NCBI GenBank assembly: GCA_030550585.1
Contig: JAUQPB010000004.1
Coordinates: 1 to 64,000, forward strand
DNA: 64,000 nucleotides
Direction: 5' to 3'
Source of the DNA: Thermoproteota archaeon
Lineage (GTDB): Archaea > Thermoproteota > Thermoprotei_A > Sulfolobales > Ignisphaeraceae
Shown: positions 1-64,000 of the stretch, piece after piece
Layout of the letters: each line of letters begins with the position of its first letter
How positions within the stretch are numbered: the first letter of the stretch is position 1
Translations under genes and position numbers: made by a program
Notes under the pieces: model-generated
What the model was told of the DNA's origin: nothing
The model's database searches: none
The model's input: only the letters and a program-made list of their open reading frames with translations

Positions 1-112
1 ATGTTGTGGTTTCTACATAGTTTGTTTAATAATTTGGTTTTCTTTGGTGCTGTTCTGTGATGTTGATTAAGGATAACTGGTTTTGTCATCTTTTTCGCAA
101 TTCTGTCTTTGG

Positions 113-1324
113 CTAGGTTTGGTGGTGGGCACTCTTGGGTTTGTTTATGTATTTAGATAGTTGTTCTATGTATTTGAAGCCGTGGTCTGGGAATATCAGG
201 ATGTGGTCTCCTTCGTCTAGCTCCCCTTTTTCTACGAGTTTTCTGTATGCCATGTACACTGCTCCGCTGCTCAGCCCTATCAATATGCCATCTCTTCTAG
301 CAACCTCTATAACGCCTTCGGCAGCCTCATCGGGTGTAACATCCATTACACCGTCTATCTCTACGTGGTGTATCCACTTCATGCCGCTTTCGATTCTTCT
401 GATTCCTTGGATTGTTGTTCCCTGTGCAGGTACAACTCCGTAGATTTTGATTTCTCTGAATCTGTTCTTGAAGTATAGGGCTATAGCTGACATGTGTCCT
501 GATGTACCCAAACCCCCTATTATGGCCTTGGGCTTTATCCCAGCTTCTCTTATCTGGAGTTCGAGTTCTTTAGCTGTGTATCTGAGGTGCACCTCGAAGT
601 TTGCATCGTTGTAGAACTGGTTTAGGTGTATAGCGCCCTCGGTCTTTGCAATAGCCTCGACCTCATCTATGAGGTCTACTGTCAATGGCTTTGGGGATCT
701 GACAACCTCTGCACCGAAGATTTTTAGGAGGAGTTCTCCCGTTAGAGAAACTGTTGACGGTATGTATGCTCTGAGCTTGGAGTTGTGGATGTTGCACATA
801 GCGGCTATGGCAAGCCCTGTATTCGTCGATGTGGATTCGACCAAAAGGCCTAGCTGAAAGCTGCCAAGCTTTTCAGCAGCCTTTCTATACATATACCAGC
901 CAATCCTATCCTTAACACTCATACTCCAAGGGTTGAAGCCCTCTAGCTTAGCCCACACAATCCTGCCAGCAACAGAAGACCTTGGCAACCTCACTAATGG
1001 TGTTGGCCAATTTCTGTAGAGAAGCTCTTCAGTATCTGCAAAAACTCTGTATCTACTCGGATTGATTTCGTCGAAAAAGCCCAGTTTTTCAAGAGGGACA
1101 AAAGTGTTTTCTGCAAAGCCGCGTGATACAGGTATGTATCTAACCCCCAGCTTCTTTAGAGCAATGCACAGCTTAGCATTTTCAACAGCCCTCTCACTAT
1201 TAACCTCGACAGCCACTGTCTTGTCGACACCACCTCTTCTAAGAATCTCGCTTACAATAGCTATAAACTCTTCGAGTTCTAATCTATCATCACAAACTAC
1301 TTTATCGACATCTTCTAAATACAC
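113..1324 (-). CDS. O-phosphoserine sulfhydrylase-type cysteine synthase
   Basis: PLP-dependent fold-type II enzyme predicted to make cysteine from O-phosphoserine (or O-acetylserine) and sulfide. The PLP lysine is K138 in the SVKDR motif, STSTNTG (165-170) is the substrate/phosphate loop, and GGLGTSGHMSA is a glycine-rich cofactor loop. The stretches NQFYNDANFE and PAQGTTIQGIRR closely recall the Aeropyrum pernix O-phosphoserine sulfhydrylase, which has a similar length (about 390 aa) and an equivalent extra N-terminal domain (here residues 1-100). The start is GTG at 1324; a TATA-like CTTTTATCC on the reverse strand lies about 30 nt upstream. It faces the iscU operon, so cysteine made here could feed the desulfurase. 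Confidence 0.9.
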   Translation of the reverse strand: MYLEDVDKVVCDDRLELEEFIAIVSEILRRGGVDKTVAVEVNSERAVENAKLCIALKKLGVRYIPVSRGFAENTFVPLEKLGFFDEINPSRYRVFADTEELLYRNWPTPLVRLPRSSVAGRIVWAKLEGFNPWSMSVKDRIGWYMYRKAAEKLGSFQLGLLVESTSTNTGLAIAAMCNIHNSKLRAYIPSTVSLTGELLLKIFGAEVVRSPKPLTVDLIDEVEAIAKTEGAIHLNQFYNDANFEVHLRYTAKELELQIREAGIKPKAIIGGLGTSGHMSAIALYFKNRFREIKIYGVVPAQGTTIQGIRRIESGMKWIHHVEIDGVMDVTPDEAAEGVIEVARRDGILIGLSSGAVYMAYRKLVEKGELDEGDHILIFPDHGFKYIEQLSKYINKPKSAHHQT

Positions 1325-1514
1325 AAACTTTGATCACCAATAACACTGTTAATGGATCAGGGATAAAAGCTTTTTGGCTTAAACATTGAGACACGAATTG
1401 TGTGGTCGCAACACATGCAAACGTGGTATTCTATTTTAAAACTATATATTGCTAAGGTGTTCTGTAGCTTGGCAAATGACTAAATATAGTCGGCAATGTC
1501 TTCACATAGACAAA

Positions 1515-1522
1515 CTTTATAT
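1515..1522 (+). promoter_or_regulatory. TATA box of the iscU operon
   Basis: The sequence CTTTATAT sits about 25 nt upstream of the cluster of possible iscU starts (ATG 1540, TTG 1546, GTG 1549, TTG 1558). Archaeal transcription normally begins 24-27 nt downstream of the TATA centre, so the mRNA would be leaderless or nearly so. That makes one of the later starts more likely than 1540. Placement is by inspection only. Confidence 0.45.
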
Positions 1523-1539
1523 TCCTATTTTGTATAAAT

Positions 1540-2076
1540 ATGTTATTGGTGTTTAGATTGAGTAGCAGAATACCCTTGCCATATAGCCCAAAAGTGCTAG
1601 AAATATTCAGAAATCCGAGAAATCTTGGGCCACTAGAAGATGCTAATGTTGTTGAAATGGCTGGTAGCCCTGCATGCGGAGATATGATAAGGCTCTATCT
1701 AAAAATTGTTCATAGAGATGATGGTGACTATATCGAGAAGGCTTCTTTTGAAAGCTATGGGTGTGCAGCAAACATTGCTGCTGCAAGTATTTTAACTGAT
1801 ATGATTATAGGTAAGAAGGTTGAGGATGCCTGGAAAATATCGTGGAAACAGATATCAGATGAGCTTGGAGGTCTCCCACCAATAAAATACCACTGTAGCA
1901 TTCTTGCTGTAGGAGCTTTGAAGAGGGGTATAAGGGCTTATTATAAGCAGATTGGCTATAACCCGCCGTGGCTTCCAAAGGATTTGACTGTTGAGGAGAG
2001 GCAGGTTCTCGAGGAAGAGGAGATGATGGAGAGGTACTATAAAGCAATGAAAGCTCTGGGTGGTGGAAGCCGATGA
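1540..2076 (+). CDS. iscU: IscU/SufU-type Fe-S cluster scaffold protein
   Basis: Scaffold on which [2Fe-2S]/[4Fe-4S] clusters are assembled from desulfurase-derived sulfur. The three conserved cysteines are present: GSPACGD (C46, followed by the conserved D48), YGCAAN (C75) and YHCSIL (C119). The fold begins at PYSPKVLEIF, so the first 12 or so residues may not be translated; GTG 1549 or TTG 1558 fit the TATA box better. A charged tail of about 45 residues follows the core. The stop overlaps the start of the next gene by 4 nt (ATGA), which implies translational coupling in an iscU, TusA-like, iscS, regulator operon. Confidence 0.92.
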   Translation: MLLVFRLSSRIPLPYSPKVLEIFRNPRNLGPLEDANVVEMAGSPACGDMIRLYLKIVHRDDGDYIEKASFESYGCAANIAAASILTDMIIGKKVEDAWKISWKQISDELGGLPPIKYHCSILAVGALKRGIRAYYKQIGYNPPWLPKDLTVEERQVLEEEEMMERYYKAMKALGGGSR

Positions 2077-2321
2077 GAGAAATCGACTTGAGATATGTTC
2101 CAGCGTCATGCACATCACACCCAGTTATAGTCCTAGCCAATACCCTCAAGGATCTGGAGAGAGAAGGGGTTGAGAAATTCAAGCTCATTTTCAATGTTGA
2201 TGACATTCCCGTTAACGCCATAAAGTTCTTTCTATCTAAACATGGTTATTGTGTCGAGGAGGAGAGGCCTTTAGACAATAAATCAATGTCTGTTCTAGCC
2301 AGTAGATGTGGGAAGGGATGA
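2073..2321 (+). CDS. small TusA/SirA-like protein in isc operon (putative)
   Basis: An 82-residue protein between scaffold and desulfurase genes, overlapping iscU by 4 nt and iscS by a few nt. The layout (DLRYVPASCTSHP, then a helix, a strand ending FNVDDIP, a helix, and a final strand) resembles the beta-alpha-beta-alpha-beta fold of TusA/SirA sulfur carriers. Residue C13 is near, but not exactly at, the usual Cys-Pro position. A sulfur-relay role is therefore inferred mainly from fold impression and position. It could equally be an Fe-S assembly accessory protein of unknown type. It is certainly translated in this operon context if overlaps are a guide. Confidence 0.65.
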   Translation: MREIDLRYVPASCTSHPVIVLANTLKDLEREGVEKFKLIFNVDDIPVNAIKFFLSKHGYCVEEERPLDNKSMSVLASRCGKG

Positions 2322-3547
2322 TGTCTATAGCTCAAAAAGTTAGAGAGCTTTTGAAGTCCCATGGAACCCCCTCTAAAGAAGTCTACTTTGATTTAGAGAA
2401 CAGTGGTTTTGTTCCACAAGAAGTTGTTGAGGCTATGATGCCATACTTTAATAGAATTGGCTATGGACATCCATCAATAACGCATAAACCTGGTTGGGAA
2501 GCGCTTGAGGTTGTGTATGAAACTAAAGAGTTATTGGGCAAGACTATAGGTGCTTCAGACCCAGATGAAATAGTGTTTACACATAGTGGCACAGAGGCAA
2601 ATAACTTAGCCATACTGGGCTATCTTCTGAAGAATAGGGGTAGAAAAGGCAAGGTTGTTGTATCTTCAATCGAGCATCTAAGCGTTATATTTCCAGCTCA
2701 ATTCGCTTCAGAGCTATTTGGATTCAAAACAGTTTTGGTGCCTGTAGACAGCGAGGGCTTTGTTGATCCAGAGCTATTCAAATTGTATGTAGATAAGGAG
2801 ACTGTTTTTGTCAGTATTCAAATGGTTAACCATGAAATTGGGACTATACAAAAACTGAAAGAGTTGATCGATATAGCAAAAAGCGCTAACCCCGATATAG
2901 TTTTCCACACAGATGCTGTTGATGCCTATGGGTGGATACCAATAGATGTTAAGAAACTTGGAGTTGATATGCTTACAATCAGTAGCCACAAGATTCATGG
3001 ACCTAGAGGAGTAGGAGCATTGTACATTAGAAAAGGTGTAGAGGTTGAGCCCCCGATAAAAGGGCAACTAAGTGTTGAGAAGAACTGGCCCGGCGTTGAA
3101 AATGTTCCACTTATAGCAGGTTTTAAGAAAGCCATTGAGATAATGTTTAGCAACTTCGATTACAGAGTTGAATATGTTAGAAAACTTAGAGACAAACTTA
3201 TAAAGGGGATAACATCTTCAGTACCACACACAATAATCAATGGGCCTCTAAACGAATACAGAGTTGCAAATAATGTCAATGTAAGCTTTTTATTCATAGA
3301 GGGAGAGGCTCTAACAGTTGAGCTAAGTCTACATGGAGTCTATGTATCTAGTGGAAGTGCGTGTTCAAGTAGGGTTTTAGAGCCAAGCCATGTTCTATTG
3401 GCTATTGGGAGAAAACATGAGGAGGCGCATGGGAGTATACTATTCAAGTTATCTCATTACCACAGAGAAGAGGATATCGATTACGCATTAGAGGTTATAC
3501 CAAAAGCTGTTGAGAGGCTTAGGAAAATAAGTGCATGGAAACAGTAA
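2318..3547 (+). CDS. iscS: cysteine desulfurase, IscS/NifS family
   Basis: PLP enzyme that removes sulfur from cysteine and passes it on as persulfide. Visible motifs: HSGTEANN (PLP phosphate binding), SSIEH (ring-stacking His), HTDAVDAYG (Asp to the pyridine nitrogen), SSHKIHGPRG (Schiff-base Lys) and the mobile-loop catalytic cysteine in SSGSACSS. Length (about 409 aa) is normal for the family. ATG 2318 or ATG 2321 is preferred over an in-frame ATG at 2306, because the purine-rich GGAAGGG (2311-2317) lies just upstream and the previous stop overlaps here. Third gene of the Fe-S operon. Confidence 0.93.
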   Translation: MMSIAQKVRELLKSHGTPSKEVYFDLENSGFVPQEVVEAMMPYFNRIGYGHPSITHKPGWEALEVVYETKELLGKTIGASDPDEIVFTHSGTEANNLAILGYLLKNRGRKGKVVVSSIEHLSVIFPAQFASELFGFKTVLVPVDSEGFVDPELFKLYVDKETVFVSIQMVNHEIGTIQKLKELIDIAKSANPDIVFHTDAVDAYGWIPIDVKKLGVDMLTISSHKIHGPRGVGALYIRKGVEVEPPIKGQLSVEKNWPGVENVPLIAGFKKAIEIMFSNFDYRVEYVRKLRDKLIKGITSSVPHTIINGPLNEYRVANNVNVSFLFIEGEALTVELSLHGVYVSSGSACSSRVLEPSHVLLAIGRKHEEAHGSILFKLSHYHREEDIDYALEVIPKAVERLRKISAWKQ

Positions 3548-3553
3548 AGCGAG

Positions 3554-3904
3554 TTGATGAAAATGATCAAAAAGTCTTTTTGTGAAGAATTCATAAAGAG
3601 ATACTCAACAACTCTAAGAATTGCAATAGCCCTGAACCTTGTCAAAAAATACAATATGTCCCAATTTCAGGCATCAAAAATAACTGGGATTCCACAACCG
3701 CTTCTCAACTACATCATAAATGGAAAGAGGAGGATACCAAGACTAGAAAAAATATTGAAAAACGCGCAAATGTCTTCGCTAGTAGACGAGTTTTCAACTA
3801 GGCTCATTAAAGGAGAGAATCTGGACATGTGTAACATATGCATAAGAGTAAGGGATGTGCTGGGAATCTCACATCCAATAACAGAAAAATCCGAAACCAG
3901 TTAA
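3554..3904 (+). CDS. XRE-type HTH regulator with CxxC motif (COG2522-like)
   Basis: A 116-residue protein starting TTG 3554 / ATG 3557, six nt after iscS. Residues 18-60 form a helix-turn-helix of the archaeal COG2522 kind (MSQFQASKITGIPQPLLNYI, then a basic NGKRR). The C-terminal part has MCNIC (C93, C96), and there is another cysteine near the N-terminus (C10), so it could bind an Fe-S cluster or zinc. Its position as the last gene of the Fe-S assembly operon suggests that it senses cluster or sulfur status and controls this operon. That role is inference. Confidence 0.8.
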   Translation: MMKMIKKSFCEEFIKRYSTTLRIAIALNLVKKYNMSQFQASKITGIPQPLLNYIINGKRRIPRLEKILKNAQMSSLVDEFSTRLIKGENLDMCNICIRVRDVLGISHPITEKSETS

Positions 3905-4204
3905 ATTTGCAAAATTCTATCTGCTTTTCACGAATTTGGATGATCTCTGGCTTCAAATCTTTTTCATATAGTGTCTTCATGATTTCGTTTAAATCTAAAT
4001 CTCTGAGGCATTACGGTTCATAGTCATTTGATTTTATCTCAACAAAGTTATTATTTATGAAAGCCTTGAGTTTTGCTATGCCTCTTCCACCCTTAACAAC
4101 CTTCCTACCCAAAGCTCCCTGATGTCAACCTCATATCCAAGCTCCTTCAGAATTTTAGCAAATACATTCTCACTCATTGCCTTCACGAGCTTTAACAAAA
4201 CCAT
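3905..4204 (-). pseudogene. decayed small gene, reverse strand, unknown family
   Basis: No intact gene fits here, but the reverse strand reads as protein if frames are switched. An ATG at 4204 opens MVLLKLVKAMSENVFAKIL and stops at 4076. A second frame covers about 4116 down to a TAA at 4011 (reads ALGRKVVKGGRGIAKLKAF and onward). A third covers about 4008 down to 3905 (LRDLDLNEIMKTLYEKDLK). Together they look like one protein of roughly 100 residues with two frame breaks. I do not recognise the family. The segment may extend into the 3' end of the HTH gene. Confidence 0.45.
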
Positions 4205-4346
4205 AAAACACATAGATTTGAATCACCAACGTTTTGAAACTTCTTGTCAGCATGTAAACACTAAATATAAATACAAGCTTGAGGTTAGCTTAATATAATT
4301 AATAATAAATAGAAGGTGATTTCATTCTGAATGAGGTGACTTTGAT

Positions 4347-4808
4347 ATGAGGATTATCATATTTAGGCATGGTGAAGCAGAAGAAAAAAGGCCTGGTATA
4401 AGCGATGAAGAGAGGAGACTTACGGAAAAAGGTAGGAAAGATGTTGAGTGTGTGGCTAAGGTATTGCCATGGAAACCTTCAATAATATTTACATCGCCTT
4501 TGATAAGAGCCGTTGAAACAGCTAAGATTGTGGCTAATATCCATGGATTAGAAGTTGTTGTTGATGATGCGCTTAGACCAGAGAAAACATCTCTTGAAGG
4601 TGTTAAAGAGCTTCAGCTAGTTGATGGAGCTGTACTTGTTGGTCATGCACCAAGCATAGAAAAACTTGTAAGCGAGTTAATTGGAGGAGGAAGCATAAAG
4701 CTTAGAGCAGGCTCTGCAACAGGGCTTGAGATAAAAGGTGTTTGTAGAGGGTGTGCAACATTGATATTTCTCATAACACCTGATATATGTAGCCAGGCAT
4801 TGACATGA
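4347..4808 (+). CDS. SixA-like histidine phosphatase
   Basis: Histidine phosphatase (phosphoglycerate mutase superfamily) of the short SixA type, 153 aa. FRHGE at the N-terminus carries the nucleophilic histidine (H8) and phosphate-binding arginine; TSPLIRAVETA supplies the second arginine and LVGHAPS the second histidine. SixA of bacteria dephosphorylates phosphohistidine on signalling proteins; the archaeal substrate is unknown. A strong ribosome binding site GAGGTGA (4333-4339) lies 7 nt before the ATG and fixes the start. It is transcribed alone, converging on the DHH gene. Confidence 0.88.
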   Translation: MRIIIFRHGEAEEKRPGISDEERRLTEKGRKDVECVAKVLPWKPSIIFTSPLIRAVETAKIVANIHGLEVVVDDALRPEKTSLEGVKELQLVDGAVLVGHAPSIEKLVSELIGGGSIKLRAGSATGLEIKGVCRGCATLIFLITPDICSQALT

Positions 4809-4875
4809 AATCGCTTTTCAGTAACGTAGCTAATTCTCTTATGGCCAGCTCTTTGCCTAGACTAAAAATATATTT

Positions 4876-5805
4876 CTAGATATGTTTTTCGATAATGTTT
4901 TCAACGTATTTCAATATAATATCGTTGTCTAGCATGCCAAGAATCTTTATGTGTATTGGGATATCTATCTTGGCTCCAGCAGCTGTTTTGTGGCCTCCGC
5001 CGCCGAGAGCAACAGCTATTTTTCTGACGTCGAAGCCTCTGCTCCTCAAGCTTATCTTACCACTTCTATCAACAACTATGGCTATGTCAGCACCTGCAAT
5101 ACTCATAACTCTTGAGGCTAGGATGCTGTTCTCAACCTTCTGGCTTTTGAGGGTGATGGCGACCCTGACCCCATTTTTCTCGAGTATTCTCGTCAAAGGT
5201 TTTTTGCTAAGCTCTTCAACCTCTTCTTCGAAACGCTTAACCACCTTATCCTCGAGCTCCTCTGTCCATATAACCCCTCTCGAAAGTGTTTCATATATAT
5301 GCAGCCTCCACTCATCCGTGTCCCCCCTCCTGATCAGCCTCATGAAAAATGGTGATAGTCTGTGGTCAAATCTCCAGAGGTCGGCTCCGCAAACAGCGTC
5401 TACAAGCTCTTTGACGAATGCCTGGTCTACTGGTCTAGTTGGTGTAACATATTTTGCGACAACACCCGTTGCACAAGTTGACCTGTCTATGAATAGCTTT
5501 GCACCGGTACCCACAACCCTTTTGATCCAATCATCTTCCCACACATGGTGGTCAAACCAAGTGATTTCAGCGCCTTTGCCGCGTAGAAGCTCGACAACAC
5601 CGGCGGCAAAATCTATGGTATCGGCATTTAAGCCGAGATCAAATATTGCTACATGCTTTGGCCTCTTCTTGTAGACTCTATACAAAGCTTTTTTGAGGTT
5701 ATACGGCTCTACAAAAACAACTTTGTGGTTGTCGCCAACAAGATATGTGTAGAGAGCTGCTGCCGCCACGCCATCGGCATCAGTATGGGTTATTAGATAG
5801 CTCAA
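4876..5805 (-). CDS. DHH/DHHA1 family phosphoesterase
   Basis: Member of the DHH superfamily (RecJ, NrnA, GdpP relatives), 309 aa. HTDADG (7-12) is the first metal-binding motif, FDLGLN the second and FDHHVW (84-89) the name-giving DHH motif. The C-terminal DHHA1 domain ends with GGGGHKTAAGA, the substrate-binding glycine loop. Such archaeal proteins act as manganese-dependent exonucleases on short DNA/RNA or as cyclic dinucleotide phosphodiesterases; the sequence alone does not tell which. There is no RecJ-type additional domain. Confidence 0.87.
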   Translation of the reverse strand: MSYLITHTDADGVAAAALYTYLVGDNHKVVFVEPYNLKKALYRVYKKRPKHVAIFDLGLNADTIDFAAGVVELLRGKGAEITWFDHHVWEDDWIKRVVGTGAKLFIDRSTCATGVVAKYVTPTRPVDQAFVKELVDAVCGADLWRFDHRLSPFFMRLIRRGDTDEWRLHIYETLSRGVIWTEELEDKVVKRFEEEVEELSKKPLTRILEKNGVRVAITLKSQKVENSILASRVMSIAGADIAIVVDRSGKISLRSRGFDVRKIAVALGGGGHKTAAGAKIDIPIHIKILGMLDNDIILKYVENIIEKHI

Positions 5806-5923
5806 ATCCTGGACCCTCCAAAAGATCCGAATTTGCTTGCCAGCTGATATTGTTTTGCTTTGTGAAAAGTATAGGTGGTAAAAAAGCTTGGTGTTTTGAA
5901 CAGATTCGGAAGGCTCTTGTAGT

Positions 5924-6928
5924 CTACTGGGTGTCGAGTACGAGCTGGCCCAACGGACTTCTATACTTAAGTTCTTTTAGAGCCTCATTAGCTTCTCTAA
6001 GTCTATAGAGCTTCACACTAGGTTTTACACCATATTTCGAAGCTATTTGAAGAGCCTCTCTAACATCTCTTCTAGTCACATTTGCAACGCTCTTCACCTC
6101 TCTCTCATGCCACAGCAAACTATATGGAAGCTTCTCAATGTCGCTCATATATATCTCAGCCAAAACAACTCTGCCACCCTTATCCACCTTTTTCAAAGCC
6201 TCTATGAACACCGATGAGACTGGTGCATAGACAATAGCTGCGTCAAGCGGCTTTGGAGGGCTCTCCTCTGTTTTCCCTGCCCAGTCAGCACCGTTTTCCA
6301 CAGCTTTGGATATTTTCCATGGGGAGCTTGTAAACACATATACTGTTAGACCTATCTTCTTAGCCATTTGGAGGACAAGGTGAGCGGCAGCGCCATAGCC
6401 GAAGAGGCCCAGAACACCATCTCCACGATCCAGAAGACCTGTGAGCTTCAAGGATCTATACCCGATAGACCCTGCACACATAAGTGGTGCAACATACTCA
6501 TCCTCTAAACCACTTGGTATAATATGCACAAAATCTGCTGGTGCAACCATATACTCTGCATACCCTCCATCAACACTGTAGCCGGTAAATAATGCATTGT
6601 CGCAGAGGTTCTCCAAACCTCTTCTACAATACTTGCAAACGCCACATGCCCTATAAAGCCATGGAACGCCAACCCTATCACCTTTCGAGACGTTGGAAAC
6701 CCTCTCACCAACCTCAACAACATATCCAACAACTTGGTGGCCTGGTATAACGGGGAGCTTCTTAGGGGGTAGTTCACCCTCGACAATATGGAGATCAGTT
6801 CTACAAACACCGCATTTGGAAATCTTGATCAGCACCTCATCTTCTCTAGGCTTTGGGATCTCAACATCTGTATACACAAGAGGGTTTTCGTCTACGGGCC
6901 CCGGCCTATAGAGCACCATTGCCTTCAT
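5924..6928 (-). CDS. zinc-dependent alcohol dehydrogenase (MDR family)
   Basis: Medium-chain dehydrogenase/reductase, 334 aa. The catalytic zinc site is indicated by CGVCRTDLH and PGHQVVG, the structural zinc by the four cysteines of CGVCKYCRRGLENLC, and the NAD(P) fold by GLFGYGAAAH (glycine-rich turn). The GYSVDGGYAEY segment is typical of the AdhA/cinnamyl alcohol dehydrogenase branch. It probably interconverts alcohols and aldehydes; the natural substrate is not evident. It lies 21 nt downstream of an unknown gene on the same strand and may share its transcript. Confidence 0.9.
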   Translation of the reverse strand: MKAMVLYRPGPVDENPLVYTDVEIPKPREDEVLIKISKCGVCRTDLHIVEGELPPKKLPVIPGHQVVGYVVEVGERVSNVSKGDRVGVPWLYRACGVCKYCRRGLENLCDNALFTGYSVDGGYAEYMVAPADFVHIIPSGLEDEYVAPLMCAGSIGYRSLKLTGLLDRGDGVLGLFGYGAAAHLVLQMAKKIGLTVYVFTSSPWKISKAVENGADWAGKTEESPPKPLDAAIVYAPVSSVFIEALKKVDKGGRVVLAEIYMSDIEKLPYSLLWHEREVKSVANVTRRDVREALQIASKYGVKPSVKLYRLREANEALKELKYRSPLGQLVLDTQ

Positions 6929-6949
6929 AAAACAAGGCCCATAGCAACT

Positions 6950-7555
6950 CTAGCTTCTAGGGCTAAAAAATGTTCTACTAATAGCATCTGCCATAGCTTC
7001 TAAATCGTTGATGGAAGCCCCGCTTTTCCTGGCAGCATCTAAAAGCCTTTTGTCTGATCTGTATACATTGCATAGACTAGCAATGTATTTAACGTCTTTC
7101 AGTCTAATCGGCTCTACATCGAATATGTGCACCTCTCTACAATAGCTCTTAACAGAGCCAAGCTCATATCTTTCAAACTCACCCCACACATCTCTGGCGA
7201 ATATTGCAACTGGTGTTGGGCTCCAAACAGTATTTGGTATTGCAAGCCCCCTTCTCTTAAAGATTCTAACAAGAAGATCTGTATACACCTTCTCAGAGTT
7301 TTCACATTTAGCTATAAACGCTTTTAGTTTGTTCCCCACCCCCAGCAACAGTATATCCCCACCCCTCCTCTCAACAACCATGGCGAAAGCCCTTGCAGTA
7401 TTGACATCATCGAATAAAACAATTCTGTTTGCCATTATAAACCCTCTGAATCTCTTCGAAGCGTAGAACTCTACCCACCTATAGAGCCTGCCAACAACAA
7501 TAGCTATAGCCTTAAATTTAGAGAAGATGCTTTCAGATGCGTCAACAGTCATCAT
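6950..7555 (-). CDS. hypothetical archaeal protein
   Basis: I do not recognise this protein (201 aa from the longest start). The region from MANRIVLFDDVNTARAFAMV (ATG 7435) onward looks like a soluble alpha/beta fold with alternating strands and helices. The preceding 40 residues are rich in basic and aromatic residues and may not be translated, so 7435 (about 161 aa) is an alternative start. Cysteines are scattered and show no metal-binding spacing. It sits between the TrmO-like gene and the alcohol dehydrogenase gene, all on the reverse strand. Confidence 0.65.
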   Translation of the reverse strand: MMTVDASESIFSKFKAIAIVVGRLYRWVEFYASKRFRGFIMANRIVLFDDVNTARAFAMVVERRGGDILLLGVGNKLKAFIAKCENSEKVYTDLLVRIFKRRGLAIPNTVWSPTPVAIFARDVWGEFERYELGSVKSYCREVHIFDVEPIRLKDVKYIASLCNVYRSDKRLLDAARKSGASINDLEAMADAISRTFFSPRS

Positions 7556-7612
7556 GCATCAGCTCGTGGAATAGTCATCACAGCTTGGTTGTGGAAGAGA
7601 AATAAAAACTGT

Positions 7613-8128
7613 TTACGGTTGTACATGTGTTTTCTTATCAATTATATCCTTCATCCATTTAGGAATTGAAAAATTGTCGATGTGTTTGTCGGGGGTATAC
7701 GGCTTTATGTCTATAACTGGAGTCTCGTTATAAAGATCTATCCCTTCCACAAATATCTTATTCCCATCGATTCTAACAAGCCTCGGAATCGAAATGGCTA
7801 TTGGATTGGGTCTATGCGGAGAATTCGATGCGAATACACCAACAGTTGGCAGGTTGTCTAGAGGCACACCAAATCTTCTTGCAAACCCTCTTTGCTTAAC
7901 CATCAACACCCTTCTTTGATCCTCTCCAACCTTGTGGAGATACGCCACCACTATGATATGCGAGTATTCATCTAGGCCTCTCAGCCCATCTACATAATCT
8001 GGAAGAATCTCTATAACGGCATCCACACCCTTCTCGGACTTCGAAACAAGTTCATCTGGATAACCATGCCTTACAACGCCAATAGGCTTTAAGATAATTG
8101 TGTATTCAGCCAGCCATCCTACGGTCAT
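7613..8128 (-). CDS. TrmO/TsaA-family (UPF0066) tRNA methyltransferase-like protein
   Basis: Beta-barrel protein of the TsaA-like/TrmO family, 171 aa. Family signatures are visible: the opening KPIGVVRHGYPDE, LDEYSHIIVV, VGVFASNSPHRPNPIAIS and LYNETPVIDIKPY. TrmO of E. coli uses S-adenosylmethionine to methylate N6-threonylcarbamoyladenosine at tRNA position 37. The archaeal members are shorter (no C-terminal extension) and their exact modification is less certain. The start may be internal, at a codon nearer EYTIILKPIG. Its stop is 57 nt from the next gene on the same strand. Confidence 0.88.
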   Translation of the reverse strand: MTVGWLAEYTIILKPIGVVRHGYPDELVSKSEKGVDAVIEILPDYVDGLRGLDEYSHIIVVAYLHKVGEDQRRVLMVKQRGFARRFGVPLDNLPTVGVFASNSPHRPNPIAISIPRLVRIDGNKIFVEGIDLYNETPVIDIKPYTPDKHIDNFSIPKWMKDIIDKKTHVQP

Positions 8129-8168
8129 TCTATCCGCCAGCTCACCTGTCTCATCATCAAAAATTTTG

Positions 8169-9344
8169 TTAAGCTTCTTGAAGTTCTGTATATGTGAGTG
8201 TCTTTAGAAACGCTATTCTCTTGTATATCGGTGGGTGGGTTGCCAAAATCTCTTCTAGTCCCATGAAAGGCTCTGCAAATGCATATATGAATAGGGCTTT
8301 GATCTTGCTGCCCTCAAGTCTTGTAAAAGCCCTTTTATTCACGCTATAGTATCTATCTAGAGATTGTAGTGCTGAGATCATGGCGTTTGGAGATGTCACC
8401 TTAGCTCCATGGGCATCCGCATAGTATTCTCTCATTCTTGACAGCGCCAACACAACAATTTGTATAATGACGCTGACAACAATAAGTAGTATACCTATCA
8501 AGACCAGTAGAAGCCCCCCTGACTGGCCCCTCCTATCATCTGAGTCGCCATCTCTATACATACCCGCTGTCATACCTGCGAACATCAGGAATCTGCCGAG
8601 GAAGTATATAAACGATGGGAACATTCCAAATATCAGCATAATGCTGTTATCTCTGTGCTTGTGGTGCCCAAGCTCATGCCCAATAACAGCCTCTAGCTCA
8701 TCAGGACTTCTAATAGTGTTTAGAAGCCCTCTTGTAACCGCTACATACCTGCCCATCAACGGGGATGAATATGCAAATGCGTTTGGAATGGCTATGTCGG
8801 CAACCATAGCCTTTGGAGGGTCTATGCCAGCCCTCATAGCAACTCTGTCAACAATTTTTTGGAGCTCGGGATCGTGTTTACAGCCATAGGAAATATTTAT
8901 CAGTGCTGGTGATATGAGCCACGATATAAAGGATGGTATGATGGCGAAGGCCAGGGCGAAAGAGGCTATAGCTAGCGTTGCTTGATATCCAATCAGATAT
9001 GCTATAGCTGTTACAACAAGTATTGTAGCCGCTATAACACCTGCTGATGTTGCTAGCATAGAGCTTTTGAGGTGCTCTAACCCAGCAGGAATCCTGTTCC
9101 TAACCATTCTCTCAAGAGATGCCCCAGCCAAGATTAGAGCGGCTATCGAGACTATATATGCTAGGAGATCTACTAAAAGCCAGCTCCAGTAGAATGGTGG
9201 GAGCCCGTAGAGGGGTACCGCAGATGGATACACAATAGATATTATGATGCCTATAAGAGATATGACTAGTAGCATAACTGCGATAACGCTTATAACATAC
9301 AGTACCTTGCCTTTCAAGGCCATGCCAACCACCTTCATATACAC
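8169..9344 (-). CDS. htpX: HtpX-like M48 membrane zinc metalloprotease
   Basis: Integral membrane protease of family M48B, thought to cut misfolded membrane proteins. The zinc site is HELGHH (H223, E224, H227 counted from GTG 9344), with a later glutamate in the EYYADAHGAKV segment. Two hydrophobic pairs precede the catalytic domain (about residues 12-75 and 100-150) and another membrane segment follows it. The length of 391 aa exceeds bacterial HtpX (about 290) because of an additional N-terminal membrane pair. Several close starts are possible (GTG 9344, ATG 9338). Confidence 0.9.
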   Translation of the reverse strand: MYMKVVGMALKGKVLYVISVIAVMLLVISLIGIIISIVYPSAVPLYGLPPFYWSWLLVDLLAYIVSIAALILAGASLERMVRNRIPAGLEHLKSSMLATSAGVIAATILVVTAIAYLIGYQATLAIASFALAFAIIPSFISWLISPALINISYGCKHDPELQKIVDRVAMRAGIDPPKAMVADIAIPNAFAYSSPLMGRYVAVTRGLLNTIRSPDELEAVIGHELGHHKHRDNSIMLIFGMFPSFIYFLGRFLMFAGMTAGMYRDGDSDDRRGQSGGLLLVLIGILLIVVSVIIQIVVLALSRMREYYADAHGAKVTSPNAMISALQSLDRYYSVNKRAFTRLEGSKIKALFIYAFAEPFMGLEEILATHPPIYKRIAFLKTLTYTELQEA

Positions 9345-9416
9345 TAGATTCTAGGGTATTTAGATAGCGACTTTATTAAGTTTACCATATCTTATTGTAT
9401 ACAGTGTTTTATAGAG

Positions 9417-9716
9417 GTGCATCCATTGAAACTGAGATGCATGCAGGAATACATTAGAGAGGAGTATTTTGAGAGAGATAGTAGAAGGGGGCTGTACGCA
9501 ACATTCACATGGCTTGTTGAAGAGGTTGGCGAATTGGCGGACGCTATTTTGAGTGGGGATAGAGACAGTATCGAGGAGGAGCTGGCAGACGTTATAGCAT
9601 GGACGCTTAGCGTAGCTAATCTTCTTGGGGTAGATGCTGAAAAGGCGTTTCTGAAAAAATATGGTGGGGCCAGAAAATGTGTTGAGGACTCATCTTCTCT
9701 TAGACAAAAGCCTTAG
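9417..9716 (+). CDS. MazG-like nucleotide pyrophosphohydrolase
   Basis: Small all-helical NTP pyrophosphohydrolase, 96-99 aa. LVEEVGELADAI followed by IEEELADVIAW gives the EExxE and ExxD metal-binding pattern of the MazG/dCTPase superfamily. It probably hydrolyses non-canonical or surplus nucleoside triphosphates to monophosphates. The longest start is GTG 9417, but the purine-rich GAGGTG at 9414-9419 is better placed as ribosome binding site for the in-frame TTG at 9426. Its 3' end overlaps the 3' end of the convergent CDF gene by 27 nt. Confidence 0.85.
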   Translation: MHPLKLRCMQEYIREEYFERDSRRGLYATFTWLVEEVGELADAILSGDRDSIEEELADVIAWTLSVANLLGVDAEKAFLKKYGGARKCVEDSSSLRQKP

Positions 9717-10619
9717 AATCTTTTTATGTGTATCCAAATCTTTGTCTGGCTTTCTAGGCTCTATATGTATATACACAAAGCTGTTTAGATGCCTTGCTAT
9801 ATCATTTTTTATATCCTCTATAACCTGGTCAACATCCTCCATACTGAGGCTGGGATCCAGCTCAACATCCATAAAGATGGCGTATCTGTTTGGCTCTAGA
9901 ACAAGCGTCTTCACGGAGTTAACATCTCTCACAGCTGGATTAGACAAAGCTATTTTCACAGCTCTAGCAATGACATGTGAGGGGGCGGATCTATACACCA
10001 AGACATTTATATTCTCAGCAATCATTTTGACTAGATATGCAACAAGCAGAACGTTGAGCACAAGAGATGAGATGCCATCAACATATGCAAACCTGTTTGC
10101 AAGTGCTAGAGAGGCCATGGCTATACCCTCTCCAACCACATCATATATGTTCTCAGCTATTATATAGCTTAGAAGAGGATTTTTATACCCCCTCTCATAG
10201 ACAAACCTGCTACTATCTCTCGCCGCTAAGAAGGCTACTGAAAGATCTATAGCCATTGATACAAACATTAGGAGAAGACCTAGCTGAGTATTTTCAATTC
10301 TTGATGGATGGAGAAATGCATGCAAACTCTCGATAAAGCCTATGACAGCTATGGAGCCGAGTGCTAGAAGACCTATTGCAAAACCAAATACATAGATATA
10401 CATCTTCTTGCCAAATGGATCAAAAGACTCCTCTTTGCCAAAGGCAATTCTATTTCCTGTAAAGGCAAGACCACTATTGATCAGGTCTCCAAAGCTTCTC
10501 AGAAACTCTACAAAGACTGCTGTAGACCCTGTTGATATTGATGCAACTGTTTTTAGAGCAAGTATAGCTATATTAGATAGAAAAGCTATTTTGGTGCTCT
10601 TCAAATCAATTACAGACAC
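9690..10619 (-). CDS. cation diffusion facilitator (CDF) family transporter
   Basis: Divalent metal efflux protein, about 310 aa. Six hydrophobic segments run from AFLSNIAILALKTV to LVLNVLLVAYLVK, and a cytosolic C-terminal domain of about 85 residues (SNPAVRDVNSVKTLVLEP, then DVELDPSLSMEDVDQV) follows. The membrane part has the expected acidic positions (GDLINSG and DVVGEG). I chose GTG 10619, because a TATA-like GCTTATAAGC on the reverse strand lies about 30 nt upstream. The longest open frame (to 10739) would run through the divergent neighbour. The metal (zinc, iron, manganese or cobalt) cannot be told. Confidence 0.85.
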   Translation of the reverse strand: MSVIDLKSTKIAFLSNIAILALKTVASISTGSTAVFVEFLRSFGDLINSGLAFTGNRIAFGKEESFDPFGKKMYIYVFGFAIGLLALGSIAVIGFIESLHAFLHPSRIENTQLGLLLMFVSMAIDLSVAFLAARDSSRFVYERGYKNPLLSYIIAENIYDVVGEGIAMASLALANRFAYVDGISSLVLNVLLVAYLVKMIAENINVLVYRSAPSHVIARAVKIALSNPAVRDVNSVKTLVLEPNRYAIFMDVELDPSLSMEDVDQVIEDIKNDIARHLNSFVYIHIEPRKPDKDLDTHKKILRLLSKRR

Positions 10620-10646
10620 CGGACAGAATAGAGATACACGTGGTTT

Positions 10647-10670
10647 GCTTATAAGCTTAAAACTATATAA
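10647..10670. promoter_or_regulatory. divergent TATA boxes for CDF and membrane-protein genes
   Basis: GCTTATAAGC (10647-10656) fits as reverse-strand TATA for the CDF gene, start GTG 10619. TATATAA (10664-10670) fits as forward TATA for the membrane-protein gene, start ATG 10703. Both are at the usual archaeal spacing. The two promoters are back to back within 25 bp, so the genes probably influence each other's transcription. Confidence 0.4.
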
Positions 10671-10702
10671 AGATAAAAAGGTATGTGTTGAAGGGTTGTC
10701 TA

Positions 10703-11227
10703 ATGCCAAACTATTTTGTAGGAGTTGATGTACCTGCATACATTATAGCTGCAGTCGTCGGTATGGTGCTCTGTTTTTGGGGTCTCCAGCTATCGAGATT
10801 CATAGCATCAATAGCATTTGCATCTGTTCTAGGCTATCTAACCTATGTCTATACATTCAAAGCATTTGCAAGCATAGCCCTCTCAATAATATTTATGCTA
10901 CTTGCCATTGCAGTAGGCTTTGTACTAGGATTCACCCTATTTAGAGCCTCGCTATCGATAGTATTTGGATATGTCATCGCATCTATCCTAGTTAGAGATG
11001 TTGCAAAGACCAAAGAATTGGTATTGCTGATTATACTGACAATAATATTCTCTATTCTAATATATGTTCTGAGCAACTATGTTCTCGCACTATTGTTTGT
11101 AGCAACAGGCTCTGCACTAGTTTATAAGAGCCTTGTTATCCTCGGTCTGCAAAGCACTATAGCTTTCTTGATAGTTGTTGTAATAGCTGTTGCAGGCTTA
11201 TACAACCAGCTAAAGAGGAGGGTCTAA
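10703..11227 (+). CDS. multi-pass membrane protein of unknown function
   Basis: A hydrophobic protein of about 174 residues with roughly six membrane helices (from PAYIIAAVVGMVLCFWGLQL through LIVVVIAVAGLYNQL), ending in a short basic tail KRRV. I recognise no family motif. The ATG at 10703 is preferred to GTG 10685, because the TATA box at 10664-10670 would start transcription near 10692. It is divergent from the CDF metal transporter and overlaps the end of the convergent ribbon-helix-helix gene by 4 nt. A transport or membrane-stress role is possible but unsupported. Confidence 0.7.
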   Translation: MPNYFVGVDVPAYIIAAVVGMVLCFWGLQLSRFIASIAFASVLGYLTYVYTFKAFASIALSIIFMLLAIAVGFVLGFTLFRASLSIVFGYVIASILVRDVAKTKELVLLIILTIIFSILIYVLSNYVLALLFVATGSALVYKSLVILGLQSTIAFLIVVVIAVAGLYNQLKRRV

Positions 11228-11928
11228 CCCTTTTTATCCTCTTCCTCACTACCCCAAAACTCTTTCTTGATAGACTCCTGAAGCTCTTTAATCCTCTTAG
11301 CATGCTCCAAAGCCTTATCAATAAGATCCTTGCTCGCCTCAATCCCACGTCTAACAAAATATGCAACAGCCTCGCTTCTACTCCTAAAAATACCTATATC
11401 AACAAGTTTATCAATAATCTCAAGCTCTTTCCTCCCAATTCTTGTAGACACAACCTCTGTAACCCTCCTAGAAATGCTCTTCAAACCATCTTCAATAGCC
11501 TCATCAATCTCCTTAAAAACGTCGTCTAGAGATTTAACAACATCGCCAAAAGATCTGATAAAAACTCTTGGCTTCTCTCCAAAGCTTGGAATGGATATGA
11601 ATATGCCTGTGCCAAAGCCTCTAACCCTCTTAAACAATTCATTCAAACGTTTCGAAACCTCATCGATTACACTATTTATCATCTCTCTAAAGTCCTCTAG
11701 GATTATATCGAGGTTCTTCTCATCGATGCTTTTGCTCAGCTCCTCGAGATCCTCTAGAGAATCTCTAAACCTCTTCATGATTTCTCTAGATCTTTCTCTC
11801 CAGAGCTTGTATGCCTCTCTAACCTCTCCCTTGTTAAGCATATCCTCAATGTTGTTTACCAGATTGTTTAGCTCTTTTTCAAATTCTTTCAGCGCTTTTT
11901 CAAGTCTTTTTCTAAACTCTTCACTCAT
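11224..11928 (-). CDS. coiled-coil protein with C-terminal ribbon-helix-helix DNA-binding domain
   Basis: A 234-residue protein. Residues 1-95 are highly charged and helical with heptad character (KRLEKALKEFEKELNNLVNN), probably a coiled coil. A short linker (GFGTGIFISIPSFGEKP) follows. The C-terminal 80 residues contain a CopG/Arc-like ribbon-helix-helix unit: strand VVSTRIGRKE, helix LEIIDKLVDIG, turn, and helix SRSEAVAYFVRRG. The ATG at 11928 is chosen because two palindromes occupy the bases directly upstream (11931-11960), as expected for an autorepressor. It may organise DNA through its long coiled coil; targets other than itself are unknown. Confidence 0.82.
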   Translation of the reverse strand: MSEEFRKRLEKALKEFEKELNNLVNNIEDMLNKGEVREAYKLWRERSREIMKRFRDSLEDLEELSKSIDEKNLDIILEDFREMINSVIDEVSKRLNELFKRVRGFGTGIFISIPSFGEKPRVFIRSFGDVVKSLDDVFKEIDEAIEDGLKSISRRVTEVVSTRIGRKELEIIDKLVDIGIFRSRSEAVAYFVRRGIEASKDLIDKALEHAKRIKELQESIKKEFWGSEEEDKKG

Positions 11929-11930
11929 AT

Positions 11931-11960
11931 GTAACACCAGTTACATGTAACTCTAGTTAC
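11931..11960. promoter_or_regulatory. tandem palindromic operator GTAAC-N4-GTTAC (x2)
   Basis: Two perfect copies of GTAAC-N4-GTTAC occupy 11931-11944 (spacer ACCA) and 11947-11960 (spacer TCTA), offset by 16 bp. They lie between the RHH gene's start and its reverse-strand TATA-like element (11979-11987), so they cover the expected transcription start near 11953. Ribbon-helix-helix repressors usually bind short inverted repeats in tandem as cooperative dimers. This is therefore the probable autoregulatory site of the gene starting at 11928, and it may also affect the divergent gene at 12033. Confidence 0.7.
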
Positions 11961-11978
11961 AGTTATTAAATTAAACGC

Positions 11979-11998
11979 TTTATAAAGCTTTATATATG
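11979..11998. promoter_or_regulatory. back-to-back TATA boxes between RHH gene and stalk-protein gene
   Basis: TTTATAAAG (11979-11987) is palindromic enough to serve the reverse-strand RHH gene, and CTTTATATATG (11988-11998) can serve the forward gene at 12033. They abut each other. Binding of the RHH protein 19 bp away could affect both directions. Confidence 0.4.
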
Positions 11999-12032
11999 TG
12001 AAACAGTTAATTCTATATAAAGGAGCTTGAGC

Positions 12033-13670
12033 ATGTCAAAAGCAAAACACGTTTTTTCAATTATAACAGCATTGATTATCCTACCTGCCTTGCTATCCAC
12101 CCTACCCATTGATAAAAGTTCGGCGCAAAACGTGTTGAACCTTAATTGGTTTGTCTATGAAAATCCCTCTCCAACAGATGAAAGACCATTTTCTGTGTGT
12201 ATACTTGGGAAATACATCTATGTAGTTGGATATGATGCAACAAAGATTAACTATGGTTATAGAGTTGAAAAGAGATTAAAGGATAGTGGCACTCTTGTCA
12301 AGGTTTGGCAGTATAACCCTACAGTAAGAGATGATGTTCTATTCGATTGCCTTGCATTAAACAATACAATATATGTCGTAGGAATTGAAGGTGCCTTGGT
12401 TTTTCCAAGCACAGTAGATTTTGGGAAAATTGCTGTTATTGCTCTTGACCAAGACCTAAACATTTTGAAGTATTTCAAGATGAATATCACAGGCTTTGCA
12501 ACATCTATTACAACAGACGGTACTTATATCTATGTTGGGGGCTTCTATCAAAATGGTGTTGATAGAGGATGGTTTATAGCAAAGTTTACCCAAAATCTTG
12601 ACCTGGTAAAGCTTGCTCTCTACAACCCCTCTCCATTCGATGATTACATTTACCAGATAAAATTTGATAGAGTTAGCAACATGCTTTGGATTGTTGGTTT
12701 GGAGGGGGGTATATATGCATCGGTGGCATACATAGATACAAACCTCTCTTTTAGAGAGCCTGTAGAGGTGTTGAATAATAAAATAATTGGCTCTGCATTA
12801 TCGATAGATTTTGATGAGTATGGAAACAAATATATATCTGTGTATGGCTCTATGGGAGATAAACTCGTTGGATTGATAAAACTTGATAAAAACAATAGCA
12901 TTGTGGCAACAGCGAACAAGTACTATGGGCAGAAGGTGGTGTGGGCATGGGGAGCACTATACGTTATTCAAGCAGATTCAAAGGTTTCTATAACAGTGTT
13001 TGACTCTAACCTTAACCAAGTCTATTCATATACAGTAAATGAGTCCACATACTGCAACCAATACCTCATGCTGGGGAACGTGGCATATGATGAAAATAGT
13101 CTATATTTTGTCACAGGTCTTTGCCAGTCAGGCGATAGTGGCTGGGGGATATACTCATACAGACTACTGTTTCAGATAAGATATAATACTGTGATACAAA
13201 TGCTAACATTGACAACAACAAGCACTTTTGTGAATACAATAACAAATACAATAACAACGGTTAGCCCATATACTATCACAGTCGTTGAAACCATGTCGCC
13301 AGAGACCATAACCTTTGCTAAGAGCAGCACTATTACCAATGTGGTAACAGCGACTCTGACCAAGCGCATGAACTTTACCGTAACTTGGAACAGCAGTCCC
13401 GAAACGAAAACAGTTACAGTAACAGCGGTAGGCAGCACAACAAGTGTTGAGAAGGAGGTAGCTTATCAAACAGTTACAGAAACCTTGCCGCCATCAACAG
13501 TCACAATTACACAATGGCACACATATACAGAAACTGTAGCGCCTAAAAGCCAAAATAGCGATTCTGCGCCTATGCTAATCCTCACATCTGCCGCTGCTGC
13601 AATTTTAGGTTTATCTATTGTTGCTACTATAATAAAGAGAAAAGCTGGTTCTGCAACATTAGCATATTAA
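12033..13670 (+). CDS. secreted, membrane-anchored beta-propeller-like surface protein
   Basis: A 545-residue surface protein. It starts with a signal peptide (KAKHVFSIITALIILPALLS, cleaved near SSAQ). Residues 35-390 have repeated units such as GKYIYVVGYD, NTIYVVGIEG, GTYIYVGGFYQNG and NMLWIVGLEGG, which look like beta-propeller blades. A Thr/Val/Ser-rich stalk (about 395-510, for example TVTVTAVGSTTS) and a C-terminal membrane helix (LILTSAAAAILGLSIVATII) with KRK follow. The ATG at 12033 has AGGAG (12021-12025) in front. Such anchored stalk proteins are common in crenarchaeal S-layers. Ligand and role are unknown. Confidence 0.8.
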   Translation: MSKAKHVFSIITALIILPALLSTLPIDKSSAQNVLNLNWFVYENPSPTDERPFSVCILGKYIYVVGYDATKINYGYRVEKRLKDSGTLVKVWQYNPTVRDDVLFDCLALNNTIYVVGIEGALVFPSTVDFGKIAVIALDQDLNILKYFKMNITGFATSITTDGTYIYVGGFYQNGVDRGWFIAKFTQNLDLVKLALYNPSPFDDYIYQIKFDRVSNMLWIVGLEGGIYASVAYIDTNLSFREPVEVLNNKIIGSALSIDFDEYGNKYISVYGSMGDKLVGLIKLDKNNSIVATANKYYGQKVVWAWGALYVIQADSKVSITVFDSNLNQVYSYTVNESTYCNQYLMLGNVAYDENSLYFVTGLCQSGDSGWGIYSYRLLFQIRYNTVIQMLTLTTTSTFVNTITNTITTVSPYTITVVETMSPETITFAKSSTITNVVTATLTKRMNFTVTWNSSPETKTVTVTAVGSTTSVEKEVAYQTVTETLPPSTVTITQWHTYTETVAPKSQNSDSAPMLILTSAAAAILGLSIVATIIKRKAGSATLAY

Positions 13671-13732
13671 GCTGTGTTAGTCAATAGGATAGGAGTTGCG
13701 CTAAACCAATTCAATGTTTTGGGAGACCCTGT

Positions 13733-15568
13733 TTGTGTGGGATAATAGGATTTGCGAAGAAGGGTGATAGCACTTCTCTTAGCTGTGTCGAGATTCTCAA
13801 ACAGGGTTTGAAAAGGCTCGAGTATAGAGGTTACGACTCTGCAGGTATTGCTGCTTTAACAAAGAATGGCATGGTTGTTGTGAAAGACGTTGGCACTGTT
13901 GACAAGCTTTTTAGCTATCCAGAGATACAGTCGATCGAGGCCAATGTCGCTATTGGTCATACTAGATGGGCTACCCATGGAAGGCCTTCGAAAATTAATG
14001 CACATCCCCATACAGATTGTGAAAAAGGTATTGCCATTGCCCACAACGGCATTATAGAGAATTACATTGATTTGAAGAGGTTTCTATCTACAGAGGGCCA
14101 TGTCTTCTCAAGTGAGACTGATAGCGAGGTTATTGCTCATCTGATTGAGCATTTTAAAAAGGCTGGTATGAAACCTTTTGAAGCTTTTAAAAAGGCTGTT
14201 TCAATGCTTAGAGGATCCTATGCTATAGTAGCCATAGATTCTAGCGAACCAGACAAGATATTTTTTGCTCGAAACGTCTCCCCACTATTGATAGGCATTG
14301 GGGAAGAGGTAAAGTTTGTCTCAAGCGATCTAACAGCATTTATCAAATATGCGAAAAGGGTTATAGTTCTGAAGGATGGTGAAGTGGGGTACATATCCCC
14401 AGAATCCGTACACATCGAATCTATTGATGGGATTGCCATAGACATTTCCAGCAGGATTAGCAGCATCGATGCATCTATACAAGATGTTGACAAAGGTGAG
14501 TATCCCCACTATATGCTTAAAGAGATTATGGAGCAGCCCTACGCACTTGCACAGACATTTTCATCCCTTCAGACACAAGATCTATCAGACATTTTGAGGG
14601 AGCTCGAAAACGCTAGAAGAATATACATAGTCGCTGCAGGGACATCCTATCACGCATCATTGTTAGGGGCAATATCATTCAAGAGGTTTCTTGGGATAGA
14701 GGCAGAGGCTCTCATCTCATCAGAGTTTAGAGTTGTTTCCAGGGCTGTTAAATGGGGTGATGTGGTTATTGGTGTTAGCCAATCCGGAGAGACAATAGAT
14801 ACTCTACTCGCTTTGAGAGAGGCTAGAGAGAAGGGAGCCAAGACAATAGCTATTGTAAACAACCAGTTTTCTACAATAGCAAGAGAGTCAGACTATGTAA
14901 TACCGATGAGGGCAGGTCCAGAGATAGCTGTTGCAGCAACAAAGACATTCACATCGCAGGCACTCACAATGCTGTATATAGTAGCCAAGTTAGCTGAAAG
15001 AGCATCGATTATAGATGTTGATGCCAAGGCCATGATGCAGGGGATTAAGATGAGCTATGAAATTGCTGAAAACATTCTTAATACAACCCAGGACATTGCA
15101 AAGGCTATAGCAAGAAAGCTTGTGGATAAGCAGTCGGCATATTATTTGGGGAGGGTATTCGGCGTTCCAATAGCTATGGAGGGGGCTCTGAAGCTGAAGG
15201 AGATAGCATATATACATGCAGAGGCATATCCAGCTGGAGAGTCAAAGCATGGGCCGATAGCGCTGGTGGAAAAAGACTTTCCAGTGGTATTTGTCTACAT
15301 AGGCTTTCTAGACGAGCATATAGAGGGCAATATAGAGGAGATGAAGGCTAGAGAAGCATGGATAGCCACAATAGCACCTGAAAACATGGTACATGGTAGT
15401 GTGGCTAGATACAGCGACACCATAATCAAGATGCCTCGCGCACCACTAGAGACAAGGCTGATCACATATATAATACCCCTACAGCTAATAGCATACTACA
15501 CAGCAGTGGCAAAGGGTCTGGATCCAGATAAGCCGAGGAATTTAGCAAAGACGGTTACAGTGATATGA
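13733..15568 (+). CDS. glmS: glutamine--fructose-6-phosphate aminotransferase (isomerizing)
   Basis: Makes glucosamine-6-phosphate from fructose-6-phosphate and glutamine, the entry step to UDP-GlcNAc and protein/lipid glycosylation. The start is TTG 13733, directly followed by the Cys codon, so the N-terminal nucleophile is C2 (CGIIGF). The glutaminase domain has GHTRWATHGRPS and ETDSEVIAHL. Two SIS sugar-isomerase domains follow (AAGTSYHASL, VSQSGETIDTL), and the C-terminal NLAKTVTVI is the usual synthase end. Length 611 aa is typical. No ribozyme is expected or seen upstream (archaeal context). Confidence 0.95.
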   Translation: MCGIIGFAKKGDSTSLSCVEILKQGLKRLEYRGYDSAGIAALTKNGMVVVKDVGTVDKLFSYPEIQSIEANVAIGHTRWATHGRPSKINAHPHTDCEKGIAIAHNGIIENYIDLKRFLSTEGHVFSSETDSEVIAHLIEHFKKAGMKPFEAFKKAVSMLRGSYAIVAIDSSEPDKIFFARNVSPLLIGIGEEVKFVSSDLTAFIKYAKRVIVLKDGEVGYISPESVHIESIDGIAIDISSRISSIDASIQDVDKGEYPHYMLKEIMEQPYALAQTFSSLQTQDLSDILRELENARRIYIVAAGTSYHASLLGAISFKRFLGIEAEALISSEFRVVSRAVKWGDVVIGVSQSGETIDTLLALREAREKGAKTIAIVNNQFSTIARESDYVIPMRAGPEIAVAATKTFTSQALTMLYIVAKLAERASIIDVDAKAMMQGIKMSYEIAENILNTTQDIAKAIARKLVDKQSAYYLGRVFGVPIAMEGALKLKEIAYIHAEAYPAGESKHGPIALVEKDFPVVFVYIGFLDEHIEGNIEEMKAREAWIATIAPENMVHGSVARYSDTIIKMPRAPLETRLITYIIPLQLIAYYTAVAKGLDPDKPRNLAKTVTVI

Positions 15569-15768
15569 TGTTTAAAATGCGGAAACAGATCTATTAACTC
15601 TCTAGCCCGCGGATTTCAAGGGTAATTGATGCTACAAAAACGATTACCATGTAAGACAGTTTTTGCTGGTTTTCTCGAAGGGGCTATAATCCAAATTATA
15701 AATCTCCTTGGCTTGGATGTGAGATAAAATGCAAAAAAGTTTGGTTAGCAAATTTGGGCAGCATGTTT

Positions 15769-16545
15769 TTATGATGAGAGCATCTCTCTTAGATATGTTG
15801 CTACAATTAAGTTGACAAATCTTCCATGTCTTTCGTCTAGCATGTGTCCAATTCCATTTATTCTTATTGAGATTACGGGTACTCCATGGTCTCTCAATTT
15901 CTTTGCGTATGTCTCTCCCTGGTCTCTTAGAGCATCTCTTTCAGCTGTTATTATTAGGGCTGGTGGCAGGTCTTTTAGGTTTGATAGTATTGGTGTGAAT
16001 AGTGGGTTGAACGCCTCTTTCAAATCTCCTAGATATTGTGTTGTGAAGCCTATTATCGAGTCCATGTCTAGTGGATTTCCCTTCTCACCATAGACCCTTG
16101 CCGATTCTGAATATGGGTCGAAGCCTATTACAGGTAGCACTAGTGCTTGGCATTTGAGCTTAATTCCATTGTCTCTCGCTAGAATGCTCACTACAGCTGC
16201 TAGATTACCGCCTGCACTAACACCCATTACACAAATGTTGTTCTTATCCCCTCCAAGCTCGTCTGCATGTTCATAGACCCACTTCAGAGCATCGAAAGAG
16301 TCTACAACAGCAGCTGGAAACCTATGCTTAGGTGCAAGCCTATAGCCAACAGAGACCATTGTGCATCCACAGTTCTCAGCAACGAATCTACATTCAGCGT
16401 CAGACTCCTCTATGCTGCCAGCTACAAAACCGCCCCAATGATAGTAAACCACAATGCCTCTTACCTTTTTGTCAACAGGTTTGTATATCCTGATAGGGAT
16501 CCTAGCCTCTCTCCCATCTATAACAACATCCTTTACCTCGAGCAT
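15769..16545 (-). CDS. alpha/beta hydrolase, hormone-sensitive-lipase-type esterase
   Basis: Carboxylesterase-like hydrolase, 258 aa, shorter than the usual 300-310 because the N-terminal cap is reduced. The triad is S110 (GVSAGGN), D204 (AERDALRDQG) and H234 (GIGHML). The oxyanion-hole motif reads HWGGF (36-40) where HGGGF is the family norm. YRLAPKHRFPAAVVD is a clear HSL signature. The start ATG 16545 has GAGGTGG just upstream. It is followed (in transcript order) by nothing close; a 200-bp gap separates it from glmS. It likely hydrolyses short acyl esters, perhaps acetylated sugars given the neighbourhood. Confidence 0.88.
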   Translation of the reverse strand: MLEVKDVVIDGREARIPIRIYKPVDKKVRGIVVYYHWGGFVAGSIEESDAECRFVAENCGCTMVSVGYRLAPKHRFPAAVVDSFDALKWVYEHADELGGDKNNICVMGVSAGGNLAAVVSILARDNGIKLKCQALVLPVIGFDPYSESARVYGEKGNPLDMDSIIGFTTQYLGDLKEAFNPLFTPILSNLKDLPPALIITAERDALRDQGETYAKKLRDHGVPVISIRINGIGHMLDERHGRFVNLIVATYLREMLSS

Positions 16546-16594
16546 GCAACCACCTCATCAATTTAGTGCTTTGCTTTGTGAAAATTTAAAAGTC

Positions 16595-17548
16595 TTATTG
16601 AAAGGGTTGACCTGCCGGCTCCACTACCACTCTTTCATAACTCTTTATAAAATCGTCTACCTCGCTTCTCGTAGGCATGCTTTGAGCACCCATGCGAGCT
16701 ATCTTCAAGGCTGCAACGGCATTGGCAAATCTAACAGCATCAACGATCTCTCTGTTCTCTAGAAGAGCAACTGCAAGACCAGCGACAAAGGCGTCGCCAG
16801 CACCAGTTGTATCAACTACTGGCACATTGAATGCTCCGACAACTGTTTTTATATTGTGTGCGGCTATTGCCGCTCCTCGAGAGCCTAGAGTTGTTACAAC
16901 TGCTTTAACGCCCCACTCCAACAGCTTTTCGCTAGCTTTGAACACATCTTCAATGCTTTCTATTTTCACACCTGCTAGCTGTTGTAGCTCTACCCTGTTT
17001 GGAACGGCTATATCAACAAATCTAAATATGTTTCTATCTAGACTTCTTGCCGGCGCCGGATTCAAAATCGTTAGCATCCCAAATTCCTTAGCAATCTCCA
17101 GACCCCTGTAAACAGTTTCTACAGGAATTTCAAGTTGTGTTAAAAATATCTTCACCTTCTCCCTCAAGTTCTTTAGTGAATCTTCGACATGTTGGGGGGT
17201 AACCGCATTATCTGCACCTGGCGAGACTATGATCATATTCTCTCCAGTCTCTTCATTCAGTATTATGAATGCTACACCACTACCACAGTTAGCTTTATAG
17301 ACATAGTCTATCCTAACACCATTTCTAGCAAGATTATCTATGAGCATAGACCCTATATAGTCATTGCCCACAGCACCAATAATATATGTTTCAACACCTA
17401 GACGAGCACATCCAACAGCTTGGTTAGCCCCCTTACCACCTGGGTAGAGAGCATAGTCGCTGCCAATGATCGTCTCATCTGGTTGTGGAAACCTCTTCAC
17501 CTTGACATAGAAGTCAGCGTGTATACTGCCAACAACAGCTATAGACAT
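16595..17548 (-). CDS. PfkB-family sugar kinase, ribokinase-like
   Basis: Carbohydrate/nucleoside kinase of the ribokinase superfamily, about 317 aa. PGGKGANQAVGCARLG is the N-terminal substrate-binding signature, closest to ribokinases (GGKGANQA). NPAPAR is the second signature, and DTTGAGDAFVAGLA the ATP/anion-hole motif with the catalytic Asp. ATG 17548 (MSIAVVGSIHADF) is chosen; 13 further codons upstream are open but do not look like family sequence. Substrate could be ribose, a deoxyribose or a nucleoside; archaeal PfkB kinases vary widely. It ends 49 nt before the esterase start, so the two may be cotranscribed. Confidence 0.87.
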   Translation of the reverse strand: MSIAVVGSIHADFYVKVKRFPQPDETIIGSDYALYPGGKGANQAVGCARLGVETYIIGAVGNDYIGSMLIDNLARNGVRIDYVYKANCGSGVAFIILNEETGENMIIVSPGADNAVTPQHVEDSLKNLREKVKIFLTQLEIPVETVYRGLEIAKEFGMLTILNPAPARSLDRNIFRFVDIAVPNRVELQQLAGVKIESIEDVFKASEKLLEWGVKAVVTTLGSRGAAIAAHNIKTVVGAFNVPVVDTTGAGDAFVAGLAVALLENREIVDAVRFANAVAALKIARMGAQSMPTRSEVDDFIKSYERVVVEPAGQPFQ

Positions 17549-17669
17549 TTTGTATTCGCCTAACCATAGACGATCGGTGCTAAACATAATAAGTTTTCTA
17601 CTTGGTTACCCCAACAAAGAATAGTACATTGTTGTGCCTAGCCAAGTACCACATCGATGTATTCCAAAT

Positions 17670-18245
17670 CTACTCAACATATATTTTACAGCCATTTTCA
17701 TCGCAAACCTCTCTAAAGTTTCTCCCCTCTAGAATCATAGCCCTTAACCTATTTACAATCTCCTTCCAGTTGCCGCTACTCAAATCTATGTATATGCCCT
17801 CCTCCCCCTCTTCACTACTCTCATCAGATACGCTCTTCCTCCTTTCATTAACGTTGTACACAAAGTCTTCAACAGATCTCAAGTCTGGGAAATAAACCTC
17901 TCTCTCAATGTAAACCGGAGAGCCGTTCTCAACAACAACTACAACAAGTTGTGGTGTTTCGAAAACAAGATAGAAAATAAAGGTGTCTGCAGCATCTTGA
18001 GAACTGCAATCAAAGAAAAAGTTTTTGCATTGAACAACAACAGCCTCTCTAAAACCACCCCTACTATTCTCAAGGAATCTAGTCCAAAGCTTGTCAAAAC
18101 CCTTGCAACCAGGGCAAGACCTATTTCTAAAATAGATTACATGAACCCCATCAGACACTGGAACAAATGGCCCGTCGACCACTATTTTCTCTAGAGTCCC
18201 ATTTCTATAGATGTAAATGCCGTCCGAATCCGGTATAGAGATCAT
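17670..18245 (-). CDS. thioredoxin-fold protein with CPGC motif
   Basis: A 191-residue protein of thioredoxin type. The redox motif is SCPGCKGFDKLW (C44, C47) after a strand VHVIYFRNR, as in thioredoxins. The cis-proline region is plausible at TPQLVVVVVENGSPVY. A charged low-complexity insert (SDESSEEGEEG) precedes a C-terminal extension of about 50 residues that includes two additional cysteines (VCDENGC). There is no signal peptide, so it is cytosolic. Partner unknown; it is separated from the kinase gene by about 120 bp on the same strand. Confidence 0.75.
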   Translation of the reverse strand: MISIPDSDGIYIYRNGTLEKIVVDGPFVPVSDGVHVIYFRNRSCPGCKGFDKLWTRFLENSRGGFREAVVVQCKNFFFDCSSQDAADTFIFYLVFETPQLVVVVVENGSPVYIEREVYFPDLRSVEDFVYNVNERRKSVSDESSEEGEEGIYIDLSSGNWKEIVNRLRAMILEGRNFREVCDENGCKIYVE

Positions 18246-18438
18246 ATATCGTCCCCATCATACTTTCGATTATTGCACCTAATACACATTTTAAGTTTTA
18301 GCCAAATGCAAACCGCATTTGACAAATTTTGGCAGATTGTTACCTAAAACATCTATCGCTATACTATAGTTTTAAATGCCACATTATTTAAATACTGTGT
18401 ACAGCATATTCTGACCCGGCAACAGCTTACATAGGGTC

Positions 18439-19263
18439 TTGACATTGTCTTTAGATGGCATGCTAATCAATTGTGTAAACAATGTGAGAAAATATCTCGA
18501 ATCATCTTCAATATCATTTGATGTTGTTGGCTACAATCCGTTTGGAGACGTGTCGAAGAGATTTGATGTAGAGGCAGAGAATATTCTGCGGAAATGCATT
18601 GTCGATTCTCTCAAGGACGTTGTTTTCATTGGTGAGGAAGAGGGGGTTAACATCTATGGCAACCCAAAATGGGTTGTTATTGCAGATCCTGTCGACGGTA
18701 GCACAAACTTTTCATCTGATATCCCATGGGCTTCAATATCCGTTGCTATAGCGCCTTATAGAAGAGGTGCCACTATCAAAGATGTGTCTACAGCTATTGT
18801 CGCAGAGATTTTTAGAAGTAGAGCATATGTCTTCAACAACGGGTTTGTCAAGATATATGGCGCTTCAGAAGAGAGGAAGAAGATTCCAGCACCAATTGTT
18901 CTAGGCTATTTCGAGTTTCTAGAGGCGTTCACACCGCTGCTGAGGTATCTTAGTCTGAGCTCTAGGAGACTAACAATCAGATCTCTTGGTAGTGCTGCCC
19001 TAGACATTGTGTATGTTGGGCTTGGAAATGCCGAGGCCTTCATAGATGTTAGAGCAAAGCTTAGAAATGTAGATGTGGTTGCTGCAATAAGGATAGCGAC
19101 AGCCCTTGGCGCAAAAGCAGTTGAGTGTTCGAATGGGTTGAGGGATGCTCTAGACATACCCATAGATGTCCCAGAGAAGGTGAAGTGCCTTGCTGTAGCA
19201 TATGACAATAGTGTTTTGGATAACCTTCTCAAAGCTTTATCGAATCAAAAAGCTATGCAATAA
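18439..19263 (+). CDS. inositol monophosphatase / FBPase-family phosphatase
   Basis: Li+-sensitive Mg2+-dependent phosphatase family, 274 aa. GEEEG supplies the first metal-binding glutamate, ADPVDGSTNF is the signature metal-binding motif (family norm DPxDGTxN), and DVRAKLRNVDVVAAI is the C-terminal W/G-D motif region. Archaeal members usually dephosphorylate inositol-1-phosphate and/or fructose-1,6-bisphosphate. Several starts lie close together (TTG 18439, TTG 18445, ATG 18460); the conserved fold begins after them. It converges on the next gene with an 11-nt overlap at the 3' ends. Confidence 0.85.
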   Translation: MTLSLDGMLINCVNNVRKYLESSSISFDVVGYNPFGDVSKRFDVEAENILRKCIVDSLKDVVFIGEEEGVNIYGNPKWVVIADPVDGSTNFSSDIPWASISVAIAPYRRGATIKDVSTAIVAEIFRSRAYVFNNGFVKIYGASEERKKIPAPIVLGYFEFLEAFTPLLRYLSLSSRRLTIRSLGSAALDIVYVGLGNAEAFIDVRAKLRNVDVVAAIRIATALGAKAVECSNGLRDALDIPIDVPEKVKCLAVAYDNSVLDNLLKALSNQKAMQ

Positions 19264-19924
19264 TGCTTTTTACCCGCTCTGAAAAGGTCTTTAAAATCCT
19301 TGCCAGAACCTTTCCACGCAAAATCTTTTTGCCCACGATAAACCCGCTGTCGTTGTAATCCTTCGAGTAGTAGGCAAGCACATAGACAGGCTGTCCACTG
19401 ATCTCCGTTGTTGTCGCAGCACCGTCTTTTATGAGGCACAAATTCTCCAAGATCTTTTTCGCAGATCTGCGTGCTACCCTAAATGATGTCTGCCTTATCC
19501 TGTCAGCTGGTATAACATATTTCCTCGTTCTCAGAAATACCCTATAGGGAACCACAACATCTGTAAACTCAGTTATTCTATCTATGAACTGCTCGAGCCC
19601 GAGATAATTCTCATTTGCGATCTCATGGGCTATTGTATGAAGGTTTTGAATAGTCTTTAAAATACTACACTCCCCTACACTAGCTTTTCTAGCCTCTACA
19701 GGCATCTCATCAACTATCTTGTCTTTTCTAGAGATCTTATTCATAAGAAAAAGAACTGTATAAGGAGTTTCACAAACATCGCTGAATATACAATCGAGGA
19801 GATATAGATCCCTGGACTTGCAGCTTGGAAAGTCGGCTAATATCATTGGCATCCACAAAAAATTGTATATTTCGCTTGGAAACCTCTTCACAACATTTTT
19901 ATCCACATAAAGAAATTTATACAC
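19253..19924 (-). CDS. hypothetical protein downstream of rpiB-like gene
   Basis: Unrecognised protein of about 223 residues, mixed alpha/beta, with no membrane segment. Visible features are a central charged helical part (EIANENYLGLEQFIDRIT) and a C-terminal portion with QPVYVLAYYSKDYNDSGFIV. The frame is open back to 19966, inside the rpiB-like gene. GTG 19924 is preferred, because GAGGTG at 19931-19936 is a good ribosome binding site and the gene then starts 10 nt past the rpiB-like stop. It is probably cotranscribed with that gene. Confidence 0.65.
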   Translation of the reverse strand: MYKFLYVDKNVVKRFPSEIYNFLWMPMILADFPSCKSRDLYLLDCIFSDVCETPYTVLFLMNKISRKDKIVDEMPVEARKASVGECSILKTIQNLHTIAHEIANENYLGLEQFIDRITEFTDVVVPYRVFLRTRKYVIPADRIRQTSFRVARRSAKKILENLCLIKDGAATTTEISGQPVYVLAYYSKDYNDSGFIVGKKILRGKVLARILKTFSERVKSIIA

Positions 19925-19934
19925 AACCAACACC

Positions 19935-20405
19935 TCATGGTCTTTCCTCTGAATCGAGCTTTGCAAGCAACTCTATGTTTCTAGCCTCAGACTCATCTAT
20001 ATTAACCGTGTTTATCCACGCATCCAAAATCTCCTTCGCAACATACTCAGTTACCAGCCTACCGCTCATAGCAAGCACATTCGCGTTGTTCCACAGTCTA
20101 GCACCCCTAGCCGTTTCAGCATCGTTGCACAGAGCCGCTCTAACCCCCCTAACCTTGTTAGCCGCTATAGAAACACCAGTACCTGTATAGCATATGACAA
20201 CACCCCAGTCAACCTCACCACTAGCAACAAGCCTCCCAACCTCATATCCAACCAGTGGCCAGGGCTCTGGCTTACCAGTTTTTGCTGCTCCTACAGGCAC
20301 CACTTCAAACCCTCTACTCTTTAGATAATTGATAACTGCACCCACCACCGGATAGTTGTCGTCAGAGCCTACCGCAACTTTCTTGCCGGGGAACGGCAAG
20401 TACAC
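19935..20405 (-). CDS. ribose-5-phosphate isomerase B (RpiB/LacAB family)
   Basis: Sugar-phosphate isomerase of the RpiB/LacA/LacB family, 156 aa. KVAVGSDDNYPVVG opens the Rossmann-like fold, CYTGTGVSIAANKVRGVRAA is the family active-site loop (catalytic Cys, anion hole), and WNNANVLAMSGR is the C-terminal substrate-binding motif. It could interconvert ribose-5-phosphate and ribulose-5-phosphate, or act on a 6-carbon sugar phosphate. Archaea normally use RpiA, so a catabolic role with the nearby ribokinase-like enzyme is possible. Start GTG 20405; it lies 53 nt after the DUF362 gene. Confidence 0.87.
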   Translation of the reverse strand: MYLPFPGKKVAVGSDDNYPVVGAVINYLKSRGFEVVPVGAAKTGKPEPWPLVGYEVGRLVASGEVDWGVVICYTGTGVSIAANKVRGVRAALCNDAETARGARLWNNANVLAMSGRLVTEYVAKEILDAWINTVNIDESEARNIELLAKLDSEERP

Positions 20406-20458
20406 ACACCTTTACTGTAGACACATGCTTGCAGAGCTTAAAATGTTGTGCCCTCTCT

Positions 20459-21364
20459 TCATATAAATCCTAATTTCCTAGCACGATCTTTCCACGACAA
20501 CTGCATTTCATACGCATAATGTGGTCTGAACACAGTTTTTACCTCCTCCAAATTTCCGCCAACAACTTTTATCTTACTGACGTCTATTTCCCCATATCCC
20601 CACCTCCACAAGAAGTATAGATAGCCGATATCAGCTGGGTTAAAGCCCATTGCATAGCTCACCACAGCATCGAGGTTAACGGGATTTGTGGAGGCGAATA
20701 TCACACCCCATCTTTTTGGGCTTCCAGCTATTGGGCCATTTCCCTCCATAGCCTCAACACCGTCTACAAGACCGAGGTCTGGCATCATGTATGTTGCCAG
20801 CTTGGCAATGTTATAGTTTATTGAGAGATAGCCTCTGTGCATCTCATGTTTCCAGCCCCTCTTGATGGAGCCCATAACAATGTTCTTGATAGACAGCGTT
20901 ACAATCACTGTGTCATGGGTTTTGGCTCTGCATGGGGATATCCTTACATAGCTCTTATCCAACAAAAGCTTCGATACATAGACTTCAAACTCTTTTCCAT
21001 TCTCGTCAACTAAAACAAACCTCTGCTGATCATAATCGTCGAGATCGACAAACTCTACCTCTCTATACAAATTCTTTATTCTATGATATCCAAAATTCTT
21101 TAAAGCATCTTTTAATGGGCCCATCGATGGCGACTCTCCAATCAATATCTCCGATGGTTCGAATCTAGATGATATAAAGTATAGTATGGCTTCAACAGTC
21201 TCGATAGGTGTTGCTGCAAGATATGTTGTTGTCGAGACAAAGTTTGGCTTTATCAAAAACTTCCTTCTGTTGTCAACAACCTCTCTTATCTCTCCTTCTA
21301 TCAGCTCTAAAGCATTTAGAGAGCCTTTGTAGTGATCGAATGTTCTAACTATTGAAACAGACAT
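20459..21364 (-). CDS. DUF362 domain protein next to larC
   Basis: DUF362-family protein, 301 aa. The signature parts are KFLIKPNFVS near the N-terminus, SPCRAKTHDTVIVTLSIKNI, the MEGNGPIAGSP loop and the ASTNPVNLDAV segment. No ferredoxin-type four-cysteine cluster is visible, so this is the cluster-less form. The ATG directly follows the larC stop (TAAATG), which implies tight coupling with nickel-pincer cofactor genes. The biochemical function of DUF362 proteins is not established; context suggests a step in, or a use of, the LarB/LarC pathway. Confidence 0.85.
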   Translation of the reverse strand: MSVSIVRTFDHYKGSLNALELIEGEIREVVDNRRKFLIKPNFVSTTTYLAATPIETVEAILYFISSRFEPSEILIGESPSMGPLKDALKNFGYHRIKNLYREVEFVDLDDYDQQRFVLVDENGKEFEVYVSKLLLDKSYVRISPCRAKTHDTVIVTLSIKNIVMGSIKRGWKHEMHRGYLSINYNIAKLATYMMPDLGLVDGVEAMEGNGPIAGSPKRWGVIFASTNPVNLDAVVSYAMGFNPADIGYLYFLWRWGYGEIDVSKIKVVGGNLEEVKTVFRPHYAYEMQLSWKDRARKLGFI

Positions 21365-22633
21365 TTAGTTCTCGCCTCTATCACCCTCCTCAAATGCTCT
21401 AATAACGGCATTTGCAATGCTTCTATATGTAGTGTTAAGCTCTCTCGCAGCTCTTTTGACAGATTCATACTCAGGTTTAATATTTATGATGTTCCCCCTA
21501 TAATCCCTGCTAACCTTCACCTCTACCTGGTGTACTTGGCCTCCGATCTCTATATCAACTCTTCTAACCTCTCGATGAGGAGCCTTAAACCTGTCAACAA
21601 AGGATACCCTAACCCCGAGGGTTCCAAGCTCCTTGACAAGAGTTTCAACAATGATTGGATATGCTGATACATCGGCTAAAACCCTTACGCTATATCCCGG
21701 TCTATTCTTCTTCATGTATATCGGTATTATAGAAACGTCCTTGGCTCCAACTTCAAACAGCTTCTCCATGGTATAGCCAACAACTTCTCCAGGAACATCA
21801 TCTACATCCGTTTCGATAACGGCTATCCTCTCATGCTCAAGCCACTCAAGCCCATCTACGCTGCTAGTGTCTTCGCCGACCATAACCCTAACAACATTTG
21901 GATGTTTTTCAAAATCCTTCTTGCCAGCTCCATAACCAACGCCAACTATTTTTAGCACAGGTAGAGAGTCTATGAAGCTACTAGCCAAACTGCTTACAAT
22001 AGCTACTCCAGTAGGTGTTGCCAGCTCACCTTCTGCAACACCGCTAAAGAACTTGGCTCCCTTGCTACGCAATATCTCTAGTGTGGCAGGCGGTGGTATT
22101 GGGTATAGCCCATGCTCTGTTTCTACATAGCCTTTTCCAACGGCTATTGGAAGGGAATAGATTTTTGCATTGAATAGATCTAGAGACTCCAGCGCTTTTG
22201 TAACCCCAACAACATCTACAATGGTATCAGCTGAGCTTAGCTCATGGAAGTGCACAGAGTCTAAGCTTGATCCATGAACCCTTGCCTCAGCATCTACAAT
22301 AGTCTTCATAACATCTACAGCAAACCTCTTAGCTCTATCCCCAAGCCCTATCTCATTAGCCACAGTCTCTACATATCTAAGCATCTCAACCCCCCTCCTC
22401 TCGTGATGATCCTCGTCAATTCTTACATCAACGCTCTTAGCCTTCACACCACCCTTGATAACATCCTTTACAGTTATCTCAAGATCCTTAACACCATCAA
22501 CATTTTTGATTATAGCTCTTCTCAACTCCTCAAAAAACTTTGTGTCAGCACCTAGGTCAATCAGCGATGCCAGTATCATATCTCCGGAAACGCCAGAAAT
22601 AGACGGGTCTATAACAACAATCTTGCCAGTCAC
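21365..22633 (-). CDS. larC: LarC, nickel-pincer cofactor biosynthesis (Ni insertion)
   Basis: CTP-dependent cyclometallase that inserts nickel into the pincer nucleotide cofactor of lactate racemase-type enzymes. Family marks: PSISGVSGDM near the N-terminus, VHFHELSSADTIVDVVG (metal-binding His/Glu), GLYPIPPPATLEIL, GELATPTGVAI, and in the second domain VIETDVDDVPGE and KKNRPGYSVRVL. Both halves (LarC1 and LarC2) are in one uninterrupted frame, unlike the Lactobacillus gene, which needs a frameshift. GTG 22633 is chosen (GGGGA 7 nt upstream); the frame is open to 22675. About 422 aa. Confidence 0.9.
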   Translation of the reverse strand: MTGKIVVIDPSISGVSGDMILASLIDLGADTKFFEELRRAIIKNVDGVKDLEITVKDVIKGGVKAKSVDVRIDEDHHERRGVEMLRYVETVANEIGLGDRAKRFAVDVMKTIVDAEARVHGSSLDSVHFHELSSADTIVDVVGVTKALESLDLFNAKIYSLPIAVGKGYVETEHGLYPIPPPATLEILRSKGAKFFSGVAEGELATPTGVAIVSSLASSFIDSLPVLKIVGVGYGAGKKDFEKHPNVVRVMVGEDTSSVDGLEWLEHERIAVIETDVDDVPGEVVGYTMEKLFEVGAKDVSIIPIYMKKNRPGYSVRVLADVSAYPIIVETLVKELGTLGVRVSFVDRFKAPHREVRRVDIEIGGQVHQVEVKVSRDYRGNIINIKPEYESVKRAARELNTTYRSIANAVIRAFEEGDRGEN

Positions 22634-22711
22634 TATCAAATCCCCAATTACAATCTGGGATTGGAGATGCCACAATAAAAATATTTCTAGTGTGACATAA
22701 ATGAGGTTGGC

Positions 22712-23506
22712 CTATCTACCTTCTCTGCATTGACGATAAACAGAAATTCTTCTTCCTATCAAGCCCGCCACCACACCAGCGTTAACGCCATTATCTATGT
22801 TTACAACAGCTAGTCCAAGTGGGCATGCTTGTAGCATTGAGTATAGCGCTGCTACCCCCTCTCCACCTGCTCCATATCCAACAGATGTTGGAACACCTAT
22901 TACCGGGACATCGACTAACGATGCTATTACAGATGGTAGTGCACCCTCCATACCAGCAACAGCTATTACCACATCAACGTTGTTCTCAATCAGAATCTTT
23001 ACAGCCTCTAAAACCCTCTGGAACCCTGCTATACCAACATCGTAGATTGCTATGGTCTTGCAGCCCATCTCCTCTGCAACAACCTTAGCCTCTTCAGCAA
23101 CATGTATGTCAGCTGTTCCGGCAGCAACAATACCTATTCTACAATCGTATTTGGGGGTTTCAAACCCTCTTCTCTTCACAACAGCTATTCTACCCCTCTT
23201 ATTTATGGACACTTCAATGCCATCTATTCTAATGTTCTCTAAATAGGATATTTGCTCAATGGTTAAACGAGACACTATAACCCTGCCAATCTTCGGCACA
23301 ACATTTAATACAATTCTCTCTAGATCTTCGATGCTCTTCCCCTCGCCAAAGACTATCTCTGGGACACCTCTACGCATCTCTCTACCGATATCAAATCGTA
23401 TGACATTGTCTAGATATTCAATTGAAAACAGCCTTATCTGCTTCAAAGCATCTTCAACAGATGTTTTGCCCTTAGCCAAATCCTCTAAAATTTTTCTTAG
23501 ATCCAT
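22712..23506 (-). CDS. larB: LarB, NaAD carboxylase/hydrolase of pincer cofactor synthesis
   Basis: PurE-like enzyme that carboxylates and hydrolyses nicotinic acid adenine dinucleotide, first step to the nickel-pincer nucleotide. VAAGTADIHVAEEAKVVAEE, GIAGFQRVLEAVK, GMEGALPSVIASLVDVPVIG and PTSVGYGAGGEGVAAL are the LarB/PurE active-site and glycine-rich loops. The N-terminal 120 residues form the LarB-specific extension. Length 264 aa is normal. It is 10 nt downstream of the VOC gene and 78 nt upstream of larC, so VOC-larB-larC-DUF362 probably form one transcript. larE and larA are not in the window. Confidence 0.9.
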   Translation of the reverse strand: MDLRKILEDLAKGKTSVEDALKQIRLFSIEYLDNVIRFDIGREMRRGVPEIVFGEGKSIEDLERIVLNVVPKIGRVIVSRLTIEQISYLENIRIDGIEVSINKRGRIAVVKRRGFETPKYDCRIGIVAAGTADIHVAEEAKVVAEEMGCKTIAIYDVGIAGFQRVLEAVKILIENNVDVVIAVAGMEGALPSVIASLVDVPVIGVPTSVGYGAGGEGVAALYSMLQACPLGLAVVNIDNGVNAGVVAGLIGRRISVYRQCREGR

Positions 23507-23516
23507 GGAAAACTCA

Positions 23517-23972
23517 CTACCTAGCGAAGAATTGAAGAAGCTCTATAATAGCGCCAAGGCTTTCTACAGCATTCACATACACATATTTTCCTTCTTCGAA
23601 AAACCCTTCCTGCTCCTTATAACCGCCAACACTCTCCAAAGATTTGACACAGTCATCAGCATTTTCAACAGAAAATGCAATGTGGTGAATGCCGTTGCCA
23701 TGCTTATCGAGAAACTCTTTCCATGTGCTAGGACCATCTATAGGCTCTATTAACTCTATGACAATGTTATCCATATTTATAAAAGCAAGTTTTGCCCTTC
23801 CGCTTGATGGCATCCCCCTGAACATCATCTTGGTTTTCTCCCAATCCTCTGTCTCTATAATGCTTGGCTTCTCAGTTCCTAGAAGCTTTACCCAATTCTC
23901 CAGCACCTTCTCAATATCTTTTACAACGATAGCTATTTGAACAACTTTTTTGAGGTTTCCACATTTCATCAT
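23517..23972 (-). CDS. VOC/glyoxalase superfamily protein (methylmalonyl-CoA epimerase-like)
   Basis: Vicinal-oxygen-chelate protein with two beta-alpha-beta-beta-beta modules, 151 aa. VVQIAIVVKDIEKVLENWVKLLG starts the first module and supplies a weak first ligand position (Q replaces the usual H). GIHHIAFSVENADDCVKSLES starts the second module with the metal-binding His. The end glutamate is in GAIIELLQF. The layout is closest to methylmalonyl-CoA epimerase, but the function could be a lactoylglutathione-like or another isomerase. It is the first gene of the larB/larC group. Confidence 0.78.
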   Translation of the reverse strand: MMKCGNLKKVVQIAIVVKDIEKVLENWVKLLGTEKPSIIETEDWEKTKMMFRGMPSSGRAKLAFINMDNIVIELIEPIDGPSTWKEFLDKHGNGIHHIAFSVENADDCVKSLESVGGYKEQEGFFEEGKYVYVNAVESLGAIIELLQFFAR

Positions 23973-24045
23973 ACTCAGCCAAGAAAATGCTACAGCATCA
24001 AACCTATTAAATTTTCAGCATCTTACTAATAACATGTTATCACAA

Positions 24046-25066
24046 TTAGATAGGCTTTTCCTTCTTTCTACTCTGTATATCTTGTGTAAAATACACGGCA
24101 ATCCTCTTTATAGCGGCAATTGTCTGGCCCTGTATGCACAAAGCCCACATGGCATTCATCATGGCTCCGTGAGCCCCAAGAGAGGCTGAGAGTATTCCGG
24201 CGAGTGTTCCAACATCTATTTCACCACTTCTAGCCTTTTCGATAGATAGATAAGATATTAGTGTGGCGGAGGAGTACTGTGTGAAGAGGCTAAACCCCCA
24301 ATAAACTCTATCAAACCACATCAAAGCTGTTATCGACTTTCTCCACCACATAAACACTTTGTTAAGCAGGTCCCCGTTTCTATGCTCATATATGGCATCT
24401 CTTATATAGGCTATACTAGCACTGTAAGCCTTTCTCTCCTCGCCTCTAGCAACCTCAACCCTCCTACTATAATACTCTGCAATTATCATGTATGGAGCAT
24501 ATGTCGCTAGTGTTATTAGGCCTATGAATGTATTGAATGAGAATATAGTTATTGTAGATGTTACTGTTGTGAATATGTTTGGCAATAGCGTTGTTAAAAC
24601 TCCATTAATATTCCAAATAACAAAGTCTATATCGCTACTAACCCTTCCAATAACATCCTCTAGAGACTCGTTACTGCCATTCTCATGGATCTTACGAAGC
24701 ATAGCATTCTTCAAACCGACAATGGCATCGGCAAGCTTGCTGAAGTACTTCATTAAAGCGAATTCTGATACTATAAAGATTATTGCTGCAACACCAAATA
24801 GTCCAACACTTGTTACAAGCCGCTCAAAAAAAAAACTGTGGGTAGCTAACATTTCTCCTAACAGCATTAACAATATTGACAATGGCTTGGGGAACCATGT
24901 AGCCACCAACAATAGATCTCACAATAAAGACTGTGACCATTATGGAGAGGGCAAGGCCAAAGCCACTAACATTCGGAATGATTATATCGTGTATAAATCT
25001 AGCCATAGTTATTGAGTCTTGAAGCAACTTGCTTCTAATCCTTGAAAGCTTTGAATATATGCTCAT
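24046..25066 (-). pseudogene. ABC exporter transmembrane domain, interrupted by a frameshift at a T10 run
   Basis: Two frames together give one ABC_membrane-type domain of about 340 residues. The first (25066 down to about 24824) starts MSIYSKLSRIRSKLLQDS and ends NVSYPQFFF at a stop. The second (through to 24046) continues FERLVTSVGLFGVAAIIF and includes the intracellular-loop sequence GRVSSDIDFVIWNING typical of exporters. On the coding strand the break is a run of ten T (24826-24835); nine T would restore one frame. No nucleotide-binding domain follows: the gene ends SRKKEKPI. It is either a real pseudogene, a sequencing error, or slippage-dependent. Confidence 0.7.
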
Positions 25067-25405
25067 CTAGTCACCACAGACAAGCGCTCTTCGAAATGAG
25101 TTAGCTATGTTTTCTGTAGAAGTAGCTTTTAAGCTGTTTGCCGAACAGCTTTATGAGATTATATCCGATTTCTACCGTATATTCTGTTACCACAGATTTT
25201 TCAGAATCTCTTTTAATGTATTAAATCAACGGTATCACACTAACTGTTTTCAAAATGCCATTTCATGCCCATGGACTCTATAGCACATGCGGATTAATAA
25301 TGATGCTGCTATTTTTAGCAGGAGTGGAGTATAGGGTGAATGACTCTAGAAAAGCTGGAAATATAAAACAGATTTTGCATCATTCAACTCTAGGAGGCGA
25401 TAACA
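25067..25405. other. 339-bp intergenic region, no gene recognised
   Basis: AT-rich gap between two frameshifted reverse-strand genes. A 59-codon open frame on the forward strand (25256-25434) runs into the aldo/keto reductase remnant and has no ribosome binding site or recognisable sequence. No repeat or tRNA is visible. The reverse-strand ABC gene promoter probably lies here. Confidence 0.4.
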
Positions 25406-26286
25406 TTATAGATTCTCTGGAAATAGTGGTTTAGCACCTTTCTCTTTAAATATTTCAACAACTCTCTCTTGCTCATCTAGAGAGAGCTTTCTAAACCTTT
25501 TCCCCGCGTTTAGAATCATTGGCCATAACCTAATGTCTCCCGCCATAGAATATGTTGCAACTGGTTCTTGGGATAGTGTATACCACACAGCCAGATCTAT
25601 ATCCTCTTGTACGTCGAATGGCTCATACCATGTTGTATATCTCTTCTCTCCAACATATCTTCTCCTAGCAATAGACTTTATCGCTATCACACCTATGTCT
25701 CTATCCATAGCAACTTTTAGAACTAGCCGAAAATCGTTCTCAGGTCTCGGCATAGTCATTGCAACTGCATATACGGGTATCAGTATAGTGTCAAAATCGA
25801 ACATCTCTAAAGCCTTTAGGACAATTCTCATATCGGCATGAACAGTTATTCCAATGAATTTTATCAATCCCTGGTCACGTGCTTCCAAAAACGCTTTTGC
25901 TGCACCGTTTTCGCTAAAAATCTTATTCAATTCATCTAGCGAGCCTACAGCATGAAACTGGTAAATATCTATTGAGCTAACCCCAAATCTAGACAAAGTT
26001 GTTTTAAGCTCTCTCCAAGTCCCTTCATAGGTTCTCTCAAGAGCTTTCTCGGCGATGGTAAACCTATCTCTATACTTCTTTATCAGAGGCCCTAGCCTCA
26101 CCTCGGTCTCTCCATAGCTGGGACAATATCAACTATATTCAGACCCTCGTTAATAGCATTTTCAACGGCTTTAACAACCTCTTGAGCATCTGGATAAACA
26201 CTAGGTCCATAACCACCTATAGCAAGTATGGATACCCTAAGGTTTGTTCTACCCAATTTTCTATATTCCAAAACTCGTCGCCTCAT
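25406..26286 (-). pseudogene. aldo/keto reductase with a single-base frameshift
   Basis: Two overlapping frames make one aldo/keto reductase. The N-terminal piece (26286-26098) has the family start LEYRKLGRTNLRVSILAIGG and ends GLNIVDIVPAMERPR. Deleting-base repair near 26112 (a run GTCCCAGC missing one base) would give VPSYGETEVRLGPLIKKYRD, which contains the catalytic Asp and Tyr. The rest (26101-25406) reads as an intact TIM barrel: IDIYQFHAV, GLIKFIGITVHA, VIAIKSIARRR. So it is either recently inactivated or a sequencing error. The enzyme would reduce sugar or other aldehydes. Confidence 0.75.
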
Positions 26287-26430
26287 ACAACCTCTCTTGG
26301 ATATTTAAGAAATTTCTATGTTAAGGCAAAGGCGGATGATTTATTTAGAAGAGCGTTTTTGTATAATGCATTTATGTAAGACACATATTTAGAGGGTCTG
26401 AATCAGGATTATATGATTTGGTGTGATTAG

Positions 26431-27135
26431 ATGGATCTCAAGGAGATTGTCATCGAATTGGCTAACAGCATAGCTAAGGACGAGTATAGAAGGGTGGTTC
26501 TAGACATTTTAAACAACCCTGTGCTAACTTTTTCAAATGCAAAACCGTTGATAGCTTTTGAGAATTCTCCAGCTGCCCCCAGGAAGCATCACTTCTTCTC
26601 TGGTGGTCTGCTCATCCACACAATATCTGTTGTATTAACGGCTAAGTGCATTGCAAATACCTTTAAGAATGTATATGGGGTTGATGTCGATGTTGACCTT
26701 GTTGTTGCTAGCGCTATTCTTCACGACCTATTCAAGTACTATCAGTATGTGCCAGATCCAACAAATGGGGGGTATAAGCCTAGAGAGGACTGGTATCTGA
26801 GCCACGACTATGCAGTTGTGGCAGAGCTGTCTAGGAGGGGCGCACCAGATGTTCTTATAAGAGTTGTTTCTGAGGCTCACGGACTCTCACCATTCTCAAC
26901 AATCGAGGGTCTGATTCTCCACCTTGCAGATTCTGTTGATGCAAGATTTGGCGAGTATATACAAAATGTACTGATCTCAAAACTCAAAGATGTTGAGAAA
27001 GAGGGGTGTAGCGTATACAAAGCTTTGGACGAACTTGTTAAGGCTATCGGAATCAAAAATCTGTTGAAAGAACTTCAAGAAAATAGGGAAAACTTAATGA
27101 AAAGAGCTGTAGAGATATGCAGATCACAGAAGTAG
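26431..27135 (+). CDS. HD-domain hydrolase
   Basis: Metal-dependent phosphohydrolase of the HD superfamily, 234 aa. Metal ligands are visible as HHFFSGGLLIHT (first His), AILHDLFKYY (the HD pair) and further histidines in SHDYAVV and SEAHGLSP, with a final Asp in LHLADSVDARFG. This five-ligand pattern is like HD proteins that hydrolyse nucleotides or the 3'-5' exonuclease YhaM family. Substrate is not evident. It stands alone, with no partner within 200 bp. The ATG at 26431 directly follows an AT-rich stretch that can serve as promoter. Confidence 0.82.
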   Translation: MDLKEIVIELANSIAKDEYRRVVLDILNNPVLTFSNAKPLIAFENSPAAPRKHHFFSGGLLIHTISVVLTAKCIANTFKNVYGVDVDVDLVVASAILHDLFKYYQYVPDPTNGGYKPREDWYLSHDYAVVAELSRRGAPDVLIRVVSEAHGLSPFSTIEGLILHLADSVDARFGEYIQNVLISKLKDVEKEGCSVYKALDELVKAIGIKNLLKELQENRENLMKRAVEICRSQK

Positions 27136-27349
27136 CTTTTAGAACCCATTTAGTGTATGGGCCATCAGCTCAAAAACTGTGATTTGGATGCGAGGAGAAT
27201 CGATAAAATAAAAGATAAAATAAAACTATGATCCAGATCTGGCTAGCAAAATGGCTCAGAGTGGAGGTAGCTGAGCAACAAAACCATTTTCTAAGGATTG
27301 CAACAGGGAAATATGGTATAGAATAAAATTGTGTGTCGAATTCTTCAAC

Positions 27350-28147
27350 CTATTTTCTCTTTATTAAAAGGATTACAACCACGATTACAATTATCAGCAT
27401 GGCTACGGCAATGCCAATAGCCGGTGGTGTTGAGATCAAAGGCGCTCCTTTAGTGGTTGTTGGGACTGTAGCTGTGTATGTACCTGCTGTTGTCGAGGTA
27501 TTTATTTGTATTATCTGAGTTGTTGACGAAGTTTGTGTAGCGCTTGTCAATTGTGTTGTGGATGTGGTTTTTGTAGCTACCGTAGATTGTGTTGTCGCAA
27601 CTGGTGCTGTTTGCTTAATTGTAGTTGGGGTTATTACACTGGTTTTTGTTTGTGTAGAACTGCTTATTATTGTGTACATTATTGTTGCAGGCCCCTTGAA
27701 CTCCATTACGATATTGCTATCTGTGACCTCTCCAAAAACCGTCTCGTTGGGTATCGACAGAAGGAGTATATTTGGAGCTGTTGCAAGTCTTATGGTGACT
27801 GGCTGCAAGACATCGAGCTGGAAAATGCCATCAGCTATCGTTACATTGGCTATATAGCTTATAGATACTGTTGTATTTTTCGGTGAGACTATATACAATG
27901 AGTTGTTTAGTGTCAACCACTCGATGTTTGTATCAGACGAAATCTCTATAGACACATCAACAGGTTTTATGGGTAAAACAATGTTTGATACCCCCTCAAC
28001 CACAGAGGTATTCATGTAGACCCGTGCAACACCATTCTCATCGATTACCACTATTGCTGTGGGGCTCTGTGTTTGAGCCGCCGACATTGGTAGAATGGTT
28101 GCAAATAAAAGAACAACAAATGGTAGTAGGATATACACTCTTGTCAT
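27350..28147 (-). CDS. secreted membrane-anchored protein with Thr-rich stalk, MoxR locus
   Basis: About 265 residues. A signal peptide (TRVYILLPFVVLLFATILPM, cleaved near SAAQTQ) leads into a beta-rich ectodomain with many NxT/S sites (residues about 30-165). A Thr/Ser-rich stalk (for example TTQSTVATKTTSTTQLTS) and a C-terminal membrane helix (IGIAVAMLIIVIVVVILLI) with KRK end it. ATG 28147 is preferred to TTG 28189. It lies just downstream of the DUF4350-like gene, so it probably belongs to the same operon as the MoxR-associated membrane proteins. It could be the external partner or target of that system. Confidence 0.75.
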   Translation of the reverse strand: MTRVYILLPFVVLLFATILPMSAAQTQSPTAIVVIDENGVARVYMNTSVVEGVSNIVLPIKPVDVSIEISSDTNIEWLTLNNSLYIVSPKNTTVSISYIANVTIADGIFQLDVLQPVTIRLATAPNILLLSIPNETVFGEVTDSNIVMEFKGPATIMYTIISSSTQTKTSVITPTTIKQTAPVATTQSTVATKTTSTTQLTSATQTSSTTQIIQINTSTTAGTYTATVPTTTKGAPLISTPPAIGIAVAMLIIVIVVVILLIKRK

Positions 28148-28191
28148 AGTGTTTTTAGCACCAGACAAGAGACGTGAAGTAGAAGTCAAAA

Positions 28192-29385
28192 TTATTTAAA
28201 TTTTTCTGTGTGTAGCAATGTCATTAAATGCCTAACAAGCTTTTTCCGAGCTTCAAGATCCTCTTTAAAGTAGTTGGTCAGACCGTCAACACATTTTCTA
28301 TTCATTCTCTGCTTTGTTAAGCACCGAAGCCTCTCTACACAATCTTTATGATCTAGGCACACACTTCTTAAGATCTCTATATAGGTCTTCGACATTCTTG
28401 TTTTCGGCATTGTTGAAAGACCTTCTCCGATTTTTCCTCTTTTAAATCTTGCCATGCTATAGAGACACAGTATGATTGTGGGTATCAGAAATGTTTGCAT
28501 AGCTAGCTGATTCGATATACCATATACCGCTAGATACAGATATCTCACTGGGTTGACATATATTGCAATAGCTTTTTCTACGCCATACAAATCTACGAGC
28601 TCTTTGAATGAAAGTAGCCTTGGATTATACTTAGAGGCGTCGACAATGAATGTTCTCTGCGAGGTGTTTTTGCATAGATAATCTATGAGTGTGCTGAACA
28701 TTGCTCTGTAAATATTTTGCGAGGAAGAATTGAAAACTGCATTGATGGCTATGGAGCCGTCTCCGAAAACCACAGCCTCTATGTCATTCCAATGACAATA
28801 AGCTCCAACAACAAAGTTGTTTGCATATGCTATTGGATGGCAAGAACCACTATCCAAGATAGTTACGGGTGAGACATACGCAAAAGCGATGTAAAAAACC
28901 CTATCACTTACATTGACATAGCCGTATACAATACCAGAATTGTTTAGAGATGTAATATATTTGAATGCGTTGATTCTAACTGGGATGCCGAGTACTTCCA
29001 GAACCTGATTTCCGTAGGAACCCTCATCCAGTATAACGGCTTTTGCTCTCGACTCTAAGACTATGTGTGAGATCGAGGATAACTCCTCTTGGCTAAATGC
29101 CTTCTCAGGCGATATGATGAATAGGGTTGTGCAGCCGCTAAAGCTATTATGCTCTGCGCTAGACCAGTTCTCTACAAGAAAAACTGTGCCACGCCCAGCA
29201 AGAAACCTAGCGAATTCTGATGTGCCATCCCAGCGAATATTTAGTGGAGAAGCCCCAGAAAATGCCAGCCCAGGAACATTTTTTTCAAACGATGCAGCCA
29301 GTATAAATAGTATTAGAACGGCTAAAACAAAGAACAAGATATTGTAGGTGCCACTACCTTTTCTCACGACATATCTCACCAGCAT
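28192..29385 (-). CDS. DUF4350-like membrane protein, MoxR locus
   Basis: A 397-residue protein. An N-terminal membrane helix (ILFFVLAVLILFILAASF) is followed by an ectodomain containing GTSEFARFLAGRGTVFLVENW, TTLFIISPEKAFSQEELSSI and AKAVILDEGSYGNQVLEVLG, the pattern of DUF4350/GldG-like domains seen beside MoxR and DUF58 genes. A second membrane helix lies near QTFLIPTIILCLYSM, and a cytoplasmic tail of about 90 residues has six cysteines. The gene overlaps the 56-residue membrane protein gene by 32 nt. It is probably a structural membrane component of the MoxR system. Confidence 0.7.
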   Translation of the reverse strand: MLVRYVVRKGSGTYNILFFVLAVLILFILAASFEKNVPGLAFSGASPLNIRWDGTSEFARFLAGRGTVFLVENWSSAEHNSFSGCTTLFIISPEKAFSQEELSSISHIVLESRAKAVILDEGSYGNQVLEVLGIPVRINAFKYITSLNNSGIVYGYVNVSDRVFYIAFAYVSPVTILDSGSCHPIAYANNFVVGAYCHWNDIEAVVFGDGSIAINAVFNSSSQNIYRAMFSTLIDYLCKNTSQRTFIVDASKYNPRLLSFKELVDLYGVEKAIAIYVNPVRYLYLAVYGISNQLAMQTFLIPTIILCLYSMARFKRGKIGEGLSTMPKTRMSKTYIEILRSVCLDHKDCVERLRCLTKQRMNRKCVDGLTNYFKEDLEARKKLVRHLMTLLHTEKFK

Positions 29386-29524
29386 AGGACAGCAGGATTA
29401 CACCTGACAGCAAAGAGATTATCGATGCCACATACCTCTGCAAAAGCGCTAAGATAATCGATGCTATTAGAACAGATGTTGCAACATATACCAATGTGAT
29501 GTGTGTCTTGCTGTTACAGTCCAT
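29354..29524 (-). CDS. 56-residue two-helix membrane protein, MoxR locus
   Basis: A small frame from ATG 29524 to TAG 29354 encodes 56 residues with two likely membrane helices: TLVYVATSVLIASIILALL, and after the loop QRYVA, IISLLSGVILLSYAG; the ends are charged (MDCNSK, EICREKR). The start overlaps the stop of the upstream 180-residue membrane protein by 11 nt, and the stop overlaps the start of the DUF4350-like gene by 32 nt. This nested, uninterrupted arrangement with hydrophobic protein-like sequence argues for a translated gene coupled to both neighbours. No homologue is known to me. Confidence 0.65.
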   Translation of the reverse strand: MDCNSKTHITLVYVATSVLIASIILALLQRYVASIISLLSGVILLSYAGEICREKR

Positions 29525-30056
29525 GTAGCATAGCCTCGAAAAATCTGATCCAAGAATCTAGATCATATAGTTTATCATTTACAAAACCAATTACATAAAG
29601 CGCAACAGCTATTACAACTATTGCTGTTGCAACTATGTTTCGATATAAAACAGTCTTCAATTTGTCTAAGAAAACAATTGCTAGCAAGGTAGCTGCTATA
29701 GATATTAGTGTGGAGTATACAAAATCTTTTATGGCGATGCCAATAAGCAAGCTGGTTTCTGTCGAAAGTACAGAGAATAGAAGAAGCTTGTAGATATAGT
29801 TAGAAAAGGATTTCACATCTATTGGAAATGATGGAAGTTTAAATTCTGTTGCCGTACCCCCTCCTGTTTTCAACAATATCAGCGCTTTTATCAAGAAATA
29901 TGTCGAATATGTGTAAATAGATAGTATTGCTAGAACATCCATGTAGTCGTACAATCCAGAAGACAATATATATGTAAGTACAAGTGATGCTAGTATTGGG
30001 TAGAGCGTTATCAGATAGGCTTGTTTATTATAGCCTCTCCTACAGATCACCTGCAT
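29514..30056 (-). CDS. multi-pass membrane protein, MoxR locus
   Basis: A 180-residue protein with about five membrane helices (from AYLITLYPILASLVLTYIL to IVATAIVVIAVALYVIGFV). A soluble loop (TGGGTATEFKLPSFPIDVK) follows the second helix. I recognise no family. It overlaps the end of the DUF4129-like gene by 17 nt and the small 56-residue gene by 11 nt, so it is a tightly coupled part of the operon running leftward from the MoxR promoter region. Confidence 0.7.
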   Translation of the reverse strand: MQVICRRGYNKQAYLITLYPILASLVLTYILSSGLYDYMDVLAILSIYTYSTYFLIKALILLKTGGGTATEFKLPSFPIDVKSFSNYIYKLLLFSVLSTETSLLIGIAIKDFVYSTLISIAATLLAIVFLDKLKTVLYRNIVATAIVVIAVALYVIGFVNDKLYDLDSWIRFFEAMLHGL

Positions 30057-31782
30057 TCTCTAGAGCATCTAGAACCTTATTTAAGTCATCTAGATCTCTT
30101 CTACTCCAAGCATTCGAATATCTTATGATCTCGTATTTTGCTGTGGCAAGTCTAATCAAATGAATATCTCGATATCCTTTATCCATAAACTTTGCTAAAA
30201 CATCTCTATGTGTATCAAAACTAGATATGGATATGCCAATCTTTCTGCAAACCAATGACAATGTAGTCCAAAATCTGTATAGTGTTATACACCTCTCATC
30301 ATCTCTACTGTACCTGTTTATCCAGTTGCTCACGATTTTTGCTTTGCCCCATCCAAGAAAGGCTTTGATATGTTTAAAGAGGTTGTGTCTAAAGATTGTT
30401 ATTGCAACTAGTGATAGGATTGACAATGCTATGGCAACTGTTATCATAGAGTTTCCGAAATAGAAATACTGCTGATTCTGGTTGCTGAGGAGTATTATCG
30501 GCTTTGTGCTATTGAATTTATCCTGTATCTGACTATACTCTGGAACAGGCTCTACAAGCACTACTGTATTTGATTTTGACACAATTTCCGTTATTATTCT
30601 AGACCCTTTGACCATGTCAAAATCCACTTTTATACCCTGTCTGTTGGTCGATGGGCTTTCTCCTCTGTGATATTCGTTGTCAAACTGTGTTGGCGCTACA
30701 GTATATCCGATACCCATGTAGGTGGGGGTTACAATAATTAGATAAGGTGCTGTGTTGTATGGCTGTGTTGGGCTCTGCACAATTTCTATTGTATTGTTTA
30801 TCGAGCCAAGCTTTGTGGAACTGTTCTCACCATCATAGTGTTCTATAATGGCAATGCTGTCTTCGCTACTCAAACTGCTTTGTGCTATTATTTGAAGTAT
30901 CTCTTCTGGTTTGTAGCTCATCCCAATTATTATAGCAGCTATGACATCACCGATTTTTACATTGTTCTTGTTTTTGGCTATTTCCATTAGTCTGTAAACA
31001 GCTTTTTCAATTATGTTGAAGTCTAGATATACACTGCTATTCTCTGGGGTACTGCGGCTGTAGATGATTTTGTAGCTTGGCTGTGACTTGAAACTTATTG
31101 GATGGAGCTCTACATAGCTTTTTAGAAATATTGCAGAAACGATTGAATCGTAAAGCAGCATTTCGTTCAATAGACTCTCATATGCTGTCCCATTCATTGT
31201 GATTATGCCATTGTATAGCATTAGGGTTATTAGGAACTTGGATACCAGTTTTGATATAACATTTGCTGGCATCTCCCTAGCGTTTTCTGCGATAAAGTTG
31301 ATGAAGTTGTATATGTCGGTGATGTTATATTTGCACATTTCATACCCATAGTAGAGATTTATAGCAAGCTTCGATATAACTTCATCGCAACTCAGATTAT
31401 TTGTAGACAGCCCAGAGCCTTTTAGAATTGCAATTAGCACTTTGGCAACATCTTCTCCAGTTATATAGCTCTCTTCACCAGAAAGCATCTTTAAGGCTCT
31501 AAGCTGTATAGCCCCTATAAACAATGCCAACCTGCTATTATTATACACCATGGATAAGAGCTTCTTAGCGACATCACCATTATATTCACTTAAATTAATT
31601 GAAATGTTCATACTCTGAGCCCACTGCTTTAACACATAAGAGGCGTAGACTATTGACGAAGCGGCTTTTTCTATTTCTATTGAATGCCTCTCTAGGGCTA
31701 GAACACTGAAGAAGCTAGATATGTACAGTAGAAGAAATGTGATGGCAATTACAGTTAAAACTCTATTTGTTGAGTTGGCCAT
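30040..31782 (-). CDS. membrane protein with DUF4129-like C-terminal domain, MoxR locus
   Basis: A 580-residue protein. An N-terminal signal-anchor (VLTVIAITFLLLYISSFFSVL) is followed by a large external region of about 400 residues, mostly helical and rich in NxS/T sites. A membrane helix (MITVAIALSILSLVAITIF) leads to a cytoplasmic domain of about 110 residues (CRKIGISISSFDTHRDVL, ending LDDLNKVLDALENAG). This last part resembles the DUF4129 domain often linked to transglutaminase-like proteins next to MoxR and DUF58; no transglutaminase core is visible. First gene of the leftward operon, 48 bp from the divergent moxR. Confidence 0.7.
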   Translation of the reverse strand: MANSTNRVLTVIAITFLLLYISSFFSVLALERHSIEIEKAASSIVYASYVLKQWAQSMNISINLSEYNGDVAKKLLSMVYNNSRLALFIGAIQLRALKMLSGEESYITGEDVAKVLIAILKGSGLSTNNLSCDEVISKLAINLYYGYEMCKYNITDIYNFINFIAENAREMPANVISKLVSKFLITLMLYNGIITMNGTAYESLLNEMLLYDSIVSAIFLKSYVELHPISFKSQPSYKIIYSRSTPENSSVYLDFNIIEKAVYRLMEIAKNKNNVKIGDVIAAIIIGMSYKPEEILQIIAQSSLSSEDSIAIIEHYDGENSSTKLGSINNTIEIVQSPTQPYNTAPYLIIVTPTYMGIGYTVAPTQFDNEYHRGESPSTNRQGIKVDFDMVKGSRIITEIVSKSNTVVLVEPVPEYSQIQDKFNSTKPIILLSNQNQQYFYFGNSMITVAIALSILSLVAITIFRHNLFKHIKAFLGWGKAKIVSNWINRYSRDDERCITLYRFWTTLSLVCRKIGISISSFDTHRDVLAKFMDKGYRDIHLIRLATAKYEIIRYSNAWSRRDLDDLNKVLDALENAGDL

Positions 31783-31792
31783 ATAATTTCGC

Positions 31793-31805
31793 TAACAATA
31801 TATTT
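31793..31805. promoter_or_regulatory. TATA element in the divergent MoxR intergenic region
   Basis: The 48-bp gap between the DUF4129-like gene and moxR contains AATATATT (31797-31804), palindromic, about 25-30 nt before the moxR GTG at 31831. It is at the right distance for a near-leaderless moxR transcript. Its symmetry allows use in the other direction too, though the spacing to 31782 is short. Confidence 0.35.
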
Positions 31806-31830
31806 TGCTAAGAACTAAATATTTGTTGCT

Positions 31831-32784
31831 GTGACTAATGTGACAACATTTAGCAAGATTGTGCAAAGAGTTGTTGAGGAATCTTCCAAGGTGCTTGTCG
31901 ATAGGTCTAGCTATGTTGAGTTGATAACCTTTTCTATAATTTTTGAGGGCCACGTGCTTATAGAGGGTATTCCTGGGATAGCCAAGACTCTAACCGCAAA
32001 AACAGTTGCAAGACTCTTAAATCTTTCGTTTTCAAGGATTCAGTGTACTGTAGACATACTTCCATCCGATATTATAGGGACTAGGATATTCAATCAGAAG
32101 ACAGGCGAGTTTGAGCTTAGGCTAGGGCCAATACACTCCAATGTAGTGCTAGTTGACGAGATTAACAGAGCCTCTCCAAGAGCGCAATCAGCTCTTCTAG
32201 AGGCTATGCAGGAGAGGCAGGTGACCATAGATGGTGAGACAATTAAGCTTCCCAGACCCTTCATAGTTATAGCAACACAAAACCCTGTAGAGTTAGAAGG
32301 TACATTCCCCCTTCCAGAGGCGCAGCTGGACAGATTCTATATAAAAATTAATATGAGCCCGCTTGAGAGGGCATCTCTAATTAAGCTTCTTAAAAAGGAT
32401 TTGAGAGCCATAGAAAGAGAGTTTGAGAATCTAAGGCCTGTGGTAGGCAGAGAAGATTTGGAGGAGGCATCGGAGGAAATAGAGCATGTATATATAGACG
32501 ATTCTATATACGACTACGTTGCGCGAATAGCTGAATACAGCAATAGGCATCCTGCTGTAAGGCTTGGGATAACCCCGAGAGGGGCTCTAATGCTGGTTAA
32601 CCTAGCTAAAGAGTTTGCACTCTATGAGGGGAGAAAATATGTTATACCAGATGATATTAAAAAAGCGTCTATACCCGCATTATCGCATAGGATTTTGCTG
32701 AAACCAGAATACATAGCTGGGGAATACAGTGTGGAGCGCATAATACAGGAGATTTTGGCTAAGGTTGAGGTGCCAAGACCATAG
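31831..32784 (+). CDS. MoxR-family AAA+ ATPase
   Basis: MoxR-type AAA+ chaperone ATPase, 317 aa. Walker A is GIPGIAKT (46-53), Walker B is NVVLVDEINRASPRAQ, sensor 1 is FIVIATQNPVELEG, and FPLPEAQLDRF is the family signature. The C-terminal lid has RLGITPRGALMLVNLAK and PDDIKKA. MoxR ATPases work with DUF58 and VWA-domain partners to mature or insert metal into protein complexes. Here the DUF58 gene follows 38 nt downstream, and the membrane genes are divergent. No VWA protein is encoded nearby. The start is GTG 31831 (or GTG 31840). Confidence 0.92.
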   Translation: MTNVTTFSKIVQRVVEESSKVLVDRSSYVELITFSIIFEGHVLIEGIPGIAKTLTAKTVARLLNLSFSRIQCTVDILPSDIIGTRIFNQKTGEFELRLGPIHSNVVLVDEINRASPRAQSALLEAMQERQVTIDGETIKLPRPFIVIATQNPVELEGTFPLPEAQLDRFYIKINMSPLERASLIKLLKKDLRAIEREFENLRPVVGREDLEEASEEIEHVYIDDSIYDYVARIAEYSNRHPAVRLGITPRGALMLVNLAKEFALYEGRKYVIPDDIKKASIPALSHRILLKPEYIAGEYSVERIIQEILAKVEVPRP

Positions 32785-32822
32785 AGCATAACAGGCTGGA
32801 GTTCTATCCAAAGCCAAGCAAA

Positions 32823-34076
32823 TTGCTGTACATTGTTTTCCTACTTGCTCTAGCCATGACTATATACATAAATGGCATGCCAAAAACCCTAGCCCTCTTT
32901 GCAGCGACCACAACCCTGACAATTATTTCGACATCACTTTCAATAGCGACATCGGCAAAGAGCATAGTGTTTGATGTAAAGGCTCTAAGACCTGATATAA
33001 CTGGGCTGGAAAACGAGGACATTGAAATACCTTTTGAGATAATCTACAGACTACCCTACGTTCTATCAATTACTGCTGTGAAGCTAGATAATGATATGGG
33101 CATCTCATATTCTAAACACATTACAAAAGCTGATGGCAATAAATACGAATTAAAAGTCTATGTAAGAGGCTATGTAGGTAGCCATAGAATAAATGGACTG
33201 ACAATAACGTTTCAAGACATATTCAAGTTGTTTAGAATTGAAGTGAAAGTGGGCTTTGGTGTTCCAGTAGCTGTGCATATAGTTCCTGTTAAAACATCAA
33301 CACGGTTTAGAATAGAGTTTTTATTGCCGTCAGAAGTTCTATACGAATCTTATGTATCTAGAAGAAAGGGATATGGAATAAACATACTTGGTGTAAGAGA
33401 GTATACAGTAGGTGATGAGTTTAGAAGAATAGCTTGGAAGGCAACCGCGAAGACAGGTCGTTTAATGGTCAAAGAGTATGAGGGTATGTCGTATAGAAAT
33501 ATAGTTGTTGTTGCATCTCTTCACAATGGGCATTACATAGGGGATCCACCGCCTATACACTATATAGGGAATGCCGTACTGGGCATTGTCTCTGCTGCTT
33601 GTGAGAGGAATATGAAGGTAAGGGTTGGTGTAATTACTGAAGAGGGTATAAAGATAAGTAGTGAGATAACCAAAAAAGATATTGACAATGTGCACACAAT
33701 TCTGTCATTGATTGAATGGCCTCTAAAGCCAATCAGATTCTACAGCTATTCTAGTAGCAATAGAATAGTTAGATGGTTTGTCAAACAACTGGTTTTCAAT
33801 TCCTGTAGAGAGCCATGTATCGTCGCATTATTTATCGATCCATTAGACGATCTGGATGTTGAGAATATTGCAAGACTTTATAGAGAGCTTAAGATGCGTG
33901 GGCATGAACTGAAGCTGTTTCTAGCACCGCCAACGCTAATCAATTTTCTATACAACAAGAATCTGCCTATACAGGATCTTGACAGCGCTGTGAAAGAGAT
34001 CAATAGAATTGATATGATAGTTAGAAGCCTTCACAGAATAGCAAAGATCTATACGCCAGACAAATATATTGTGTAA
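32823..34076 (+). CDS. DUF58 family protein
   Basis: A 417-residue protein of the DUF58 family. Two N-terminal membrane helices (LYIVFLLALAMTIYI, then ALFAATTTLTIISTSLSI) precede a beta-sandwich region. The family motif GVREYTVGDEFRRIAWKATA and the following GRLMVKEYE are intact, and the rest has a degenerate VWA-like fold (NIVVVASLHNG, CIVALFIDPLDDLD). It is the standard partner of MoxR. Start: TTG 32823. The frame is open upstream to 32769 without a standard start codon, so the N-terminus is uncertain by a few residues (an RLEFYPKPSK stretch just before looks protein-like). Confidence 0.88.
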   Translation: MLYIVFLLALAMTIYINGMPKTLALFAATTTLTIISTSLSIATSAKSIVFDVKALRPDITGLENEDIEIPFEIIYRLPYVLSITAVKLDNDMGISYSKHITKADGNKYELKVYVRGYVGSHRINGLTITFQDIFKLFRIEVKVGFGVPVAVHIVPVKTSTRFRIEFLLPSEVLYESYVSRRKGYGINILGVREYTVGDEFRRIAWKATAKTGRLMVKEYEGMSYRNIVVVASLHNGHYIGDPPPIHYIGNAVLGIVSAACERNMKVRVGVITEEGIKISSEITKKDIDNVHTILSLIEWPLKPIRFYSYSSSNRIVRWFVKQLVFNSCREPCIVALFIDPLDDLDVENIARLYRELKMRGHELKLFLAPPTLINFLYNKNLPIQDLDSAVKEINRIDMIVRSLHRIAKIYTPDKYIV

Positions 34077-34077
34077 T

Positions 34078-35085
34078 TCATTTGAATCCCGGTGGCCTCA
34101 CCTTTAAAACATCTTTGTTTACCAGCGTTGGAGGCTCTCTACCCTCGTAAAATGTTATGAGATTTTCTGCAACTAGCTCCGCCATGGCATGTCTAGCCTC
34201 ATATGTTGCAGAGCCTATGTGAGGTGCTAACACAACATTTTTAAATGCTGTTAGTGGGTGGTTTGGTGGGAGAGGCTCCTGCTCAAAAACATCTAGGCCT
34301 GCACCAGCTATCCAGCCCTCAGCCAAAGCCTTTACCAAAGCGTTTGTATCTACGACAGCGCCCCTCGCAGTGTTTATCAGTATAGCTGTCCTCTTCATTT
34401 TTCTAAGCCTCTCCTCGTTGATGAGATGATATGTTTCTTTTGTTAAGGGTACGTGTATCGAAACTATATCCGCTTCCTGCAAAAGTGTGTCAATATCCCT
34501 ATACTCCGCGCCCAGCCTCTTCTCCAATTCCTCGTTTCTCGACCTGCTATAGTATATTATTTTCATGCCAAATGCCTTGCCTATCTCAGCGACTCTAGAG
34601 CCTATTCTGCCAAGGCCTATGATGCCAAGTGTCTTTCCCTTCAACTCAACGCCTAGCATCATGTGTGGGTGCCAGCCTGTTCTTGTTCTCCACCACTCAC
34701 CCCACCTAACAAATGTATCAGCCTCGACAATTCTTCTCGCAACAGCTAGTATCAAGGCCCATGTAAGCTCGGCTGTAGCCTCTGTCAAAACATCTGGTGT
34801 GTTGGTAACATAGATTCCCAGTCTGGTTGCACATGCAACATCTATATTGTCATAGCCAACAGCGTACTGAGCGACAATCCTAAGCCTTTTGGCTTGCTGC
34901 AAAAGGTTACAGTCTATTCTATCACTAAGCATAGATGCTAATGCATCGACCTCCTTGGCTTTTTCAAGAAGAACCTCATATGGTGGGGGCTGATACCTGT
35001 CCCAGACCTCAACCTCATAATATTTACTCAATTTCTCAATTACATTAGGAAAAAGCTCTCTTGTTACAAAAAGTTTTGGTCTCAT
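34078..35085 (-). CDS. gyaR: glyoxylate/hydroxypyruvate reductase, D-2-hydroxyacid dehydrogenase family
   Basis: NAD(P)H-dependent D-2-hydroxyacid dehydrogenase, 335 aa. [20 protein letters not shown] is the dinucleotide-binding motif. The catalytic residues are the Arg in NTARGAVVD, the Glu in DVFEQEPLP and the His in APHIGSAT. The overall layout (LFPNVIEKL near the start, [11 protein letters not shown]) is closest to archaeal glyoxylate reductases. ATG 35085 is chosen, because GAGGTG lies 6 nt upstream; GTG 35094 is the alternative. It converges on the DUF58 gene with 1 bp between stops. It could reduce glyoxylate or hydroxypyruvate formed from sugar-acid breakdown. Confidence 0.9.
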
Positions 35086-35336
35086 GGATCGCACCTCAAC
35101 TTGTTGTAATATCTCCGTAATATCTAGTATATTAAATCTTTCGCCATACCCATAAATATTTGATTTACAAAGCTATTTCCCGCATCCAAATATCCTCAGC
35201 ATCTGACAGTAGCATAATCTGTTTCTGCAGATGGTAGCCTATCCTATTACACATTTTGCTTAGGATCTTCTAAAGGTGTTTAAGCCAGAGAGTGGTAGCA
35301 AGCCCAAAATTTATGATGATAAATGTAGTTAGGCAG

Positions 35337-37097
35337 CTACGAATAGAGGGAAACATGCTGCTTTATATAAGATGGAATTTTGTTAAACAAAGCTGATATT
35401 ATTAGAGTAGACAGTTTTGGCTGTCTATCTCTTGTGTATACACCTTTTCTATTTAATATTGTTCTACCTGGGCTTTGAGGTGTTCTAAAATCTGCGAAAT
35501 TCCATATATGTAGCCCCACTATGTAGTCTCTCTTCATAAGTGCCTCAATGTAGTTTTTGATTAGCTCTGCTTGATATTCCTCTGACCACATCTGTGGCGG
35601 ATCGCTGTGCAAACCTAGAATTGCGTCTGCCCCAAACTCTGTTATTATTATTGGTTTTTCTGGGAATTTGCTATGTATTTGCTCTAGCTCGTTCAACATA
35701 TTTTCTACGCCTTTTTGTATATCTCCCCATTCAGAGTACCAGCCACGATAGTAGTTAAGTGATATGATATCCACATAGCCTAGTGCAAGGTCTTTAAACG
35801 ATTTGTGAGAGGCAAAGGTTACCGGCCTTGTCGGGTCGATGGATTTTACAAACTCTGAGAGTTTTCTTATAGCCTCTGCAACCTCTGGCAAGTCGCTTGG
35901 AGGTTCATTCATAATGCTATACATTATTACTGAAGGTCTATTCTTGTGCTGTCTAACCATTTCTTCTATGAACCTCTTCGCCTTTGCCAAATACTCTTCA
36001 TCTCTAAACAGCTTTGCAATATCCTCTGTGTTGAGAAGCCTTTCTATGCCTGAGTAGCATAGAGGTGGCTCTAGAATAACCATAAAGCCAAATTCGTCTG
36101 CTAGATCTAGATGCTCGTTAGAGTATGGATAGTGAGAGGTTCTAAATGAATTTGCACCCATTTTCTTCATAAGATAGAAGTCTCTTACAAGAACAGCTCC
36201 CGGAAGATACTTACCTGTAACAGGAAAGTCCTCGTGTCTTCCAAAACCTTTGAGAAACACCGGCCTATCGTTTAGATATATTCTTCCATTCCTTACTGTA
36301 ATGCTTCTAAAACCAATCCGCTCGTAGATGGCATCCCTTAAAATGTTGCCAACATAAACCTCGACAACAAAACTATATAGATTTGGCTCCTCAGGCCCCC
36401 AAGGCTTTACACCATCATATCTCTTCTCAAATTTCAGTACACCAGGTTTAGCATTTCTGATATAGTCTTCTGAGATAACCTTGCCAAGCTCTTTATCCAT
36501 GAGAGCAACCCTAACATCAACTTCTCTATCACATACTATCTCAATATCTGCTTTAAGGGCTCCACCATGATTTGTAGCAATTGTTACATCATTTACATGA
36601 CAAACATCAGTAAATTCCAAGTAAACGGGTCTGTGTATACCGCCATAGTGAAAGAAGTCAAAGGCAGTTAAATTAAGCTCCTTTGCTGGAGGTATATTGA
36701 GTATCGATGGAGTGTTGTCTATCCTCACCACAACTTTGTTTAAATCGCCAAATCTTATGCTATCCACTCTAAACTTGAATTGTGTAAAAGACCCTTCATG
36801 CTCGCCAACAAACTTCTCATTTATCCATACGCTAGTCTTGTACCCAGCACCCTCAAATACAATCCAAGCCTCTTTACAATCCAAGAGCCTATCAACATAA
36901 AAATTCTTTTGATACCATGCAACACCTGTAAACTGATCCCATTCAGGGTTTTGCTCATTCCAAGACGATGGAACGTATATTAAATCGCTAGATTCAAAAC
37001 CTCTGAACCAACCCTCTTTATCGCCAGCAAGATTTCTATCAACTCTAAATTTCCAGAAGCCTTCGAGAGATATTTTTGGTCTAAACCAAGATTTCAT
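35337..37097 (-). CDS. GH2 beta-glucuronidase
   Basis: Glycoside hydrolase family 2 enzyme, 586 aa, cytosolic (no signal peptide). Sandwich domain 1-165, immunoglobulin-like domain 165-265, TIM barrel 270-586. The acid/base is E398 (MNEPP), and the nucleophile is E487 (ITEFGAD). The TNIRTxHYPYS-type strand is FRTSHYPYS. Residues 549-551 (NRK in LNRKGVYTRDRQPK) match the N-x-K carboxylate-binding motif that marks beta-glucuronidases among GH2 enzymes, and KGFGRHEDFP also fits. It would release glucuronic acid from imported glycosides. Same strand as the transaldolase-like gene, 85 nt upstream. Confidence 0.88.
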   Translation of the reverse strand: MKSWFRPKISLEGFWKFRVDRNLAGDKEGWFRGFESSDLIYVPSSWNEQNPEWDQFTGVAWYQKNFYVDRLLDCKEAWIVFEGAGYKTSVWINEKFVGEHEGSFTQFKFRVDSIRFGDLNKVVVRIDNTPSILNIPPAKELNLTAFDFFHYGGIHRPVYLEFTDVCHVNDVTIATNHGGALKADIEIVCDREVDVRVALMDKELGKVISEDYIRNAKPGVLKFEKRYDGVKPWGPEEPNLYSFVVEVYVGNILRDAIYERIGFRSITVRNGRIYLNDRPVFLKGFGRHEDFPVTGKYLPGAVLVRDFYLMKKMGANSFRTSHYPYSNEHLDLADEFGFMVILEPPLCYSGIERLLNTEDIAKLFRDEEYLAKAKRFIEEMVRQHKNRPSVIMYSIMNEPPSDLPEVAEAIRKLSEFVKSIDPTRPVTFASHKSFKDLALGYVDIISLNYYRGWYSEWGDIQKGVENMLNELEQIHSKFPEKPIIITEFGADAILGLHSDPPQMWSEEYQAELIKNYIEALMKRDYIVGLHIWNFADFRTPQSPGRTILNRKGVYTRDRQPKLSTLIISALFNKIPSYIKQHVSLYS

Positions 37098-37182
37098 AGT
37101 TTCACAACAGTAGTGAGAATAGAGAGTATAAAAATTTCTTAGTAACTGGGATTAGGATTGGAAATTTATTTGTAGAGAATAT

Positions 37183-39330
37183 TTAGGTTAGCGATTTTAT
37201 TGTACTAACAATTCTCGATCTAAACGCAAGGTATTCTTCAGTAAATTCATGCATTGTTTTTGCTGATGGCCCGTAGGATGGCCATTCATCTACTCTCAGC
37301 CCTCTATTCCCATAGTCTCTATCTATGCCAATTTTCTTTAAAAGCTCGTTAACTTCTGGCGATGCTTCATAGGCTTTTACAAAATCCTCCATTTGCATCA
37401 ATATCTCGAGATATTTTCTTGGCAGTTGCTGATATATAGACTCCCTCAAGTCCTCTAATACAATACTCTTCTTGGCAACCTCTTCAACTACATTTAGTTG
37501 ATGATCTGGGAACTCTGTATTTGTCATGTTTCTGGATGCAAATGTGTATAGAGTGTCAATAGGCTTTCTTTTTGATGCTGGAAGCAGGTCTATTCTGTCC
37601 ATAACAAGCTCTGCCTCTGCTTTTGTTAACCCATACTCTCTAACTAGATAGTTTACCCACTTCTCTCTATTCCACGGAGCAAACATTATCTCATAAACTC
37701 TTTGAGCTACAAATGTGCCTGAAAGCCTCAAAGCCTCTTCAACAGGTTGCAGACTGTTCAAAGCCTCTTCCCTAGATTTGTACAAGCCCAGCTCAACCAA
37801 GGCATCTATGAATGCGTCTCTCAGCAGGTTTCTGCCCAATACCCTTCTACTAGTCAAGAAGCTTACAATACTCTTCAAATCTCTCTTCTTCATCTCCTGC
37901 CAAACATCGTCTTTTACCCCGAGACCCTTAGCAAGCTTCTCTAAAACAACACTTCTCCTAGCCTCATCGACTCTTTCAATAGCTTTCAATAGAAGCTGAG
38001 CAGCAAACTCCTCTCTCAAATGATCCTCTAGCCTACCACCCATGTTAGTGTCATATGTTTGTGTTGGTATAATACCTTTTCTAATGGCCTTTGCCATCCC
38101 CTTTATAGCTGCAAATCCGATTAGAATCTCTTGAGAAACCGTGAAGCTTACGGTTATGTTTTGGCCAACACCCATTTCGTTGATTCTCTCAGCAATTTCT
38201 ATGGCAGCTGGATATGCAGCTGCAACCTTTACAACAAGGTTAGCCCTACCCTTTTCAGGTATGTTATAGCCCCACCAGAGATATTCGTCGTAGACACTAA
38301 GATCTCTTTCCAACCTTGTCACAAATATCTTGACAGCCTCAACACTCTTCTCAACATCGTTTGCTATAAGTGGGTTTAGCTGGTAGCTAACAAGCCCATC
38401 GTGATATTTGGAGAGTATGAATGGAACTCTAAACACATAGAAGTTTTCCATTAAAGCAAATCTAGTGGCCTCCATAGCAATTTCATCAGCATATTTCTCG
38501 GGATTCTCAAACCACTCTGGATGTTCCTTAGCCAGAACATTTTTTGCATATTTCTTGAATCTCTCTAGAAGCTCTGGATCGTCGTTGTATGCAGTAGCTG
38601 CTAGGGGAGGGTTTGTGGATACCTGTACAAATCCTAGATGTCTTAGAAATCTCAGTCCCAGCGCATAGTCATTCCCAAACTTGCATAAACCTGCTTCATA
38701 TGCTTTTCTATAGAATAGATCTCTTATTTGATTGGCCATTGCATTGATGTAGCTCCTGGCTATAGAACCTCTATCAATTTTCTTTGAAACCTCTTGAGCA
38801 ACTCTTGCAACGAGGCTCTTACCCTTGTTGATCTTCATCAAGTCATTTAGTTGCATCTCTACTACAGAATACATTATTGCAGGTTCTCCAAGCTCCTGTC
38901 TCTCAAGAGATTCGAAATAGTCAAGAGCATTAGTTAGGTGTTTAATGTGATTCTCCACATCTTCGCTGGTATAACCAGCCCACTTGCTTTCGGCACCACT
39001 CAAATTGAAGATCATTTCAAATAGGGTATCATAGATTCTAAACCTCTTTAAAACAACTTCTTCATTAAGCCTCCCAGAATGATCTAAAACCTTCTCACTT
39101 TTCAGCAGGTGTTCAACCCTTCTTATAAGAGAGGAAAACGCCTCATTAGCAATTTTGGCAAACTCTGGGTGGAGTATATGGTCTGCTGCAAGTTTTGTCC
39201 AGCCCATTAAAGATGTTTTGATTATATGGTCGGCATGGTCTATACGAGGGGACATGGGTAGTGAGAGGGGTTCAGGCTCTGCTTTTCTAACTATTCCAAT
39301 TATGGTATCTTTGTTTACATAGATTTTCAT
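37183..39330 (-). CDS. large transaldolase-like protein
   Basis: A 715-residue protein in which a transaldolase-type core can be traced. VSTNPPLAATA (about 237-247) matches the family TTNPS signature, GLVSYQLNP (about 312-320) the VSxEVdp strand, VVKVAAAYPAAIEI (K368) the Schiff-base strand, GQNITVSFTVSQ the NxT strand, and MGGRLEDH (430-437) the late VGR motif. Normal transaldolases have 215-350 residues. Here a helical N-terminal domain of about 230 residues, a long insert after TNP, and a C-terminal region of about 280 residues are added. ATG 39330 follows GGTGAG. It lies between the TIM-barrel isomerase (18-33 nt) and glucuronidase genes. Confidence 0.75.
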   Translation of the reverse strand: MKIYVNKDTIIGIVRKAEPEPLSLPMSPRIDHADHIIKTSLMGWTKLAADHILHPEFAKIANEAFSSLIRRVEHLLKSEKVLDHSGRLNEEVVLKRFRIYDTLFEMIFNLSGAESKWAGYTSEDVENHIKHLTNALDYFESLERQELGEPAIMYSVVEMQLNDLMKINKGKSLVARVAQEVSKKIDRGSIARSYINAMANQIRDLFYRKAYEAGLCKFGNDYALGLRFLRHLGFVQVSTNPPLAATAYNDDPELLERFKKYAKNVLAKEHPEWFENPEKYADEIAMEATRFALMENFYVFRVPFILSKYHDGLVSYQLNPLIANDVEKSVEAVKIFVTRLERDLSVYDEYLWWGYNIPEKGRANLVVKVAAAYPAAIEIAERINEMGVGQNITVSFTVSQEILIGFAAIKGMAKAIRKGIIPTQTYDTNMGGRLEDHLREEFAAQLLLKAIERVDEARRSVVLEKLAKGLGVKDDVWQEMKKRDLKSIVSFLTSRRVLGRNLLRDAFIDALVELGLYKSREEALNSLQPVEEALRLSGTFVAQRVYEIMFAPWNREKWVNYLVREYGLTKAEAELVMDRIDLLPASKRKPIDTLYTFASRNMTNTEFPDHQLNVVEEVAKKSIVLEDLRESIYQQLPRKYLEILMQMEDFVKAYEASPEVNELLKKIGIDRDYGNRGLRVDEWPSYGPSAKTMHEFTEEYLAFRSRIVSTIKSLT

Positions 39331-39363
39331 GTTCTCACCATACAATGGAATTAACCTTAGGAT

Positions 39364-40296
39364 TTACATAGATGTTTCTGCTTGGAGATAGAGCTGGAAG
39401 GCGCGTAGGAGAACACTTTTAGCGGTGTGCACAACCTCCATTGGATGCTGACCCTCCTCCGGCCTCACCTCAAAACTTATAGCGCCTCTATAGCCAATGT
39501 CACTCAAAACAGTTAGTAGTTTCGCAACATCTTGTTCTGTATTCAATGCTCCGGGTCTGTAGAAGCCTGGATGGGTATCCAGGAGTTTGTCTCCCACTCT
39601 TTTTGCGCAACCTATATGGATATGCCCTATGAAATCTGGGTATGACTTCAACAGATCTGGAGATTCGTTTAGCAGTGGGGCGTGGCTTAGATCCCACATT
39701 ATATAAACATTCTTTGCCTGTTCCCTCACTTTCTCAACTATCTTTACAGTTTCTTGCAGGGGGCCTGCAAGCCTCTTTCTATCCCAAGCAACATCGAATG
39801 TCTCCAAATAGAGATTCATATTATACTTTGCCGCCTCGCTCCCAAGCTCAACAAGGGTTTTGATCAATGCCTCCCTTGCCTTCTCCCTCTCCGAACCCTC
39901 AACATTTGGCCCAGAACAAATGCCAACAGCTTTATAGCCTCTTCCACCAGCAACCCTAACCTCTCTAAGCAGAACTTCAACACTTTTCATTCTCTCTGCT
40001 TCATCAGTAGCACTAGGATTAACACCCCTTGTTAAGATAACTGGTTGAAGACCCAGAGCAAACTTCTTTCCATACAACCTATTCAACTCATTAATTTTCT
40101 TCCACTCCACATCATCTATAATCATAACTTCCAACAAATCAAAGTAAGGATCTTCTAGCAAAACCCTTATCTTCTCTGAAGCACCTTCAGATGTTTTCAT
40201 AAGTTCTGGGAAAACCATGAATGACACTATACCTATATCCCAAGGAAATCTTGCTATAATTTCAAATTCATTCTTCTTTATATAGCCATACAGCAT
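39364..40296 (-). CDS. sugar phosphate isomerase/epimerase-type TIM barrel protein
   Basis: Xylose-isomerase-like TIM barrel (AP endonuclease 2 family), 310 aa. Metal-binding strands are recognisable: LYLETFDVAWDRKR (Glu), IMWDLSHAPLL (Asp/His), GHIHIGCAKRVG (His) and AISFEVRPEEGQHP (Glu). GYKAVGICSGPNVEG is the central strand. Such enzymes isomerise or epimerise keto-sugars or their phosphates. First gene of the isomerase / transaldolase-like / glucuronidase group, so its substrate is probably a uronic acid or its keto form. No signal peptide. Confidence 0.82.
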   Translation of the reverse strand: MLYGYIKKNEFEIIARFPWDIGIVSFMVFPELMKTSEGASEKIRVLLEDPYFDLLEVMIIDDVEWKKINELNRLYGKKFALGLQPVILTRGVNPSATDEAERMKSVEVLLREVRVAGGRGYKAVGICSGPNVEGSEREKAREALIKTLVELGSEAAKYNMNLYLETFDVAWDRKRLAGPLQETVKIVEKVREQAKNVYIMWDLSHAPLLNESPDLLKSYPDFIGHIHIGCAKRVGDKLLDTHPGFYRPGALNTEQDVAKLLTVLSDIGYRGAISFEVRPEEGQHPMEVVHTAKSVLLRAFQLYLQAETSM

Positions 40297-40813
40297 CGTC
40301 TATCCCACCAACTCTTTTACATAAATCTAGATCTAGTCCCAGTTTTATGCTTTTTAGCGGTAGAAAAGGTCTAACCAAACATACACTGATATATCAAAAA
40401 GTTTGTCTCGAGCTTGTATATAGAATTCGCATTTCATAAAAACTATCTTCTTCTCCTAATCCTCGAACCACCCTCTCTACCCAAAATTATATGCATTATA
40501 TAAGCCCTTCTACTTTTGAATACTCTACCACATCTTTTACACACATACATTGAGCTCCCTATACCTGAGAACTGTTAAATAATGTTCATTCTCAGCAACT
40601 AGATGTTTAATAGTGATGATAAACATCATTATCAATTTCTCTTTAAGCAGACCCTTCTACACATGAGTGAGTCTATATCTTGATTGGTCTAACAGAAATA
40701 TGATTTTATTTGCTGTAGTTTGCGAAATCTCTTAGATGTTAGTTGCAAAGGTTCTGATAGTTGATGGATTTTTAACAGCTTTTGCTTATATATGGAAAAA
40801 TGCGTATAAGGTT
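40297..40813. other. 517-bp intergenic region with two inverted repeats
   Basis: No protein-like frame is seen on either strand. An inverted repeat CTGAGAA / TTCTCAG occupies 40565-40571 and 40589-40595, and ATGAT-AAAC-ATCAT (perfect) lies at about 40618-40631. Either could be a regulator site for the isomerase / transaldolase-like / glucuronidase transcript, which starts leftward from about 40300, but both are several hundred bases from that start. The region also holds the 3' side of the fucose-isomerase-like gene. Confidence 0.35.
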
Positions 40814-42223
40814 TTATACAACAACAGTTTTTATTCCAAGGAGTTTTGCTGCATCTGCAAGGGGTTTTACATAGTCTCCGTATATCATGCTTGCGTGGTG
40901 TACAAAGCCCTCTTCTATTAGTGTTCTATACACTTTGTCTAGATCCTCCACCTCTACCCATACCCAGCTACCTCTAAAGCTTGGCTTCTCATCTTCTAGC
41001 GCCCTACCTCTGGTTATGAACAGCTTGAATTCTCCATCGTATTCAACAAGTCTCGATATTGTTACAACACCTGGTTTGAGCCTCCCCTCAAAGGTTCCAT
41101 ATGCTCTCTCAACACCGACATCTCTATACATTATGCTGTGGTACATCAATGAACATCTACCGGCACATAGAGCTGGTGGGGCATTTCCACAGTGCCATGC
41201 CAGAAACACATTTGGTTTTTCTGGGTGTTTGATTGTCCAGTCTATGAAGAATGGTGGTGTTTGTTCAAGCGATGCCGCGTACTGCATTATCATTGTCAAA
41301 ACCCCGTAGACATCAACCTCGCATGCTGTCATTATGCCGCTTTGTGTTAGTCTGGCCATTGCATGGCACGGCGAAATGCCATAGTATCTCTGTATCTCTG
41401 TCCAGCATCTAAAGCCGATGCCACTAAGCTTCTTCGACTCTGCAAATCTTCTCAATACAAGCTCTAGCTTAGCTATCTTGAGGAGCGCTTCTTTGGGAAT
41501 TTGCGAAGCATCTGCATAGCTTGTAATCTCGCTTACTATTCTCTGAACAGCTGGATCACTATCGCTAAGCTTCTTAGCCTCTTCAACAACTTCAAGCAGT
41601 GTTGCATGAACAACTCTCTGCTTGAACTTCTCAGCCATTTTAGCCTCATTAAATGTTACAGTCTCGAACCTCTCTGGCCTCGGACCCACAATTCCGACTC
41701 TAGCCCCAACAAACCTCCTATATATGGAGACAACCCTGATGAAGTTGTCGAAACTGTCTACAAACTCCTTGTCCTCTGGAAACACAATACCTCCGAACAG
41801 AAATGGTATCTTCCTTCTATACAAAGCCGAGGCTAGGGATAATGTGCCACAGAAAGAATCGGATCTCCTAAACCCGCCAGGAAGAGTCTCAGGCTCTTTA
41901 GTAGCAAAGACAATTATCGGCAAACCCCTAAACTCCTCAGCTACCCTAGCACCGGCAAGCTCATCCCCAAAGGTAAGAGTTGATAGCACTATCCCCTCAA
42001 CACCCCTCTCCCTAAAAAGCTTTACAACCCTCTCAGCATCCTCATCATCTGTAACCAACCCCATCTTAGTGTCCTTCTCACTAGGATAAACAACCTCGAC
42101 AAAACCCCCAAACCTCTGCTCAACAACACTGACAAACCTCTTCTTCAGCTCCTGAGCCCACAGCTCGTCAAATGGATATCGATGCAGAGGGACAAACCCG
42201 ATCTTTATCCTTTCCAAAACCAC
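40814..42223 (-). CDS. L-fucose/L-arabinose isomerase-family protein
   Basis: Ketol isomerase of the FucI/AraA superfamily, 467-469 aa, in the reduced form seen in archaea. FVPLHRYPFDELWAQE begins the N-terminal Rossmann-like domain. The middle domain has KEPETLPGGFRRSDSFCG and GPRPERFETVTFNEA, and the active-site part GIGFRCWTEIQRYYGISPCH and CEVDVYGVLTMI, with metal-binding Glu/Asp, followed by FLAWHCGNAPP. It probably interconverts an aldose and ketose. GTG 42223 or, with better spacing to GGTGAG, TTG 42217 is the start. A TATA box at 42274-42283 gives it its own promoter. Confidence 0.83.
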   Translation of the reverse strand: MVLERIKIGFVPLHRYPFDELWAQELKKRFVSVVEQRFGGFVEVVYPSEKDTKMGLVTDDEDAERVVKLFRERGVEGIVLSTLTFGDELAGARVAEEFRGLPIIVFATKEPETLPGGFRRSDSFCGTLSLASALYRRKIPFLFGGIVFPEDKEFVDSFDNFIRVVSIYRRFVGARVGIVGPRPERFETVTFNEAKMAEKFKQRVVHATLLEVVEEAKKLSDSDPAVQRIVSEITSYADASQIPKEALLKIAKLELVLRRFAESKKLSGIGFRCWTEIQRYYGISPCHAMARLTQSGIMTACEVDVYGVLTMIMQYAASLEQTPPFFIDWTIKHPEKPNVFLAWHCGNAPPALCAGRCSLMYHSIMYRDVGVERAYGTFEGRLKPGVVTISRLVEYDGEFKLFITRGRALEDEKPSFRGSWVWVEVEDLDKVYRTLIEEGFVHHASMIYGDYVKPLADAAKLLGIKTVVV

Positions 42224-42273
42224 TCACCAAATTTTATCATATATAATGAGAGTCTTTTTAAGTTTTTCTGAAA

Positions 42274-42283
42274 TATTATATAA
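42274..42283 (-). promoter_or_regulatory. TATA box of the fucose-isomerase-like gene
   Basis: The reverse strand reads TTATATAATA here. Transcription would start near 42252, leaving a leader of about 30 nt that contains the ribosome binding site GGTGAG. This lets the gene be expressed without the truncated permease upstream. Confidence 0.4.
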
Positions 42284-42336
42284 GGTTGTATTGAGTTAAA
42301 AAATAAGTTTTTGCAAAAACGTATTACAAGTTTTCC

Positions 42337-42783
42337 TTAAGATCTAAATATTAGTGTTCTTCTCGATAAGTCAACAATCACAGCTATAACCAGTATCAAT
42401 GCTGTTGCTACATCTTGCCAATAAGGCGAAATCCCTATGAATACTATACCAGTTCTAGCAATTGACACAAGTAATGCTCCGAGTACGGCATTGAAGGCAT
42501 TTCCTTCGCCTCCAGCTAGACTTACACCTGCCAATGCACAAGACGCAACTGCCAAGAGTTCCTGTCCTGAGGCTATGTCTGCGTAACCAGATGCTATTAG
42601 CCCCGCATATATCATTCCAGCTATGCTAGCCATGGCACCAGAGTACGCAAATGCAAATATCCTCGCTTTATGTATTGGTATGCCAGCAACTCTAGCAGCC
42701 TCTAGGTTACCACCTATAGCATAGAGGTATCTTCCTATGGCAGTCCTCTGCTGAATGAATATATATGAGAACAGGTATACAGT
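42337..42783 (-). pseudogene. RbsC-type ABC sugar permease, C-terminal remnant
   Basis: The open frame (149 codons to a stop at 42784) reads as the C-terminal half of a BPD_transp_2 permease: IQQRTAIGRYLYAIGGN, then EAARVAGIPIHKARIFAF, and to the end SPYWQDVATALILVIAVIVDL. The family norm is about 310-340 residues, so roughly the N-terminal 180 are missing. It stops making sense where the rhamnulokinase remnant starts on the opposite strand. No ATPase or binding-protein gene of the transporter is in the window. An internal ATG (42633) exists, but the product would not work. Confidence 0.75.
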
Positions 42784-43889
42784 TCATGCCTATAAATCCT
42801 CTTTACCAACTTTATGCCATGGTCAAAGATAATTCCTCTTCGCTTAAAGCAGCAAAAACCTTTTTGATGATGCCGGACCTGTTCAATTATTGGTTATCAG
42901 GTGTTATAGCATCTGAGTACACAGATGCTTCTACAACTCAGTTTCTTGATCCATGGTCAAAGAAATGGGCCTTTGATTTGCTAGAGGAAATAGGGTTTCC
43001 AACAGATATATTTCCCAATATTATTGAACCTGGAACAAGACTAGGTGAAGTGAGCTCTAGTCTTGCAGAGGAACTGGATATACCAAGAAGCATAGCTGTC
43101 ATTGCACCAGCTACACATGATACCGCATCAGCTGTTGCAGCTTCTCCAATAGAAGATGACTCTGCTTATATAAGTTGTGGTACATGGAGTTTAGTTGGCA
43201 TAGAGGTGCCTAGCCCAATAATAAATAGAAAGGCTATGGAATATAACTTTACCAATGAGGGAGGCATTTTCAATACAATTAGATTTCTAAAGAACGTCCA
43301 GGGAATGTGGTTCCTACAAGAGATAAAACGTGCACTCGCACTAAAAGGAGAGGATTACTCATATGAGGAACTAACAAAAATGGCTGCAGAAGCAAAAGGA
43401 TTCATAGGATTTATTGACCCGGACGACCCAAGATTCTTAGCACCAACAAATATGGTTGAAGAAATCATGAAGTTTCTTGAAGAGACAAAGCAAAACAAGC
43501 CTAGGAACATCGGTGAGCTGGTACGTCTAGTTTTAGAAAGTCTTGCAATGAAATATAGATTCGTTATAGAAAGGCTGGAAGATATATCAGGAAAGAAGAT
43601 AAGAAAGATCAACATTGTTGGAGGAGGATCAAGAAACTGGTTACACAATCAACTAGTAGCAGACTTTACAAACAAAGTTGTTGTGTCAGGGCCAGAGGAA
43701 GCCACATCAATAGGCAATATGCTTACACAGCTAGTTGGTTTAGGCTACATAAAATCATTAAAAGAGATTAGAGAATATGTGAAAAACTCATTTAATCTAC
43801 GAACATTCGAGCCTCAGCATAGCAATAAACATGATGACATGTACTCATCTTTTCTAGATATGCTAGAGAAGCTTGGCAGAATAAAGTGA
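42765..43889 (+). pseudogene. rhamnulokinase-like FGGY kinase, N-terminally truncated
   Basis: A 374-residue frame (ATG 42765) that matches the C-terminal three quarters of an FGGY sugar kinase, closest to rhamnulokinase: TGIQFMPINPLYQLYAM, LMMPDLFNYWLSG, PGTRLGEVSSS, PATHDTASAVA, CGTWSLVG, and the ATP-binding IVGGGSRN. RhaB is normally about 480-490 residues. The missing part carries the N-terminal phosphate loop (usually DxGTxx). A TGA stop sits 9 nt before the ATG, so it cannot be a simple start error. No further stop is present; the loss is recent or an assembly artefact. Confidence 0.8.
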
Positions 43890-43974
43890 TATATCTTAAC
43901 ATTTTAGCATTTTATAACACTTTGTTGAAAGCTTATTAAAACTGGGCTATTATCAATATGGTTTGTGACAGATT

Positions 43975-44583
43975 ATGAACCAACATAACGTTAGCGAGAA
44001 AGATAAGGTTAAGCGACAAATATGTGAAGCTCTTAGAATGATGTATCTAAAGGGGTTGATAACGCCACTTACAGGCAATATCAGTGTTAGGGTAGATGAG
44101 AAGACCATTGTTATGACACCATCAGCATTTGTTCCAACTATAAGGCTAAAGTATGAGCTCAAGCCTGAGGATCTGGTTGAGGTTGATATAGAGGGTAATG
44201 TGATTAGTGGTGGAAGACCTACAACAGAGCTGCCAATGCATTTAGCTATCTATAGAAGCTGTAGCAAGTGCAAAGCTGTTGTGCATATACATGGGGTTTA
44301 CTCTCCGCTTATATCGGAAAAGGATATGGGGAATCTGTTTTTAGATACGGAGCTGAAGTACATTCTCAAGCCTAGGATATGTCTAGTGAAGGAGCTTATC
44401 CCAAGGACAACGGATTTGGCTGACGCTGTTGCCAAGAAGGTTGCCGAGGGCTGTGAGATAATATATTTGGAGGGGCATGGCGTTGTAACAGTCTCTGACA
44501 GCCTTGGCATGGCTCTCGAGCTTGCGGAGTTGGCAGAGGTTATTGCGACCAGAACTGTTTTCCACAAGATAATGCTGAAATGA
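43975..44583 (+). CDS. class II aldolase (L-fuculose-1-phosphate aldolase-like)
   Basis: Zinc-dependent class II aldolase/adducin family protein, 202 aa. TGNISVR is the phosphate-binding loop; the zinc ligands are seen in VVHIHGVYSP (HxH) and LEGHGVV (third His), with the catalytic Glu near TTELPMHLAIY. It would split a ketose-1-phosphate (fuculose, rhamnulose or ribulose phosphate) into dihydroxyacetone phosphate or glycolaldehyde and an aldehyde. It follows the rhamnulokinase remnant on the same strand (85 nt), so the isomerase, kinase, aldolase set for a deoxysugar seems to have been here once. Confidence 0.87.
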   Translation: MNQHNVSEKDKVKRQICEALRMMYLKGLITPLTGNISVRVDEKTIVMTPSAFVPTIRLKYELKPEDLVEVDIEGNVISGGRPTTELPMHLAIYRSCSKCKAVVHIHGVYSPLISEKDMGNLFLDTELKYILKPRICLVKELIPRTTDLADAVAKKVAEGCEIIYLEGHGVVTVSDSLGMALELAELAEVIATRTVFHKIMLK

Positions 44584-44642
44584 GGTTATTGTAACAAGAA
44601 TTTTCTTGAATATTTATTATTTGTTTTGCCAAACCACTACAT

Positions 44643-45887
44643 GTGATTTACTTGAATAAGACCCTGCTGGCATTGGCCACAGCATTTGTTTTAATAGTTT
44701 TGGTCGTGGCAATACTGGTACAATACACATACCCAGACCTTGTGAAGCGAAAGTCAGTAGCAACAGTTGCAACATCTGTACAGACAGCTTCTACAACTAG
44801 TGTTGCAACAACCGGTTCTCGCTATGCGCAGATACTCTCTCTAGCTAGAGATGTTGAAAATGTTGTTGGGCGTATCAGGAACCTGTCATTCGATAGCAAC
44901 GTTAGTTTCGAGCTTATAAACACTTCATGGGCTTTGAAGCACTGGGCTCCTAGCGAGTCTTCTGAGGTGCCTCCAGAAATTCTGTATAAGGAGATTGTCT
45001 ACAAGCTGACGTTTCTAACACCACTCAACTTCTCTCTGGTCTCAGGTGAGAGGAGCTTCGTTGGGATGTTCTTGGCTGCAACAGCTGGCACAACGATATA
45101 TATAAACACAGATTATTTTGATCCCAACAGTTCTGGGTCCAGAAATGTTCTTGCCCACGAGCTTACACACGTTCTTCAATTCATACACTTTCCAAACATA
45201 TTCTCTGGGGATAACACAACAGATGCTAGCTTAGCTAAACAAGCTCTTATAGAGGGCGATGCTGGGTGGACGCAACATCTGTACTGTGTCAAAACAGGTT
45301 TGTGTACACCATCTCCAAGGACTGGGATAGACCTTGGAAACCCATATATAGCTCTTGTAACGTTTCCATATGTCTATGGAGAGTGGTTCGTTTCATACCT
45401 CTACAACTTGAGTGGTTGGAGCATTGTCAACAAAGCCTATTCCACGCCCCCCATCTCAACATCTATGGTTATGCACCCAGATAGGTATGTTGCCTACCTC
45501 TCCACAGGTGAGAAAGGCTTTGAAGATCCTATCATTGTTTGCAACTGCAGTGGCAGCAGGGTTTATTCTGATAGGCTTGGCGAATACTATGTCATGCTTG
45601 TACTAGCTAGGAGAATAGGTCTAGACAGTGCAATGGAGATAGCATCCAGCTGGGGAGGCGATAGAGTAGAGCTATACAAGACCGAGAACACAACCCATGT
45701 GACATGGACTCTATGCTGGAACATTACATGGAGATCCCAGCAAAGCCTAAACAGATTCTACGAGGTTTTCTCAAATGCTGTAAAGCCCATTGGTGGAGAA
45801 TACAACAATAGCCTACTTGTGGTCGAGACATATCGGGGGGATTCATGGACATTTATAAAATCTGTGTATGTAACAGTGAAGAGGTAG
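44643..45887 (+). CDS. membrane-anchored putative zinc metalloprotease (HELTH motif)
   Basis: A 414-residue protein. A single N-terminal membrane anchor (LLALATAFVLIVLVVAIL) and a short Ser/Thr-rich linker are followed by an ectodomain. AHELTHVLQF has H172, E173, H176 as in gluzincins, and ALIEGDAGW (E204) is a likely third ligand about 28 residues later. That spacing fits zincin-type peptidases. Several NxS/T sites and cysteine pairs fit an extracellular location. It overlaps no gene but is directly followed by another stalk protein. The substrate is unknown, perhaps surface proteins. Start GTG 44643. Confidence 0.75.
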   Translation: MIYLNKTLLALATAFVLIVLVVAILVQYTYPDLVKRKSVATVATSVQTASTTSVATTGSRYAQILSLARDVENVVGRIRNLSFDSNVSFELINTSWALKHWAPSESSEVPPEILYKEIVYKLTFLTPLNFSLVSGERSFVGMFLAATAGTTIYINTDYFDPNSSGSRNVLAHELTHVLQFIHFPNIFSGDNTTDASLAKQALIEGDAGWTQHLYCVKTGLCTPSPRTGIDLGNPYIALVTFPYVYGEWFVSYLYNLSGWSIVNKAYSTPPISTSMVMHPDRYVAYLSTGEKGFEDPIIVCNCSGSRVYSDRLGEYYVMLVLARRIGLDSAMEIASSWGGDRVELYKTENTTHVTWTLCWNITWRSQQSLNRFYEVFSNAVKPIGGEYNNSLLVVETYRGDSWTFIKSVYVTVKR

Positions 45888-45901
45888 GGGCTGGATATGC
45901 C

Positions 45902-46786
45902 ATGAGAAACGCTTTAATCCTTTCAATACTAGTGCTTTTGTTTCTGCTCCCGGCTCTGCAAGCACAAAGCGAATTTGTTTATAGGGTTGGCGATTGGATT
46001 GAATATGGAGTTCTATTTGAGATTGGATCTGCAAGATGCTTCTACATCCTAAGACTTGAGATAGAAAATGTTAGTAGCCAGGTTGTTAGCTACTCGCTGG
46101 GGATAGCAGACACCATTTTTAATAGCAGTCTATGCAATTCTGTAACAGACTTGCTTGTAACAGCAATCTACTTTGAGACTAGATACCCCATAAACACAAG
46201 CACCTCCACACCGGAAAGCAGATACATGATAATATCCCCGAGATACACAGGAAACTACACAGTCGACGACATGTCTTTGCAATACTACAAAGGTGTGCTT
46301 GTATCGGCAGAGGCTTTGCTGAAAACGCCTTTTGCAGGAACACAAAAGATATTCATAGTCAATACTAGCATAGATGAGCTAAGAAGATTTGTAAAAACCC
46401 CTCCAGAGATAGAAACCCCAAGAATTGTTATAACACATGTGGTGTATACACCAACAACAGTGTTCAACACATTAACACAAACAATTGAAACAACACATAC
46501 ATACACAACTCAAACAACAGTAACACTAACATCGCCAACAACACTTAGATACACATTGACAACTACAGCCCTAGAAACAACTACAAAGACAGAGACGGTA
46601 TCACTACAAACAACTGTTTCAATGTATCAAACAGTATCGCTAACAGAAACACTAGTAACAACAAAGCCAACGACAATCACACTAACTCAAGTACCTATGA
46701 GAATAGAGTATGCAATAGCAGTTGGAGGCGCAATAGCGATAGTAGCAGTTGTAGTGGGAATTTATATAGGGTATAGAAGAAGGTAG
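45902..46786 (+). CDS. secreted stalk-type membrane protein following the metalloprotease
   Basis: A 294-residue surface protein. A signal peptide (LILSILVLLFLLPALQAQ) precedes a beta-rich region of about 140 residues containing two cysteines. A long Thr-rich stalk (about 165-265, e.g. TTVTLTSPTTLRYTLTT) and a C-terminal membrane helix (AIAVGGAIAIVAVVVGIYIGY) with RRR follow. ATG 45902 is chosen; GAGGTAGGGG (45881-45890) is upstream, 15 nt after the protease stop region. The pair may be a surface protease and its partner, but this is inference. Confidence 0.75.
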   Translation: MRNALILSILVLLFLLPALQAQSEFVYRVGDWIEYGVLFEIGSARCFYILRLEIENVSSQVVSYSLGIADTIFNSSLCNSVTDLLVTAIYFETRYPINTSTSTPESRYMIISPRYTGNYTVDDMSLQYYKGVLVSAEALLKTPFAGTQKIFIVNTSIDELRRFVKTPPEIETPRIVITHVVYTPTTVFNTLTQTIETTHTYTTQTTVTLTSPTTLRYTLTTTALETTTKTETVSLQTTVSMYQTVSLTETLVTTKPTTITLTQVPMRIEYAIAVGGAIAIVAVVVGIYIGYRRR

Positions 46787-46866
46787 AGGCAGATCTACTT
46801 AAATCCTCTAATACAATCAGTTGCTGGATATAGCTGGGTTATACAACGCTTTATTAACTATAAGAG

Positions 46867-46889
46867 AGCTCTTTATATGCTAAAGAGCT
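46867..46889. other. perfect 8-bp hairpin at the radical SAM gene stop
   Basis: AGCTCTTT (46867-46874) and AAAGAGCT (46882-46889) form a perfect inverted repeat with a 7-nt loop that spans the stop codon of the reverse-strand radical SAM gene. It may act in termination or 3'-end formation between the converging genes. It is short and AT-rich outside its centre. Confidence 0.4.
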
Positions 46890-47722
46890 GATTTTGCATA
46901 AAGATCTAGGGTTCTATTACGATTACTCTCCTCAGACTCGAAAGCGTATCTACATTCAACACCCATTTTATTGCAGGCATCGCGTATTTGTCTAAACAGG
47001 TTGCCCCAGTCATATTCAAGAGCTTTTCTAGCTAGCTGAGATAAGAACCCATCTTTCCACATAAACCTTTTGATCCTCAGCTTATCAAAATAGACAACGC
47101 TTCTAGTCTCTTTTGCTATACTCAAAATTTCTTTGATCTCTGAAACACTGTCGTTGTAGCCTGGTATTATGGGTCCGAAGAAAATCCATGTTTTTATACC
47201 TTCTGAGGCGAGCCTCTTTAGAGCTTCTATTCTTGCAGAGGGCGGCGATGAGAAAACCTCTAGGCTTTTCATAGGCGAGTCATTTTTTGTAGATGTTATC
47301 GTTATCCCCACATCTATATAGCTTCTATACCTCTTCAAAACATCTAGATCTCTTAGAATCAAGGAGCTTTTGGTCTGTATACTGACCTTGAACTCGTTTT
47401 TGACTAGAATCTCAATTGATCTTATGGAGAGTTTGTATAGAGCCTCCACAGGCTGGTAGCCATCAGTTATTGTTCCAAGCCCAACAACACCCTTTCTAAA
47501 CCTCTTAACCTCTCTCTCCAAAACATCCAGAAGATTCTTCTTTACATAGATGACATACCCCCAATTATCAACAACTTCTCGGTTTGGTACATAATCTCTA
47601 GCATAGCAGTAAAGACATCCATGGGAACATCCTATATACGGATTTAGAGCATAGTCCAAATCTGGCAATCCAGACTTTGACAATGCACTCGAAACAGTGG
47701 TTTCAATGATTTTGAGCCTCAT
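46880..47722 (-). CDS. radical SAM protein, SplB-like (COG1533 type)
   Basis: Radical S-adenosylmethionine enzyme of about 280 residues. YIGCSHGCLYCYARDYVP supplies the CxxxCxxC cluster ligands followed by an aromatic/YARD motif, as in the COG1533 (spore photoproduct lyase-like) group. The TIM-barrel strands TITDGYQPVE, VSIQTKSSL, VGITITSTKND and IFFGPIIPGYNDSV follow. Function of the archaeal members is unknown; DNA-repair or modification roles have been guessed from SplB. ATG 47722 is preferred to TTG 47725. It is the first of two related genes that flank the GH12 gene. Confidence 0.85.
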   Translation of the reverse strand: MRLKIIETTVSSALSKSGLPDLDYALNPYIGCSHGCLYCYARDYVPNREVVDNWGYVIYVKKNLLDVLEREVKRFRKGVVGLGTITDGYQPVEALYKLSIRSIEILVKNEFKVSIQTKSSLILRDLDVLKRYRSYIDVGITITSTKNDSPMKSLEVFSSPPSARIEALKRLASEGIKTWIFFGPIIPGYNDSVSEIKEILSIAKETRSVVYFDKLRIKRFMWKDGFLSQLARKALEYDWGNLFRQIRDACNKMGVECRYAFESEESNRNRTLDLYAKSAL

Positions 47723-48017
47723 CAAATCACAGCAACCATTTTAGTTTGCAGACATGTGGTTGAGGCAATACAATATTTTATTAGAAACAGAAACTAACCT
47801 ATTTATACTTTCTGCGGTAATACCCTAACCACATTCCCACCTTTCAATGTTTTGCTTATCTATATACAAAGCATCTTTATTATCCTAGACTGTTGGACAA
47901 CTATTAGGTATCGCTACCGATCCTAGGGCCAACCCCAAGCTTCTAAACCATGGTTATGGAACTTTTTGTGACATGATTAAAAAAAGCCAATTATTTGATG
48001 TTTTATGCTAAGGGCTT

Positions 48018-49148
48018 TTAGATTGTTGCCCCTGGCACAGCAACAAAGTCTCTTATGACCCACTCAATCATCGCTGCCCCATTTGATGACATTGTTCCCC
48101 ACTCTGTTCCTATCTCCCAGTCCAGCAGGTAGTAGTCTGTGATATTGAATGTTGCATAATTTTTAGCGGTTTGTACGAAGAGTGTTGGGTCGTAGGCGAT
48201 CTGCCCGCATTTGACTCCCCAGCCCTTGGGGGCAAAAGCAATGTACTGCCAGCCGCCCCATTCAACACTATCGTGTCTCCAAACCTCAAATGTTGCGTTT
48301 GTCCTCGTTCCGTTGATTACTATTGGTATTGTGACCTCCCCAACCTTTCTGCCTGCTGGGCTGAGGTTCTGTCTATAGACCCAGACCATTATCTCTACAT
48401 CTCCCTTTGCCGGAGCTGTCGCTGGTTTTAGGGCAACGCTCTCTCTTACTATCCATGCATCAGCCGCTATGTTGAATGGCATTGAGGGGTCTATTCTCTC
48501 AACACATATGTAGAAAGATATTGTGAACGGTGTCATGTTGCTTATCTTCATTGGGAATGGCACTCCAAATCCATTGGCGTATCTTCCACCCCATGGCTTC
48601 CTGCCTATGTAGATCTCAGGGTATCCGTTGGTCCACTGCCGCGGGTTTGCATCTGTAATGTTTATCTCTGTTCTAAACTCTCTTTTGATGAGGTCTATTA
48701 CCATCTGTTGAACACCTTTATAGCTGTTTAGATTCCATGGATTAACCTCTGCAAATAGATCTGTAACCCCATCGCCATTGAGGTCAAGCTCTGCTGACGG
48801 CTTCGATGGGTAGCTGAGCACTATCTGGGTTGCCTGGGCAACTGTTTTTGTCACTGTACCCACCACAGTATATGTTATAGTCGTAGCCATCTCTTTTGTG
48901 AATGTGGAATAAAAGGTTTGTGTCACAGTTTGCGTCACACTAAGCTCTGTTGGCAGGAATGTGGTTAGAGTCTCTATAGATGTGAGGGTCACAGTCTCTG
49001 TTTCTGTATATCTATGCTCGACAGGGGTTGTGAAAACAACTGTTTTTGTTGTTGGCTGGCTTGTGAGAGAGCTGTACATATAGCCTCCGGCAAACCCTAT
49101 CACAAGCACTATTACTATAACTGCTATTGTCACCATCCTGCTAGCCAT
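48018..49148 (-). CDS. membrane-anchored GH12 endoglucanase
   Basis: Glycoside hydrolase family 12 enzyme, 376 aa. An N-terminal anchor (TIAVIVIVLVIGFAGGY) and a Thr/Val/Ser-rich linker (about 30-110) hold the catalytic domain outside the cell. FAEVNPWNL, GYPEIYIGRKPWG, GDVEIMVWVY (nucleophile E252) and WEIGTEWGT (acid/base E349) are the GH12 signatures. It likely cuts beta-1,4-glucans, such as cellulose or mixed-linkage glucan. ATG 49148 is chosen, with GGTGG just upstream; the frame opens at TTG 49166. A DLNGDGVTDLF insert resembles a calcium-binding loop. Start of a carbohydrate-degrading gene set. Confidence 0.88.
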   Translation of the reverse strand: MASRMVTIAVIVIVLVIGFAGGYMYSSLTSQPTTKTVVFTTPVEHRYTETETVTLTSIETLTTFLPTELSVTQTVTQTFYSTFTKEMATTITYTVVGTVTKTVAQATQIVLSYPSKPSAELDLNGDGVTDLFAEVNPWNLNSYKGVQQMVIDLIKREFRTEINITDANPRQWTNGYPEIYIGRKPWGGRYANGFGVPFPMKISNMTPFTISFYICVERIDPSMPFNIAADAWIVRESVALKPATAPAKGDVEIMVWVYRQNLSPAGRKVGEVTIPIVINGTRTNATFEVWRHDSVEWGGWQYIAFAPKGWGVKCGQIAYDPTLFVQTAKNYATFNITDYYLLDWEIGTEWGTMSSNGAAMIEWVIRDFVAVPGATI

Positions 49149-49212
49149 TGCCACCACCCACAACAATACTGTGGGGTCGAGGACAATTTAAATTTATTCA
49201 ACAAGTTTATCA

Positions 49213-50457
49213 ATGCAAACACCACCAACTATTTTAACTTTTCAAGGACGGTTATACGATCTTGAACCACCATATAATGTGGGTAAGCATATGCCAGAAC
49301 TTGTTATAAATGTCAGCAACTTCATATCACCTCTCTGCTACACAGTACTTAGGCTAGAGCCCTACACAACATGTCCATTCAAATGCGTTTACTGTTACGC
49401 TAGATGGTATATGAAATCCCCTACAAATATTGTTTACCCTAGATACAAAGCTTTAGACATGTTCAGATCATTCGTCAAAAAGGTTTATAGAAGAGGTTTG
49501 AAGCCTATCCCATTTAGGCTCTCAACCCTTGTAGACCCTTTCCCTCCTCACGAGCAACTCTACAGATTCTCTGAAAAAATGCTTAGTGTGGCTAGCGACT
49601 ATGAATACCCACTTATCATAAACACTAAGAGTGTGTATTTTGCCTATGACCCCATAAAAAAGTATTTGCTTGGACTACTGGACAAGAGGCTGGCAATACT
49701 ACAAATATCTGTTTCAGTACTTAGAGAAAGCGTGGCAAGGGTTCTAGAACCTGTTGCACCAGATCCTATAAAGAGGCTGGATGCAGTCAAAGAGCTTGGA
49801 TCTACCGATGTCCCCATAGCTATTCGCTTATCGCCTTTCATACCATTTGCATCACCATCGACTAGAGAGGACATAGAGCAGTTTGCTTTGTTAGCCAAGG
49901 AAGTGGGGGTTAAACACGTTATTGTAGAAACAATCAGGTTTGAGAGTAGTGGTATAGGGGATCTGCTCAGAAGGCTAGGCATAACCAACATTGTTTTTGA
50001 GGGCTATAGCATCAGGGAAGTAGACGGTTTAAAGCCTGTTTCAAGAGCTTCTCTGAAAATAGTTGAGGGCATATATCATATTCTTAGTCGAGAGCTTGAA
50101 AAGCATGGGATAGCGTTTGCAACATGTAAGGAAGGTCTATTCGATTTTCACACAGCTAGCGATTGTTGCGGGGCATACCTATTGAGAGATGCTGCTATCC
50201 GGCTAACACTCTACGATGTTTATAGACACGTTGTAGAGTCTGGCACCAAATCTACAAGCTTTTCGCAGGAAATTGACTTGCTGAGAGATGTTAGCAAAAG
50301 ATACTCTAGGCTTTTCGGCGACGATGTTTCTGTTTATCCAAGAGAGGTTTCAAAGCCTCTGAAAAACCATGAAAAGAAGTTGGTGAGGGTCTTGAGAAAC
50401 AGGGAGCTGCTATCCCATGTCGCTCCGCATCTAGCCAGAAGGATTCTGTCTTCATAG
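49213..50457 (+). CDS. radical SAM protein with YCYARW cluster motif
   Basis: A 414-residue radical SAM enzyme related to COG1533. PFKCVYCYARW in the context TTCPFKCVYCYARW gives the CxxxCxxC motif with the same C-Y-A-R continuation as the gene at 46880-47722. Barrel strands FRLSTLVDPFPPHE, LIINTKSVY and IQISVSVL-type strands follow. The C-terminal 120 residues include CKEGLFDFHTASDCCGAYLL, which has additional cysteines that could bind a second cluster. Function unknown. It is divergent from the GH12 gene, with about 65 bp between starts. Confidence 0.82.
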   Translation: MQTPPTILTFQGRLYDLEPPYNVGKHMPELVINVSNFISPLCYTVLRLEPYTTCPFKCVYCYARWYMKSPTNIVYPRYKALDMFRSFVKKVYRRGLKPIPFRLSTLVDPFPPHEQLYRFSEKMLSVASDYEYPLIINTKSVYFAYDPIKKYLLGLLDKRLAILQISVSVLRESVARVLEPVAPDPIKRLDAVKELGSTDVPIAIRLSPFIPFASPSTREDIEQFALLAKEVGVKHVIVETIRFESSGIGDLLRRLGITNIVFEGYSIREVDGLKPVSRASLKIVEGIYHILSRELEKHGIAFATCKEGLFDFHTASDCCGAYLLRDAAIRLTLYDVYRHVVESGTKSTSFSQEIDLLRDVSKRYSRLFGDDVSVYPREVSKPLKNHEKKLVRVLRNRELLSHVAPHLARRILSS

Positions 50458-50477
50458 CATTCAAAAATTGTTTAGCT

Positions 50478-51404
50478 CTATGTGGCTTCCCAGATATAGT
50501 CTACTACCTCTTCGTGTCTAGGGGTTTCGTGGGATCCCAGCCTAGTTATCTTCAGAGCAGCAACAGCGTTTGCATATAGAATAGCCTTTCTTGTTGAATA
50601 GCCCCTGACAAGCCCTGCTATGAGGCCTGCTGCAAACGCGTCTCCAGCACCTGTTGTGTCAACAACCTTGTCTACCCTTACAGCTGGAACCTCTTCGTCA
50701 ATGCCGTTTCCAAGTGCGTAGACACCCCTTGGCCCAAGCTTTACAACAACAAGCTCTGGCCCAAGACCTTTGATGATCTTTGCCGCTTCTCTGTAGTTGT
50801 CGGGGCTTGTACCTGTTAGAGCAGCGGCCTCGTGGTTGTTCAGCGAAACAATGTCAACTTGTTTCACAAGTGCTTCGAGCTCTTTTAGCCCTTTTCTCGA
50901 TAACACTCTTCCAGGATCCCAAGAAACCTTTACACCATTCTTTTTAGCTATCTCAATAGCTTTAAGAGATGTGTCAACTCTCAAGCTGGCTATGTGTATG
51001 TAGCGTGTGTTTGCAATAACATCGTCTACCACATCGCTTGGCTCAAGCTCTTCTGCAACACCTTTGAAGCCATACATTGTTATATTGCCATTCTTGTCTA
51101 TGACAACTATTGTGAATCCTGTCTGCCCCTTTGAGGCAACTCTCAGACCCGTTATATCAACACCTTCTCTGAGAAGCTCATCTACTATAATCCTCCCAAA
51201 ACTGTCAAAACCTATTTTAGCTACTACAGCTGTTTTTAGACCAAGTCTACAGCCATCTATAGCAACATTCACAGCCGAGCCTCCGCCACCCCAAACCTGG
51301 CTGAGGACAATAGACTCCTCATCTGGCCCTGGAAACCTTTCGACAACTATTCTAATGTCGACGAGGGCATGCCCAACAGTGACCAGGTCGTATCTTGGCT
51401 GCAT
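50478..51404 (-). CDS. PfkB-family sugar kinase, next to class I aldolase
   Basis: Ribokinase-superfamily kinase, about 308 aa. Signatures: WGGGGSAVNVAIDGCRLG (substrate-binding, N-terminal), DPGRVLSRKG, SLNNHEAAALTG, and DTTGAGDAFAAGLIAG (anion hole, catalytic Asp). ATG 51404 follows the aldolase stop by 12 nt, so they are one transcript. A kinase plus fructose-bisphosphate-type aldolase suggests phosphorylation of a fructose or tagatose phosphate or of a keto-deoxy sugar before cleavage. ADP- versus ATP-dependence cannot be told. The GGGG in place of GGKG distinguishes it from the ribokinase-like gene at 16.6 kb. Confidence 0.87.
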   Translation of the reverse strand: MQPRYDLVTVGHALVDIRIVVERFPGPDEESIVLSQVWGGGGSAVNVAIDGCRLGLKTAVVAKIGFDSFGRIIVDELLREGVDITGLRVASKGQTGFTIVVIDKNGNITMYGFKGVAEELEPSDVVDDVIANTRYIHIASLRVDTSLKAIEIAKKNGVKVSWDPGRVLSRKGLKELEALVKQVDIVSLNNHEAAALTGTSPDNYREAAKIIKGLGPELVVVKLGPRGVYALGNGIDEEVPAVRVDKVVDTTGAGDAFAAGLIAGLVRGYSTRKAILYANAVAALKITRLGSHETPRHEEVVDYIWEAT

Positions 51405-51416
51405 CACAAAGTCCTC

Positions 51417-52232
51417 TTACTCAACATATTTTATGGCTTCCTCCGGCTCTTTACCCTCGTGAACAATAGACATTATAGCTTTTATCATCCCAGCCGGGTT
51501 CTTGTGCTGGAAAACATTTCTCCCCACAACAACGCCTCTGGCCCCAGCTTCAACAACATTCTTAACATCTTTGAGAAACTCTATTGGCTTCTCCCTAGCG
51601 GGGCCACCACTCATGAGCACGGGTATACCTGCAGCAACCTTCACAACCTCTTCAAATGTTTCTTTCGATCCTGTATAGTAGGTTTTGATCAAGTCAGCGC
51701 CACTCTCAATAGCCGCTCTAACACCGTATTTAACAATCTCAACATCATACATATTCTTTATAGCTGGCCCCCTCGGATATGCCAACTGGAGACATGGCAG
51801 CCCATATCTCTCAGCAGCTTCTCTCACACTAAACCACATGTTCAGCATGGCATCCTCGTATTGGCTGCCCCAATAAACAGTTGCGGCAACAGCGTCTGCG
51901 CCAAGCGCCACAGCATCCTCTACATAGCCAAAGACGCTTTGGAGCATCCTCTGATCCTCTGGCCTCAGATTGGTTTTGCTGGTTACCTTGACAATTAGAG
52001 CTGTTTTATTTGCCCAAACCTCGTGGGTTAGATAAGCCATGCCAGGTAGGAGCATGACAGCATCAACACTAGCGTCAACAACCTTCTTGAGTATTACCCT
52101 AGGGTCTATGTGCTCAGGTGGGAAGTCCTTTGGACCGTGCTCAACACCATGATCAAATGCGAATACAACTGCTTTTCCATCTCTCAATATTCTTGAGAGC
52201 CTGACCCTCTTCCCAATGGCGTTGTAGGCCAA
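51417..52232 (-). CDS. class I fructose-bisphosphate aldolase, archaeal type (DhnA/DeoC/LacD)
   Basis: Archaeal class I aldolase, 271 aa. [12 protein letters not shown] is the N-terminal signature, [11 protein letters not shown] carries the Schiff-base lysine, [17 protein letters not shown] and [14 protein letters not shown] form the phosphate-binding loops. In archaea it can be the gluconeogenic FBP aldolase or act on other ketose phosphates. The start is TTG 52232. It is the middle of a ThuA / aldolase / PfkB group on the reverse strand, 12 nt upstream of the kinase. Confidence 0.9.
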
Positions 52233-52287
52233 GTAGAATCACCGACATACCTTCTGCACTAGTTGAAATATAAACTCATTTGCTTGG

Positions 52288-52962
52288 CTATATCTCCTTG
52301 TCTAAAACCCATGCAATACCCCCTAGAACATGCCTCTGGAACCACTCCTCCCTCCACCTCTTTGTCTGATGGCCAAAAGCCGTGTAGAAGACTTTTCCAC
52401 CTCCGTATCTGTGGCACCAGGCGATGGGATAGTCAGAAACTTCTTTGGGTGCCTTGCCCATGTCTACAGATGTTGTGTCTAGGCTTATGAGCACATGTGT
52501 CTTCTCTCTACCAAGCCAGTTCTTAAACAGGTATATCTCTTCGAAGGCTCTAAACGTCTTTGGAAGATGTTTTGTAGATGGATGCTCAGAGTCCTCGACA
52601 ATGAAAACGGCTTCTTGTGTCCATGGATGTGAGTGGAAATAGCCTCCAAGCATCTCGCCGTAGGGGGGATAGCTATAGAGGGTGTCAGCAGCGTTGTGAA
52701 TGCCTACAAACCCGCCCCCACCCCTGACAAAGTTTATCAGCAACTCTTTTTGCTTTTCTGAAAAGGGGATCTCCCCCGATGTGAGAAATAAAATAGCGCT
52801 GAAACCTGAAATCACATCCAGGTTGAACTCCTCTAGATCCTCTGTGGCATAGGCTCTGAAAAGCCTAGACTCTTCACCCAGCCTCGTTAAAACCTCTATG
52901 GCAGTTGATATATAGTTATGCCTATAACCGGCATTATATGCGAATATAAGGATTCTGCTCAT
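52288..52962 (-). CDS. ThuA-like glutamine amidotransferase-fold protein
   Basis: ThuA (trehalose-utilisation) domain protein, 224 aa, with a flavodoxin/class I amidotransferase-like fold. FAYNAGYRHNYIS opens the fold, LLINFVRGGGGFVGIHNAADTLY is the family signature, then GGYFHSHPWTQEAVFIVED and YPIAWCHRYGGGKVFYTAFGH at the C-terminus. Family members are implicated in disaccharide and keto-sugar metabolism, but no catalytic activity is firm. ATG 52962 is chosen; TTG 52974 is open. It leads the reverse-strand aldolase/kinase group. Confidence 0.85.
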   Translation of the reverse strand: MSRILIFAYNAGYRHNYISTAIEVLTRLGEESRLFRAYATEDLEEFNLDVISGFSAILFLTSGEIPFSEKQKELLINFVRGGGGFVGIHNAADTLYSYPPYGEMLGGYFHSHPWTQEAVFIVEDSEHPSTKHLPKTFRAFEEIYLFKNWLGREKTHVLISLDTTSVDMGKAPKEVSDYPIAWCHRYGGGKVFYTAFGHQTKRWREEWFQRHVLGGIAWVLDKEI

Positions 52963-53102
52963 TATAAACACCAAAAGCAGTTCTACTATAATCGTTATAG
53001 CTACCCCTATATTTGTGCTTTTTTGTTTTCAGCGAATACTTTATGGCATATCATGGACATGGTCTGTAGATGCTATTGAATGATCTGATCAATTCTATAT
53101 CA

Positions 53103-54293
53103 TCAAATCATCAATAAGATTGTTGTTATGCTCAATGTAATTATTATTGTCAAAACAATTGATTGTATCAGATGTTTTATGTATACGCTACCCAAACTCG
53201 ATTTGAAGTATTTGGCTGAAAGCACGAAGCATGCATGCAAAGGTGATAACATAGCGCCTGTGAAGCCTCCGAGAAAGGCAAGTGTTATTCTATAGCCTTT
53301 CAATAGTGGAAGGATAGATGGGAAGGCAAGTGTTGCAAATGTGAATTCAAATCCCGTGGCAATAACCATTAGAAATGGTATTGCAAAAACAGCTATATCA
53401 GCGTATCGATATAGATGCTGAGCTAGTTGATTTGATAAACCGGATCTTTCTATTACATTGCTGAATATCAATGACTCTATTATGAGCATTGTTATCGTTG
53501 GATCAATTGAATACTTCAATCCATTCTTAATTGCGTATTTTGATGGCTTATGGATAGCAATAAATAATATGATTGTTGTTATTAGCGATAATGGAAGAGG
53601 CATCTTCATAACCATAACCAGCATCGCTATGACTATGAAGGGCCACAGATAGAGTAATCCACTATGACTCCTATGCTTTTCTCTCTTGATACAATTACCA
53701 CTAAATGTAAGCATAATAGGCATTGACTTTATTAATCCACTGGTTAAGGCTCCGACAAATATCGGCCAATTGTAATAGAGTATATCATTAAAGCTCATAT
53801 TAAGTATAGCCGAAGCTAGTATAACAACTTGGTAAAGCGGCCATACGGTTACCCAAACATGTCTAAACCAATAGTTGAGAAATGTTTTGTCTTCAGAGCC
53901 CAATTTGCAATTAGTGTATAGAGGATCTATAATGGTTGCTGAAATATAGGCGCCAGCAGGCATTGGAAGAAGACCTATGATTGCAGGAACAGAAAAAGCT
54001 GCTAATCTAGGGCTGAGAGACTCTAGAGAAGCAACCATTTTATTGCCTATGCCACTAGATCTAAATAAGTCGGCTAGAAACATTGCTAGTATAAGAGACA
54101 AAACTGTGTTTAGAAGAGTCAAATTGAAAGAATCTTTAATTATTTCTATTATTTCCAGACCCTGCAAAGGCAAGGAGTATACTAGTATGGCTAATCCAAT
54201 TGCTATAGCAATGTTGAATCCATATAGTATTAAGATAAAGGCTGACAATGTTGAGATTATAAATAATATTATTGTTAATGACATTAATGTCAC
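53103..54293 (-). CDS. DUF401-family membrane protein (putative transporter)
   Basis: A 396-residue membrane protein with about ten helices, of the DUF401 type and akin to GntP-like permeases. Recognisable features are LLNTVLSLILAMFLADLFRSSGIG, a conserved SPRLAAFSVPAIIGLLPMPAGAYIS stretch (LLPMPAG typical of DUF401), and FTGAMLSPLHACFVLSA near the C-terminus. These suit an ion-coupled transporter of organic acids or sugar acids. It is divergent from the aldo/keto reductase at 54412, so the pair may be coregulated. Confidence 0.83.
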   Translation of the reverse strand: MTLMSLTIILFIISTLSAFILILYGFNIAIAIGLAILVYSLPLQGLEIIEIIKDSFNLTLLNTVLSLILAMFLADLFRSSGIGNKMVASLESLSPRLAAFSVPAIIGLLPMPAGAYISATIIDPLYTNCKLGSEDKTFLNYWFRHVWVTVWPLYQVVILASAILNMSFNDILYYNWPIFVGALTSGLIKSMPIMLTFSGNCIKREKHRSHSGLLYLWPFIVIAMLVMVMKMPLPLSLITTIILFIAIHKPSKYAIKNGLKYSIDPTITMLIIESLIFSNVIERSGLSNQLAQHLYRYADIAVFAIPFLMVIATGFEFTFATLAFPSILPLLKGYRITLAFLGGFTGAMLSPLHACFVLSAKYFKSSLGSVYIKHLIQSIVLTIIITLSITTILLMI

Positions 54294-54374
54294 GTGCTAA
54301 ATTCATCGTTTTATTATTTTAAATAGGAATGCAATGAAAATTTAAGCATTTATACAAGAAACGTATGATATAGT

Positions 54375-54400
54375 CTATTAACTATTAGCTATATTAATAG
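54375..54400. promoter_or_regulatory. inverted repeat before the aldo/keto reductase start
   Basis: CTATTAA (54375-54381) and TTAATAG (54394-54400) form a perfect 7-bp inverted repeat with a 12-nt gap, just before the ribosome binding site AGGTGAGG (54399-54406) and ATG 54412. It lies in the 118-bp gap between the divergent transporter and reductase genes and could be an operator, though AT-rich sequence makes chance occurrence fairly likely. Confidence 0.3.
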
Positions 54401-54411
54401 GTGAGGAAACT

Positions 54412-55443
54412 ATGCAATACACCCGTCTTGGATGGTCTGGTTTAAAAGTTTCCAGATTTTGCTTAGGAACGATGTCATTTGGTGATCCCAAGCTTCAGAC
54501 TCATGGTGGTGGATGGGTTGTTGGAAAGGAGGAGGCTTTCAAGGTTTTGAAGAAGGCCTGGGATCTCGGAATAAACTTCTTTGACACAGCTAACGTGTAT
54601 TCAAGAGGTAAGTCAGAGGAAATATTGGGCGAATTTGCGCAGGGACTTGATAGAGAGGAGGTAGTTATAGCCACAAAGGTTTACTTTCAGATAGGTTCAG
54701 GCATCAATGATTGGGGGTTGTCTAGAAAACATATTATGAGAGCTGTTAAAGAATCTTTACAGAGACTTAAAACAGATTATATAGATTTGTATCAGATTCA
54801 TAGATGGGATGATACAACACCTATCGAAGAAACACTTTCAGCACTAACTGACTTAGTTAGACAAGGTCTTGTGAGATACATTGGAGCTTCTAGTATGTGG
54901 GGATGGCAATTCGCTAAAATGTATTTTGTGGCTGAGTTTAAGGGATATGAGAAACCTGTTAGTATTCAAACGCCATATAATTTGCTTTATAGAGAAGAGG
55001 AAAGGGAGATAATACCATTTTGCAAAGCTCATAATATAGCATATATGGCATACTCACCAACTGCTGTAGGAGTGCTATCTGGTAAATACTTTAAGGATGG
55101 AAAAATAGTTGTACCGCCAGATGCTCCAGAACGGCTTAGACCAGGTGTTGGCTATTGGTATAAGATCTATGTAGAGCCGCCAGAAAATGCTGAAATACTC
55201 AAAAAAGTTATAGAGATAGCAAAAAATAAAGGTGCCACACCAACACAAATAGCATTGGCATGGCTTTTACACAAAGATGTCATCCCAATAATAGCAACCT
55301 CTAAAGTAGAGCACCTAGAAGAAGATGTTGAAGCTTTAAATATAAAGCTTAAAGAAGATGAGATAAGATATCTTGAAGAACCTTACAAACCAAAGCCTGT
55401 ACTCCATATTACGAAGGTTCAAATACCGCCAGAATTACTATAG
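54412..55443 (+). CDS. aldo/keto reductase
   Basis: NADPH-dependent aldo/keto reductase, 343 aa. The TIM barrel is intact: YTRLGWSGLKVSRFCLGTM, NFFDTANVYSRGKSEEILG (catalytic Asp and Tyr), VVIATKVYFQ (Lys), and YIDLYQIHRWDD (His). QTPYNLLYREEEREIIPF and QIALAWLLHK are further family marks. It likely reduces aldoses or keto-sugars. A ribosome binding site AGGTGAGG fixes the ATG. It is divergent to the DUF401 transporter and is followed by a T-rich terminator. Unlike the copy at 25.4-26.3 kb, this one is not frameshifted. Confidence 0.92.
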   Translation: MQYTRLGWSGLKVSRFCLGTMSFGDPKLQTHGGGWVVGKEEAFKVLKKAWDLGINFFDTANVYSRGKSEEILGEFAQGLDREEVVIATKVYFQIGSGINDWGLSRKHIMRAVKESLQRLKTDYIDLYQIHRWDDTTPIEETLSALTDLVRQGLVRYIGASSMWGWQFAKMYFVAEFKGYEKPVSIQTPYNLLYREEEREIIPFCKAHNIAYMAYSPTAVGVLSGKYFKDGKIVVPPDAPERLRPGVGYWYKIYVEPPENAEILKKVIEIAKNKGATPTQIALAWLLHKDVIPIIATSKVEHLEEDVEALNIKLKEDEIRYLEEPYKPKPVLHITKVQIPPELL

Positions 55444-55483
55444 GTGTAATATCGCATAAACTCTTGATTCATAATTTTAATCT

Positions 55484-55498
55484 CATTTTTTATTTTTA
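55484..55498 (+). terminator. T-rich terminator after the aldo/keto reductase
   Basis: CATTTTTTATTTTTA follows the stop by about 40 nt. Archaeal RNA polymerases terminate at such U-runs without a hairpin. No gene follows within 190 bp, consistent with a transcript end here. Confidence 0.5.
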
Positions 55499-55687
55499 CT
55501 TCACGAGTTATGGAATGTTCTTAAATTCAAAACGATATAGTGCAAACCATAATATTAATGATTTTGAGAAGAGGCTATAGCAATATATAAAAATTTAGCT
55601 CTAGGTTTTGTAACATAAAGTCTTTAATATAGCTCAAGGTTGCGAAACGATTCCTATTAAAACCACTGGTTGTGGTGATATATATAT

Positions 55688-57073
55688 ATGGATGGTAGTG
55701 AGAGGCTTGGCATCTACAGAGATAGAATCCTGAACGGCCCTGTAACAAAGATGCTTATATTGCTTGGCGCACCTCTTATCGTTGTTCAACTAGTCAATAT
55801 ATCTTATAATCTAGCAGATGCCTATTGGCTTTCCCAGTACTCTCCTATTCTTGTAAGCATCCCTAGGCAGATTTGGCCAACTTTCTTTCTTTTTCAGGCT
55901 CTTGCAATGGCTTTGAGTGCTGCAAACCAGACATTGATTTCGCAGTATATTGGCGCTAAAATGTTTGAAGAAGCCGCTAGAATTTCTAGGCAGTATATCA
56001 CAGTTTCGGCTGCTTTAGGGAGTTTCTTTGGGTTTTCATATTATTTGCTTAGACCTTTGATATTTGGTTCTATAACTTCTGTACCCCCAGAAATCTACAA
56101 TGATGTTTTAACCTATTCTGGAATAATATCACTAGATCTTGCGGCAAGCTATTTCGGTATATGCTTTTCAACAATTCTTCAAAGTATTGGAGATACAAAG
56201 ACACCTTCTATAGTAAACGGCGTTTCAGCTACTATAAATATTGTTTTAGATCCTTTAATGATTATGGGAATAGGCCCTTTTCCTCAGATGGGTGTGGCTG
56301 GAGCTGCTATAGCAACTGTTATATCTCGTGCAACTGGAAGTGCACTACTAGTCTATGTAACGATAAAGAGGTTGCCAGCTATAAAAAATATGTTTACAAA
56401 GAATATAGAGCCTTCATGGATAGAATCGATAACTCGTGTTGGAGGACCAATACTTCTGATGAACATCCTAAACTCACTTGCATTTACATTTCAGCTTAGA
56501 CTCGTTAACATGTTTGGCGTTGTCTCGGCAACTGCTTGGGGAATCGGGTTTACAGTTATAGATGTTGCCGATGCAACTTTGTTCGGATTAACACAGGCAA
56601 CAGCTATTACAGTTGGTCAGTGTCTTGGTGCTCAGCAAATTGGGAAGGCCAAGCAGTATGCAAACAAATCCAATGTTTTGGTCGGTTTAAGTGTCGGTTT
56701 GGGAGCGTTAATCGCATATCTAATTAAGAGAAACATAATATCCTTGTTTCTATCAAATAACGATCCGCTAGCAGACGATATATTCCTTGAAACAGAAAAC
56801 TTCTTAAACTATGCTATTCTAACCCTGCCATTCTTTGGCTTGTTCTTCGTCGGAATGTCTGTTGGGAGAGGCTCTGGACACACAGTATACCCAACTATAA
56901 TCGGTATTGTAAGGCTATGGGTAATAAGAATAGGTTTTGGATACATCTTGTCGCTGTCACTAGGATCGACAGGAATATGGATTGCATTTGCATTGAGCAA
57001 CATATTCTCAGGCATAGCCTCTTTACTATGGGTTCTTAAGGGGTCTTGGGCAAAGCCTATCATAAAAACATAG
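55688..57073 (+). CDS. MATE-family multidrug/cation efflux protein
   Basis: Multidrug and toxic compound extrusion transporter, 461 aa, with about twelve membrane helices in two pseudo-repeats. NRPVTKMLILLGAPLIVVQL-like start (GPVTKMLILLGAPL), NLADAYWLSQYSP, NQTLISQYIGAK and the second-half equivalents ATAITVGQCLGAQQIG and GRGSGHTVYPT are the family marks. It exports organic cations or other compounds coupled to Na+ or H+. A TATA-like AATATATAAAAATTT at about 55579-55593 is about 100 nt before ATG 55688. Its stop abuts the stop of the convergent thioredoxin-like gene. Confidence 0.9.
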   Translation: MDGSERLGIYRDRILNGPVTKMLILLGAPLIVVQLVNISYNLADAYWLSQYSPILVSIPRQIWPTFFLFQALAMALSAANQTLISQYIGAKMFEEAARISRQYITVSAALGSFFGFSYYLLRPLIFGSITSVPPEIYNDVLTYSGIISLDLAASYFGICFSTILQSIGDTKTPSIVNGVSATINIVLDPLMIMGIGPFPQMGVAGAAIATVISRATGSALLVYVTIKRLPAIKNMFTKNIEPSWIESITRVGGPILLMNILNSLAFTFQLRLVNMFGVVSATAWGIGFTVIDVADATLFGLTQATAITVGQCLGAQQIGKAKQYANKSNVLVGLSVGLGALIAYLIKRNIISLFLSNNDPLADDIFLETENFLNYAILTLPFFGLFFVGMSVGRGSGHTVYPTIIGIVRLWVIRIGFGYILSLSLGSTGIWIAFALSNIFSGIASLLWVLKGSWAKPIIKT

Positions 57074-57074
57074 C

Positions 57075-57629
57075 TCAATACTCAACCTTATTGGTGTCAA
57101 GCCAGTAAACAGTGAAAATACCCGCATAATTCTGCTTAAAGAATGTGTACATGTTATGACAATGAGGGCACGTGGTCAAACCGAACATTATAATGTGCGG
57201 ACCGCTTCCACTTACAATACTCTTCAGCAATTCGTTTAACCTACTTTCATTTATATTCACATAACCTATTACAGTCTGTCCAGTATAAACAGGTATCTGT
57301 ACCACTCCAGCGCTCTTCTTGGCTTGTAAAGACAATATAGAGTCCCAGAAGGTTTTGTTCACTATTTCACCTATTTCAATTGCTGTTACAGTATTGTTGT
57401 TCACTATAACGATATGTGGAACTACATAGACAAGGCTTTCTTGTATGTTGCTTGACAGTTCTGCTTCTACCAAAGCTTGCCAGAAAGCTTTGTATGCGTT
57501 GTTAGTTGTGTTAGCTGTGTTATGAAGAGAGAGAAGAATCCATATGACTGCGATAACAGCTATTATTGCTATCAAGGATATGATTAATGGTCTAGCCTTG
57601 CTTTTCTTTCTAATCCTAGCTTTTTTCAT
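57075..57629 (-). CDS. membrane-anchored thioredoxin-like protein, apparently short at the C-terminus
   Basis: A 184-residue protein. A basic start (KKARIRKKSKARP) and membrane helix (LIISLIAIIAVIAVIWILLSL) anchor it, and an ectodomain of about 100 residues follows. HIIMFGLTTCPHCHNMYTFF at 145-164 is a thioredoxin-type CPHC redox motif (154-157). Only about 27 residues follow it (ending TNKVEY), whereas a full thioredoxin fold has 60-70 more. The stop is 1 nt from the end of the MATE gene. So the domain may be truncated. It starts at ATG 57629; the frame also opens upstream, but it would run through the Mrp gene. Confidence 0.7.
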   Translation of the reverse strand: MKKARIRKKSKARPLIISLIAIIAVIAVIWILLSLHNTANTTNNAYKAFWQALVEAELSSNIQESLVYVVPHIVIVNNNTVTAIEIGEIVNKTFWDSILSLQAKKSAGVVQIPVYTGQTVIGYVNINESRLNELLKSIVSGSGPHIIMFGLTTCPHCHNMYTFFKQNYAGIFTVYWLDTNKVEY

Positions 57630-57747
57630 TGGTTTTGACCCTGGATAGGTTTCACATCTCCAGATAATAACATTATGTGTTCGTGTGTCACATTGCAATA
57701 GCTTAATATTTTGTGGTAGAGTTTCGTGCTGTAGGGTTGGAAGATAT

Positions 57748-58536
57748 ATGATGAGAGCAGATCTCAGAAATCTTAAAGATGTTAGGAACATTGTTGCAGT
57801 TATGAGTGGGAAGGGTGGTGTTGGAAAGTCGTTTGTATCAGCGGCATTGGCAATAGCTTTTAGAGAGCTTGGCTATAGCGTTGCTATACTCGATGCGGAT
57901 ATACATGGGCCTAGCATTCCCTGGATGCTAGGTGTCGAGTCAGGGTCTATGGGAGCCTCAATAGATGGGAGCATAGTACCTTTAGATGTAGACGGTATTG
58001 CAGTGGCTTCATTCGAGCTTTTGCTACCGTCGAGAGAGAGCCCCATTGTTTGGAGGGGCCCTTTAAAGACTAGGGCTATACTCGAGCTTGTATCTAAAAC
58101 TAGTTGGGGCTACAGAGACTTTATGGTTGTTGACATGCCTCCTGGGACGGGAGACGAGCATTTGACAATAGCCCAGTTCCTCAAACCCTTTGTCAAGGGA
58201 GCTGTCCTAGTTCTGACGCCAGGTGACCTAGTTCTCCATGTTGTTAGAAAGGCTAGGGAGTTCCTGAAGGGGGTTGGCATAGATCTTTTAGGGGCTATAG
58301 TAAACATGGCCTACTTTAGATGCCCGGTTTGCGGAACCATCCACAAAATATTTGGCGAATACAGTGCAGAGGACATTCAAATACTTGCTGAGATACCGAT
58401 AAAACCGGAGCTGGCACAAGCTATAAACAGGGGGGAGATAATCAAATATTTGAAGAGCTTTGATAGAGAATTGCTCGAAACATTTATTGAGGTTGCAAAA
58501 AAGATTGCAAGTAAGGTTGCTCCCTCAACCACATAG
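57748..58536 (+). CDS. Mrp/NBP35-family Fe-S cluster carrier ATPase
   Basis: P-loop ATPase of the Mrp/NBP35 group, about 262 aa, that carries [4Fe-4S] clusters to targets. SGKGGVGKSFV is the deviant Walker A, DADIHGPSIP switch I, and DMPPGTGDEHL switch II. FRCPVCGTIH supplies the CxxC ligand pair of the bridging cluster. ATG 57748 or 57751 begins MRADLRNL; the longer frame from 57685 overlaps the divergent thioredoxin-like gene and has no family sequence. It may receive clusters made by the isc operon at 1.5-3.5 kb. Confidence 0.9.
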   Translation: MMRADLRNLKDVRNIVAVMSGKGGVGKSFVSAALAIAFRELGYSVAILDADIHGPSIPWMLGVESGSMGASIDGSIVPLDVDGIAVASFELLLPSRESPIVWRGPLKTRAILELVSKTSWGYRDFMVVDMPPGTGDEHLTIAQFLKPFVKGAVLVLTPGDLVLHVVRKAREFLKGVGIDLLGAIVNMAYFRCPVCGTIHKIFGEYSAEDIQILAEIPIKPELAQAINRGEIIKYLKSFDRELLETFIEVAKKIASKVAPSTT

Positions 58537-58570
58537 CAAATTTTCCAATACCATCCATTTTTAAACAATG

Positions 58571-59230
58571 CTATGCAGATTCCTCGAATTCCTTATATAT
58601 ATCTGCAAACCTTCTTATTAGCGGGGACTGCCTGATTATATCCATGGCGCTCCTCGGCTTCTTTGCAAAGAGTATCTCATAGATGTTTTGGTGCCTGTAC
58701 AGTGTAGCTGCAATACATTTTGTTAGGGTAAGTACCGATGTTGGTGATAGTGGATCTGAGGCAAAGGTCTCTAGACAGTCTTTGAAGTATGGATTTTCGA
58801 AGATGGCTATCTTGGCCATTGTGACCACATTGATTCTGAGAATAACTCTATCGCTGTATGCACCCTCGAGATATATCCTCAAAACATGGCTTCTAGGAGT
58901 AATACCGCAGTTGACAAGATCGCAGTCAAGCACATCAACATATGTATTCGTGTTTTCAATTCTATACGCCTCCTCAATACCGTGATAGAGAAACAGTTTG
59001 AAAGAACCGAACTTGCTACGGTAGATCTCAACACCGTTATACCTGTTTATAATATTCTCTATAGCCCTCCAAAAACTTGTCTTTGCAGAATAGTTGTGCA
59101 GCCCATAGCTATCCAACATACCCGATGTCAGGCATGGAGGGTCTAAACAGCGAAGATTATACTTAACACAGTTAATTGTCTGGTCATAAACACCTCTAGC
59201 CACTATCTTCACAATATCCACTATCTTCAC
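58571..59230 (-). CDS. hypothetical protein
   Basis: Unrecognised 219-residue soluble protein, GTG start at 59230. It has eight cysteines, several in pairs (NCVKYNLRCLDPPCLTSG and LDCDLVNCG), and no membrane segment. Secondary structure looks mixed, with a helical end (RRFADIYKEFEESA). The 5' end has a short repeat in DNA (GTGAAGATAGTGG occurs twice within 25 bp), which leaves start choice open (GTG 59230, ATG alternatives downstream). It converges on the Mrp gene with 34 bp between stops. No functional claim can be made. Confidence 0.6.
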   Translation of the reverse strand: MKIVDIVKIVARGVYDQTINCVKYNLRCLDPPCLTSGMLDSYGLHNYSAKTSFWRAIENIINRYNGVEIYRSKFGSFKLFLYHGIEEAYRIENTNTYVDVLDCDLVNCGITPRSHVLRIYLEGAYSDRVILRINVVTMAKIAIFENPYFKDCLETFASDPLSPTSVLTLTKCIAATLYRHQNIYEILFAKKPRSAMDIIRQSPLIRRFADIYKEFEESA

Positions 59231-59544
59231 TTTTCAAACCCAGTAAAATTTCTCTTGAAGCAGTTTTATAAACTTCTATGGAATGCTCTCCAAAGCTCTA
59301 GTAATACAGTTATTGGAAACACAAATTCATTTTAATTTGAAAACCATTTAGTAGCTTAAAAATGTTAGAATGTGGTTAGACTATGTGGTCTCACTTAAAG
59401 TGCCAGTTAAAGTTTTTTGTTTAGACCAAAGCGACACTGGTTTGGTGATCGAATAGACAAAGCATGTTTAGCATCGCCTCTGAGGTATATGGTGGCGGAA
59501 TAAGGACGATGCTATATATGGTGAAGCATATCAACATAGTTAAA
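59231..59544. other. 314-bp intergenic region with possible glycosyltransferase-like remnant
   Basis: No intact gene. On the forward strand 59464-59607 reads SIASEVYGGGIRTMLYMVKH from an ATG and stops inside the next gene's 3' end; a preceding frame gives VVSLKVPVKVFCLDQSDTG. The GGGIRTMLY stretch looks like the start of a GT-B glycosyltransferase. The remainder, which would carry most of such an enzyme, is missing. The evidence is weak. Confidence 0.25.
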
Positions 59545-60648
59545 TCAAGCTATTTGCTCTTTCTCCTCAACAAGCTTTTCATGCAGAATTGTTGTCAATG
59601 CTATTAGAGCTGATGAGAGTGCATACTCTGTTGAGATCACTATGCCGGGCGCCACATCTAGTACAAAGTTTGCGTATCTGAAGAGGCTTGTTGGAACACC
59701 CTCTCTAGCGCCAATCATGATATTGATTCTTTTCCCTTTTTTCAGCGAGCTCATTACAAATTCTGCAACCTCGTTTGACACCCTTGAAATAGGCTCTCCC
59801 TCTGGCTCGAATATTATTAGCGGTTCGCCTATTCTCGACCTAACGAACTGGTACATGTCTTGGACCATGACCTTGGTTTTCACAACCTCTCTTCCATAGC
59901 TCTTTCTCTGTATCTCATATCTCGATTCTATCCCTTCGAACAGCCCCCTCAAAAAGTTGTATAGGCTGTAGGCATCGACAGGGCCTATTGGTGCTACAAC
60001 AAGTTCTCCAACCTCGTAGGTCTGCACCTCCCTACCTATTCTAGTCCCAAATGTGTATGCTGCATCGGCGGGGCCTAGATATGGCTCGTGAGCAACAACA
60101 AGCTTGTTGAATATTCTGTGCATGGGGTATTTATAGGGCTTCATCTTCTTGTAGAACTCGCTGCCCGGAACAATGCTTATATATGCATAGTCCTTGATTA
60201 TCTGAATCACAATAACCTTATCAGGGTTCTCCAGATCCACCCTGGCATTGGTCATCTCCTTTACAGTTGCCCCGACAGCCACATTGACATCTATGCTTGT
60301 GAAGCTGTGTGTGCCCCTTCTAGTTGTTCTAACAGCAAAGCTGTCGCTAGGGGATATGAGGTTCTTCACAACGCTTTTCACAGCATCTACAATGCTATTG
60401 ACATCGGCTTTCGAACATGTTAAAACGGTATAGATTTTCTCTGCTTCTGGAACCCTTCTTCTAATCTCTTCTGCAAAAACGCTCTTGTCCCTAACGCCAT
60501 AGACGATGACGAGACCCATGAAATTGTCGGGGGCTGGAACAGCCTTTGCATTGGGATCCAGCTCCGCTATGTATGAGGCTACTACCCTCTCCATGCCAAG
60601 CCTACAAGTAACTATTATGTCTACACAGCCCTCGTAATCAAATCGCAT
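59545..60648 (-). CDS. THUMP-domain SPOUT RNA methylase-like protein
   Basis: About 367 residues. The N-terminal part (to about 180) is a THUMP-containing region: DIIVTCRLGMERVVASYIAEL, then KIYTVLTCSKADVNSIVDAV and FAVRTTRRGTHSFTSIDVN, the RNA-binding domain of tRNA-modifying enzymes. The C-terminal part resembles a SPOUT fold: GPVDAYSLYNFLRGLFEG, INIMIGAREGVPTSLFRYAN and VLDVAPGIVISTEYALSSALIAL. This THUMP-SPOUT architecture is archaeal (COG1818-like). It likely modifies tRNA or rRNA. ATG 60648 is chosen over TTG 60657. Confidence 0.8.
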   Translation of the reverse strand: MRFDYEGCVDIIVTCRLGMERVVASYIAELDPNAKAVPAPDNFMGLVIVYGVRDKSVFAEEIRRRVPEAEKIYTVLTCSKADVNSIVDAVKSVVKNLISPSDSFAVRTTRRGTHSFTSIDVNVAVGATVKEMTNARVDLENPDKVIVIQIIKDYAYISIVPGSEFYKKMKPYKYPMHRIFNKLVVAHEPYLGPADAAYTFGTRIGREVQTYEVGELVVAPIGPVDAYSLYNFLRGLFEGIESRYEIQRKSYGREVVKTKVMVQDMYQFVRSRIGEPLIIFEPEGEPISRVSNEVAEFVMSSLKKGKRINIMIGAREGVPTSLFRYANFVLDVAPGIVISTEYALSSALIALTTILHEKLVEEKEQIA

Positions 60649-60755
60649 TTTAGCCAACCCAAGCAGACAACGCTGTATACCGGTTTAATGCTTCTACTAC
60701 TAAAAGATTTAAAAATGTGGAGAACACACAGTACTACTGGGTAGGGGGTCTGTAT

Positions 60756-61247
60756 ATGGTTATAACAATCAGGAGGCTTATCCAAATTATCGCCTCATTT
60801 AAAGATAGGGAGTTCTCCCTTGAAGACCTCATCTCTAGAGGTAACATATCTCCCAATACTGCAAAGAGGTATGTAAGAGAGATGCTGAGGCAGGGCCTGA
60901 TTAGAGAGGTCGGATATAACAAGTATGTGGTTTCTGACAAAGCAACAATATATATGGAGGCTTTTGACACAGCCAAAAAGTTTGTTGAGGAAAGACTTGC
61001 ATATATATTCACAGACGAGAAGGATTCCCCGCTACCACTGAAAATAGATAGCATTGAAAAACTGTATATAGCGATAAAACATGGTTTTATACCAGAAAAG
61101 GATGTTATGAGACATATAGAGAAGGGCTATCTACCAAAATGGCTTTCTGAAACGCTAGGCGCTAAAATGCTTGCCCAAAAGCTTCAGCAATGTAAAAGTG
61201 TGGGCGAGGTTATAAAGATATTGGAAGAGTATATGAAATTAGCTTAG
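60756..61247 (+). CDS. winged-helix transcription factor-like protein
   Basis: A 163-residue protein. Residues 1-70 form a winged helix-turn-helix (IRRLIQIIASFKDREFSLEDL, NTAKRYVREMLRQGLIREV, then a wing NKYVVSD). The C-terminal 90 residues are helical (DTAKKFVEERLAYIF, then KLYIAIKHGFIPEKDVMRHI) and may bind a ligand or mediate dimerisation. ATG 60756 is chosen, with a G-rich GGGGGT just upstream; a GTG at 60717 is open. It is divergent from the THUMP-SPOUT gene. No target is evident. Confidence 0.7.
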   Translation: MVITIRRLIQIIASFKDREFSLEDLISRGNISPNTAKRYVREMLRQGLIREVGYNKYVVSDKATIYMEAFDTAKKFVEERLAYIFTDEKDSPLPLKIDSIEKLYIAIKHGFIPEKDVMRHIEKGYLPKWLSETLGAKMLAQKLQQCKSVGEVIKILEEYMKLA

Positions 61248-61332
61248 ATTTGCCCAAAGCTTCTACGACAATATCTTTGCAATTTATTTAGCGATACAGT
61301 ACCGTGTGTTTGACCATCCTCTATTTTGTTTG

Positions 61333-62055
61333 TTACGGCTTGACAGTATAATATAACCTCTTTTTGTTTCTTCCCTTGTTTTCTGCCTTCAGAAAGACTA
61401 TCTCCCCTATCTCCCTCGTGTTTCTCACATGAGGCCCTCCATCTGCTTGTATGTCAACCCCTGGTATCTCAACTATTCTGAGAACATCTATCTCAGGCGG
61501 CATTCTAGACGCTAGCTTCACTATCCCCGGTATCTTCATAGCCTCTTCCCTCTTCAGCCAGTATATCTTGACCTCGATCCCCTGCTGAACAACCTGGTTA
61601 GCTTTATTCACAGCATCTTTAAATATTTCTGGATTGAATTGCTCCAAGCTGTAGTCGTCATATGCCTTCTCTGGGTCTATGTTACCGCCTGTAATCAGCG
61701 CTCCATAATCTCTATACATAATTGCTGAGAGTATGTGTGCAGCTGTGTGCATTCTCATTATTCTGTATCTCCTATCCCAGTCTATAACACCTCTAACCTC
61801 ATCACCGGCAACAATATCGTGGTTTTCGGACTCTAGATAGTGTAGAACCTCGCCACTATCCTTATCCATGACAACTTTAACAACCCTATAGCCCTTACCG
61901 CCCTTGTAGATATAGCCAGTATCATGCTCCAAGCCACCGCTTCGAGGGTTGAAAGCTGTTTTATCTAAGACTATAACCTCTTTATCAACTCTTTTCACAG
62001 TTGCTGTAAACTCTTTCAAGTAGCTATCTTTTTGGTATAGCAAATCTGTAGCCAC
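61333..62055 (-). CDS. alaX: AlaX-type alanyl-tRNA editing protein
   Basis: Trans-editing protein that hydrolyses Ser- or Gly-mischarged tRNA-Ala, AlaX-M size (240 aa). LYQKDSYLKEFTATV starts the glycine-rich barrel domain (TAFNPRSGGLEHDTG), and the editing core has MHTAAHILSA (HxxxH zinc ligands) and ADGGPHVRNTREIG. In most relatives the third ligand is Cys in CGGTH; here the position reads DGGPH, so Asp may take its place. GTG 62055 (SVATDLLYQ context) is chosen over longer starts. The shared TATA at 62094-62104 fits. Confidence 0.85.
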   Translation of the reverse strand: MATDLLYQKDSYLKEFTATVKRVDKEVIVLDKTAFNPRSGGLEHDTGYIYKGGKGYRVVKVVMDKDSGEVLHYLESENHDIVAGDEVRGVIDWDRRYRIMRMHTAAHILSAIMYRDYGALITGGNIDPEKAYDDYSLEQFNPEIFKDAVNKANQVVQQGIEVKIYWLKREEAMKIPGIVKLASRMPPEIDVLRIVEIPGVDIQADGGPHVRNTREIGEIVFLKAENKGRNKKRLYYTVKP

Positions 62056-62093
62056 AGAAAGTCGCCTAGAGATAGGGTATTCAGTACAGCAAA

Positions 62094-62104
62094 GTTTATA
62101 TAGA
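62094..62104. promoter_or_regulatory. shared bidirectional TATA between alaX and the encapsulin gene
   Basis: GTTTATATAGA on the forward strand has a symmetric TATATA core. On the reverse strand it lies about 40 nt from alaX GTG 62055; on the forward strand about 35 nt from the encapsulin ATG 62135. Both fit archaeal spacing to a short-leader start. One TBP site may serve both genes, so they could compete for the promoter. Confidence 0.4.
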
Positions 62105-62134
62105 TGCTTCGCCCTTAACTCTTTGGTGCTGTAT

Positions 62135-63175
62135 ATGCTTTCCAAACACCCACTCGACTTGCCTGTTGGCAGGAAGCTGACTAGGGAAGAGGTTGCAGAG
62201 GCTCTTAGGCTTGCTGTAATAGCCGAGCTTGATGCTATCAACCTCTATCTACAGCTTGCCAGAGCCATTGAAGATGAGAAGATTAGAAAGGTTTTCGAGG
62301 ATATTGCCAAAGAGGAGAAAACACATGTTGGCGAGTTTCTAGCGGTTTTAAAGTCTTTGGATAGCGAGCAGGTTGAGGAGCTTAGAAAAGGTGCTGAAGA
62401 GGTCAGTAGGTTAACTGGACTTGAATTTAAGGATCCTCCAAATAATGGCTCTGAGGATGTGTGGAAGGGTGTTTTGGATGTTATTGCAAAGACTGTTGAC
62501 TCTGTTAGGATCTTTAGAAAGTACCTGCCTGTAACAGTTGTTGGCAGAGGTGTTGACGGAGTTCCGCTAGAGGCTGTTGGCTCTGGCACCAGAGTTGTGA
62601 TACCCTTGGAGGAGATAAGCGTTGAGTTTAAGGTTTCGCAGAGATCTGTTGACTATGGAGAGGTCTACAAGCTTCCTACAGAGCTTGGCGATGGCTATAG
62701 AGCTGCTGTAGAATTCGCCTCAATGGAGGATAGATTCATACTCGAAAAGCTGCTGAAGCTCTCAAACACTATAAAACTCGATATTGGTAGCTGGGACGAG
62801 CCAGGACAAGCACTGCGAGAGGTTTCAGAAGCTATATCGAAAATGCTTGGAGGTGGTGTTAGAGAGCCATTCATATTATTCGTAAGTCCTGCTAGATATG
62901 CAAAGCTGTTGGCTGTTCACGAAAGGACAGGCGTGATGGAGATAACAAGGATTAAAGGCATTGTGAAAGAAGTTGTTGCCACACCGATACTACCAGATGA
63001 TACAGCACTACTTGTATCTGCCAACCCATATGTTCTAGATGTTGTCGTTGGCGTGGATACAAAAATAGACTATCTCGGACCTGAAAACGGCTATCACAAA
63101 CTGAGGATATGGGAGACAATAGCTGTTAGACCAAGAATGGAAAAGGGAATTGCAGTACTGAAGCAGGTAAAGTAG
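62135..63175 (+). CDS. ferritin-like/encapsulin fusion (nanocompartment shell with built-in cargo)
   Basis: A 346-residue fusion. Residues 1-75 are a ferritin-like helix pair with the metal-site residues E31 (VIAELDAINLYLQLARAIED) and the ExxH in KEEKTHVGEF. A linker (about 75-115) joins the HK97-fold encapsulin domain: YLPVTVVGRGVDGVP near 130-145, AVEFASMEDRFILEKL, GVREPFILFVSPARYAKLL and the C-terminal PDDTALLVSANPYVLDVVVG with AVRPRMEKGIAVL. The layout and length match the Pyrococcus furiosus virus-like particle protein (about 345 aa). It should self-assemble into an iron-storing shell. ATG 62135 is chosen; GTG 62126 is open. Confidence 0.9.
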   Translation: MLSKHPLDLPVGRKLTREEVAEALRLAVIAELDAINLYLQLARAIEDEKIRKVFEDIAKEEKTHVGEFLAVLKSLDSEQVEELRKGAEEVSRLTGLEFKDPPNNGSEDVWKGVLDVIAKTVDSVRIFRKYLPVTVVGRGVDGVPLEAVGSGTRVVIPLEEISVEFKVSQRSVDYGEVYKLPTELGDGYRAAVEFASMEDRFILEKLLKLSNTIKLDIGSWDEPGQALREVSEAISKMLGGGVREPFILFVSPARYAKLLAVHERTGVMEITRIKGIVKEVVATPILPDDTALLVSANPYVLDVVVGVDTKIDYLGPENGYHKLRIWETIAVRPRMEKGIAVLKQVK

Positions 63176-63294
63176 TGCTCATCAGCCTTGAAACACCTCA
63201 TCACATATCAATCAGTGTTCACAGCCATCATCACAGCAGCTGTTTTCCAATCAAAATTTTTAATATTTTAAAGCATATATTTCTCTTGATTAAA

Positions 63295-63756
63295 ATGGGC
63301 ATCATCGAGGATATTGAGAAGAGGATTCTAAGGGCAATGATAATCTTCGTGGTTTTGCCTCCCACACCAATTATAATAGCCGTCATAATTTTTTCATATA
63401 TACTGAAAAGCATTAGCCTATTGCTAAACACATTGATTATTTTAACACCTATCATAGCATTATTCACAATTTTGAAGATATGGCTATGGAAAACAACATA
63501 TATTGAGCCCATCAAGAATCTTGAGAAACACATAAAGAATTTGAAGAATCTGGGATATCAAATAGATGACTCTACATATGTTGTTCTCCCTATAAACACA
63601 GCTGTTATCACAGTCAAAAGCTATAGCGATATACCGAAAAACCATGTATACAAGGTGGCAGCTGTAGAGACTGGGAGAAGAGGATACATAGCATTAATAG
63701 GCATTGCAAATGAAAATAACCAGATATATGATCTAACCAAGGTGAGGCCGCAGTAA
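63295..63756 (+). CDS. membrane protein with C-terminal soluble domain, downstream of encapsulin
   Basis: A 153-residue protein. After a short amphipathic start (GIIEDIEKRILRAM) come two membrane helices (IIFVVLPPTPIIIAVIIFSYI, then LLNTLIILTPIIALFTILKI) and an 80-residue soluble domain with LEKHIKNLKNLGYQIDDSTY and ending GRRGYIALIGIANENNQIY. The ATG at 63295 has a TATA-like stretch (TTTAATATTTTAAAG, 63258-63272) about 30 nt upstream, so it has its own promoter; the frame is open back to 63175 but that part has His-rich, non-protein-like sequence. Function unknown. Confidence 0.65.
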   Translation: MGIIEDIEKRILRAMIIFVVLPPTPIIIAVIIFSYILKSISLLLNTLIILTPIIALFTILKIWLWKTTYIEPIKNLEKHIKNLKNLGYQIDDSTYVVLPINTAVITVKSYSDIPKNHVYKVAAVETGRRGYIALIGIANENNQIYDLTKVRPQ

Positions 63757-63790
63757 AACAGCTGAGGATCTCTACACATCTAGCTGTTTT
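63755..63790 (+). terminator. stem-loop after the membrane protein gene
   Basis: AAAACAGCT (63755-63763) and AGCTGTTTT (63782-63790) form a perfect 9-bp inverted repeat with an 18-nt loop, starting at the stop codon and ending in four T. It could end or protect the transcript of the gene at 63295. Archaeal termination needs mainly the T-run, so the stem may serve stability instead. Confidence 0.4.
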
Positions 63791-63834
63791 CGATAATGCT
63801 TATTAGAGTATGTTGTGTCAAGGTATTGCTGTAG

Positions 63835-63883
63835 ATGATGAGTTCAAGACGGAATGACCAGTGATTGAAACTCCCCGACCTGA
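63835..63883 (+). ncRNA. possible C/D box guide RNA
   Basis: ATGATGA (63835-63841) fits the C box, CGGA (63850-63853) a variant D', GTGATTGA (63861-63868) a weak C', and CTGA (63880-63883) the D box. The 11-nt spacer before the D box (AACTCCCCGAC) would be the guide. The total span (49 nt) fits archaeal sRNAs, but the C-D' spacer is only 8 nt and no terminal stem is visible. Matching to rRNA could not be done here. Tentative. Confidence 0.2.
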
Positions 63884-64000
63884 TCAAAAGGCTATTGTAT
63901 GTTGGCATGTTTTAGGTTGTGATTTGCTCTACAGGATATAAGTTTTGTTGTTGCTATACATGAATGTGTATTTTATGAGTTTCGCTAGATATGCTGCAAT

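Follow-up and report, generated by a model that had tools for sequence, protein, structure and literature searches.

The 64,000-nucleotide stretch of archaeal DNA analysed here (the window) encodes a 715-amino-acid protein, below called the large TAL, which belongs to the transaldolase/fructose-6-phosphate aldolase (FSA) superfamily and represents a new, large subfamily within it. Its most likely activity is that of an aldolase or transaldolase acting on a keto-uronate, fructuronate; this reaction is inferred, and there are no activity data. We consider it probable that this subfamily consists of class I (Schiff-base) enzymes that split D-fructuronate between C3 and C4, served by feeder and exit steps. 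Known bacterial hexuronate breakdown via keto-uronates runs through reduction and dehydration to KDG. We also lean, with some reserve, towards the wider proposal of an undescribed and widespread archaeal and bacterial route in which uronic acids and myo-inositol converge on D-fructuronate. In this route a giant enzyme of transaldolase fold, with Gln and Met in its active site, would cleave that compound directly to tartronate semialdehyde and dihydroxyacetone (or fructose 6-phosphate), without any reduction or dehydration step and without passing through KDG. No prior description of a fructuronate or tagaturonate aldolase or transaldolase was found in the literature searched, which was limited to open-licence papers.

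Gene, family assignment and predicted fold

The large TAL gene lies on the minus strand (Table 1), with a ribosome-binding-like GGTGAG directly before its ATG. The plus-strand frame over the same interval is full of stops and was ruled out; the 715-residue frame is on the minus strand. Eleven close full-length relatives (alignment A1) are 58-89% identical to the large TAL over its entire length, which shows that the gene is conserved and that the reading frame did not arise by chance. The Pfam model TAL_FSA (PF00923) matches residues 228-404 at 6.8e-9 and 35.9 bits, above its gathering score of 27 bits, and likewise matches all 45 full-length relatives. The transaldolase motifs are TNPP (residues 239-242), VVKVAAAYP (366-374), the N-x-T strand NITVSF (391-396) and GGR (431-433). 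Searching the PDB with the single sequence gave no relevant match, and transaldolases were reached there only with a family profile; a search of PHROGs gave no match. At present the family is known only through a weak match to transaldolases. Two divergent large TALs encoded in one relative (L028 and L029, both in genome G012) carry the same signature, and TAL_FSA aligns to them along most of its length at 83 bits, which links the entire barrel to the superfamily.

Table 1. Positions in the window of the large TAL gene, its predicted parts and the neighbouring genes
Feature	Position	Strand	Basis
Large TAL ORF, 715 aa	37183..39330	minus	ORF and translation; ATG at 39330, stop codon ending 37183
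Helical N-terminal domain, residues 1-212	38695..39330	minus	Model secondary structure; outside TAL_FSA match
Barrel including insert, residues 217-606	37513..38682	minus	AlphaFold2 model
Gln317 codon, position of transaldolase catalytic Glu (Gln in FSA)	38380..38382	minus	Profile alignment; 45/45
Lys368 codon, predicted Schiff-base lysine, strand 4	38227..38229	minus	Profile alignment; invariant 45/45
Helical insert between strands 6 and 7, residues 431-578	37597..38040	minus	Model
C-terminal helical extension, residues 608-715	37186..37509	minus	AlphaFold2 model
TIM-barrel isomerase (AP_endonuc_2), upstream of large TAL	39364..40296	minus	Pfam 2.1e-17
GH2 beta-glucuronidase-like enzyme, downstream of large TAL	35337..37097	minus	NCBIfam UidA-type beta-glucuronidase 440 bits, cut-off 544
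Glyoxylate/hydroxypyruvate reductase	34078..35094	minus	NCBIfam glyoxylate reductase 625 bits, cut-off 455

With an alignment of the 45 full-length relatives as input, AlphaFold2 returned a model of the large TAL with a pLDDT of 94.5 and a pTM of 0.91. The model contains an eight-stranded barrel (strands 217-220, 234-238, 313-317, 365-370, 389-395, 425-429, 580-584 and 602-606) with Lys368 on strand 4. The helical N-terminal domain has no Pfam match, and the insert between strands 6 and 7, about 150 residues long in the large TAL, is much shorter in the divergent subfamily L028/L029. When the model was compared with the PDB by Foldseek, all 35 matches at E < 0.001 were transaldolases, the best having an E-value of 1.1e-8 and a TM-score of 0.72 on the target. 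The nearest solved structures were full-size transaldolases and not FSA. Several TalB active-site positions occur as mutants in the titles of the Foldseek matches.

These results bear on most of the initial annotation. It had given the limits of the reading frame exactly, leaving the strand unstated, and each of the transaldolase motifs that it had listed is present. The family comparison and structure prediction that it had proposed as checks have now been run, the former passing the gathering score; it had held that the absence of a TAL-type barrel, or of a Lys at the barrel centre, would refute its reading, and the model has both the barrel and an invariant Lys. Its account of large N- and C-terminal additions stands, although it was incomplete, having missed the large insert inside the barrel.

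Predicted active site

Eleven positions are invariant in the 45 aligned sequences: Asp221, Asn240, Gln317, Lys368, Asn391, Thr393, Thr428, Met430, Arg433, Ser586 and Arg588. Their TalB counterparts, which we take to be Asp17, Asn35, Glu96, Lys132, Asn154, Thr156, Ser176, Phe178, Arg181, Ser226 and Arg228 in the same order, were assigned by motif and by strand order in the model, without superposed coordinates. The family profile pairs Lys368 with the Lys of VMIKIPAT or AMIKVPAT in solved transaldolases, and Gln317 with the Glu of transaldolase VSIEVDP. The TalB phosphate site (Arg181, Ser226 and Arg228) is matched by Arg433 of GGR and by Ser586 and Arg588 of PASKR, all three in 45/45. Only two active-site positions depart from transaldolase: the catalytic Glu of TalB (E96, strand 3) is missing and replaced by Gln317 in every sequence, and Met430 occupies a position that is Phe or Tyr in known enzymes. 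The divergent L028 has in common with the rest of the family LGNDYA, SNP, SLQLNP, FKVPAS, NVTVNF, YLTIMNGR and ASLR.

In FSA the active-site residues are Asp6, Asn28, Gln59, Lys85, Thr109 and Tyr131 (PMC13259622). Of these, Gln59, Lys85, Asp6, Asn28 and Thr109 are matched by the invariant Gln317, Lys368, Asp221, Asn240 and Thr393, respectively. The general acid/base Tyr131 is missing from all 45 sequences; its place, three residues before the conserved Arg, is taken by Met430. Because Met430 replaces this Tyr (Phe178 in TalB), the proton shuttle of the large TAL must differ. Tyr426, Tyr222, Glu606 and His610 are candidates for a replacement acid/base, as yet unproven. Judged from aligned residues, the predicted site resembles FSA at Gln317 and TalB at the anion site, and Met430 matches neither.

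Gene cluster in the window

The TIM-barrel isomerase gene and the large TAL gene are separated by 33 bases and are probably co-transcribed. Against NCBIfam the isomerase scores 44 bits with the IolO model and 34 bits with that of hydroxypyruvate isomerase, both below cut-off. Since the two models score about equally weakly, its pathway step is a guess, and we infer no more than that it may be a tartronate semialdehyde/hydroxypyruvate isomerase. It adjoins TAL in 20 loci, at times beside a separate IolO-like gene. For the GH2 enzyme, whose gene is preceded by an A+T-rich region of its own of about 85 bases, the UidA-type beta-glucuronidase is the best-scoring model, though it scores below cut-off. 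An N-x-K motif is the mark of glucuronate specificity in GH2 glucuronidases, and this enzyme has NRK at that position (LNRKGVYTRDRQPK). A cluster of reductases that includes the window's glyoxylate/hydroxypyruvate reductase has a member in 18 TAL loci.

Just upstream of the cluster lies a further isomerase gene (40814-42223), whose best curated match is the sulfoquinovose isomerase SftI at 159 bits (cut-off 700) and which adjoins a broken rhamnulokinase. Its orthologues in the genus are sited elsewhere in the genome, unlinked to TAL, and for this reason the isomerase, the broken rhamnulokinase and a class II aldolase at 43975 were set apart from the large TAL system as a deoxyhexose module.

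Distribution and conserved partners

A scan of one genome per species identified 54 large-TAL loci, in Ignisphaera, Desulfurococcales, Thermofilales, Brockarchaeota, Bathyarchaeota, Aerophobetes and Deltaproteobacteria/Syntrophaceae; no relative was found in the viral contigs searched. Among 60 relatives searched, 13 genomes (the window's own included), mainly of the same genus, have a close homologue, which in one of them is truncated by the end of its contig; G012 has the more divergent form. Some TAL-bearing genomes also encode a separate small FSA-type protein.

We clustered neighbouring genes and ran family scans. The commonest conserved partner, within the sequence around TAL, was UxaE (tagaturonate/fructuronate epimerase, PF16257), found in 29 of 60 loci. 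It stands directly beside TAL in 17 loci, on the same strand in 16 of these, and the two genes overlap in 7 loci; two UxaE subfamilies occur, on both sides of the deepest split in the TAL tree. Other partners also belong to uronate metabolism: a divergent UxaC-like gene in Ignisphaera relatives, genes of the KduI/IolB family in Deltaproteobacteria and Bathyarchaeota, and, in one bacterial locus (L058), an operon of the order IolM-like/reductase/UxaE/TAL/UxaC whose UxaC scores 498 bits (cut-off 387). Inositol genes (IolM, IolN, IolO-like and IolG-like) are present in L023, L037, L076 and other TAL loci, with model scores in TAL neighbourhoods of 546 bits for IolM (cut-off 450) and 238 for IolN (cut-off 245), and IolO-like genes often adjoin TAL. 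L076 and L037 each combine IolG, IolM, IolN, IolO-like, UxaE, TAL, reductase and TIM isomerase genes, in L076 as one array. A glycerate 2-kinase lies beside TAL in 5 loci (L025, L044-L046 and L048). DhaK and DhaL occur in locus L019, and Dak1 (dihydroxyacetone kinase) was detected in only 2 of 21 relatives. Around the deep bacterial members L075 and L077 and most Bathyarchaeota loci, pathway neighbours are missing within the sequence available there, which counts against the proposed pathway.

Across the 60 relatives, UxaE was found in 14 genomes and the large TAL (both subfamilies) in 14, with both in 12 (Fisher p = 5e-9, without phylogenetic correction); the two genomes with UxaE only are 70% and 56% complete. 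In the genus a UxaC-like gene is present in all 9 TAL-bearing genomes (in the window's own on contig 4, unlinked to TAL), and a protein query did not detect it in either of the two genus genomes without TAL. UxaE was not detected in the window's genome, which has GH2 and UxaC-like genes, as would fit a glucuronide-only diet, nor in G003, although large TAL and UxaC-like genes are present there. A family search with positive controls found the UxaB/UxuB reductase family in 0/60 relatives and UxuA in 0/60; UxaB/UxuB was found in 2 of 25 other TAL-bearing genomes. A six-frame search with the Pfam UxaC model had given 0/21 relatives, a false negative, as the protein query later found UxaC-like genes. 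Because that model missed divergent UxaC-like genes, the evidence for absence of UxaB/UxuB and UxuA is good, not conclusive.

On gene context, then, the large TAL is linked family-wide to hexuronate catabolism through uronate isomerases and UxaE. The initial annotation had drawn its uronate link from two neighbours, both found as described, the isomerase upstream and the glucuronidase-like enzyme downstream; the link is now the stronger for the UxaE, UxaC, KduI/IolB-type and inositol-to-tagaturonate genes of archaea and bacteria. Its reading of the protein as an enzyme that cuts a uronic-acid-derived sugar is supported, with the exact substrate, the mode of cleavage and the replacement of the KDG route still inferred. 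Its remark that no enzyme of this layout and job was known agrees with our literature search.

Proposed reaction and pathway

From the predicted fold and lysine, the active-site conservation, the neighbourhoods and the co-occurrence, we infer catalysis by the large TAL, its substrate fructuronate and its products, as well as what the TIM-barrel isomerase does and that the route takes the place of the one through KDG. Lys368 would attack the C2 keto group of D-fructuronate to form a Schiff base, with the C6 carboxylate held by Arg433, Ser586 and Arg588 as phosphate is in classical transaldolases. In a retro-aldol cut between C3 and C4, the C4-C6 part would leave as tartronate semialdehyde and a dihydroxyacetone enamine would stay bound. 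This unit would be released free, as in FSA, or passed to glyceraldehyde 3-phosphate to give fructose 6-phosphate, as in transaldolase.

UxaC converts D-glucuronate to D-fructuronate and D-galacturonate to D-tagaturonate. The configuration cut by transaldolase and FSA is 3S,4R, that of fructose; it is present in D-fructuronate and absent from tagaturonate, so that UxaE would be needed for galacturonate and inositol as feeders and not for glucuronate. UxaE interconverts D-fructuronate and D-tagaturonate (PMC6353982), and IolO epimerises 5-keto-L-gluconate to D-tagaturonate (PMC12632266). Fructuronate could thus be supplied from glucuronides, from which the GH2 enzyme would free glucuronate for a UxaC-like or KduI/IolB-type isomerase, from galacturonate by UxaC and UxaE, and from myo-inositol by IolG-IolM-IolN-IolO and UxaE. 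On the exit side, the TIM-barrel isomerase would convert tartronate semialdehyde to hydroxypyruvate, the neighbouring reductase would yield D-glycerate, and glycerate 2-kinase would form 2-phosphoglycerate. On the other arm, the dihydroxyacetone unit would either be taken up by dihydroxyacetone kinase or be passed on to glyceraldehyde 3-phosphate.

The mode of release is unresolved. A strict transaldolase, converting D-fructuronate and glyceraldehyde 3-phosphate to fructose 6-phosphate and tartronate semialdehyde as the carboxylate counterpart of sulfo-TAL, is a real though doubtful possibility. It would suit the transaldolase phosphate site, where Arg433, Ser586 and Arg588 are invariant, and the full-size transaldolases, rather than FSA, found as closest solved structures; the scarcity of Dak1 also argues for transfer, since free dihydroxyacetone would be left without an obvious kinase in most relatives. 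Gln317, on the other hand, stands in for the transaldolase Glu, a substitution shared by FSA and by engineered TalB E96Q, and in L019 the DhaK and DhaL genes share a locus with TAL; both argue for free dihydroxyacetone, and we slightly favour FSA-like release. Whichever mode applies, that the substrate is instead tagaturonate, 5-keto-L-gluconate or another epimer seems unlikely to us. UxaE, carried by most loci, is reversible and can run from fructuronate to tagaturonate, the product also of the IolO-like genes so often adjacent, yet the 3S,4R stereochemistry speaks against such substrates, as do the window's genome and G003, which have large TAL and UxaC-like genes without detectable UxaE.

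The Pfam assignment and the conserved phosphate-site residues would fit an ordinary sugar-phosphate enzyme, a pentose-phosphate transaldolase or FSA with extra domains for stability or assembly. We regard this as improbable, because the partners are non-phosphorylated uronate and inositol genes and not those of the pentose-phosphate pathway, and because some TAL-bearing genomes have the separate small FSA-type protein. Pairing with the isomerase at 40814-42223 would make the large TAL the sulfofructose transaldolase of a sulfoquinovose pathway, a reading to which we give very little credence: the chemistry is analogous and the SftI-like gene lies just upstream, but its score is far under the SftI cut-off, it adjoins the broken rhamnulokinase, and it is unlinked to TAL across the genus. 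The uronate and inositol partners across the family and the glucuronidase N-x-K motif of the window's glycosidase also speak against it. Cleavage of fructuronate remains our preferred reading.

Comparison with known systems

TalB-type transaldolases (EC 2.2.1.2) share with the large TAL the barrel, the strand-4 Schiff-base Lys and the Asp, Asn, Asn-x-Thr, Ser/Thr, Arg and Ser-x-Arg active-site set, and gave its best structural matches. They are about 320-360 residues long, as against 715 with an N-terminal domain, an insert between strands 6 and 7 and a C-terminal extension, and have Glu and Phe where the large TAL, found in a uronate gene context, has Gln and Met. FSA (TalC-MipB) has the same barrel and Lys, the Gln (Gln59) and the dihydroxyacetone chemistry predicted for the large TAL, which is three times larger and has Met at the Tyr131 position. 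FSA itself assembles as a decamer of chains of about 220 residues and releases dihydroxyacetone without needing an acceptor. A profile comparison of the large TAL with four small archaeal FSA-type proteins of the same order was not significant, which leaves the fold and individual residues as the basis of the link to FSA. We dropped an identity as a Tal-Pgi bifunctional transaldolase/glucose-6-phosphate isomerase (PRK09533), likewise a large transaldolase-containing protein: the score was 12 bits against a cut-off of 712, and no phosphoglucose isomerase domain was matched.

In pathway logic the closest parallel is SftT/BmSF-TAL, where a glycosidase and an isomerase precede cleavage of a C6-anionic ketose by a TAL-fold enzyme. 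Those enzymes are small (PDB chains of 218-226 residues), act on a sulfonate and lack uronate genes, and the large TAL cluster has no SftI ortholog by NCBIfam score. The Ashwell pathway (UxaC-UxaB/UxuB-UxaA/UxuA-KdgK-KdgA) likewise enters through UxaC to fructuronate and tagaturonate, linked by UxaE (PMC6353982). It differs in its reductase and mannonate dehydratase families, which were undetected in the relatives, whereas the large TAL would cleave the keto-uronate itself. The myo-inositol route of Thermotoga maritima (IolG-IolM-IolN-IolO to tagaturonate) has the same feeder genes as TAL loci. In Thermotoga the tagaturonate goes on through tagaturonate reductase; in the TAL loci the large TAL takes the place of that enzyme.

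Implications

If the proposal is true, direct aldol cleavage of a keto-uronate would be a further basic route of hexuronate breakdown and would give the sulfofructose transaldolase pathway a carboxylate counterpart. The large TAL is a candidate thermostable biocatalyst, and a weakly matched family gains a concrete proposed function. The route would also explain how archaea that bear UxaE and inositol genes, and have no detectable Ashwell reductases, can use glucuronides, pectin sugars and inositol.

Gene neighbourhood of the window's transaldolase-fold enzyme

The sugar isomerase-fold protein encoded at 40814-42223 scored 159 bits against its best curated match, for which the cut-off is 700. 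Copies with 70-96% identity occur in most of the genus and, elsewhere in the genus, are not linked to the 715-residue transaldolase-fold enzyme (TAL). The protein is probably an aldose isomerase, acting on a deoxyhexose or on another aldose, with its specificity unassigned. Nearby, the sugar ABC permease fragment adjoins a rhamnulokinase lacking its first ~120 residues, which are not encoded in any frame upstream. The boundary between the two has the appearance of a junction left by deletion or decay.

Features of the window and related loci
Feature	Location	Strand	Remarks
C-terminal sugar ABC permease piece, with rhamnulokinase	window 42340-42633 and 42765-43886	(-) and (+)	permease piece 98 aa
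Fucose/arabinose-isomerase-fold protein	window 40814-42223	(-)	best curated match sulfoquinovose isomerase
Second, divergent large-TAL subfamily	L028:3875-6160 and L029:1-1401		762 aa, short insert
Glycerate 2-kinase locus, window's own genome	L101:5928-9197 (contig 7 near 246-249 kb)

Related loci in other genomes and in the window's own

The divergent large-TAL form occurs in the same family of archaea as the window's enzyme, with UxaE, IolO-like and IolN genes adjoining it, and its two copies (loci L028 and L029) share ~91% identity within one genome bin. Two deep-branching bacterial members (L075 and L077) have no uronate or inositol genes near TAL and may differ in role from the rest of the family.

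A DeoC/LacD-family class I aldolase is present in TAL loci L017, L036, L040, L041 and L047, that of L036 barely exceeding the ADTH-synthase subfamily cut-off; these aldolases possibly serve the arm that handles dihydroxyacetone phosphate or fructose phosphate. In four loci of uncultured archaea, Brockarchaeota among them (L044, L045, L046 and L048), the genes on either side of TAL encode URO-D-family proteins and a PhoPQ-related protein, with IolO-like and glycerate kinase genes next to these.

In the window's own genome, the glycerate 2-kinase is adjoined by a TIM-barrel protein and a KduI/IolB-family protein, and this group is possibly a second uronate module.
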